Shown in pieces: positions 1-36,287 of a stretch of DNA of 36,287 nt. A program made the translations under genes and the position numbers. The notes under the pieces were generated by a model that did not search any database, was not told the DNA's origin, and saw only the letters and a program-made list of their open reading frames with translations. Every line of letters starts with the position of its first letter. Position 1 is the stretch's first letter. The stretch is taken from the NCBI GenBank assembly GCA_003252075.1, contig QKDO01000033.1, forward strand, positions 1 through 36,287, in the 5' to 3' direction. Origin of the DNA: Nitrospirota bacterium (GTDB taxonomy: Bacteria; Nitrospirota; Thermodesulfovibrionia; Thermodesulfovibrionales; UBA6898).

Positions 1-81
1 GCCGAGGCGAAGAAGAGCGGCTGGACCGTGATCAGCATGAAGAAGGACTGGAAGATAATTTTTGCCTTTGAGAAGAAATGA
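1..81 (+). CDS. C-terminal fragment of an unidentified protein
   Basis: An open frame enters from the left edge and stops with TGA at 79-81, leaving the last 26 residues, which are Lys- and Trp-rich and end in FAFEKK. No family can be named from so little. It points the same way as the next gene but is 153 bases from it, so co-transcription is uncertain. The stretch 82-234 shows no further gene. Confidence 0.55.
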   Translation, partial: AEAKKSGWTVISMKKDWKIIFAFEKK

Positions 82-234
82 GTGAGGTACATGGGGAGCA
101 TTTTCCTGCGGCGTAACAGATTTTTGTTTTGAGGAAACCCTTGTTTTTGTGGCATCATGAGGAAGACGATAATCTGATTTATGCGTTCAACTCATTACTG
201 CAGTAACAATATTATTATCAGGGAGGGAAGAAGA

Positions 235-1056
235 ATGACTCGAGTGAAAAATCGGAGGACGCTGCTGATGACTGTCGTCATGTTTGCATTGCTGAACTTA
301 GTTGCAGTGACTGCATGGGCGGCTGAGCAAAGCTCTGAAGAACTTGCGAAGGCGGCACAGAACCCGATCGCAAACATGATCAGCTTGCCGTTCCAGAACA
401 ATACCAACTTCAATGTCGGGCCTGAAAACAAGACACAAAACATCCTGAACATCCAGCCGGTTATTCCGATCAAGCTTGGACCAAACTGGAACCTGATTAC
501 GCGCACGATCATGCCGCTGATTTCACAACCTGCCTTTGGTCCCGGGCAGGATACCCAATTCGGCCTCGGCGACACGCTGTTTTCCGCCTTTCTTTCTCCT
601 GCAAAGCCCGGGGAATTTATATGGGGTGTGGGACCGATCGTACAGTTGCCTACCCATACTGACGACAGGCTGGGCTCCACTGAGTGGGGGCTCGGCCCCA
701 CTGCAGTAGGCCTGCGCATAGACGGTCAATGGCTATATGGCGCATTGGTCAACAATGTATGGTCCCTGGGAGGGAACGATCAGAAGAAGTATAATAATTT
801 CCTGCTACAGCCGTTTGTTAACTACAACTTCGGGAAGACCGGAACATACCTTGTCAGCGCTCCGATTGCCACAGCCAACTGGCGAACAGGTGATTGGGTG
901 GTGCCGATTGGCGGCGGCATAGGACAAATATTCAAGATTTTCGGGAAGCAGCCGGTCAACGCTACAGTTCAGGCCTATTACAACGTCATCAATCCTGATG
1001 ACATAGGACCTGAATGGTCAACTCGCTTTCAGCTGCAGTTCCTGTTCCCGAAGTAA
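235..1056 (+). CDS. Outer-membrane beta-barrel protein, transporter-like
   Basis: 273 residues. I prefer the ATG at 235 over the in-frame ATG at 181 because GGGAGGGAAG lies just upstream and it places a basic n-region (MTRVKNRR), a hydrophobic core and an Ala-rich cleavage site (AWAA-EQ) at the front. The mature part has alternating polar/aromatic strands, repeated Gly and Trp, and ends FLFPK, all typical of a beta-barrel. The text resembles proteins often annotated as 'transporter' or (misleadingly) 'neuromedin U' in environmental Gram-negatives and is distantly like phenol-degradation MetA-type barrels; I assign that only by appearance. The substrate is unknown. The next gene also encodes an exported protein. 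Confidence 0.7.
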   Translation: MTRVKNRRTLLMTVVMFALLNLVAVTAWAAEQSSEELAKAAQNPIANMISLPFQNNTNFNVGPENKTQNILNIQPVIPIKLGPNWNLITRTIMPLISQPAFGPGQDTQFGLGDTLFSAFLSPAKPGEFIWGVGPIVQLPTHTDDRLGSTEWGLGPTAVGLRIDGQWLYGALVNNVWSLGGNDQKKYNNFLLQPFVNYNFGKTGTYLVSAPIATANWRTGDWVVPIGGGIGQIFKIFGKQPVNATVQAYYNVINPDDIGPEWSTRFQLQFLFPK

Positions 1057-1217
1057 GATAGCGGCACTGGTCTGAGAAATGAAACTCTTGGCAAGGAGTG
1101 AAGGGCGAAGAAAGAGGAGCGTGAATGATATGGGAAAGACCGGGAATAGACAATGGCGTGCGAAGAAACGAAATGAGTAAGGAAAAGAACCGTGTATTCC
1201 GGAATGGAGGGCGTTTG

Positions 1218-1631
1218 ATGGTAAAATCGATCACGCACATGGTGTTACTTGCCCTCTGTCTGTTCCTGCCGTTTCAGGCACTGGCCGAGAGCGGTAAAGG
1301 GCAGGAGCAGAAACAGGCGCACGCTGACTATGAGCGCCTTGCAGGGAAATGGGTGAGACCTGACGGAGGATATATTCTCGAACTAAAAGAGATCGGGAAG
1401 GACGGCCGGCTGAAAGCTTCATACTTTAATCCCAGACCGATCAATGTAGCGCAGGCCGAATGGCGCCGGATGGGCGACCGGGTTCAGGTCTTTGTCGAGC
1501 TTCGGGACCTGAACTATCCGGGTTCGACATACACACTCATTTATTCTCCGGAGAAGGACTTGCTGGAAGGGTATTACTACCAGGCTGTGCAGGGTCAGAC
1601 GTATACTATTCAGTTTATGAGGACTAAATGA
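1218..1631 (+). CDS. Small exported protein of unknown function
   Basis: 137 residues. The frame is open from 1125, but the ATG at 1218 follows GGAATGGAGGG and gives a clean signal peptide (MVKSITHMV, Leu-rich core, QALA-ES). The mature domain of about 115 residues has a GKWVRPDGGYILEL opening, then short alternating strands with YTLIYSPEKDLLEGYYY near the end. This looks like a small lipocalin-like or META-like beta-sandwich that reports or binds something in the periplasm, but that is only a fold guess. It runs tail-to-tail against the vapC gene at 1650, with only 18 bases between the stops and no obvious terminator. Confidence 0.65.
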   Translation: MVKSITHMVLLALCLFLPFQALAESGKGQEQKQAHADYERLAGKWVRPDGGYILELKEIGKDGRLKASYFNPRPINVAQAEWRRMGDRVQVFVELRDLNYPGSTYTLIYSPEKDLLEGYYYQAVQGQTYTIQFMRTK

Positions 1632-1649
1632 TACGTGAAGGGACGGTGT

Positions 1650-2084
1650 TCAGCCGACGAGGGGGTTTCGAACCTTCAGATCAGGAAAGCGGCCAAAGTC
1701 CCTGTCGGCTGTCCACAGCTCTGGTATGCCGTGATGCCTGCAAAGTGCTGCAATACGCGCATCATGCACCTGCGGACCGCACACCTTGCTGGCCAGAAGA
1801 AGAGGTCGCAGATGTTGCCAGTAGTCCTCTGATTCCGAAAGAAGCAGAAGACTTGGGGATTCCAGCCAGGCATCAATCTGTGCTACGGCTTTTTCCAGAG
1901 GCGTTGGCGGGTCGTAGATCTTTGGGTGCGTCACTATGGCAAGAAATTCATGGATGCACGGCCATGGTATTGCCCACGGCACCTGTCCTTCCGCCAGTTC
2001 GGCAATCCGGGCATAAGCGGCATCATGCCAAGGCGAATCTTCACGATGCGAATAGACAAGAAGGTTGCAGTCGACGGCGATCAT
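1650..2084 (-). CDS. vapC: VapC-type PIN-domain toxin ribonuclease (module 1)
   Basis: 144 residues, the usual size of a VapC toxin. The acidic metal-binding residues of the PIN fold are all visible: Asp5 in the opening VDCN (Cys replaces the common Thr/Ser), Glu46 in IHEFL, Asp108 in VHDARIA, and Asp127/Asp129 in TADRDF. VapC toxins are Mg2+-dependent RNases that cut tRNA or rRNA when their antitoxin is degraded; the target of this one is not predictable. Its ATG overlaps the stop of the antitoxin gene as ATGA (2081-2084), so the pair is translationally coupled. It is convergent with the exported-protein gene ending at 1631. Confidence 0.9.
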   Translation of the reverse strand: MIAVDCNLLVYSHREDSPWHDAAYARIAELAEGQVPWAIPWPCIHEFLAIVTHPKIYDPPTPLEKAVAQIDAWLESPSLLLLSESEDYWQHLRPLLLASKVCGPQVHDARIAALCRHHGIPELWTADRDFGRFPDLKVRNPLVG

Positions 2085-2326
2085 CCTCCGCGACCCTCAT
2101 AGCTAGTATCGCGAAGCTTGTCCCAGGAAGCGCCTTCAAAATCCGGCTGCAGCCCTCTGCCCTTGAACGTGGCCCTGCGAAGCTTGAAGCGTTCGCGCTG
2201 CCTGTGTTCAGAGATGACCCGCCTCAGACCCGCCTCGATAAGGGCCTTCATGGTAGTGTGCTCTTCCCTGGCCATCTTTTGCGCTTCTTTAAAAAGGCTA
2301 TCAGGTATCTGTACGGTTGTCTTCAT
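2081..2326 (-). CDS. vapB: VapB-type ribbon-helix-helix antitoxin (module 1)
   Basis: 81 residues. The N-terminal half (MKTTVQIPDSLFKEAQ, then a helix and ALIEAGLRRVI) reads as a ribbon-helix-helix DNA-binding domain. The C-terminal half (FKGRGLQPDFEG...WDKLRD) is a flexible, charged tail of the kind that wraps the PIN toxin. It precedes vapC with a 4-base overlap. No Shine-Dalgarno sequence precedes the ATG at 2326; the predicted transcript begins about one base upstream, so translation is probably leaderless. The protein is expected to repress its own promoter at ATATGG repeats that overlap the start codon. Confidence 0.85.
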   Translation of the reverse strand: MKTTVQIPDSLFKEAQKMAREEHTTMKALIEAGLRRVISEHRQRERFKLRRATFKGRGLQPDFEGASWDKLRDTSYEGRGG

Positions 2327-2363
2327 ATGGCTAACAATATCATGAGATATGGCAGAATGTCAA
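2325..2363 (-). promoter_or_regulatory. Promoter/operator of vapBC module 1, predicted leaderless
   Basis: Read on the minus strand, TTGACA (complement of 2358-2363) is followed after 18 bases by TATTGT (complement of 2334-2339), putting +1 near 2327, next to the vapB start codon at 2326. On the plus strand ATATGG occurs at 2325-2330 and again at 2347-2352, with ATATCATG at 2337-2344 between. The same elements at nearly the same spacing precede the second vapB (4489-4526), which supports a real operator. No footprint evidence exists; this is pattern reading. Confidence 0.6.
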
Positions 2364-2390
2364 AAATAATTGAAAAAGCCGGTGAGTTTC

Positions 2391-3692
2391 ATGATGGAGC
2401 AAGATAATTCTATGCAGGGTGCAACAAGAGGTGGTCAGGGCATCCATGTGGTGGCCAAGCCCATAGGGCCTGTCTGCAATCTGAACTGCGAATACTGTTT
2501 TTATCTCGAAAAACAGGCCCTCTTCGGTCCGGGCGAGCAGTACCGCATGTCCGATGAAGTCCTCTCGGCATTCATCACCAACTACATCACCTCCCAACCC
2601 ACCCCGGAAGTGGCCTTTGTCTGGCAGGGCGGTGAGCCGACACTCCTGGGAATAGATTTCTTCAGGAGGGTGGTCCAACTGGAGCTGCCCTTTACTCGCC
2701 TTAAAACGATCAGCAATTCCTTTCAGACAAATGGCACGCTGCTCACGGATGAGTGGTGCGCCTTTCTGAAGAAGCATAATTTCATGGTAGGCATAAGCCT
2801 CGACGGCCCAAGAGAGATCCATGACCGCTACCGCCGCGACCGGCAGGGTAAGGGGACCTTTGACCGTGCGATGCGGGGGCTGAGGCTCCTGCAGAAACAC
2901 AAGGTAGATTACAATGTGCTGGCCTGCGTTGCCCTTGAAACGGCCCGGCATCCGCTCGACGTATACCGCTTTTTCGGAAATGAGGGCGTCGAGTTCATCC
3001 AGTTTTCTCCGGTCGTGGAGCGCATGGCGGGTGCCTGCGGCGCGCGGACCGGCCTGCGCCTCGCCGGCCCTGCTTCGCTGGAGAGGGAAGAGGCGCAGAG
3101 CGAGGTCTTCCCCTGGTCAGTGCTCCCTGAGGAATATGGCGATTTCCTGATCGCCATCTACGAGGAATGGGTCCGCCATGACGTGGGCAAGGTCTTTGTC
3201 ATGAACTTTGAGTGGGCGCTCAATGCCTGGATCGGCAACCCCTCGCCGGTATGTATCCATGCCGAGCAATGCGGCAGATCTCTGGTGATTGAGCATAACG
3301 GTGATGTCTATGCCTGCGACCATTGCGTCTATCCCGAATACCGCCTCGGCAATGTTGTGAGTGACAGCCTGGCGGCTATGGCGGATCGGTCGCGGCAGTC
3401 GGGATTCGGCGTAACAAAAGAGACCGCCCTGCCACGCTGGTGCAGGGAATGCAAGGTCCTTGCGGCCTGCAGGGGAGGCTGCCCCAAACACCGTTTCGAG
3501 ATGAGCAATTACGGGGAGCCTGGCATGCAATATCTCTGTCCCGGGTACAGGAAGTTCTTTATGCATATCAGAAAATATTGTCACGCCATGACGCAATTGC
3601 TCGAAAACAATCTCCCGGTGTCATACGTGATGAAGGCGGCAAAAGGGCCGCTGGTCGTAAAGCTTGATGGAGTGAAAGAGGCAGACGAGTGA
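2391..3692 (+). CDS. Anaerobic sulfatase-maturating enzyme (radical SAM, SPASM)
   Basis: About 433 residues. The open frame reaches a TTG at 2370, but ATGs at 2391/2394 sit just behind GGTGAG and are better starts. The radical-SAM cluster motif CNLNCEYC (Cys29, 33, 36) binds the 4Fe-4S that cleaves S-adenosylmethionine. The C-terminal SPASM region has the expected auxiliary-cluster cysteines (ICIHAEQCG-like segment, YACDHC, WCREC, ACRGGCPKHRF, LCPGY). Such enzymes oxidise an active-site Cys or Ser of sulfatases to formylglycine without oxygen. No sulfatase lies in this window, so the substrate must be encoded elsewhere or be something else. The Asp of ACDH matches the proposed catalytic base of the family. 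The gene is divergent from vapBC module 1 and bracketed by module 2. Confidence 0.88.
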   Translation: MMEQDNSMQGATRGGQGIHVVAKPIGPVCNLNCEYCFYLEKQALFGPGEQYRMSDEVLSAFITNYITSQPTPEVAFVWQGGEPTLLGIDFFRRVVQLELPFTRLKTISNSFQTNGTLLTDEWCAFLKKHNFMVGISLDGPREIHDRYRRDRQGKGTFDRAMRGLRLLQKHKVDYNVLACVALETARHPLDVYRFFGNEGVEFIQFSPVVERMAGACGARTGLRLAGPASLEREEAQSEVFPWSVLPEEYGDFLIAIYEEWVRHDVGKVFVMNFEWALNAWIGNPSPVCIHAEQCGRSLVIEHNGDVYACDHCVYPEYRLGNVVSDSLAAMADRSRQSGFGVTKETALPRWCRECKVLAACRGGCPKHRFEMSNYGEPGMQYLCPGYRKFFMHIRKYCHAMTQLLENNLPVSYVMKAAKGPLVVKLDGVKEADE

Positions 3693-3825
3693 ACCTGTGA
3701 TCAGGAAAGCGGATCGCGGACATCGAGAAAAGCGAATTTCAGAAAAGTCTCGGTCATGGGCTTCAGCTCTTTGCAGTATCAGTGACGGTGAACCCTCTCT
3801 GCGCGATAATGATGTCCGGCAGCAG

Positions 3826-4263
3826 TCAGGGGTGGAGAGGGTCTATGACTTCGAGAAAAAGGAAGCGATGGAAATCAGTATCCCGTGTGCAGATGCTCTT
3901 GATTCCGTGCTCACGCATAAGGATGGCCGTGTGCGCGTCATGCAGGAGATTACCTGCAATATGAGGGACCTCTGCGATGACCTGCTCTGCGATCTCAGCG
4001 TGACGCTGACTAGGGATGAGGATGCCCAGTCCTGGCGAGGTGAGAAGAACGGTCACGAACTGCCACGCCTCAGATGCGCTCCATGGCCGACGCATGACCT
4101 TTTGATGAGTTGTTACGCGCAGGAACTCGTAAAGGATCGACCAGGTGGTAAACCACGCATCAGGGCGGGCGCGCCGGTATTCAAGCCAGGCCAGACAGGC
4201 AGCGTGAAAAGGCGAATCCTCGTCGGCAGCATACACCAGTACGTTGGTATCGACGACGACCAC
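3826..4263 (-). CDS. vapC: VapC-type PIN-domain toxin ribonuclease (module 2)
   Basis: 145 residues. PIN-fold acidic residues are Asp5 in VVVDTN, Glu46 in LYEFL, Asp109 in LLHDAHTA, and Asp128/Asp130 in TRDTDF, so the nuclease site is intact. The start is GTG at 4263, overlapping the antitoxin stop by one base (TAGTG), which implies coupled translation. It shares the general plan of module 1 (VDxNxLVY opening, EFL..T.H, HDA, RDxDF) but differs widely in between, so these are separate paralogues, not a recent duplication. The 133 bases between the sulfatase-maturase stop and this gene show no feature I recognise. Confidence 0.9.
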   Translation of the reverse strand: MVVVDTNVLVYAADEDSPFHAACLAWLEYRRARPDAWFTTWSILYEFLRVTTHQKVMRRPWSASEAWQFVTVLLTSPGLGILIPSQRHAEIAEQVIAEVPHIAGNLLHDAHTAILMREHGIKSICTRDTDFHRFLFLEVIDPLHP

Positions 4264-4490
4264 TACCGGCCTTCCATGGCCTGGTACAGTGCATCGCGAT
4301 CGGCGATATCGACAAGCGTGCCGCCGCTGTGAAACGTCGGCAAGGGAGGGATTTCTTCTTTTTTCTTCTGTGGCCGGAACAGCATCCGCAGCGCTGTCTC
4401 GACCAGCTCGGACATGGTGCGTCCCTGGCGGGCTGCTTCGCGTTTCAACTGGGCCATGACGGTATCATCGATATTAAGCGTAGTCTTCAT
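4263..4490 (-). CDS. vapB: VapB-type ribbon-helix-helix antitoxin (module 2)
   Basis: 75 residues from the ATG at 4490. An upstream in-frame ATG at 4526 exists, but it lies inside the promoter/operator, and the MKTT start matches module 1 (MKTTLNIDD here, MKTTVQIPD there). A ribbon-helix-helix domain (about residues 1-45, with MSELVETALRMLF) is followed by a Lys/Pro-rich linker and a toxin-binding tail (HSGGTLVDIADRDALYQAMEG). No Shine-Dalgarno sequence is present and the predicted +1 is about 4491, so the mRNA is probably leaderless. It would neutralise the adjacent PIN toxin and repress the shared promoter. Confidence 0.85.
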   Translation of the reverse strand: MKTTLNIDDTVMAQLKREAARQGRTMSELVETALRMLFRPQKKKEEIPPLPTFHSGGTLVDIADRDALYQAMEGR

Positions 4491-4526
4491 ATGGAATACC
4501 ATATCATGTATATGGTTGTATGTCAA
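4489..4526 (-). promoter_or_regulatory. Promoter/operator of vapBC module 2, predicted leaderless
   Basis: On the minus strand, TTGACA (complement of 4521-4526) and TATGGT (complement of 4498-4503) are 17 bases apart, giving +1 at about 4491, one base before the vapB ATG. Three half-sites overlap this promoter: ATATGG 4489-4494, CCATAT 4499-4504 and ATATGG 4510-4515. The first two form a perfect palindrome with a 4-base spacer and the last two an inverted repeat with a 5-base spacer. This is the arrangement expected for autorepression by a ribbon-helix-helix dimer. Confidence 0.65.
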
Positions 4527-4804
4527 TTATGAGTGAGAGGAAAGGGGTCAAAGGGTCAAGGAGCCAAGTAAAAGGATGAAAGACAGAAGCCAGAGAAATA
4601 GCGGGTCAGGCGGTTTTGAGTTCTCACTCGGACCCTTAAACCCTTTTCCCCGCGAAGTTCACGCGACCCCCTCGAATCATGGGATACGAAAATCCGTGAG
4701 CCCGATTTTTCCATAGAGATGTGAGATATGAGATAATGGACCGAGGTGATACATGACGTGCTGTCGGGGAGTTTTGTGATAGGCATGTGCTTTCTGAGGA
4801 ATAT

Positions 4805-7399
4805 ATGAAATCAATCGATAAGGCAGGCATATCAAAGCTAAACAGGAAGCGATTTCAGAAGCTTATCCGTAGGGATAGGGTTTTCTATTTGAGACCGCTG
4901 CTTGCGACCGCGTTAGGCGTGCTTCTCGTATTATGCTCTTCCTTCGGTCATACCGCAGAACAAAAGGCCGTTGCGCCTCAGAAGACCGGCGCGCCAGAAG
5001 CAACGCAAAAAGTTGCGACTACTCCTGCTCCATCTGGCCCGGCAGCAATCCCGGTGGCGGATGTCGCGACCAAGGCAACTGAGGTAGCCAATCAGCTCCA
5101 GACCATTACGCAGAAGCTGGCCCCCAGTCCTCAGATAGAGACGATCCGGCAGCTGCTTCCTGATGTCAGCCTTCAGATTGATGAAGACCTGGCTGTAACA
5201 ACGAAGGTCCTTGAGGGGCTGCCGGCTCTCCCGACACTCCAGGCGCAACAGCAACTGTGGCAGCAGATCCAGGCAAAGACGACGGGCTGGCTTGCGGAGC
5301 TGACAAAACAGTCAAATGCTCTGCAAGTGGTGCTTGACCACCTGTCCGGCCTGCAAGATATCTGGGTGATGACCCTCAAGGCTGCTCAGGATTCGAAGGC
5401 CCCGGGACCGACACTTCAGCAGGTCAATGAGACGCTTGCCGCAATTCGGGAGGCCCAGATACCCCTGAAAGCCCAGCTTACGTCTGTGCTCGATCTCCAG
5501 AGCAGCGTGTCAGACGAAGTGGCGAAATGCGGGACTGTGTTGGCAAAGATTGACCAGGTGCAGAAGAAGTCGATGAGCGAAATTTTGGTGCAGGACAGTC
5601 TGCCGATTGTGAATCCTGCGCTCTGGGCTGGCTCACTGAGCGGATTGCCGGAACGCATCAGAAGCGACGGCGCTGCATACGTGAAGACTGTCAACAAGTA
5701 CTTCCGGGATGCATCGGAAGGCATGCCGCTGCATGGCAAGTTTCTTGTGATACTGACACTCCTGTTTCTTGCGGCCCGGTACCAGGCCCGTAAGATGACA
5801 GCCGCTGGTACAACGTTTTCGTCTGCCATCAAAGTTCTTGATCACCCTATTAGCGCTGCCCTGACCGTAACACTGCTCTTGGTCACGTCGCCGTACTGGC
5901 CGCTGCCCTCGGTTTTACAAAGGACTTATCAGTTCCTTGCGTTTGAGCCGATGATAATCCTGATCCGGCCGAATATTCCAAGACGTCTGGTCCCCGGTCT
6001 CTATCTGCTTTGGCTTCTTGTCGGAATCGATGCAGTGCGGGAAGTTTTTTCAGGCGAGCTCCTGATCGGACAGATTTTACTGATGATCGAGTCCCTCGGA
6101 GGAATCGTGACGACTTTCTGGTTCCTTCGGAGTCTCCGGCCCGTCCTGGGAGAAACGTTTGGGTCCAGCCGTCTGCGCATTCATCAGTCAGGGTCTGTCC
6201 TCGTTCTGCTGATCCTGTTTTCCGGTCTTGCGGCGGCTGCTATGGGATATATGCGCCTTGCCCGCCTGATGACACCAGGGATCATTGCCGGCGGTATGCT
6301 GGCGGTGGCCCTATACGTATCTCTGCGCGTTTTCATTTCTATCGTTGATATCGCTTTCCATGTCTGGCCGCTCCGGACACTCAGGATGGTACAGAACAAT
6401 CGTGAACTGCTGGAAAGACGGCTCCATCTTTTGCTGGTCTGGGCTGCAATTGTGGCATGGACGGTACGCTTTCTGAGTTATACCGGCTTCTTGCAGCCGG
6501 TTCTGTCTTTCGGAATAACCGTTCTTCATGCAACATACGAACGCGGTGAATTCAGCATTTCGGTCGGCGGGGTCCTGGAATTTTTCATCACAATATGGGC
6601 GGCTTATTTGCTGTCGGCCCTTCTGCGCTTCGTGCTGCGGGAGGACGTATATCCCCGGATCAGGGTCGCGCCCGGCAAGTCCTACGCTGTTTCGAGCCTG
6701 CTGCATTACATTATCATTGCCCTCGGGTTCATAGCAGGTATAGCGGTATTAGGGATCAATCTTACGAAGCTGACTGTCCTGACCGGTGCCCTCGGCGTCG
6801 GCATCGGCTTCGGCCTCCAAAGTGTGGTGAACAACTTTGTCTCCGGTCTGATACTCCTTTTTGAGCGGCCGATACAGGTAGGCGACACGGTAGAGGTGGG
6901 CGACCTTCTGGGAAAGGTCCGAAGAATAGGAATCCGGGCAAGTACGGTGCACACAAGGCAGGGCGCCGATATTATCGTCCCCAATTCTCAGTTGATCACC
7001 GAGAAGGTGACCAACTGGACCCTTAGTGACATGTTGAGGCGCATCGACCTGCCGGTCGGCGTCAGTTACAGCTCCGTGCCGAAGGACGTGATAAAGGTGA
7101 TCGAGATGGTTGCAATCGATAACCCGCATATATTGGCCGATCCGCCGCCCCAGGTCCTCTTCACAGGGTATGGTGACAGCTCTATCAACTTTGAGCTGAG
7201 GGCGTGGACCGACCGGTTTGACGACTGGCCCCAGATTCGGAGCGAATTGGCCACGGCGGTCTTTGAGGCGGTGCGTGCTGCCGGCATGTCATTCCCCTTC
7301 CCGCAGCGCGAGGTTCGGATATTGGGAGATGCTGAAGGCCGGCCAGCCACGGCCCCGGTCGATCCGGAGGCGGATGGTCGTGATGAAGCAAAAAAATAG
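4805..7399 (+). CDS. Large MscS-family mechanosensitive channel
   Basis: 864 residues from the ATG at 4805, chosen because CTGAGGAA lies just upstream; an in-frame GTG at 4787 has no such site. There is a basic N-terminus, then a signal/anchor segment (RPLLATALGVLLVLCSS), and an extended Gln/Leu-rich periplasmic helical domain to about residue 310. Several membrane helices follow (about 315-620), and then the MscS core (about 627-840). The pore helix GALGVGIGFGLQSVVNNF, the FERPIQVGDTVEV beta-domain entry and VPNSQLITEKVTNWT are diagnostic. This is the domain plan of MscK/MscM/YnaI-type large channels that release solutes on hypo-osmotic shock. It is probably followed in the same transcript by the lipoprotein gene at 7549. 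Confidence 0.9.
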   Translation: MKSIDKAGISKLNRKRFQKLIRRDRVFYLRPLLATALGVLLVLCSSFGHTAEQKAVAPQKTGAPEATQKVATTPAPSGPAAIPVADVATKATEVANQLQTITQKLAPSPQIETIRQLLPDVSLQIDEDLAVTTKVLEGLPALPTLQAQQQLWQQIQAKTTGWLAELTKQSNALQVVLDHLSGLQDIWVMTLKAAQDSKAPGPTLQQVNETLAAIREAQIPLKAQLTSVLDLQSSVSDEVAKCGTVLAKIDQVQKKSMSEILVQDSLPIVNPALWAGSLSGLPERIRSDGAAYVKTVNKYFRDASEGMPLHGKFLVILTLLFLAARYQARKMTAAGTTFSSAIKVLDHPISAALTVTLLLVTSPYWPLPSVLQRTYQFLAFEPMIILIRPNIPRRLVPGLYLLWLLVGIDAVREVFSGELLIGQILLMIESLGGIVTTFWFLRSLRPVLGETFGSSRLRIHQSGSVLVLLILFSGLAAAAMGYMRLARLMTPGIIAGGMLAVALYVSLRVFISIVDIAFHVWPLRTLRMVQNNRELLERRLHLLLVWAAIVAWTVRFLSYTGFLQPVLSFGITVLHATYERGEFSISVGGVLEFFITIWAAYLLSALLRFVLREDVYPRIRVAPGKSYAVSSLLHYIIIALGFIAGIAVLGINLTKLTVLTGALGVGIGFGLQSVVNNFVSGLILLFERPIQVGDTVEVGDLLGKVRRIGIRASTVHTRQGADIIVPNSQLITEKVTNWTLSDMLRRIDLPVGVSYSSVPKDVIKVIEMVAIDNPHILADPPPQVLFTGYGDSSINFELRAWTDRFDDWPQIRSELATAVFEAVRAAGMSFPFPQREVRILGDAEGRPATAPVDPEADGRDEAKK

Positions 7400-7548
7400 A
7401 CAGTTGGCTCCGATACGGCCAATGCGTGCAGTTCTGGATATAACTGGGGCGGCAGCGGTATATATATGACGCTGTCCGCGATTGCTGACAGCGCGATAAC
7501 GGTGGCGCTCTTTGGGCGTCTGCATCAACACACTTAGAGGAGATGGAA

Positions 7549-7950
7549 ATGAAGAAACATGTGATGATTTACCTGCTGGGTGCATTGATGGTCGCGGCGA
7601 TGTTAAACGGCTGCGCGCCCACCGTAACGGTTCAGTCAAAACAATATCTTGGCGTTCCCCTCTATCCGCCGACCGATCCGATGAGCGTGGCAATTCTCCG
7701 TGAGCCGCCGGCTCAGCCGCATGAGAGGATAGGAGAGATAACCCTTGAACCGGATGACAACGCGCCTGTTTCGATGATCGAGCAGAAGCTGCAGCAGGCT
7801 GCGGCTCAGATGGGGGCTGATGCGGCGGTCATTGTTGCAGACAGGACCATGCGCATGGGTGCGATCATATCAGGACCATGGTATGGCCGGGAGATATCTC
7901 CTAACCTGCAGAGAGTTGTCATCGCAGTTGCCATAAAGTATACTCAGTAG
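7549..7950 (+). CDS. Small lipoprotein of unknown function
   Basis: 133 residues from the second of two nearby ATGs (7543 and 7549); the second has GAGGAG six bases upstream. MKKHVMIYLL is followed by a hydrophobic core and a lipobox LNGC with Cys22, so it is a lipoprotein. The mature part contains IGEITLEPDD and KLQQAAAQMGADAAVIVAD, a pattern seen in small YbjQ-like or DUF4156-like envelope proteins in which a helix and two strands form an oligomer-making unit. I do not name a family with confidence. It lies 149 bases behind the MscS gene; a weak hairpin (CGCTGTC...GACAGCG, about 7470-7493) lies between. Confidence 0.7.
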   Translation: MKKHVMIYLLGALMVAAMLNGCAPTVTVQSKQYLGVPLYPPTDPMSVAILREPPAQPHERIGEITLEPDDNAPVSMIEQKLQQAAAQMGADAAVIVADRTMRMGAIISGPWYGREISPNLQRVVIAVAIKYTQ

Positions 7951-8075
7951 CGGCTGAGAACCTGCGCAACAGAGCGTCGGGTGCGGAAAGTGCCGAAACA
8001 GTAGACAGAGCAGGTAGATATGATATGTGATAGATCTTTGATGTGTGATAATTAATGAGCTATTAGGAGGAAGGT

Positions 8076-8129
8076 ATGAGAACGATGGCTATCTCTATAG
8101 TCGTGCTGAGGATTATGAGCAAATATTGA
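8076..8129 (+). CDS. Possible 17-codon leader or relic ORF
   Basis: A strong ribosome site (TTAGGAGGAAGGT) sits directly before an ATG at 8076 that opens a 17-codon frame (MRTMAISIVVLRIMSKY) ending TGA at 8127. The next real gene begins at 8182 with its own ribosome site. It may be a leader peptide, a small membrane peptide or the decapitated start of a lost gene. The rest of 7951-8181 shows nothing else I recognise. Confidence 0.3.
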   Translation: MRTMAISIVVLRIMSKY

Positions 8130-8181
8130 TGAAGCCGGTAGGTCTGTATAAGATAAATTCTTTATCAAAGGAGAGAAAAGA

Positions 8182-9036
8182 ATGGAGAAAAAGAAGATGA
8201 ATCGTAGCAGGAGCAAATGCGATCGATGGAGTGTGGGTGCAAGGATGATGAGCAGGTTCGCACTGCTCGTCATGGTGTTCTGTATGCTGGCAGCTGCAGT
8301 TCCCACAATTGCGGCAGCAGAAGAAGCGGATAAGGATACCGGCTGGCAGTTCGGAGCTCAAGTTTATGGATGGGCGCCCGGTTTTGGGATAAAGACAACA
8401 GGGGGTGAAAACCTCGACGTTGACTTCGATGATGTCATCAAGGCCCTTAAATTTACGGCTCAGGGTGGTGTTTGGGCACGCAAGGGCAGATGGGCGCTCT
8501 CTACCGATGTCATTTACATGGCGCTGAAGCATGACAGCAACAAGTCGGTGACCGCCACTGTCGGTCCCCGGGGACATGAGATCAATGTCGATGCGGATGT
8601 TACCGTTAGGTTGACGGGGTGGATCGTTACGCCTTTGGTTGGATACACCTTTTTTGACAACGGAAAGTTGCGCACTGAGGCTATTGCCGGGGCGCGCTAC
8701 CTCTGGCTGAAGCCGGATCTGGCATTGGATGTTGAAGGGCCGCTCAAACCGAGACACAACAGAATCTCTGACTCGGGTGATGTATGGGACGGCATCGTCG
8801 GCATCAGAGGCGATCTGAACATAGACAAGAATTGGTATGTCCCGTACTACGCTGACATGGGTACCGGCGATAGTGCCTTTACCTGGCAGGCTCTGATCGG
8901 AGCCGGCTACCGGATCAGCAAGGCGATGGATGTTGTTGCTGCATATCGGTACCTGTACTGGAATTTTGATGACAATAAGGTTCTCGACTCTTTAGATGCC
9001 AGCGGTATGCTGATAGGACTGCGGTTCCGGTTCTGA
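8182..9036 (+). CDS. Outer-membrane beta-barrel protein (OmpA/OmpW-like size)
   Basis: 284 residues; AAAGGAGAG precedes the ATG at 8182. A long n-region is followed by a hydrophobic segment and cleavage near VPTIAAA-EEA (after about residue 46). The mature protein of about 238 residues is built of amphipathic strands (WQFGAQVYGWAPGFGI, LSTDVIYMALKHD, LTGWIVTPLVGYTF, RTEAIAGARYLWL, YVPYYADMGTG, GAGYRISKAMDVVAAYRYLYW) and ends in Phe (LRFRF), the signal read by the BAM complex. This fits an 8- to 10-stranded barrel. The conserved ending SGMLIGLRFRF is common in uncharacterised barrels of this size. Function unknown; probably structural or a small porin. Confidence 0.75.
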   Translation: MEKKKMNRSRSKCDRWSVGARMMSRFALLVMVFCMLAAAVPTIAAAEEADKDTGWQFGAQVYGWAPGFGIKTTGGENLDVDFDDVIKALKFTAQGGVWARKGRWALSTDVIYMALKHDSNKSVTATVGPRGHEINVDADVTVRLTGWIVTPLVGYTFFDNGKLRTEAIAGARYLWLKPDLALDVEGPLKPRHNRISDSGDVWDGIVGIRGDLNIDKNWYVPYYADMGTGDSAFTWQALIGAGYRISKAMDVVAAYRYLYWNFDDNKVLDSLDASGMLIGLRFRF

Positions 9037-9119
9037 AGAATTAACGACGACTTAGGGTAAGCAGATTCCGGCCTTGCAGTGAAGGGAACTGCGGCATCCT
9101 GCACCAAAGGGGAAGATCT

Positions 9120-9266
9120 ATGGTGGCAGGAGGTGCCGTTACTGTCGCGATACCCCTTGATCTGAGCACGGATGGCCTTGGGTTCGGGCGGGCAAAGAGA
9201 CCTCCGGAACCCAAGGCCCCCGAAATTTTACGAGTTCCTTTAATGATTGCAAAATGGTATAAATGA
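9120..9266 (+). CDS. Possible 48-residue ORF
   Basis: ATG at 9120 follows AAAGGGGAAG, and the frame runs 48 codons (MVAGGAVTVAIPLDLSTDG... ending IAKWYK) to TGA at 9264-9266. It spans the inverted repeat at 9175-9217, which argues that the DNA is selected for structure rather than coding. No homology is recognisable. Confidence 0.2.
   Translation: MVAGGAVTVAIPLDLSTDGLGFGRAKRPPEPKAPEILRVPLMIAKWYK
9175..9217. repeat. Perfect 11-bp inverted repeat, hairpin or terminator-like
   Basis: GCCTTGGGTTC at 9175-9185 pairs exactly with GAACCCAAGGC at 9207-9217, and further G-C pairs continue inwards (GGGCGGG against CCTCC) to make a long GC-rich stem with a small loop. The sequence after it is CCCCGAAATTTTA, without a clean U-tract, so as a plus-strand terminator it would be imperfect. 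It may instead be a REP-like element or an RNA stability hairpin for the barrel transcript ending at 9036. Confidence 0.6.
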
Positions 9267-9498
9267 TGTAACCTTTTTTAAGTGAACTTCGGTGGACTGG
9301 TGACTTGGGACGAACAAAAGGGATTTTTTTAGCGACATCGTGAGGATCGTAAGTGTCTGACGATAAAGCTGCTCTGGTGATAGGGCAGAGAGCAATATCT
9401 ACAGTGCTTTGAGATCGCTCGTGCAGGACACAAATTTTATGTGTGCGCCGTCTGGAAGTGTTACCGTATGATTAGATAGGGAAGAAAGGAAATACGAT

Positions 9499-10656
9499 AT
9501 GAGAAGGATTGTCAGCAGTATTTTCGTCTGGGCTCTTGTCATGCTGCTTGCTGTACCGCCGGGCACATTTGGCCAGCAGGCGGACCAGAAAGTATTCAAG
9601 CAGGAGGAACTGGAGCAGATTCTGGCACCGATAGCGCTCTACCCGGACTCCCTGCTTACCCAGGTAATGATGGCATCGACATATCCTCTCGAGATCGTCC
9701 AGGCCGACCGCTGGACAAAGCAGAACAAGGCTATGAAGGGTGACGCATTGGCAAAGGCCCTTGAAGAGCAGCCCTGGGATCCGAGCGTCAAGTCCCTGGT
9801 GAACTTTCCGGATGTGTTGACCATGATGAGCGAAAAACTCGACTGGACACAGAAGCTTGGCGACGCATTCCTTGCCCAGCAGAAGGACGTCATGGACACG
9901 GTCCAGAGTCTGAGAAAAAAGGCGGAGGCATCGGGCAGCCTGAAGACCACGAAGGAACAGACAGTGATTGTCGAGAAAGAGACGCAGACCATCGTCATTC
10001 AACCTGCCAATCCGCAGGTCATTTATGTGCCGACCTACAACCCGACGGTTGTTTACGGCACATGGGCATACCCGGCATATCCGCCTTATCCAGTCTATCC
10101 TCCGGGATATGTGGCTACAACCGCTGCATTTTCCTTTGCAGCTGGTGCAGCCGTGGGTGCGGCATGGGGGTATGCATGGGGCCATTCAAACTGGCACGGC
10201 GGCGATGTCAATATCAACTACAATCAGAACACCAATATTAACAATAATATCAACCGTGATAAATATAAGCAGCAGGGTCAGTGGCAAGGTCAGCGCGGGC
10301 AGGGCGGACAGGCCGGCCAGGGCAACAAATGGCAGCATGATGCTAGCCACAGGGGCGGAGTCTCTTATCGGGATCAGGGAACTGCGCAGAAGTACAACCG
10401 GGGAACCGGGGGCGAAGCAGCGAAATCCCGGGAGGCCTACCGCGGCCGTGCTGAGCAGGGCAGGCAGGACCTGTCCAGAGGCGGGGCAGACCAGTTCAAG
10501 GGCCGTCAGGATGGTGGCCAGCGTGGCGGCCAGATGGACCGTGGCAGCGGAGCTTTCAGTGGCATGGACCGTGGAGGAAGCTCGGCGCGTGATTTCAGCA
10601 GCCGCGGCAGTTCCAGCAGGCAGAGCATGTCATCCGGCAGGCGGGAGCAGTTTTAG
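9499..10656 (+). CDS. DUF3300 exported protein, apparently frameshifted at its C-terminus
   Basis: 385 residues as read; AAAGGA lies 8 bases before the ATG. A signal peptide (MRRIVSSIFVWALVMLLA...TFG-QQ) is followed by the DUF3300 domain (about residues 33-230). Its hallmarks are KQEELEQILAPIALYPDSLL, MASTYPLEIVQADRW, QPWDPSVKSLVNFPDVL, and later NPQVIYVPTYNPTVVYG with a Pro/Tyr-rich strip. A Gly/Ala helix (AAFSFAAGAAVGAAWGYAWG) comes next, then an Asn-repeat and a long Gln/Gly/Arg-rich disordered tail. The frame ends SSGRREQF, but the next frame continues for 36 codons as a Gly-Arg-Ser tail. DUF3300 genes are commonly followed by DUF2950, as here. The molecular role is unknown. Confidence 0.88.
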   Translation: MRRIVSSIFVWALVMLLAVPPGTFGQQADQKVFKQEELEQILAPIALYPDSLLTQVMMASTYPLEIVQADRWTKQNKAMKGDALAKALEEQPWDPSVKSLVNFPDVLTMMSEKLDWTQKLGDAFLAQQKDVMDTVQSLRKKAEASGSLKTTKEQTVIVEKETQTIVIQPANPQVIYVPTYNPTVVYGTWAYPAYPPYPVYPPGYVATTAAFSFAAGAAVGAAWGYAWGHSNWHGGDVNINYNQNTNINNNINRDKYKQQGQWQGQRGQGGQAGQGNKWQHDASHRGGVSYRDQGTAQKYNRGTGGEAAKSREAYRGRAEQGRQDLSRGGADQFKGRQDGGQRGGQMDRGSGAFSGMDRGGSSARDFSSRGSSSRQSMSSGRREQF

Positions 10657-10747
10657 CGGCGGTGGCAGCCGAGGTGGCGGTGGCTTCAGTGGCGGCGGCA
10701 GTCGCGGTGGCGGCGGTCGCGGTGGCGGCGGTGGTGGCAGGAGATAG
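10640..10747 (+). other. Detached Gly-rich C-terminal tail of the DUF3300 protein
   Basis: In the +1 frame relative to the DUF3300 gene, GGSSFSGGGSRGGGG-type repeats run to a TAG at 10745-10747 and end GGGGGGRR, the sort of ending DUF3300 proteins normally have. Removing one G from the G-rich run at about 10636-10646 would join both frames seamlessly (SSGSGSSFSGGG). The tail's stop lies two bases before the DUF2950 start codon, and the DUF2950 ribosome site (AGGAG, 10739-10743) is inside it, as expected for coupled translation of an intact gene. Confidence 0.65.
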
Positions 10748-10749
10748 CC

Positions 10750-11772
10750 ATGAATATACACTGGACATCAAGAAAAGTACGTGCAAGGGAGATGAAAGGC
10801 ATGCTTCTGAAAATGAACAATAAAGAACAATCCGCTCGTGTCGTAATCCGTCTTTATGTCATGGCATGCTTGATCCTGAGTCTCCTATTAGCCGGGGTAG
10901 CGGGTGCCGCAGCAGCTAAGCAGAAGGGATTTGCTTCACCCGAGGAGGCGGTGAAAGCTGCAGTGGCAGCAGCCAAAGCTGATGACGACAAAGAGATGGT
11001 TGCCATCTTCGGTACAGAGGCCAAGGAGATTCTATATTCAGGCGATCCTGTAAGCGACAAGGAGCGTCGGGCGCGGTTCGTTCACAACTATGACCAAAAG
11101 AACAGCCTAAGCAAAGAAGGGGACAAGATGGTCCTTGTTGTCGGGGAGAAGGATTGGCCGTTCCCTATTCCTCTGGTGAAAAAAGGGGACCAGTGGTTTT
11201 TTGACACAAAAGCAGGCAAGGAGGAGATACTGAACCGCCGCATCGGCCAGAACGAGCTCTTTACGATCCAGACCATGCTTGCCATTGTTGACGCCCAGAG
11301 AGAGTATGCGATGAAGGACCTTGACGGTGACGGTATCCTCGAGTACGCAGCGAAGTTCCGTAGCGATCCCGGGAAAAAGAACGGTCTGTACTGGGAGACA
11401 AAGGAGGGTGAGGAGCCGAGTCCTCTGGGTGGCCTCTTGGCAAAAGCTCGGGCCGAGGGATATACCACTAAGGGGACGAAGGACAATCCCGTGCCCTATC
11501 ACGGGTACTATTTCCGGATGCTGAATAAGCAGGGAAAACATGCGCAGGGCGGAGCTTTTGATTATGTCATCAAGAGAAACCAGATCGGCGGGTTTGCTGT
11601 AGTCGCCTATCCTGCAACTTACGGAAACTCCGGTGTCATGACCTTCGTGGTAAACCATGAAGGGGTGGTATATGAGAAGGATCTTGGTAAGGGCACTGCG
11701 AAGATCGCAAAGGCGATGGCAGCCTATGACCCAGATAAAACCTGGAAGAAAGCTGAAGTATCCAAAGAATAA
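10750..11772 (+). CDS. DUF2950 exported protein
   Basis: 340 residues. The start at 10750 has AGGAG six bases upstream, within the end of the preceding tail; internal ATGs at 10792 and 10801 are alternatives. A long basic n-region precedes the signal segment (LYVMACLILSLLLAGVAGAAAA). The mature protein begins QKGFASPEEAVKAAVAAAKADDDKEMVAIFG and has the DUF2950 features EILNRRIGQNE, AIVDAQREYAMKDLDGDGILEYA, PVPYHGYYFRML and GFAVVAYPATYGNSGVMTFVVNHEGVVYEKDLG. The family is periplasmic and commonly sits beside DUF3300; its activity is unknown. The first part looks like an NTF2/cystatin-like small domain. It is followed at 11819 by a lipoprotein gene, likely the same transcript. Confidence 0.9.
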   Translation: MNIHWTSRKVRAREMKGMLLKMNNKEQSARVVIRLYVMACLILSLLLAGVAGAAAAKQKGFASPEEAVKAAVAAAKADDDKEMVAIFGTEAKEILYSGDPVSDKERRARFVHNYDQKNSLSKEGDKMVLVVGEKDWPFPIPLVKKGDQWFFDTKAGKEEILNRRIGQNELFTIQTMLAIVDAQREYAMKDLDGDGILEYAAKFRSDPGKKNGLYWETKEGEEPSPLGGLLAKARAEGYTTKGTKDNPVPYHGYYFRMLNKQGKHAQGGAFDYVIKRNQIGGFAVVAYPATYGNSGVMTFVVNHEGVVYEKDLGKGTAKIAKAMAAYDPDKTWKKAEVSKE

Positions 11773-11818
11773 AGAAGAAGGTATAATACTGTCTATGTCA
11801 AGAAAGGGGGAAATGTTG

Positions 11819-12268
11819 ATGAATAAGTCTCGGGGCATGACACGGTCTATAGGCATGCTGGTGCTGTCTGTTATGGTATTGTCCATTCTCGGGTGCGTCG
11901 CGGCAATACCAATAGCAGTCGCATATTATAAGGATAAGGAGAAATATCATGCGACAGCGGAGATTCCTGCCCTGCCGGACAAAGTTTATGCCGCAGCAGT
12001 CAGCCTGGCAGAGGAGAAGGAACTGAAGATAACGAAACAGGATGCCGAAAAGCGTATAATCGAAGTGACTGACGGAAAACAGACTGCTTCTCTCTCTGCA
12101 AAGCCGCTGGGTGATGACAAGACCGAAGTTGCGGTCGTTGCCGATATTCCTGAAGCCAAGGAAAGGAAAGAGGAGCAGAAGGAGCTGGCCCTGCGGGTCA
12201 TTGACAAGGTATGTGAGCGTCTTGGTGTTACCTATACAATAACTACGAAAACAGAGAAAGGAGAGTAA
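11819..12268 (+). CDS. DUF3568 lipoprotein
   Basis: 149 residues from the ATG at 11819, which has AAGGGGG eight bases upstream; earlier in-frame ATGs at 11795 and 11657 lack such a site or lie within the previous gene. The lipobox LSILGC puts the lipidated Cys at residue 26, followed by VAAIPIAVAYY. The mature part (TAEIPALPDKVYAAAVSL, ITKQDAEKRIIEVTDG, DDKTEVAVVADIPE, LALRVIDKVCERLGV) matches the small alpha/beta DUF3568 domain, a periplasmic family of unknown role with a strand-helix-strand plan. It ends two bases before the first of the duplicated starts of the MipA/OmpV gene, so the two are co-transcribed. Confidence 0.8.
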   Translation: MNKSRGMTRSIGMLVLSVMVLSILGCVAAIPIAVAYYKDKEKYHATAEIPALPDKVYAAAVSLAEEKELKITKQDAEKRIIEVTDGKQTASLSAKPLGDDKTEVAVVADIPEAKERKEEQKELALRVIDKVCERLGVTYTITTKTEKGE

Positions 12269-12312
12269 GTATGTACACCACAGTCAGAGAAAGGAGAGTG
12301 AATATGTACACC
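12253..12312 (+). repeat. Tandem duplication of ribosome site plus start codon
   Basis: AGAGAAAGGAGAGTAAGTATG followed by TACACC at 12253-12279 is repeated at 12286-12312 with two substitutions, at a period of 33 bases (11 codons). Both copies carry AAGGAGAG and an ATG, at 12271 and 12304, in the same frame. Confidence 0.9.
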
Positions 12313-13128
12313 CTTAAAAGGAGTTTGATCGGTATTCTTGCAGTTATGGTCGTAATGCTGTTTGCTTCGGCTGCCCTGGCAGCCATGGACAGCCCGTTTG
12401 TGATGGATAACGTGCCCAATGTCGTCGGGGTAGGGGTAGGTATGGTTCCGGACTATCTGGGGTCTAAACACTATACCGTAGCTGCGGCTCCCTTTATCCG
12501 TTGGACCCTTGCAGGCTCTGAGAGATACCTCCAGTTAAACGTGACCGAGCTTTCTTTCAATGTCCTGAACAGTCCCAATTGGGTGCTCGCGCCGGTACTG
12601 AACTATCGCCCTGGCCGGGATGATGTTGATGATAAGAGAGTGGATAAGATGGACAAGATCGACGATACGGTCGATGTGGGTCTGAGTGTTGGCTATGTGT
12701 GGAAAGACAAGGCAAATCCGAGACACCGGTTTATCACCAATCTCACATATTACGCTGATGCAGGAGATGTGTACCGCGGATGGATAGTCTCGGCAGGTGC
12801 TCGTTACTGGCTCCAGGTCAGCAGGCCTATCGATATGCAAATCGGCGTTGGAGCGAACTATGGAAATTCGCAGTATATGGATACGTATTTTGGAGTAGAC
12901 AGCAAGGACTCGAGGAAGTCGGGCCTGAAGAAGTTTACCGCAGACGAAGGCTTCCGGGATGTAAACGCCCAGCTCGGGATGGTCTTTCACTTATCGAAGA
13001 GCTGGCACGTGGGCGCCGGCCTTAAGTATTTCTACCTTACCAGTGATGCAGGAGACAGCCCGGTCGTGGATACACGTGGTGATGCCAATCAGCTCATAGC
13101 TGGGTTTGGTGTCGCCTATAGCTGGTAG
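12304..13128 (+). CDS. MipA/OmpV-family outer-membrane protein
   Basis: 274 residues from the second of two equivalent starts; the first (12271) would add 11 charged residues ahead of the signal peptide. MYTLKRSLIG, a hydrophobic core and ALAA-MDS form the signal. MipA/OmpV features are NVVGVGVGMVPDYLGSKHYTVAAAPFIRW, LAPVLNYRPGRDDVDDKRVDKMDKIDDTVDVG and the closing LSKSWHVGAGLKYFYLTSDAGDSPVV..., with a terminal Trp (VAYSW) for barrel assembly. Family members are OM barrels linked to murein-synthase scaffolding in Escherichia coli and to porin-like functions elsewhere. The Asp-rich stretch around residue 100 would be an extracellular loop. A strong terminator follows at 13151. Confidence 0.85.
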   Translation: MYTLKRSLIGILAVMVVMLFASAALAAMDSPFVMDNVPNVVGVGVGMVPDYLGSKHYTVAAAPFIRWTLAGSERYLQLNVTELSFNVLNSPNWVLAPVLNYRPGRDDVDDKRVDKMDKIDDTVDVGLSVGYVWKDKANPRHRFITNLTYYADAGDVYRGWIVSAGARYWLQVSRPIDMQIGVGANYGNSQYMDTYFGVDSKDSRKSGLKKFTADEGFRDVNAQLGMVFHLSKSWHVGAGLKYFYLTSDAGDSPVVDTRGDANQLIAGFGVAYSW

Positions 13129-13150
13129 GGTTTTTCTCGCTTTTTATGGG

Positions 13151-13187
13151 AACAACAGGGGCTGCATGGCAGCCCCTGTTGTTTTTG
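13151..13187 (+). terminator. Strong rho-independent terminator
   Basis: A perfect 15-bp stem, AACAACAGGGGCTGC (13151-13165) against GCAGCCCCTGTTGTT (13169-13183), closes a 3-base ATG loop and runs into a T-tract. It ends the transcript containing the MipA/OmpV gene, and probably the whole DUF3300-to-MipA group. Confidence 0.95.
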
Positions 13188-13296
13188 TGAAGAGAAGCGG
13201 GATTACGTGGCAGATGAGGTGGGAAAGAAATTGCGTTTGGCTTCTCAGCTGACCGCAGGCATTGCCGTTTCCGGTCAGAATTACAAGGAGGCTATC

Positions 13297-14193
13297 ATGA
13301 AGGTCCGTGAAGTTATTATGGGTATGCTCGTACTGATAGCAGCGGTTTTTTCAGCACTGTCTGCTGAGGCTGCTTCGTCAAGCCTGAATGCTGTGTTGTA
13401 TGCAAAGGACACGTATATCGCCATTGGCTGGGACGGTACGATTCTCGCCGGCCCGACCAGAACGGCTATGACGAGGAGAGATTCGGGGACAGGCAGCACC
13501 CTCTATGGCATTCTGTACGAAAAAGGCATTTTTATTGTGGTGGGAGCGGACGGCACGATTTTGACTTCCTCTGACCTGAACACATGGACAGCTCAGAATT
13601 CCGGGACATCAAGTAGCCTTTACCACATTATGTATTCGGGCGAGAAGTTCCTGGCCTTTGGAGGCGACGGCACCATGATCACATCGGGTGACGGGATGAC
13701 ATGGAGCCCCGGCCGTACAGGGACGCAGAGCACCATCAAGGACGTGCTGAACAAGAATGGTCTCTATATCGCAGTAGGCGGTGACGGCGTAATACTTACG
13801 TCAAATGACGCCGTAAACTGGACGTCGCAAAACTCAGGCACAAGCAGTACCCTCATTGGAATAGAATCATTCGGGAACAGGTTTGCTGCATTCGGGGGAG
13901 ACGGGACAGTTCTGGTCTCTCAGGATGGCATTACATGGACTCCAAAGAACATCGGCGCATCGAGCACCATTTATGACGCAATGTATGCGAAAGGCATGTT
14001 TGTTGTCGTGGGTGCCGATGGCATGATTCTGACGTCAACAGACGCCCAGAACTGGACAAAGCAGAATTCGGGAACAGCGAGTACGCTTCGCGGTGTCACC
14101 ATGAGAAATAATGTGTTTGTTGCCATTGGAGATGACGGAACGATTATCAGGTCTCCCGATGGACAGAACTGGACCGCTGATCAGGGGTACTGA
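13297..14193 (+). CDS. Exported seven-repeat beta-propeller-like protein
   Basis: 298 residues. The frame is open from GTG 13207, but the ATG at 13297 with AAGGAGG five bases upstream gives a proper signal peptide (MKVREVIMGMLVLIAAVFSALSAEA-AS). The mature protein consists of seven tandem units of about 39 residues with the pattern STLxGIxYxxGxFVAVGxDGTILTSxDxxxWTxQNSGTS. Each contains one (S/T)xDgxxW turn, close to but one residue shorter than the classical Asp-box. Seven such units would close a seven-bladed propeller. Related repeats occur in exported BNR/sialidase-like and photosystem-assembly-like propellers. A scaffold or ligand-binding role in the periplasm or at the surface is inference. 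It follows a strong terminator, so it needs its own promoter. Confidence 0.8.
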   Translation: MKVREVIMGMLVLIAAVFSALSAEAASSSLNAVLYAKDTYIAIGWDGTILAGPTRTAMTRRDSGTGSTLYGILYEKGIFIVVGADGTILTSSDLNTWTAQNSGTSSSLYHIMYSGEKFLAFGGDGTMITSGDGMTWSPGRTGTQSTIKDVLNKNGLYIAVGGDGVILTSNDAVNWTSQNSGTSSTLIGIESFGNRFAAFGGDGTVLVSQDGITWTPKNIGASSTIYDAMYAKGMFVVVGADGMILTSTDAQNWTKQNSGTASTLRGVTMRNNVFVAIGDDGTIIRSPDGQNWTADQGY

Positions 14194-14209
14194 AGGACAT
14201 CCTGAATAT

Positions 14210-14247
14210 CGCTCCCGGAGGAACTGATCACATCTGGTCCGGGAGCG
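14210..14247 (+). terminator. Hairpin after the propeller gene, possible terminator
   Basis: CGCTCCCGGA (14210-14219) pairs exactly with TCCGGGAGCG (14238-14247) across an 18-base loop and is followed by CTTCTGCTT, a poor T-tract. Its place 17 bases behind the stop of the propeller gene suggests termination or 3'-end protection. Confidence 0.5.
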
Positions 14248-14295
14248 CTTCTGCTTGCAGGTAACATGTATGAAGAAACATGCCGGGAGGCTACT

Positions 14296-14604
14296 ATGGA
14301 AGAAAGAAGGCAGCGCCGACGTCGTTATTTCTCGATAGCACTTGCCACGTTGCTCATGATGAGTGCGCTGTTGATCAGTGTCACCGCAGCACAAGCTGAA
14401 GATTCAATAGAAGTTGAGTGTTCCCTCAAGGTTGATGGCGATTACGTATCAATGAGCAACGTCGACGTCTATGACGCGTCGGAAGCTGCTCGTACCTGCA
14501 ATGCCGTGTACATGGATTGCAAAGGACAATGCATAGGTTGTTATATCGACGAAAACGGGGACGAGGCGTGTTACGATACCGGAGGGAAGAAGTTCCAGAA
14601 GTGA
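14296..14604 (+). CDS. Small exported cysteine-rich protein
   Basis: 102 residues from the ATG at 14296 (GGGAGG five bases upstream; the ATG at 14266 is less likely). A very basic n-region (EERRQRRRRY) precedes a hydrophobic core and TAAQA-ED. The mature part of about 68 residues has six cysteines at 42, 68, 75, 79, 82 and 92, including CX6CX3CX2C (TCNAVYMDCKGQCIGCYID), and ends YDTGGKKFQK. Disulfides or a bound metal are plausible. I do not recognise the family. The gene lies 95 bases before the glycine-zipper gene. Confidence 0.65.
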   Translation: MEERRQRRRRYFSIALATLLMMSALLISVTAAQAEDSIEVECSLKVDGDYVSMSNVDVYDASEAARTCNAVYMDCKGQCIGCYIDENGDEACYDTGGKKFQK

Positions 14605-14698
14605 TTGGCTGCCCCGCGACTTTCAACGGCCGAGGCTTGGCCGATGACAGAAAACGTCCTAATTACGCATATCTTACTGAAGCAAAGGAGGAAAGAGC

Positions 14699-15202
14699 AT
14701 GAAAGGTGGATGCAGAAGCAGAGGGACGATCATGGCAGCATGCGTGATTGCAACAGTGCTGTTGTTCATGTGGCAGGCGGAAGCGTCAATGTCTTCTTCT
14801 CTCGGCGTGATAGTCTATCCTGCGAAGGGACAATCTTCGGAGCAGCAGAATAGGGACGAAGGAGAATGCTACAGCTGGGCGAAGCAGCAGACCGGGATCG
14901 ACCCGATGGCCGTAGCGAGTAAACCGACAAAGGAAGAAGGCCCAGCGGTGGGCGGTGGTGAACGGGTCAAGGGTGCTGCAGGCGGAGCACTCGGCGGCTT
15001 GGCCATAGGCGCCATTGCAGGGAATGCAGGCAAGGGTGCTGCTATTGGCGCAGTCGGAGGCACCTTGATCGGTGGTCATAATGCAAGGAAGAACAAGGCT
15101 GCAAGAGAGCAGCAGGCGGAGCAGTCCAAATCATCGACACTTCAGCACTTCAACAAGGCCTTCGGTGTATGCCTGGAGGGCCGGGGCTATACAGTCAAAT
15201 AA
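14699..15202 (+). CDS. Glycine-zipper exported protein
   Basis: 167 residues; AAAGGAGG precedes the ATG at 14699. A signal segment (about residues 8-29, ending WQAEAS) leads to a mature protein beginning MSSSLGVIVYPAKGQSSEQQNRDEGECYSWAKQQTGIDP, an opening common in YMGG-like glycine-zipper proteins. The zipper itself spans about residues 85-126 (GGGERVKGAAGGALGGLAIGAIAGNAGKG...), two hydrophobic helices with Gly every third or fourth residue, which associate with or insert into membranes. A short helical tail with one Cys (FGVCLEGRGYTVK) closes it. This family is typical of small outer-membrane-associated proteins of unknown function. The next gene follows with only 13 bases. Confidence 0.8.
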   Translation: MKGGCRSRGTIMAACVIATVLLFMWQAEASMSSSLGVIVYPAKGQSSEQQNRDEGECYSWAKQQTGIDPMAVASKPTKEEGPAVGGGERVKGAAGGALGGLAIGAIAGNAGKGAAIGAVGGTLIGGHNARKNKAAREQQAEQSKSSTLQHFNKAFGVCLEGRGYTVK

Positions 15203-15215
15203 GGAGGGAATATAC

Positions 15216-15636
15216 ATGAAAGTAATTGCATGCTTCATCATTCTTGGTTTATTCGTTTGGTTTATTCGTTGCTGTTTCTCCGGTATATGCCGAAGATGTC
15301 TTCGACGGAACAAAGCCGCTTCTTTGCGCAAGCATAGAGGCCCTTGATTGTGATCCGGGGACGGAATGTGAAAGGGGCATCCCGGAGGTCATGGGCGCCC
15401 CGAAATTCGTGCGCATCGATTTTGCAAAAAATGAAATTTCCGGGACTGAGAGGACAACAAAAATACGATCGATGGAGAAAGACGATGACCAGATCATTCT
15501 TCAGGGATATGAGCTAGGGCTGGGCTGGACCCTTGCCCTTGATCGCGAGACGGGTAATATGCGAATAACCTTTGCCAGATGGGACGCATCTTTTATTATA
15601 TTCGGCTCCTGTACGTCGCAACTCTTGAAAGAGTAG
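15216..15636 (+). pseudogene. Small exported protein with signal peptide out of frame
   Basis: The ribosome site AAGGAGGG and ATG at 15216 start a frame (MKVIACFIILGLFV...) that leaves the correct reading at a 13-bp tandem duplication (15244-15269) and stops at 15347. Removing one copy joins it to the long downstream frame, giving ...GLFVAVSPVYA-EDV, a perfect signal peptide of 21 residues, and a mature domain of about 116 residues. The downstream frame (to 15636) has no stops and keeps its sense (LCASIEALDCDPGTECERG, FVRIDFAKNEISG, LGLGWTLALDRETGN). It is therefore recently broken, phase-variable, mis-sequenced, or rescued by the TTG at 15226, which also yields a hydrophobic N-terminus but lies 18 bases from the ribosome site. 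The family is unknown. Confidence 0.7.
15244..15269 (+). repeat. 13-bp direct tandem duplication in a signal-peptide region
   Basis: TTGGTTTATTCGT occurs twice in exact tandem (15244-15256 and 15257-15269). Because 13 is not a multiple of three, the extra copy shifts the frame of the exported-protein gene started at 15216. Confidence 0.95.
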
Positions 15637-15723
15637 AAAAGTAGGTGGGACCAGATATCACACGTGTATAAGGATGCTTTGATGGCTATTCACGTACTTT
15701 GGAATAAGAAAGGATCTACGGTT

Positions 15724-16134
15724 ATGAAAAAGATGGGAGTATGTGTGATGTTGGGAATCTTGGTCTTCTCAGGAGTCGCCGCTGCCGCCGAGAAGGGTAT
15801 TGTTGAGACCTTTACCGAAGGCTGCAAAGTGGAGCTTGAGAAATATTGCAAGGATGTGACCCCGGGTGAAGGGCGTCTTGTGGCCTGCCTCTATGCTCAC
15901 GGGGACAAGCTCTCAGGGAAGTGCGAGTATGCGATCTACGATGCCGCTGCCCAGCTCGAACGGGCGTTGACGGCCCTGACCTATGTTGCAAACGAGTGCA
16001 GGGATGACCTCAGGGCCAACTGCGCTGACATCAAGGCCGGTGAGGGCAGGCTGCTGAAGTGCCTTGAGAAGAACGACGCAAAGGTGAGCGGCCGCTGCAA
16101 GCAGGCGCTGAAGGATGTGGGGCTGAAGAAATAG
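15724..16134 (+). CDS. Exported protein with two Cys-rich GLG1-type repeats
   Basis: 136 residues from the ATG at 15724, the third in-frame candidate, which alone gives a normal signal peptide (MKKMGVCVMLGILVFSGVAAAA-EK). Two repeats follow with identical cysteine spacing: Cys34, 42, 55, 67 and Cys92, 100, 113, 125 (intervals 8, 13, 12 in both). The consensus is CxxxLxxxCxDxxxGEGRLxxCLxxxxxKxSGxC. This matches the cysteine-rich repeat first seen in Golgi GLG1 and found widely in bacterial periplasmic proteins, where paired disulfides hold a helical hairpin. The biochemical role is unknown. It is the fifth small exported protein in this run. Confidence 0.85.
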   Translation: MKKMGVCVMLGILVFSGVAAAAEKGIVETFTEGCKVELEKYCKDVTPGEGRLVACLYAHGDKLSGKCEYAIYDAAAQLERALTALTYVANECRDDLRANCADIKAGEGRLLKCLEKNDAKVSGRCKQALKDVGLKK

Positions 16135-16215
16135 CCTGAGGAGATATCGATCCCCCTGCGTCGATGAAGCGTAGCGGAATTCCTGCTGCTAATTACTTCA
16201 AGGAGAAAGATATAC

Positions 16216-16962
16216 ATGTCAACGAAGCCTATGCAGTATCTGCTTACGATCATCACGGTGTTTCTGCTGCTGTCCGGCTGTGCATCAACGAATGGAAAGG
16301 CGAAGGAGAGTGAAGGACCGAGGTATACAGGCTTCCTGAGTGATTATTCGCAGCTGAAGCCGGAGTCTCAAGACTCCAACGCTTTGATATGCATGAATCC
16401 TCAGGCTGATGCGAAGAAATATAACAAGTTCATCCTCGAACGGATCATTGTCTGGCTCAAGGACGATGCAGAATACAAGGGAATCGATCCGGATGCGTTC
16501 AAGGCCATGACCGACTACTTCCACGAAGCGCTTGCCCGTGAACTGGGAAGCGATTATCCTCTCGTGACCGAACCTGGGCCTGATGTCATGCGGTTGAGGA
16601 TCGCTATTACCGACCTTGTGCCGACCAAGACCGCCATGTCAGTAGTCATGCTGGCAATCCCTTTCGGGAGCGCTGCTGATCTTGCATCAGGAGCCGCATC
16701 GAAAGGCGGCGTTGGCAGCGCTCCTTATCTTGGCCGTGCAGGGGTCGAGGCCGAGGGGATCGACAGCGAGACGCTCCAACCGGTCTTCAGCTATGTGGAA
16801 GAGCGGTACGGGAAAAAGTACGATCCCGAGAACCCTGGCTCGTACTTCAAGGCTTATTCCGAGTGGGGGTATGTACAGCAAGCCTTTGACTACTGGGCAA
16901 AGAAATTCCGGACCCGATTGGACGAGATCCACGGGAAGACAACGGCGGAAGTAAAGAAATAG
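16216..16962 (+). CDS. DUF3313 lipoprotein
   Basis: 248 residues with AAGGAG ahead of the ATG. The lipobox LLSGC places the lipidated Cys at residue 22. DUF3313 features are YTGFLSDYSQLKP right after the linker, then FILERIIVWLKDDAEYKGIDPDAFKAMTDYFHEAL, and VMRLRIAITDLVPTK. The middle contains a Gly/Ala-rich segment (AADLASGAASKGGVGSAP) and a C-terminal amphipathic helix (FDYWAKKFRTRLDEI). These proteins are outer-membrane lipoproteins of unknown role, often near efflux or envelope-stress genes. Only 29 bases separate it from the next gene, so they are likely co-transcribed. Confidence 0.88.
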   Translation: MSTKPMQYLLTIITVFLLLSGCASTNGKAKESEGPRYTGFLSDYSQLKPESQDSNALICMNPQADAKKYNKFILERIIVWLKDDAEYKGIDPDAFKAMTDYFHEALARELGSDYPLVTEPGPDVMRLRIAITDLVPTKTAMSVVMLAIPFGSAADLASGAASKGGVGSAPYLGRAGVEAEGIDSETLQPVFSYVEERYGKKYDPENPGSYFKAYSEWGYVQQAFDYWAKKFRTRLDEIHGKTTAEVKK

Positions 16963-16991
16963 CACTCTTTTGATAGGAGGGATAACCTGGC

Positions 16992-18488
16992 ATGGAACGC
17001 GGAAGAGCAGCAAGAGTTGTCGTAACGATCATCGCGGTGGTTGCCCTTGTCTATCTGCTGCTGCTCATCCCGGAGAGGTCGGGCCAGGAGGCGGCAGCGC
17101 CTTCCTCTTCTTCGGCAAAGCAGGCCTTTGCCTGGAACCAGGACGCTTATTGGAATGCCCTGGAAAAGCAATATGCGGAACTTCGGAAGAGCGGCTGCAA
17201 AGGGGTCGAAGACGATGTCAGGGCACGGTTGGCGGGCATTAAGAATCTTGTTGCCCGCATCAGTGCGCAGAGGCTTGCTCCCGATGCCCCTGAATTCGGC
17301 GAACTGGAAGCGCGGATGTTCGGGACAGCCCCGCTGGTCAGCGCCTGCAATACAGGGCTTGCGGAGTACCTGGCCATTGCTGCCGAGATGAGGGCGGCAG
17401 TGAAGCAGCAGTCGGAAAACTGGGACATGCAGAGCGACACGGTCCGGATTACCCTGTACCGTCTGCTCTACGGTTCCCGAGGCGCTGTGGAGGAGATCAT
17501 GACGCAGGCCCCTGCCGGAGCGTTCCCCGCCCTGACCGTCGGGACTGACGAGCCTTCCGCAACACCCGAGGCAGACGTCCGGAATGTCCGCCTTCACAGC
17601 GGGGACATACTCGTCTCCCGGGGAGGGGCTCCCACATCAGCGCTTATCGCCCGCGGCAACGATTACCCCGGCAATTTTTCCCACATCTCCTTTGTCTATG
17701 TCGACCCTGCAACAAAGGAAGCTAGGATCGTGGAGGCGCATATCGAGATAGGGGTCGTTGCATCCACCGTGGAGCAGTATCTTGCGGACAAGAAGCTGCG
17801 GGTGATGCTCCTCCGTCCGCGTGCTAACCTCCCGCAGCTGCAGAAGGACCCGATGCTCCCGCACAAGGCAGCTGAATATGCGTACAAACGGGCAACCGAA
17901 GGTCATGTACCCTACGACTTTGCCATGGATTATAAAGATCATGCCAAGCTGTTCTGCTCGGAGGTGGCATCAGAAGCATATGAGCGTTACGGTCTGCATC
18001 TCTGGGCAGGGGTATCGCACATCTCGTCCCCCGGCCTGCGCAGATGGCTGTCTGCATTCGGCGTCAAGCACTTCGAGACACAGGAACCGTCTGACCTCGA
18101 ATACGACCCGCAGCTGGTAGTCGTTGCCGAGTGGCGCGATCCGGCTACCCTGAAGAAGGACCGCTTGGACAATGCCGTTACCGAGGTGATGCTGGAAGGT
18201 GCGGAAAAGGGCGACGAGATAGGCTATCAACGGTACCTGCTTCCTCTAGCCCGTATCGTCAAGGCATACTGCATGGTCCTGAACCGGTTCGGCAAGGTCG
18301 GACCCATCCCGGAGGGGATGTCTGCGACCACGGCGCTGCGCACCGATTATTACATGAAAAAGCACAAAGCCATAGAGGAACGTCTTGCCACACAGGCAGA
18401 GCAGTTCAGAAAAGAACACGGATATGAGGCGCCATACTGGGAACTGGTCAACCTGGCGCGAAAGGCGAAAGAACAACCGGGGGGGTAA
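16992..18488 (+). CDS. Membrane-anchored YiiX/YebB-type papain-fold hydrolase
   Basis: 498 residues. One N-terminal helix (VVVTIIAVVALVYLLLLIP, about residues 9-27) anchors or exports it; a helical region of about 170 residues follows. From about residue 200 comes a circularly permuted NlpC/P60 domain: GDILVSRGG, then FSHISFVYV with His231, VEAHIEIGVV with Glu248, and KLFCSEVASEAY with Cys322. That order (His before Cys) is the mark of the permuted papain-like YiiX family, whose members are thought to cut amide or ester bonds of lipids or peptidoglycan. The catalytic Cys and His are present. Its TAA stop directly abuts the ATG of the patatin-barrel gene, so the two form a translationally coupled pair. 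Confidence 0.85.
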   Translation: MERGRAARVVVTIIAVVALVYLLLLIPERSGQEAAAPSSSSAKQAFAWNQDAYWNALEKQYAELRKSGCKGVEDDVRARLAGIKNLVARISAQRLAPDAPEFGELEARMFGTAPLVSACNTGLAEYLAIAAEMRAAVKQQSENWDMQSDTVRITLYRLLYGSRGAVEEIMTQAPAGAFPALTVGTDEPSATPEADVRNVRLHSGDILVSRGGAPTSALIARGNDYPGNFSHISFVYVDPATKEARIVEAHIEIGVVASTVEQYLADKKLRVMLLRPRANLPQLQKDPMLPHKAAEYAYKRATEGHVPYDFAMDYKDHAKLFCSEVASEAYERYGLHLWAGVSHISSPGLRRWLSAFGVKHFETQEPSDLEYDPQLVVVAEWRDPATLKKDRLDNAVTEVMLEGAEKGDEIGYQRYLLPLARIVKAYCMVLNRFGKVGPIPEGMSATTALRTDYYMKKHKAIEERLATQAEQFRKEHGYEAPYWELVNLARKAKEQPGG

Positions 18489-20783
18489 ATGATGAATGGC
18501 TATAATAGTTATTATGCACTATCGGAGCGCAGGAAGACTTGTTTGGGAGAAATCCGTGGAATGCTGAAGATAGCGCATATTCTCCTGCTCCTGCTCCTCT
18601 TCCTCTCCCCTGCAGGGACATCTTCTTCGGACGCTGAAACTCCGGCAGGAGAGGCGCCGAAACGTCCGAAGATCGGCGTCGTCTTCGGCGGGGGTGGTGC
18701 AAAGGGTGCAGCCCATATCGGGGTACTGAAGGTGCTTGAGGAGCAGAAGATACCTGTAGACTACATAGCAGGCACCAGCATGGGCGCCATCGTAGGTGCC
18801 CTGTATGCATCAGGACTTTCTGCTGCCGAACTCGAAAAAGTGATTACCACGATCGACTGGAAAGATGTCTTTAAGGGTGATCCCGACCGCCGTGATGTCG
18901 ACTACCGCAGGAAGCGGGAAGATTACGAGCATCTTACCGCGCTGCAGGTTGGTATCAGGGACGGCAAGGTCGTTACGCCCAAGGGCCTTGTCAAGGACCA
19001 GAAGGTGAATGTGCTTTTTGAGATGCTCATGCTCCACACTTCGAGCATCAATGATTTCGACAAACTTCCCATACCCTACCGGGCTGTTGCTGCAGATCTG
19101 GAGACGGGTGAGATGGTAGTGATCAAAGGCGGAAGGCTTGCCGATGCTGCGCGGGCCAGCATGTCTGTGCCGGGCGCATTCCCGCCGGTGGAAGTGGATG
19201 GCAGGCTGCTGATCGACGGAGGAATTGTACGGAACCTGCCTGTTGACATTGTGCGGGAAATGGGGGCCGATATTATCATCTGCATTGACGTCGACAAACC
19301 CCTTCCTACCCGCAAGGAAATTGCTGGAAGCCTTTCAGTGCTGAACCAGATGATAGATATCATGATGAAGAAAAACGTGAGGGAGCAGGTCAAGACCCTC
19401 GGACCGCAGGATGTCTATATCAACCCTGACCTGGGAGAACTGGGCTCCACAGACTTTGATAAGGCCGCAGAGATAGCCCGCCACGGGGAAGAAGCAGCAC
19501 GGGAAAAGATAGAAAGCCTGAAGAGATACTCCGTTTCCGATGCTGAGTATGCCGCATTTACCGCCCGTCATCACCGCGATCTGGTACAGGAGGTGAAGAT
19601 CGCATCCGTGAAGGTCGAAGTGGAGGGAAAGTCAAAGATCTCAACAGAGGTTGTTTCGAGCAGGCTTTCGATCAAACCAGGTGACACCGTTGATGTTGAA
19701 AAGCTGAAGGAGGAGGCCGGTATTATTTACGGCACCGGTGATTTCGAGCGTGTAGACCTGAACGTAAAAGAGGAGAAGGATGGGTACGAACTCCTCGTGA
19801 AGGCGAAGGAAAAGTCCTGGGGTCCGAATTACCTGCGTTTCGGCGTAGCCCTTGAAAGCGATTTCGAGGGTCAGAGCAGCTACAACATTCTTGTGGACTA
19901 TACGCGGCGATGGATAAACAGCCTGGGCGCTGAATGGAAGACCCAGGTCAACCTGGGCTCACCGAGCGGAATTTACACCGAATTTTATCAGCCGCTGTCG
20001 GTGGAACGGCTCTTTTTTGTATCCCCCTGGGCTGAGTGGAGGCAAAATATCTTTGATGTCTATGACGGAAAGAAGATTGAGGCATCATACCGTATAACTC
20101 GTTATGAAGGCGGGATCGATCTCGGCATCCAGCCGTGGATGTACGGGGAAGCAAGGGTAGGCCTGCAATTCGGCAAGTTCAGGGCGAGTCCGAAGAGCGG
20201 CAAAGTTGATCTTCCGGAGGACCATATAACCCGCGGTGCCGTGCGTGCCGCAGGGCGGCTTGATCAGTTGGACAACGTGAATTTTCCCAATGAGGGGTAT
20301 CTGGCGCAAGCTCAGCTTCTCTCTTCTCTGAAAGCCCTAGGCTCGGATGACGAATACAATAAGATAGAGGGAACATTCACCGGAGCATATACCTTTTGGA
20401 AACAGACGGTTCTCTTGAGCCTTTCAGCCGGAGCTCACCTGGGAAATGATCTCCCGTTCTATGATCAGGTTAGCCTCGGCGGGCTTTTTAACCTCTCCGG
20501 ACTCCGTAGGAATCAGCTTCTCGGGCAGAGTATGGCGATAGGGAAAGTGATCTCATACCACAAAATCGGTGAGTCTTTTATCGGGGACCTTTATTTCGGG
20601 GGGTCACTGGAGACCGGCAACGTATGGAGGCCGGATGAGAAACAGTTCGACCTCAGCAATCTCCGGCTGGCCGGGAGTATATTCCTCGGGTACGATACGA
20701 TCTTCGGTCCCTTATACCTCGCCTTTGGCCATGCCGACGGAGGCTACAATGCAGGCTACTTCTATCTCGGCCGGCCGTTCTGA
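18489..20783 (+). CDS. Patatin-like phospholipase fused to POTRA and outer-membrane barrel
   Basis: 764 residues. An N-terminal segment is followed by a hydrophobic signal (about 25-45) and the patatin domain (about 60-340). It has the oxyanion loop GGGGAKG (67-73), the nucleophile motif GTSMG with Ser97, and DGG with Asp243 completing the Ser-Asp dyad. A POTRA-like domain (about 370-450, with VKIASVKVEVEGKSKISTE and KPGDTVDVEKLKEEAG) leads to a barrel of about 300 residues that ends in Phe (YLGRPF). This is the PlpD-type plan (type V secretion-like), in which the lipase is placed at or beyond the outer membrane. It starts immediately behind the YiiX-like gene. Confidence 0.92.
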   Translation: MMNGYNSYYALSERRKTCLGEIRGMLKIAHILLLLLLFLSPAGTSSSDAETPAGEAPKRPKIGVVFGGGGAKGAAHIGVLKVLEEQKIPVDYIAGTSMGAIVGALYASGLSAAELEKVITTIDWKDVFKGDPDRRDVDYRRKREDYEHLTALQVGIRDGKVVTPKGLVKDQKVNVLFEMLMLHTSSINDFDKLPIPYRAVAADLETGEMVVIKGGRLADAARASMSVPGAFPPVEVDGRLLIDGGIVRNLPVDIVREMGADIIICIDVDKPLPTRKEIAGSLSVLNQMIDIMMKKNVREQVKTLGPQDVYINPDLGELGSTDFDKAAEIARHGEEAAREKIESLKRYSVSDAEYAAFTARHHRDLVQEVKIASVKVEVEGKSKISTEVVSSRLSIKPGDTVDVEKLKEEAGIIYGTGDFERVDLNVKEEKDGYELLVKAKEKSWGPNYLRFGVALESDFEGQSSYNILVDYTRRWINSLGAEWKTQVNLGSPSGIYTEFYQPLSVERLFFVSPWAEWRQNIFDVYDGKKIEASYRITRYEGGIDLGIQPWMYGEARVGLQFGKFRASPKSGKVDLPEDHITRGAVRAAGRLDQLDNVNFPNEGYLAQAQLLSSLKALGSDDEYNKIEGTFTGAYTFWKQTVLLSLSAGAHLGNDLPFYDQVSLGGLFNLSGLRRNQLLGQSMAIGKVISYHKIGESFIGDLYFGGSLETGNVWRPDEKQFDLSNLRLAGSIFLGYDTIFGPLYLAFGHADGGYNAGYFYLGRPF

Positions 20784-20802
20784 TAACGGTCGCGCTCTGG
20801 CG

Positions 20803-21861
20803 ATGTGCCTTGCTATGGTTTCATGTAAGTCGCTGCGCCTACCGTTGATCTGTCTTTTCGCAATGCTGTTCTCCCTTACGCTGTGGCGTGCGCCTTCCTT
20901 CGCGGGTGAGATACTCAACGAGGTCCGCTCCCAGAAGATGCTCAGCTGTGGTGTGAGTGAGGGACTGGCGGGATTTTCCCTAAAGGACAGGGAGGGCAAC
21001 TGGCAGGGAATAGGTCCTGACTTCTGTAGGGCTGTCGCTGCCGCTGCATTGGGTGACGCCAACAAGGTTGAGTTTATACCCCTGAAAACGGCAAGCAGGT
21101 TCCCGATGCTCCTGTCAGGCAGGATCGAGCTGCTTGCCCATACGGCGACAGTAACCTTTGGCCGCGAGGCAGGCATCGGCGCACGGTTCGCCGGCGTCTA
21201 TTTTTTTGATGGACAGGGATTCATGGTCCTTCGTTCTGCAAAGAAACTGACCATCAGGGATCTTAACGGAGCAACAGTCTGTTTGGTCAAAGGCACCACA
21301 CATCAGGCCAATCTTGCCAATACGTTTCAGAAACATAAGATGAAATACACCCCGCTGATGATCGAATCGATGCAGGAAGCTGCTGATGCGCTCCTGAAGG
21401 GAACATGCCGGGCAGTCACCTCCGACCAGTCGCAACTGGTAGCTATCCGTGCAACAACACCTGATGGTCTTAAGCGCTTTGAGATCATCCCGGGGACGTT
21501 TTCTGTTGAGCCGATTGGGCCGGCAGTATACCGCGGTGACGATGAATGGTTTCTGCTGGTGAGGTGGGTACTGTACGCCCTGATCGAGGCAGAAGAACTT
21601 GGCGTGACGCGTGAGAATGTGCGAACGTTGCTGAAAGATCCGGGTTCAATTGCTTTACGCGATTTTCTCATCACGAGTGGCAAGACCGGCAAAGCTCTTG
21701 GTCTCAGTAAAGATTGGGTCGTTACGACAATCGGTACAGTTGGCAATTACGGAGAGATCTATGAGCGTAATTTCGGGGAGAAGAGCAGCCTGAAGATCGA
21801 AAGAGGCCATAACAGGCTTTGGTCAGCGGGGGGACTGATGTATGCGCCGCCGTTCCAGTAG
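20803..21861 (+). CDS. Orphan amino-acid ABC-transporter substrate-binding protein
   Basis: 352 residues from the ATG at 20803, 19 bases behind the patatin stop; the ribosome site is weak and an ATG at 20815 is possible. The signal peptide (LRLPLICLFAMLFSLTLWRAPSFA-GE) precedes a bacterial extracellular solute-binding (family 3) domain: KMLSCGVSEGLAGFSLKDREGNWQGIGPDFCRAVAAAALGD, then ELLAHTATVT, and SDQSQLVAIRA. It resembles AapJ/BztA general amino-acid binders (LxCGVSEGLxGFS, DFCRAVAAA, AxxxT). No permease or ATPase gene follows, so it may feed a distant transporter or act as a sensor. Confidence 0.85.
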   Translation: MCLAMVSCKSLRLPLICLFAMLFSLTLWRAPSFAGEILNEVRSQKMLSCGVSEGLAGFSLKDREGNWQGIGPDFCRAVAAAALGDANKVEFIPLKTASRFPMLLSGRIELLAHTATVTFGREAGIGARFAGVYFFDGQGFMVLRSAKKLTIRDLNGATVCLVKGTTHQANLANTFQKHKMKYTPLMIESMQEAADALLKGTCRAVTSDQSQLVAIRATTPDGLKRFEIIPGTFSVEPIGPAVYRGDDEWFLLVRWVLYALIEAEELGVTRENVRTLLKDPGSIALRDFLITSGKTGKALGLSKDWVVTTIGTVGNYGEIYERNFGEKSSLKIERGHNRLWSAGGLMYAPPFQ

Positions 21862-21891
21862 TGATCAGATCATCATAGAGCGGCTGCACCC

Positions 21892-23235
21892 ATGACGAAG
21901 CTCCAGGTTATCATTACCGTGCTCGTTTTTGGCGGAGTGATCCTGATCATTGCCTTTGACCTTCTCGAGATGGTGCTTGCGGCCCTTCTCGGAGTGAGCG
22001 TTCTTACACTGTTCGGGGTCTTCTCGCAGCAGGACATCCTCGATACGACCCGCATGGCGAGTGGGCCGATTGCCTTGCTTTTTGGCGGCATGGTAGTGGC
22101 GATGACGCTTGCGCCGACCGGGATATTCGATTATGTCGGTAGCCGGTATCTTATTGCGACGCGGGGAAGCGGCAAACGGTTCCTGCTGGGGCTCATGCTG
22201 CTCGTGACGCCGCTCTGCGCTGTGCTGCCGAATGCGACAACGGTAATTCTGCTTGCTCCAATCATTATACGGGTCGCCAATGCACTGGAAGTCGATTTTG
22301 TCGGTCCCATGGTGCTGACTGCGGTCATCAGCAACTCGGCAGGTCTTCTCACGCTGGTGGGTGATCCTGCGACATTCCTTGTGGGAAGTGAAATGGGGAT
22401 GTCTTTTACGCAGTATCTCCGGAGGGTAAGTCCCGGGGGACTGCTTGCGGTCCTGGTCATTCTGCCGCTCATCCCGCTACTGATGAGAGACATATGGCAC
22501 GTGCAGCGGACGCTGCCTGACGGCCTAAAGCCGGAACCGATCAAAGATCCGCTCTTCGCCCTTGTGGCGCTCTCAGTTTTAGTAGTGATGGTACTGATGT
22601 TCCTGTTCGGTGAAAAAATGCCCTTCAAGCTGCCGCCTCCCGGCGTCTCGATTATCGGCGGGTCGCTTGCACTGCTGGCGCTCCATTCCCTCAGACACGA
22701 GTCCGTGGAGATCGTTCTCAAAAAAATTGACTGGCGAACACTCATTTTTCTCATCTGCATGTTCTGTATAGTCGATGCGTTTCAGCAATCGGAACTGCTG
22801 AGCGGCCTTTCCCTGACGCTCTATGGCTGGTTTGGTGGTAGCCTTCTGCTTGTTGCGCTTATCATGCTGGGAGGAACTGCTGCGCTGTCGAGTGTGCTGG
22901 CCAATATCCCCATTGTTGCAGCGGTGATACTCATAGCCAAAGGATACCTTGTTACTGCAGAGGTCGTACCGGAGATGGCGCTGGCCCAGAATTTCACGGA
23001 CTGGCCGTTGCAGACAGTGCCGGTCTTTGTTGCACTTATGTTCGCCGGCACGCTGGGCGGAAACGCCACCCTCCTGGGTGCAGCGGCCAACATTGTTGCC
23101 GCCGGCATTTGCGCTACGCAGGGCAAACCGGTCTCTTTTGCTCGGTTCATGCGCTACGGTCTACCGGTCATGGGTTGCCAGATGATCGTCGCTGCTGTGT
23201 ATGTGCTTTTTCTTTACGCTACGATAGGCAGATAG
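21892..23235 (+). CDS. SLC13/ArsB-NhaD-type ion-transporter-superfamily permease
   Basis: 447 residues, about eleven to twelve hydrophobic helices and no signal peptide. Two inverted-repeat-like halves carry the family signatures: PNATTVILLAPIIIRVANALEVD followed by SNSAGLLTLVGDPATFLVGSEMGMSF in the first, and ANIPIVAAVILIAKG followed by GGNATLLGAAANIVAAGI in the second. Such proteins move dicarboxylates, Na+/H+ or arsenite; the exact substrate cannot be told, and no arsR, arsA or Nha partner is nearby. The ribosome site before the ATG at 21892 is poor (AGAG). The gene is convergent with the second MscS gene. Confidence 0.8.
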   Translation: MTKLQVIITVLVFGGVILIIAFDLLEMVLAALLGVSVLTLFGVFSQQDILDTTRMASGPIALLFGGMVVAMTLAPTGIFDYVGSRYLIATRGSGKRFLLGLMLLVTPLCAVLPNATTVILLAPIIIRVANALEVDFVGPMVLTAVISNSAGLLTLVGDPATFLVGSEMGMSFTQYLRRVSPGGLLAVLVILPLIPLLMRDIWHVQRTLPDGLKPEPIKDPLFALVALSVLVVMVLMFLFGEKMPFKLPPPGVSIIGGSLALLALHSLRHESVEIVLKKIDWRTLIFLICMFCIVDAFQQSELLSGLSLTLYGWFGGSLLLVALIMLGGTAALSSVLANIPIVAAVILIAKGYLVTAEVVPEMALAQNFTDWPLQTVPVFVALMFAGTLGGNATLLGAAANIVAAGICATQGKPVSFARFMRYGLPVMGCQMIVAAVYVLFLYATIGR

Positions 23236-23426
23236 TACGGCAGCATGTTCCTGCACCGATTTGCGCTGGGGAGAAACGGAAAAGACATTTTCGTTGCCTG
23301 AGACGGTACCGCTTATTTACCATAACGGGTCCCGACAGGTAAAGCGGTCAGATAAGGACCGTCACGGCAGAAACGAGCGCTGCCATTCGGGATATCCCAG
23401 CTTATCGGCAAGAGTCAAACCCTCGA

Positions 23427-25937
23427 TCACTCCCCGTTCTTTTCCGTCTCAGGATTCACGACCTTAACTTCGATCGGTTTCGCTGAGTCCAGGTGAAGGT
23501 CTCGCTGCGGGAAGGCGATAACTATGCCGGCCTTGTCCAGAAGTTCATTGATGGCATGACGAATATCGCTCAAGGCGATGCGATTGTCCCTGTTCGAGAT
23601 TAATTCCAGCCAGAAATAGACGGTGAATATGAGCGCGCTGTCACCGAACTCCTCGAAAATAATTGTCGGCGGCGGATCCGTAAGCACCCGCGCATGAGTC
23701 TCGACGGCCTTCATGATAATGTCTGCTGTTTTACGGGTCGGCGAGCCATAGGCGACACCGACAGAAATCTTGTACCGTATCCTGCGGTCGGTCAGTGTCC
23801 AGTTCGTCACTTTCTGCTGCAGGAACTGGCTGTTCGGCACCATCAATTCAATACCGTCAAAACGTTGAATACGGGAATTTCTCATGCCGACGTCGGTCAC
23901 CCGACCGCCTTCGCCGTCCACTTCCACGATATCACCGACCTTGATGGTACGGTCAAAAAGAAGAATAAGTCCGCTGATGAAATTGTTGATCAGGTGCTGG
24001 GCACCAAAACCGATGCCGATGGCAAGTGCACCTCCCAGGAAGGCGAAGACTGCAAGGGGGATATTGACCGAAACGAGCGAGAAAACAAAAACTCCGATGA
24101 ACATCATGATAAAAATGACCTTGCCGATCTGCTCTGCTCGGGACGAGCTCTGTCCGAGCTTCTTGGTCAAGCCCCACTGAATAACCCTGCCGATCTTCCC
24201 CGCGATCCAGGTGCCGACCAGAAGAATGAAGAGGGCCTTAATGGCTTTTCCGATGGTGACGCTTACGGGTTTGACGATACTCCGGTCATCAACAATGGTT
24301 GTCTCTTCCGCAACATAGAGTTCGGTGTTCCAGATACTCTGAACGAAGGAAGCTACGATCTGGAGACGTTCCCTCACACGGCTGCCGATTGAGGCCTCTT
24401 TAATCCGCTGCGACAGCTCATCGTTCAGGCGATTGATCAGCCGCTCGATGTTGCCTATGCCCTCGATAAGCCGCAACGTGATGTCTTGCCGCTCTTCATA
24501 TGCCGTTAGGATGAGCTGCTGCGTCTGCCGTTCCTTCTGCGATTCATTGGCAGCAGCAATTTTTTCTTTCTGGTTCCTGACAAGGTTCAACCAATTTGAG
24601 AGTGTCGACTCAGCATACTTCTTGATCAGTTTCAGGTTCTCCAGGGTTTGACGCGTTTCAGCGAGCTTCTGACGCATCTCGCTCAGCGGTGGTTTCTTCG
24701 TGAGCCAAAAGCGGTCCTGCCATATCTTCTCGGCAGTACTGACCATCTGTAACTGGCCCTTCAGGACGGTTATCTTAAACTGCGTACTCTCCAGAAAGAC
24801 CTGCTCGGCATCATAATTGAGTTTAAAGATGTTGAGTTTTTCATATGGTGCAGTCTCTTGTTTCAGTTCTGGTGGGCGTTTGAAGACCTGGTACCATTTC
24901 TTCCCGGAGCCCTGTGACGGAGGCGCTTGAGGTGCCGTGAGGGGGAGACGGCTCATTTCTCCGAGAATGTGATCGAGTTTTGCCTGCGCATTGGCGGCGA
25001 CATTCTTTTCTTTTAATAATTCCGCTTCAATATCCCTTCGCCGGCTATCAAGTTCCTGGAGTTTCTTGTCGAGGTCCTCTTCGGACAGCGGAGACGAGAC
25101 CTCGGCTGTTTTGAGCTTCTCTTCAAGGAATGCCAGATACGAACGTTTTCCCTGGATTGCTGTTTCATAGACGAGTCGCTGTAATTCCGCAAGCACCAGT
25201 CTGGCTTTGTTCAGTTCATTGCCAAGCCTGGCGAGTTCAACGAGCCATATGCTTCTCTTCTCCTGCGGCTTACCCGTGTCCCTCGTGCGTTCCTCCTCAG
25301 CCAGTCGAAGGTCCTTGCTCGATCTTTTCAGATCTCGGTCGTACTGCGTACGTGCCTTATTCGCAAGAGAATGTCTGATGGTGAATGAATCAAAGGCGAG
25401 CCGTTCGACAAGAAGAGCGTCGCGGATTGCATCAAGGAAAAAGATGGGATAGGGAGGTTTTTGGCTAAAGCCCTTCCAGGATGCCTGTTCAGCAGCATCG
25501 GCAGCATTATCTTTTCGTATCGTCTTCAGCTCTGTCAGGATATCTATCTGTTTCTCGAGGGTGATCGTAAGGTCGCTCATTACTCTCTCGCGCTGCTTCA
25601 GCTCTTTAGGCTGTATGCCCACGGCAAGACCGCTCTCGACTGTCACTCCGGATCCGACGCTACCACTTTCCCTGCGTATCTTATCCAGCCGCGCTTTGAT
25701 GCGGTCGATTTCTCTGTCGATCTCCTCATCAGACCCCGGAAGGCCGGTAGGTACTGATTTTCCCGAAGCACTCTCTTTTTGACTAAAGACTTTGGACAAT
25801 TGCCCTGCAGCAAAAGGAGACCAGATGAGCAGGACTGCAGAGACCATGCAGGCGATCAAAAAGAAGCGAAGGCCCGAGGCTGTAATCCGGTTTCTTGCCG
25901 GGTAGCAGCAGGCAAATGTTCGCGGATGACGGATCAT
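23427..25937 (-). CDS. Large MscS-family mechanosensitive channel with coiled-coil periplasmic domain
   Basis: 836 residues. A signal/anchor helix (FFLIACMVSAVLLIWSPFAAG, about 26-46) precedes a very long periplasmic domain (about 50-570) that is rich in Glu, Lys, Arg and Gln and reads as coiled coil. A few membrane helices and the MscS core follow (about 575-800): GGALAIGIGFGAQHLINNFISG as pore helix, FDRTIKVGDIVEV and VPNSQFLQQKVTNWT. Its periplasmic part differs from that of the channel at 4805, so the two are not recent duplicates. The first residues after the ATG are unusual (IRHPRTFACCYPARNR), and a start further in is possible. Confidence 0.88.
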   Translation of the reverse strand: MIRHPRTFACCYPARNRITASGLRFFLIACMVSAVLLIWSPFAAGQLSKVFSQKESASGKSVPTGLPGSDEEIDREIDRIKARLDKIRRESGSVGSGVTVESGLAVGIQPKELKQRERVMSDLTITLEKQIDILTELKTIRKDNAADAAEQASWKGFSQKPPYPIFFLDAIRDALLVERLAFDSFTIRHSLANKARTQYDRDLKRSSKDLRLAEEERTRDTGKPQEKRSIWLVELARLGNELNKARLVLAELQRLVYETAIQGKRSYLAFLEEKLKTAEVSSPLSEEDLDKKLQELDSRRRDIEAELLKEKNVAANAQAKLDHILGEMSRLPLTAPQAPPSQGSGKKWYQVFKRPPELKQETAPYEKLNIFKLNYDAEQVFLESTQFKITVLKGQLQMVSTAEKIWQDRFWLTKKPPLSEMRQKLAETRQTLENLKLIKKYAESTLSNWLNLVRNQKEKIAAANESQKERQTQQLILTAYEERQDITLRLIEGIGNIERLINRLNDELSQRIKEASIGSRVRERLQIVASFVQSIWNTELYVAEETTIVDDRSIVKPVSVTIGKAIKALFILLVGTWIAGKIGRVIQWGLTKKLGQSSSRAEQIGKVIFIMMFIGVFVFSLVSVNIPLAVFAFLGGALAIGIGFGAQHLINNFISGLILLFDRTIKVGDIVEVDGEGGRVTDVGMRNSRIQRFDGIELMVPNSQFLQQKVTNWTLTDRRIRYKISVGVAYGSPTRKTADIIMKAVETHARVLTDPPPTIIFEEFGDSALIFTVYFWLELISNRDNRIALSDIRHAINELLDKAGIVIAFPQRDLHLDSAKPIEVKVVNPETEKNGE

Positions 25938-26638
25938 GGTTTTTTCACGGTATCCGGCTTTCCCATAGATTAGACATCAGTATATCATGTTACTCGATGT
26001 TCTTGAGTGTTTCTCCCTCCTCTTCAGCAGGGGCGCCGTTGATTATGTATATTCGCTTGGGGACGGAATACTGCTGTCATCTGGCAGCCTCATGTGATGC
26101 GCTGAAGATGTCGTGATATTAGGGAGTGTCATGGTGATTTTATTTGAGGGTTTCTTTGCCCAAAACCTGACAGCAGCCGAATGCCGCTCGCGAAGAGCGT
26201 ATCAAGACAGTAACTGTTATGATTTCCGAGGTCCTGCCTTTTCCTCCGCTGGGTTTTACTGCAGCTCCTGCCGTTGAGGGCGTGGTGTATCGTTGTTCGG
26301 ATTTGAAGGATGCTGCAGGCCGGATATTGCGAAGGATGCGATTATCGCTGTCGATTCAGCGTATCGGAGCCTCAATGGAAGGGAGGAGCTCATGGTCACG
26401 CTCCTCGACGAAACGCTTGGGAACTATCTTCTGTTTTTCTTCTTCTGAAGCTAGGTATGACTCACTATAAACATTGCGGATTAATCGACGTACCTGCGGG
26501 GTTTATGCGGTTGTTCATTCCTGGCTTTGCAGTATAACTATTTCTTGAAAATATTCTTTGAAAAATAATGGGTTATATATTGACAGTTATAGGTTTTATT
26601 TCATATTATGGAAGCTAAATAAATTATGGAGGGATACT
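25938..26638 (+). other. 701-base intergenic stretch with one promoter and a possible gene relic
   Basis: Lies between the divergent MscS and cytochrome genes. The right end carries a good sigma70 promoter (26580-26609). The middle holds a stop-to-stop frame (26278-26448) whose reading SAYRSLNGREELMVTLLDETLGNYLL looks like the core of a hotdog-fold acyl-CoA thioesterase, but it is too short and too poorly supported to call a gene. No tRNA, riboswitch or transposon end was recognised. Confidence 0.4.
26580..26609 (+). promoter_or_regulatory. Sigma70-type promoter of the electron-conduit operon
   Basis: TTGACA (26580-26585) and TATTAT (26604-26609) are 18 bases apart, giving +1 near 26616. The untranslated leader to the ATG at 26639 is about 23 bases and carries the GGAGGG ribosome site (26628-26633). 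The surrounding 80 bases are strongly AT-rich. Confidence 0.7.
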
Positions 26639-27637
26639 ATGGTATTAGCTAAGAGAGTTCTCTTGTTGTGTGCCCTCTTTCCAGTCATGTTTACGGCCTG
26701 TGAGTCACTGAGAGCGTCAAAGCCCATTATTCCCCTTCGAGAATATGAAAAAATGATCGCCGGAAGACTTGACGCAAATTATGTCGGAACGTTGAACTGC
26801 CTCTCCGCATGTCATTATCATGACAAGATCAAACAGGACTTCGATGCGAGCACCATGGGGGTACAGCTTTCAAAGAAGTCAGGCATGCCCCTGGTCAATT
26901 GCGAATCGTGCCACGGTCCGGGAAGTCTTGCTATTGAGGGGATAACCCCGGAAAAGGTGGAGGCCGATGCCAAGGCCGGCATACGAACGGAATGCAATTA
27001 CAAGACCTTTATCGACATCAAGAATATCCCGGCACAGGCGCAGTCGCTTATCTGCCTGAAATGCCATACGGCAAACGCCACATTTAATCTCCATGACTGG
27101 AATGCGGGGAGCCACTCGGTGAACGATGTGTCCTGCTCTGATTGCCATAATGTCCATGCAGGTTCTGACCTCAAGGTGAAACCGCGGGATACGCTGGAAA
27201 TGTGCTATAAATGCCACCAGGAAGCAAAGGCTGAGTTTTCCCTGCCCAGTCACCACGCTGTCCCGGAGAAGAGGATCTTCTGCACGGACTGTCATGATCC
27301 CCATGGAACGTTTACGGAAAAGCTACTGAGGAAGGCGACGCTCAAGGACACCTGCGTGCAGTGCCATAGCGAAAAAGAGGGTCCCTTTGTCTTCGAACAC
27401 GCGGACAATATGGATGACTGCAGAAACTGCCATAACGCGCACGGTTCGGTAAACAACTATCTCCTCACGGTGCAGGTGCCGTTTCTCTGCCTCCAGTGCC
27501 ATACCGGACACAGGACGGACAGTCAGGAGGCGGCTGAGGGCAAGGGCGCATTTTATACCAGATGCACGGATTGCCATTCACAGATCCACGGATCAGACCT
27601 TCCCTCTGCAAGCGGCACGGGAAGGTTTACACACTAG
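26639..27637 (+). CDS. Ten-haem c-type cytochrome, DmsE/MtrA-like lipoprotein
   Basis: 332 residues from the ATG at 26639 (GGAGGG five bases upstream). A signal peptide ends in a slightly unusual lipobox FTAC (Cys21), so the protein is probably tethered to a membrane. Nine CXXCH haem sites are visible (first Cys at 88, 139, 166, 189, 215, 239, 261, 284, 309), and one further site, CLSACH at 54-59, has three instead of two residues between the cysteines. Ten haems in about 330 residues, with no barrel or catalytic domain, is the plan of MtrA/DmsE/PioA cytochromes that carry electrons through an outer-membrane porin. The porin gene follows after 11 bases. Whether electrons flow out or in is not visible. 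Confidence 0.9.
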   Translation: MVLAKRVLLLCALFPVMFTACESLRASKPIIPLREYEKMIAGRLDANYVGTLNCLSACHYHDKIKQDFDASTMGVQLSKKSGMPLVNCESCHGPGSLAIEGITPEKVEADAKAGIRTECNYKTFIDIKNIPAQAQSLICLKCHTANATFNLHDWNAGSHSVNDVSCSDCHNVHAGSDLKVKPRDTLEMCYKCHQEAKAEFSLPSHHAVPEKRIFCTDCHDPHGTFTEKLLRKATLKDTCVQCHSEKEGPFVFEHADNMDDCRNCHNAHGSVNNYLLTVQVPFLCLQCHTGHRTDSQEAAEGKGAFYTRCTDCHSQIHGSDLPSASGTGRFTH

Positions 27638-27648
27638 GGGGTATGGGC

Positions 27649-29688
27649 ATGAAAAATAAGATCATATACGGTCTGATACTTACGGTGGGCATCCTCGTCT
27701 CTGCTGCGTGGGCTGAAGAAACGGCCAAGGAAGATGCAGCGGCGAGCAAAGAGAATGAAGTCATGGAAGCTGACCACGAAGAATATGTCTTCCCTTTAAT
27801 CAAGCCCGAGCTTTCGCTTTCCGGCGGTTACCGCTATGTGCATCTCAACGGCTCAACTCGGGTAGATGAGTACGAGTATCTGCACAATTCCTGGATGTTT
27901 GGCGGCGAACTCCGGGCGTTCAAATTCCCCCACCGCTTCCATCTCGAAATTGACTTCAAAGACAGGAAGGATTATTTCGGCGATGTTGGATATGCCTATG
28001 AGGACATCATTGTGTTCAGAGGGATAAACCGGACCCTGTTTCACAATCTGGACAATATTCTTCTCATAGATCTTGATCCAACTACGCCTTCTCCCGGGGT
28101 CGATGTGCGGGATGCAGGAGAGACATACGGGGTGAAAACAAGCATCAGCAATGCCTTCTTGAGACTGAAGGCGCCCACATATCCGTTTCATGTCTATTTT
28201 GAAGGCATGCAGGTCCGCAAGGATGGCGAGCAGCAGCAACGAGATATCATCGGTGCCGGATATTTTAATAACATCGTGCGGACGTCCCAAAAGCGCGATG
28301 TTGAAACTAAGGCCAATACGCTGACCGTCGGAACAAACGGCCATTTTGGCCCCATTGAAGTTGACTATTCACACAGTGAGAAGAAATTTACGGTGGATGA
28401 GGATAATGTTCTGTACGACACCTATACGCCTGCGGGATTCGGCCCGCCGCTTCCTCCACCCCTTGGGTCTGTCCGCAACGGAGGTGTATATCCGCATAAC
28501 CTTATTCCTGAACAGAAGAGTTCAACGGATACAATCAAGGTGCATACGTCGTATACGGGCGCCCTGGTTGCCGCGACGACCTTTACCTGGATGGATAAGG
28601 AGAACAGGGACAGCGGGGCAAAGGGGACCTACTTTATCGGCTCTGGAAATGTCAGCTGGATAGCATCGCGCGACCTTGCCTTTTTCGTCAAGTACCGGTA
28701 TGCGGAATCGCATATGAATACGCCTGACAGCGTGGAGTTTGCAGATGTCTGCAGTTCCTCCTTGAATGCTGCCGGCAACTATGAGTGCGTTATTCGGGAG
28801 GCGATTTCGAAACGGGTGGGAACTGCATCGATTTTAGTGCGCTACCGGTTGACCTCAGGGATCGTCTTGAAGGGAGAGTATGCCCATGAGACGGTTGACA
28901 GAGAGGCGGCAGACCAGTGGTTCATGCCCCCTTCGAGTCAGAAGAACACGGTAACGCTTTCAACGGATATCAGGCTTTCAAAGCAGCTGAAGACGAACAT
29001 TAAGTTTATACACAAGAGCATCCAGAACCCGGCTACCAATATTGAACCGGATCGGGCCAATGAAGGCCACGTATCGGTGACCTGGACGCCGGCGCCGTGG
29101 ATTACGACACTGGCGAGCTTTCGCCTGGCCAGGGAACATCGGAATAATCTGCAGTTCCTGTTCGATAATGAACCTGTGGACAGCCCTGATGAGCGGAAAA
29201 ACAGATGGGAGCGTTTTTTCGGAAGCGTGAGCCTTTTTCCGGTGAAGAACCTGACAGCTACGCTGAGCTTCTTCTATATGCACAACAAACAGACGGAAGA
29301 TCTTGCCTACTCTGACCCTGTGCCCGAACTCCATTTCGATTCCTCCGTAAAGAACACAAGCATGGTGAAGAACGTCTCCCTTGATCTGCGGTACCTGCTT
29401 TCAAAGCATGTGGCCCTGAATGCCGGTGTGAGCAATACGGACAGCAACGGCAAGTTCCATCCTACCGATCCGAACCTTCTGATACCGGTGTCCATTGCTT
29501 CGTTCTCCGAGTTGAAGATGCGGGAGACCATATACAGCGTGGGAAGCGACATCGACCTGACGGGAGGCTTCATGCTCGGCACGCATTATAAATATGCCCG
29601 GCTGAAGGACCTTGCCGATAATCCTTATGATGATATTCAGAACGGCGAGGCGCATATTGTAATGCTTTCGCTGACCAAGAGGTGGTAA
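27649..29688 (+). CDS. MtrB/PioB-like outer-membrane beta-barrel of the electron conduit
   Basis: 679 residues from the ATG at 27649, seven bases behind AGGGGG. The signal peptide is MKNKIIYGLILTVGILVSAAWA-EE. After an acidic linker, a large barrel begins at LSLSGGYRYVHLNGSTRVDEYEYL and is built of about 26-28 alternating amphipathic strands, ending in Trp (LTKRW). MtrB-like features are GGELRAFKFPHRFHLEIDFKDRKDYFGDVGY, TYTPAGFGPPLPPPLG and HSVxFxKK-like strand repeats. The N-terminal CXXC pair known in Shewanella MtrB is absent. With the upstream cytochrome it would form a porin-cytochrome conduit across the outer membrane. No cell-surface MtrC-like cytochrome lies in the window. Confidence 0.85.
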   Translation: MKNKIIYGLILTVGILVSAAWAEETAKEDAAASKENEVMEADHEEYVFPLIKPELSLSGGYRYVHLNGSTRVDEYEYLHNSWMFGGELRAFKFPHRFHLEIDFKDRKDYFGDVGYAYEDIIVFRGINRTLFHNLDNILLIDLDPTTPSPGVDVRDAGETYGVKTSISNAFLRLKAPTYPFHVYFEGMQVRKDGEQQQRDIIGAGYFNNIVRTSQKRDVETKANTLTVGTNGHFGPIEVDYSHSEKKFTVDEDNVLYDTYTPAGFGPPLPPPLGSVRNGGVYPHNLIPEQKSSTDTIKVHTSYTGALVAATTFTWMDKENRDSGAKGTYFIGSGNVSWIASRDLAFFVKYRYAESHMNTPDSVEFADVCSSSLNAAGNYECVIREAISKRVGTASILVRYRLTSGIVLKGEYAHETVDREAADQWFMPPSSQKNTVTLSTDIRLSKQLKTNIKFIHKSIQNPATNIEPDRANEGHVSVTWTPAPWITTLASFRLAREHRNNLQFLFDNEPVDSPDERKNRWERFFGSVSLFPVKNLTATLSFFYMHNKQTEDLAYSDPVPELHFDSSVKNTSMVKNVSLDLRYLLSKHVALNAGVSNTDSNGKFHPTDPNLLIPVSIASFSELKMRETIYSVGSDIDLTGGFMLGTHYKYARLKDLADNPYDDIQNGEAHIVMLSLTKRW

Positions 29689-29689
29689 G

Positions 29690-30640
29690 GTGACAGAGGA
29701 CATGCCAAGGACCAGGTGGGCACTGGTATTCGTCATGTTATGCAGTCTAGCCGCCGCCTGGGTTTTTCCTGCAGAAGCGGCCGCAGCCGGGAAGACGATC
29801 GGTGTGGTGATGACCGGCAATATCCCGTACTATAAGGATATTCATAAGGCTTTTTCCGACGGCCTTGCAGCCGAAGGTCTCGGTCCGGAAAGTGTCGAGG
29901 TCGTGCTTCAGACGCCCGCGCCTGAGACGATGTCATGGACGAATTCCATCCGCAAACTTGTAGCTATCGGCGTCAATGTCATTGTTGCCTACGGCGCTCC
30001 TGTAACGATGTCCGCGATGGCAGAGACCTCTGATGTGCCCATTGTCTTCGCAGGGGTCTATGACCCGAAGGAACTTGGCATAGTAGGGAAGAACGCTACA
30101 GGTATCAGTTCTACGGTGCCGGTTGCGAGCCTGGTAAAGAACCTTAAGGCCATCTCAAGCTTTTCCAACCTTGGCGTCGTATACAGTACGTCCGAGAAAG
30201 ACACGGTGCTGCAGGCAAATGATGCTGCACGTTTGGAGGCCACCTACAATTACCGTTCAACGAAATTCAACGTCAAAAGGCCGGAGGATGTCGCAAAGAT
30301 ATCCAATGTCGATGCGCTCTTTCTTACCACGGGATGTGCTGCAATGCATTGCGTGACGAATATCATCAGCACGGTACGGAAGGCGAAGATCCCTACAGCC
30401 ACAACCATAGGGGGGGGAGAACAGAGCGGCATCATCCTGACGCTCTCGGCGAATCCCCAGGAGCAGGGCAGGGAGGCGGCCAAAATGACCGCACAGGTGG
30501 TGAAAGGTGAGAACCCGTCATCCATCGCCATAGTTCATCCGAAGAAGATAGACCTCATCATAAACCTGAAAGAGGCTACCGATATGGGGCTGAAGGTTCC
30601 CTTCGATCTCCTGACCTCTGCGACAAGGGTCATAAAATGA
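29690..30640 (+). CDS. ABC-type substrate-binding protein (PF04392 family)
   Basis: 316 residues, starting at GTG 29690, one base behind the barrel's TAA, with AGAGGTGG upstream; an ATG at 29702 is possible. The signal peptide ([27 protein letters not shown]) precedes a periplasmic-binding fold of two Rossmann-like lobes: [49 protein letters not shown], and [32 protein letters not shown]. The family resembles the TrpX-like binders of uncharacterised ABC systems. There is no permease or ATPase here; instead its stop overlaps the chemoreceptor start, so I infer it presents a ligand to that receptor. Confidence 0.85.
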
Positions 30641-32721
30641 TGCAGCTGCTTTCCCGCATGAATCTGCAGAAAAAGGCGATGACCCTTCTTGCCGCCATAT
30701 TGTTCCTTATCTTTGGTCTCAATACCATGGTCCTGACCGGGGTGGCCTCCCGGAAGTATAAACAGGCAATGCTGGCGAAGAGCTCCGCTATCGGGGAGGG
30801 CATGCGGAAGGACCTCGGCAAGGCGGTGAGCCTCGGTATCCCCATCGAGTCCCTGGATGGAGTCAACGAGAAGCTTGCCGAACTGGTCAGCAGGGACAAG
30901 GGTATCGGCTATGCCATGGTGATGGACGTGAACGGCAAGGTTCTTTATCACGACGAGGCTGATCAGGTGGGCAGGGAGCTGAAGAACGACATAACGGCGA
31001 AGGTTCTTGCATCAACGGAGAATCTTGTCCAGAATGCTGGTGATTATATTGATCTCTCTTTTCCCCTCATGACCGCTGAAAACAAGGCGGCCGGATTTCT
31101 CCGGGTAGGGGTCTATACCCGGGAGATTAATTCCCAGTTGTACGAGCTTCTTTTCTGGGCCCTTGGCATATCTGTGTTCTGCTTTCTCACGTCACTTATC
31201 CTCTTTTATGTCGCCATTGCGAAGTTCATCACCCGGCCTATCGTGGAAATGGAAAAGACCGCAGACCGTATCGCTGGAGGAGACCTGACCGCGGAGCTGA
31301 CTGTGAAGGGAGATGATGAGGTCGCTGCTCTGCAGAAAGCCGTTAATCGGATGGCGTTCAACCTGAAGGATATGCTTTCAAAGGTCCTCAACATCACCAA
31401 CGGCGTTACGACCGTGACCTCGAATATCGCATCTGCATCTCAGGGTGTACTGACGATAGCTGATGTTCAGAAGAAGGCGATCGACGAAACGGCGCTGGCG
31501 ATAGAGCAGACAGACTCTTCCATAGCGCAGGTGTCACTCAGTGCGGAGAGCCTTTCGGGGTCTGCGACCAATGCTACATCTTCTGTTCATGAACTGTCCG
31601 CTTCTATCGAAAAAGTCTCTGAGCATACCAACGTGTTCAGCGAGACAGCCCATGAGACCGCGTCTTCGATCGAAGAGATGGTCTCGACTATCAAGTCCAT
31701 AGCGGAGAGCCTGGATACTCTTTCGCGGTCTGCGGAGGCGATCGCCTCTTCGATCGATGAGGTGAACGCCACAACGAAAAATATCGATGAGCGCGCCCAT
31801 GAGTCGGTCAAGCTTGCTGAAACTGTCATGGATAAGGCCTCAAAGAAAGGTATGCAGTCCGCCCAGGCTTCCCTGCAGGGTATGGAGAATATCAAGAAGG
31901 GTGTTGTGGATCTGTCGGATATTATCAACAATCTCGGCAAGCGGGCTGAGGATATCGGCAAGATCCTGAACGTGATCGATGACGTGGCTGACCAGACAAA
32001 TCTCCTTGCTATCAATGCTGCCATTCTCGCATCAAAGGCAGGAGAACACGGAAAGGGCTTTTCTGTTGTTGCGGACGAGATCAAGAACCTTGCGGAACGC
32101 ACGTCATTCTCGACAAAGGAGATCGCCGAGCTGATCCGGGCCGTGCAGGACGCGACCCGGACAAGCATCCATATGGCCTCAGAAGGCGTGAGTACGGTTG
32201 ACAAAGGCCTGCTTCTGGTCACCGATGTAAACGGTGCGCTTACGGAGATCGTCGAGAGCTCAAAGGCATCGACGGAGATGGCACGTGCCATACAGCGAGC
32301 CACCGAAGAAGAGGCGATGGCGATCAAACAGATAACCGCTTCGGTCGAGAAAATGACGGAGCAGACCGAGAATATCTCGCGTGCCATACAGGAACAGAGC
32401 AGGGGGAGCCGCTTCATCATCGAGGCGACGGAGCGGGTAAAGGAAATGTCGCATCAGGTCAAAGGCGCTACGGCCGAGCAGAAGGACAGAAGCAAGGACA
32501 TCGCCGTTGTCATCGAAAACGTGACGACCCAATTGCTGCATATTGCAGATGCGATCAGCAGGCAGAAGAGCACCAGCACCGAGATGGTAAGTTCCATGGA
32601 GAAGATACGGAACACAACGGGCCGGCTTATCAGTTCATCGCACGATATGAATGCGGTGGTGAGTTCGCTCAAGGAGGACGCCTTTAACCTCCTCGTCGAA
32701 CTGAAGAAGTTCAAGGTCTGA
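30637..32721 (+). CDS. Methyl-accepting chemotaxis protein with long signalling helices
   Basis: 694 residues; ATG at 30637 overlaps the binding-protein stop (ATGA). TM1 is at about 14-36, a periplasmic sensor of about 130 residues (38-168, sCache-like with [16 protein letters not shown] and [20 protein letters not shown]), TM2 at about 171-195, HAMP at about 196-250, then a long helical signalling hairpin. The hairpin tip reads [30 protein letters not shown] (residues 445-474). The tip Ile459-Glu470 replaces the usual NAAxEAARAGE with [11 protein letters not shown]. The arms are over 200 residues each, longer than the common 44-helix class. No CheA, CheW, CheB or CheR gene is nearby, nor a C-terminal NWETF tether. 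Confidence 0.92.
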
Positions 32722-32726
32722 GCCTT

Positions 32727-33377
32727 CTACGAAAGCGCTTTTTGAAGGATTTTGAGGTAGGCCGCCCGGGGTATCTCCCGGGCCCCGAGGCTGCGCAGGT
32801 GACCGGTGCTCATCTGGCAGTCTATGATGCTGAAGCCCTTCTCCCGTAACTGCGCGACGAAGGTGACAAAGGCCGCTTTTGATGCATTGCTCTTCCGGGC
32901 GAACATGGATTCCCCGAAAAAGACCTTTCCCAGCAGGATGCCGTAGAGACCGCCAGCGAGTGTGCTGTCATCCCATGCCTCGACCGAGAGGGCATAACCG
33001 TTATGATGAAGTCGTATATAGGCGTCTTCCATTTCCCGGGTGATCCAGGTGCCTGACTGTCCTTTTCTCCTGATCTCCGCACAGGAGCGGATCACCTGTT
33101 CAAAGGCCGTGTTTATCGAGATGGTGAAGTCCCTTTTTTTTATGCATTGCCGGAGGCTTCGTGAGACCTTCAGTTCATCCGGGAATAGCACAAGCCGCGG
33201 GTCCGGTGACCACCAGAGGATGGGTGATCCTTCCGAGTACCAGGGAAAAATGCCCATGGCATAGGCGCTGAGGACCCTCCTTTCGCTGAGGTCACCACCA
33301 ACGGCAAGCAGGCCGTCCTTTTCCGCAAGGTGCGGAGGAGGAAAGATTATGTCATCGGACAGCTGGAATACAGGCAT
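32727..33377 (-). CDS. aat: Leucyl/phenylalanyl-tRNA-protein transferase
   Basis: 216 residues, the family's usual size. Diagnostic sequences are FPPPHLAEKDGLLAVGGDL, LSAYAMGIFPWYSEGSPILWWSPDPR, GTWITREMEDAYIRLHHNGYALSVE, GGLYGILLGKVFFGESMFARKSNASKAAF and IIDCQMSTGHLRSLGA. The enzyme transfers Leu or Phe from tRNA to proteins with an N-terminal Lys or Arg, making a ClpS-recognised N-degron. It is the last gene of the clpS-clpA-aat group, 53 bases behind clpA. It runs tail-to-tail against the chemoreceptor gene, whose stop is 5 bases away. Confidence 0.97.
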   Translation of the reverse strand: MPVFQLSDDIIFPPPHLAEKDGLLAVGGDLSERRVLSAYAMGIFPWYSEGSPILWWSPDPRLVLFPDELKVSRSLRQCIKKRDFTISINTAFEQVIRSCAEIRRKGQSGTWITREMEDAYIRLHHNGYALSVEAWDDSTLAGGLYGILLGKVFFGESMFARKSNASKAAFVTFVAQLREKGFSIIDCQMSTGHLRSLGAREIPRAAYLKILQKALS

Positions 33378-33430
33378 TTCCGGGCGTATGATCCTGCCGG
33401 GAGCAGTTATGAAAAAGCAGACGAAACATG

Positions 33431-35671
33431 TTATGACGTATAGTCAAAGGTGAGGGTATCTCCGTCCAACCCGATGATGACCTCACCGCCTCTTCTCAGT
33501 CTTCCGAAGAGGACCTCGTTTGAAAGGGTGTCCTTGATCTTTTCCTGTATGACCCTTCCGAGAGGACGCGCACCGTAAACCGGGTCATACCCTTTTGCTG
33601 CAAGCCAGTCACGCACATCATCTGCGTATGCCACGCGCACCTTTTTTCGCTTCAGCGAGGTTCGGACCTCTGCCATGAACTTGTCGACGACCTTTTTCAT
33701 GATCTCGGGGGTCAGTGATCTGAAGGTGATGATCGCGTCGATACGGTTCCTGAACTCGGGACTGAAGATCGTGGTTACAGCGTCCTTAGCCTTACGCGTC
33801 CGGTCATAGGTCCTGTCGCCAAAGCCGATGACCTCTCTGTCCATATCCTTTGCGCCTGCGTTTGATGTCATGAGAAGCACAACGTTCCTGAAATCGGCCT
33901 TCTTGCCGTTATTGTCCGTCAGGGTCGCATAGTCCATGATCTGCAGAAGGATGTTGAAGATGTCCGAGTGCGCCTTCTCGATCTCGTCGAGCAGCAGCAC
34001 GGCATAGGGATGTTTTCGCACCGCATCGGTGAGAAGGCCGCCCTGGTCGAATCCCACATACCCCGGCGGAGCGCCAATGAGCCGCGAGACCGTATGCTTT
34101 TCCATGTACTCGCTCATGTCGAACCTGATGAACTTCACCCCCATGACCGCAGCCAGCTGCTTTGATACCTCGGTCTTGCCGACGCCGGTCGGGCCGAGGA
34201 ACAGGAAGGAACCGATAGGCCGCTCAGGGTGGCCCATGCCTGCCCGTATTCTCTTGATCGCGGCAACCAGGGATGCGATGGCCTCATCCTGGCCGAAGAC
34301 GACATCCCGCAGGTCTGTCTCAAGGGTCATAAGTCTCCTCATATCCGACGCCGATACGGTCTGCGGCGGTATCTTGGCGATCTTTGCCACGACCTTTTCT
34401 ATCTCCGGTGTCCCTATGGTACGGTGTCCCGGCTTAGCCGCCAGCCGGGATAGGGCACCTGCTTCGTCTATCACATCGATCGCCTTGTCAGGCAGGTACT
34501 TGTCATTGATGTGCTTCGCCGAAAGCTCTGCAGCTGCCTTGAGGGCGTTTACCGTGTAGCGCACGCCGTGGAAATCCTCATAATGGGATCTCAGCCCCTC
34601 AAGGATTCTGATCGTCTCACCGATGTCAGGCTCCTGTATCTCGATCTTCTGGAATCTGCGGGAAAGCGCGCGGTCCTTTTCGAAGTAGTTCTTATACTCT
34701 TCATAGGTGCTTGCACCGATGCAGCGCATCCTGCCGGAATTCAATACGGGCTTGAGGATGTTCGATGCGTCCATGGAACCTCCGCTGGTCGCACCGGCAC
34801 CGACGATCGTATGGATCTCGTCGATGAAGAGTATGGCGTCGGGGATATTCTCGAGTGCCCGGATCGTTGCCTTGAGACGCGCTTCGAAATCGCCCCGGTA
34901 TTTTGTTCCCGCAAGAAGCGCTCCCATATCAAGAGAGAATATCCTGCTCTCCTTCAGGGCATCCGGCACCCGTCCCGCATGGATATGCAGGGCAAGACCT
35001 TCAACGATCGCGGTCTTGCCGACGCCCGGTTCACCCACGAGGATGACATTGTTCTTGCGTCTTCTGCAGAGCACCTGCACCATCCGCTGGAGTTCCGTGC
35101 CACGGCCTATGAGCGGGTCGATTTCGCTCCGGGCAGCTTTTTCTATCAGGTCGATCGTAAAAACGCCCAGCGGGTCTCCGGCAGGGCTTTCCCTCCCTTC
35201 CTGCTGACGTTCATCGTCCCCTGACTCAGGTTCCGTATCGGTTGTTTTCGCAATACCGTGAGATATATATTCAAGCACGTCGATCCGCTCGATCCCCTCG
35301 TCCCGAAGTATCTGGACGGCATGAGACTCCTCTTCCGAGAAGATCGCGGACAGGATATCACCAGCGTCAGCCTCTTCTTTGCCGGCAGACTGCACGTGTG
35401 TCAAGGCCCGCTGGAGCACTCGCTGGAAACCTACGGTGGGCTGGGGAAGAGAGCTCTTGTCCGAAAGTCTCTGCAGATGTTCTTCGAAGTATGCAGAGAG
35501 CGCCTGTTTGATCCGTGATACATTGCCGCCGCAGTGCCTGATAACCGCGATGCCGAGGTCATCGTGCAGTACGGCATACAGAATATGTTCTACCGTGAGA
35601 TATTCATGGCGCTGTGACCGTGCATCCTTGATCATCGCCTCGATGATGAGTTCGAACTCCTTGTTGATCAT
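33431..35671 (-). CDS. clpA: ATP-dependent Clp protease ATP-binding subunit ClpA
   Basis: 746 residues from the ATG at 35671, which overlaps the clpS stop (ATGA); an ATG at 35689 lies within clpS. Two N-terminal Clp repeats (about 1-145) receive ClpS. The first AAA+ module carries GEPGVGKTA and the Walker B LFIDEIHTIVGAG; the second carries GPTGVGKTE, LLLDEIEKAH and SNAGAKDM. The IGF loop (VIGFGDRTY) docks onto ClpP, so this unfoldase feeds ClpP. Lack of a long middle domain between the AAA+ modules separates it from ClpB/ClpC. clpP is not in the window. Confidence 0.97.
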   Translation of the reverse strand: MINKEFELIIEAMIKDARSQRHEYLTVEHILYAVLHDDLGIAVIRHCGGNVSRIKQALSAYFEEHLQRLSDKSSLPQPTVGFQRVLQRALTHVQSAGKEEADAGDILSAIFSEEESHAVQILRDEGIERIDVLEYISHGIAKTTDTEPESGDDERQQEGRESPAGDPLGVFTIDLIEKAARSEIDPLIGRGTELQRMVQVLCRRRKNNVILVGEPGVGKTAIVEGLALHIHAGRVPDALKESRIFSLDMGALLAGTKYRGDFEARLKATIRALENIPDAILFIDEIHTIVGAGATSGGSMDASNILKPVLNSGRMRCIGASTYEEYKNYFEKDRALSRRFQKIEIQEPDIGETIRILEGLRSHYEDFHGVRYTVNALKAAAELSAKHINDKYLPDKAIDVIDEAGALSRLAAKPGHRTIGTPEIEKVVAKIAKIPPQTVSASDMRRLMTLETDLRDVVFGQDEAIASLVAAIKRIRAGMGHPERPIGSFLFLGPTGVGKTEVSKQLAAVMGVKFIRFDMSEYMEKHTVSRLIGAPPGYVGFDQGGLLTDAVRKHPYAVLLLDEIEKAHSDIFNILLQIMDYATLTDNNGKKADFRNVVLLMTSNAGAKDMDREVIGFGDRTYDRTRKAKDAVTTIFSPEFRNRIDAIITFRSLTPEIMKKVVDKFMAEVRTSLKRKKVRVAYADDVRDWLAAKGYDPVYGARPLGRVIQEKIKDTLSNEVLFGRLRRGGEVIIGLDGDTLTFDYTS

Positions 35672-35979
35672 TCCTTTTCCATGCTGCATCTCAAGGGGAA
35701 TTCGTATTCGCGCGCAAGCCTATGGACCGTCCCGATCTTTGTTTCCGCGATCTCCCGGGTGTAGGTACCGGCAAGCCCTTTTCCCTTCTTATGGACATGA
35801 AGCATGATCTGTGTCGCTTCCACGGTCGACTTGCGGAAGACCTTTTCCAGGACGGAAACGACGAAGTCCATGGTTGTATAATCGTCATTCAGGAGAAAGA
35901 CATGATACATCGGAGGTTTTTTCAGCTCCTGCCGGATTTTTTCCTCTGTGCTCTGCCCGCTGTTCGCCCTGATACCCAT
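35668..35979 (-). CDS. clpS: ATP-dependent Clp protease adaptor ClpS
   Basis: 103 residues. The core reads PPMYHVFLLNDDYTTMDFVVSVLEKVF, ATQIMLHVHKKGKGLAGTYTREIAETK, with the NDD(Y/F)T binding-pocket edge and the HxxGKG helix start typical of ClpS, which binds N-terminal Leu, Phe, Tyr or Trp and hands the protein to ClpA. A TAAGGAGC ribosome-like element lies 13 bases upstream, further than usual; an in-frame TAA directly before excludes an earlier start. Its stop overlaps the clpA start by ATGA. Confidence 0.96.
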   Translation of the reverse strand: MGIRANSGQSTEEKIRQELKKPPMYHVFLLNDDYTTMDFVVSVLEKVFRKSTVEATQIMLHVHKKGKGLAGTYTREIAETKIGTVHRLAREYEFPLRCSMEKE

Positions 35980-36053
35980 AACGCCGGTCCGTGCTCCTTA
36001 AAAATAGTTTAACACAATGGTACGGGAGGATGCGGTAGTGACGCACTTTTTCT

Positions 36054-36082
36054 TTGAAAAACTATTGACAATAAAGTATAAT
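36054..36082 (+). promoter_or_regulatory. Sigma70-type promoter before the right-edge lipoprotein gene
   Basis: TTGAAA (36054-36059) and a perfect TATAAT (36077-36082) are 17 bases apart, placing +1 near 36089. A second possible pair, TTGACA (36065-36070) and TAGACT (36087-36092), overlaps it. The region is divergent from clpS. Confidence 0.7.
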
Positions 36083-36179
36083 CTGCTAGACTTTTCGATA
36101 GTAGGGCGGTACCCTGCAGACAAGGGAGTCAGACTGCTCGAGATTTTTATACATAATATCAAATAAAGGGGGAAGCTGT

Positions 36180-36287
36180 ATGCAAAGAAGAATGGGAATA
36201 GCTGTGCTGATTTTGCTGGTGCTCGTATCACTGAGCTCCCTGATCGGCTGCGCCGGCAAGGTGTATGCCCCGAAGGAGCCAAGTATC
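36180..36287 (+). CDS. N-terminal part of a lipoprotein, cut by the window edge
   Basis: AAAGGGGGAAG lies before the ATG at 36180. The 36 codons present encode MQRRMGIAVLI, a Leu/Val-rich core and the lipobox LIGC with Cys24, followed by AGKVYAPKEPSI. It is a clear lipoprotein start; the mature domain lies outside the window, so no family is assigned (an OmpA-like or SmpA-like lipoprotein is possible). A strong promoter precedes it. Confidence 0.8.
   Translation, partial: MQRRMGIAVLILLVLVSLSSLIGCAGKVYAPKEPSI

Follow-up and report, generated by a model that had tools for sequence, protein, structure and literature searches.

A predicted outer-membrane electron conduit encoded with a binding protein and a chemoreceptor in Nitrospirota

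In Shewanella, the MtrAB and DmsE-DmsF systems each combine a decahaem periplasmic cytochrome with a large barrel. The closest named cytochrome-porin pair to the one described here is OmcK-GSU2204 of Geobacter (families NF041028/NF041027), OmcK being GSU2203 (PMC4070692). On the sensing side, congregation of Shewanella at minerals needs the Cache chemoreceptor (MCP) SO_2240 together with mtrBC/omcA (PMC5789149). In Geobacter, esnABCD are needed on electrodes; G. sulfurreducens GSU2222-2221-2220 encode EsnC (a CheA), an ATPase and EsnB (a CheW), and esnB and esnC are required for growth on electrodes, not on Fe(III) oxide (PMC5585712). Since OmcK is GSU2203, the omcK and esn sets are close by locus number. 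Receptors activated by substrate-binding proteins (SBPs) also have precedent (PMC11113362). The parts are known; what we did not find in the literature searched (open-licence papers) is their union, above all the placement of conduit genes within a chemosensory operon.

Genes for a conduit, an SBP and an MCP

The window, a stretch of 36,287 nucleotides from a Nitrospirota bacterium, carries the following features.

26580..26609, + strand: sigma70-type promoter (TTGACA-18-TATTAT, 11/12 matches)
26639..27637, + strand: periplasmic decahaem c-type cytochrome, MtrA/DmsE/OmcK(GSU2203)-like lipoprotein (from TIGR03508, haem motifs and a match to MtrA)
27649..29688, + strand: predicted outer-membrane beta-barrel of the MtrB/GSU2204 kind (from sub-threshold profiles and an AlphaFold model)
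29690..30640, + strand: periplasmic type I SBP, PF04392, TrpX fold, GTG start (from Pfam and a model)
30637..32721, + strand: chemoreceptor, sCache_3_2 - HAMP - long signalling hairpin, tip [13 protein letters not shown] (from Pfam and tip alignment)

The order on the plus strand is thus decahaem cytochrome, MtrB-like barrel, PF04392 SBP and MCP. All four ORFs proposed by a sequence-only reading of this DNA were found again, with the same gaps of 11, 1 and -4 bases (ORF coordinates), the last being an overlap (ATGA) of the MCP with the SBP gene. The sigma70 promoter that it had placed before the operon was also recovered, and both hexamers align in five related loci (L004, L005, L006, L007 and L018, the last with the version TTGACT...TATCAT), within upstream DNA that is otherwise largely divergent. 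Across the region, promoter-like matches (10, against 5.7 +/- 2.5 after shuffling) and terminator-like matches (9, against 6.1 +/- 2.9) are near the shuffled numbers, and every terminator-like match within the operon lies on the minus strand. An Rfam search of the region returned no element and no upstream riboswitch.

The cytochrome had been described as a ten-haem MtrA/DmsE-like lipoprotein. It scores 255 bits against the DmsE family TIGR03508 (cut-off 192) and 228 bits against the GSU2203 family, below the cut-off of 325, and it matches MtrA in the solved Mtr complex (6r2q_A) with an E value of 6e-43. Nine CXXCH motifs and one CX3CH motif (CLSACH, residue 54) were counted, along with a lipobox-like Cys21. 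The DmsE family, the ten sites and the lipobox-like cysteine therefore stand, while ten haems hold if the CX3CH motif binds haem. Our set of relatives comprises 73 cytochrome-bearing loci from one scan of genome contigs. The 9+1 pattern is present in 71 of them, including all complete homologues from Nitrospirota to Geobacterales, and the two exceptions are L068, which is a fragment, and L072, whose ORF is broken. The nearest record to the window is a Nitrospiraceae MAG (L004), 98% identical in the cytochrome.

The barrel falls below the MtrB/PioB cut-offs in sequence profiles (PF11854, 21.9 against 23 bits; TIGR03509, 24.4 against 240 bits), but the best match of its AlphaFold model (pLDDT 86) is by far MtrB (6r2q_B; TM 0.70/0.73, Z 26.4 over 573 residues, the next entry having a Z of 16.2). 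The predicted fold is thus of the MtrB type, far ahead of other barrels, as the sequence-only reading had supposed. Encoded together across an 11-base gap, cytochrome and barrel form a porin-cytochrome conduit by gene content, and the porin follows the cytochrome in 72 of the 73 related loci, the contig of L045 ending before that point. The product of the operon is a predicted outer-membrane electron conduit, a decahaem cytochrome inside an MtrB-like barrel. Compared with MtrAB and DmsE-DmsF, its first haem site is CX3CH, its barrel has no N-terminal cysteine pair (the only two cysteines, at 368 and 380, are both away from the N-terminus), MtrC is missing from the operon, and an SBP and an MCP are added.

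The third product scores 92.4 bits against PF04392 (cut-off 25.9) and 112 bits against the TrpX family NF041285, far below its cut-off of 390. Its model (pLDDT 92) superposes on 3lft with TM 0.85/0.91, the TrpX fold of a clam-shell binder, so that both the Pfam score and the predicted type I SBP fold bear out the proposed PF04392-type binding protein. The fourth product is the expected chemoreceptor, with MCPsignal (144.8 bits), HAMP (60.4 bits) and a periplasmic sCache_3_2 sensor (45.7 bits) all found by Pfam. A class 40H assignment for this MCP was dropped; with approximately 224 residues to either side of its tip, it fits 64H on a purely arithmetical basis. We also set aside the idea that it is the sole MCP of its genome: no other was found in the assembly, but the bin is fragmented, and other genomes, including those of the nearest relatives, yield more MCP matches.

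Elsewhere in the window we noted a radical SAM/SPASM protein beside small ORFs with no Pfam matches (2370-3692), two large mechanosensitive-channel (MscK-like) genes (4787-7399 and 23427-25937) and a patatin-like phospholipase fused to POTRA and Omp85 barrel domains (18489-20783).

Gene neighbourhood in relatives

Among the 66 loci with enough DNA past the porin, a PF04392 SBP comes right after it in 60, in both Nitrospirota and Geobacterales, with gaps of -26 to +76 bases; the SBP is missing from six loci that do have the conduit. The gene after the SBP varies. It belongs to the window-type MCP family in 26 loci, 16 of which share the 4-base overlap, so the four-gene order sought in relatives recurs. 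In eight loci it is a PhnD-like SBP; six of these add a histidine kinase, and two of the six a sigma54-type regulator as well. Each of the six alternative kinases has a CXXCH in its sensor region (residue 89, ahead of the HAMP domain), a feature that would be expected if the sensor binds haem. An MtrC/MtrF-like cytochrome (12-13 CXXCH) followed by a different MCP occupies the position in six loci, and a CheY-like protein in 12 (Geobacterales and relatives). None of these four kinds is next in six more loci, two of which (L027 and L029) have a receptor of the window kind upstream of the cytochrome. In a Desulfobacterales MAG (L045:3798-6853), a different MCP ends 2 bp before the same decahaem cytochrome.

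The OmcK-GSU2204-type loci of Geobacterales resemble the window in having a PF04392 SBP next. Unlike the window, they have a CheY-like protein after it, an ABC-type ATPase before the cytochrome and no MCP in the operon. In all, 14 loci of Geobacterales and related groups (L058-L075) have this ATPase gene a short way ahead of the cytochrome, with no permease recognised there.

Because its neighbours recur in dozens of genomes, chance can be ruled out for the gene neighbourhood. Coupling of conduit, SBP and transducer is strongly supported by these gene orders: the order is conserved, the transducer is swapped for other signalling parts, and in six genomes the conduit has che genes around it.

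Chemosensory genes around the conduit

These six genomes are all from Nitrospirota, and in each the conduit, SBP and MCP lie among che genes. CheA lies upstream of the conduit and in the same direction in five of the six (L030, L032, L037, L039 and L040); in L038, CheW is downstream and the contig starts too late to show an upstream CheA. Read gene by gene (Pfam, with conduit and SBP located by tblastn), L039 encodes DUF4388, CheY, CheA, an AAA ATPase, CheW, an MtrC-like cytochrome, the decahaem cytochrome, the porin, the SBP, an MCP, a second MCP, CheW, HEAT repeats and CheR. L037 (L121) has the same order over the stretch read. CheA proteins 44-46% identical to that of L039 occur without the conduit in other Nitrospirota, Geotalea and Geomonas; their sets keep the CheY-CheA-ATPase order, and CheW genes follow in most of them. 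One of these Nitrospirota, L116, is the nearest relative of the window, and carries a CheA-ATPase-CheW set.

The CheA-ATPase-CheW order is common to the che-linked Nitrospirota operons and the Geobacter Esn network (EsnA-D), and gene order and names suggest that the Nitrospirota set is of the Esn type. The receptors differ: EsnA is an MCP of class 40H with a cytoplasmic GAF domain and no SBP, encoded elsewhere, whereas the MCP of the window is longer and of the Cache type. In the SBP-linked receptors of the window family, and likewise in the MCPs that come second in the che operons, the usual tip NAAIEAAR is replaced by NAAILA(S/A/T)(K/Q) or close variants, a non-standard tip also present in L116 and L117. 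By this common tip they look like one subfamily, which likely signals to the CheA type with the Esn-like gene order.

A che cluster of Esn-like order was not found in the window's own assembly (96% complete). An earlier statement that this assembly has no CheA was withdrawn, the C-terminus of one having been found at the end of contig C59. This fragment, the only CheA, belongs to another cluster, beside CheB, CheX and CheY genes; one CheR is encoded elsewhere, apart from it.

The divergence of the SBP tracks that of its receptor more tightly than the divergence of either tracks the cytochrome (r 0.95 for SBP and MCP sensor domain, 0.84 once the cytochrome is removed, against 0.59 for SBP and porin). 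The value for the cytoplasmic part of the MCP (r 0.81) is nearly as high as for the sensor domain, so that this co-divergence fits a pair and is no proof of docking.

A proposed sensory front end and its alternatives

Beyond the genes and their order, the predicted folds, the promoter conservation, the recurrence and the che linkage, which are directly seen or computed, we think it reasonably probable that the SBP, having no transporter partner in sight, signals into a chemosensory pathway tuned to the substrate of the conduit, the operon being a conduit with its own sensory front end. The SBP would close on a small periplasmic ligand, tied to the acceptor, donor or shuttle of the conduit, and the ligand-bound SBP may then dock on the Cache domain of the MCP, which would set the activity of a CheA-CheW pathway. 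In relatives, this pathway would be the DUF4388-CheY-CheA-ATPase-CheW system with the EsnC/EsnB gene order of Geobacter. A type I SBP signals to a membrane receptor in LuxP-LuxQ and XylFII-LytS, both among the fold matches of the SBP; here the presumed partner is the MCP in the conduit operon. This reading is supported by the porin-SBP adjacency across two phyla, by the variation of the transducer while conduit and SBP stay, by the che genes around the conduit, by the co-divergence of SBP and MCP sensor domain, by the CXXCH of the alternative kinases, and by MCP genes beside the conduit in several arrangements (after the SBP, after the MtrC-like cytochrome, or upstream of the cytochrome). Against it stand the six loci that lack the SBP, the failure to find an Esn-like che cluster in the window's assembly, and the Geobacterales, where the neighbour of the SBP is a CheY-like protein instead of an MCP.

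The sequence-only reading had the cell steering towards, or sensing, the substrate of the conduit. Coupling of the conduit to an SBP and a signal transducer is upheld; steering finds little encouragement. No flagellin was found in the window's genome or in genomes G001-G003, and of the genomes with the receptor version several have one but most gave none. Flagellar steering is therefore not the general output, and pili, attachment or matrix are likelier. In the window's genome, which has type IV pilus-type ATPases, the output is probably not flagellar swimming but type IV pili, attachment to surfaces or matrix; such outputs have been suggested for other Geobacter chemosensory clusters (PMC2577667). 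The congregation of Shewanella resembles the pairing seen here in that a Cache MCP and a conduit are both needed to gather at insoluble acceptors (PMC5789149), but its genes are unlinked, it proceeds by flagellar swimming, and no SBP is reported.

It is unlikely that the arrangement reflects transcriptional convenience, with the SBP and MCP sensing an unrelated nutrient plentiful during conduit use. The SBP does share its fold with amino-acid binders of known structure, among them 3lft with Trp; however, most conduit SBPs (GISSKVP) have a serine in place of the GxSD aspartate common to 3lft and 3lkv, so that an amino-acid ligand of the TrpX kind would be less likely, and the conduit-SBP linkage spans two phyla while the transducer changes, with che genes flanking the conduit in six genomes. 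Another improbable reading makes the conduit chiefly a sense organ, the SBP informing a dedicated chemosensory array of the electron flow or redox state at the inner end of the conduit.

We give little credence to the SBP as the binding protein of a scattered ABC importer, shared by the MCP as ribose- and maltose-binding proteins are. PF04392 proteins are annotated as ABC binding proteins, and the ATPase directly upstream of the cytochrome in Geobacterales speaks for it, yet no permease was recognised beside the SBP in the related loci read, and a search of the window's genome for the family PF06541 found no member. The earlier claim of no ABC partner accordingly holds for the window, where neither permease nor ATPase is found in the operon or nearby, and beside the SBP in the loci read; it does not extend to the Geobacterales ATPase. 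Equally doubtful is the idea that the SBP belongs to the conduit itself or helps to assemble it, for instance as a periplasmic partner of the cytochrome, and that an MCP came later to read it: the SBP is the most constant third gene, even with no MCP after, but it has a clam-shell binder fold, and a paralogue in the same genome (38% identical) sits beside a PhnD-like SBP and a histidine kinase with no conduit. This second PF04392 SBP lies on contig C129 of genome G000 (L083:3545-7337), where it forms, with the PhnD-like SBP and a histidine kinase that has CLSCH in its sensor region, a conduit-free copy of the alternative PhnD-like SBP/histidine kinase module.

Recognition of a solid electron acceptor by electroactive bacteria has yet to be explained, and in Geobacter and Shewanella the sensing and conduit genes were found unlinked. 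Here they form one unit, in some genomes together with the signalling kinase, which names candidate sensors and makes the question testable. Were the conduit itself the sense organ, the cell would recognise and colonise conductive or redox-active surfaces.
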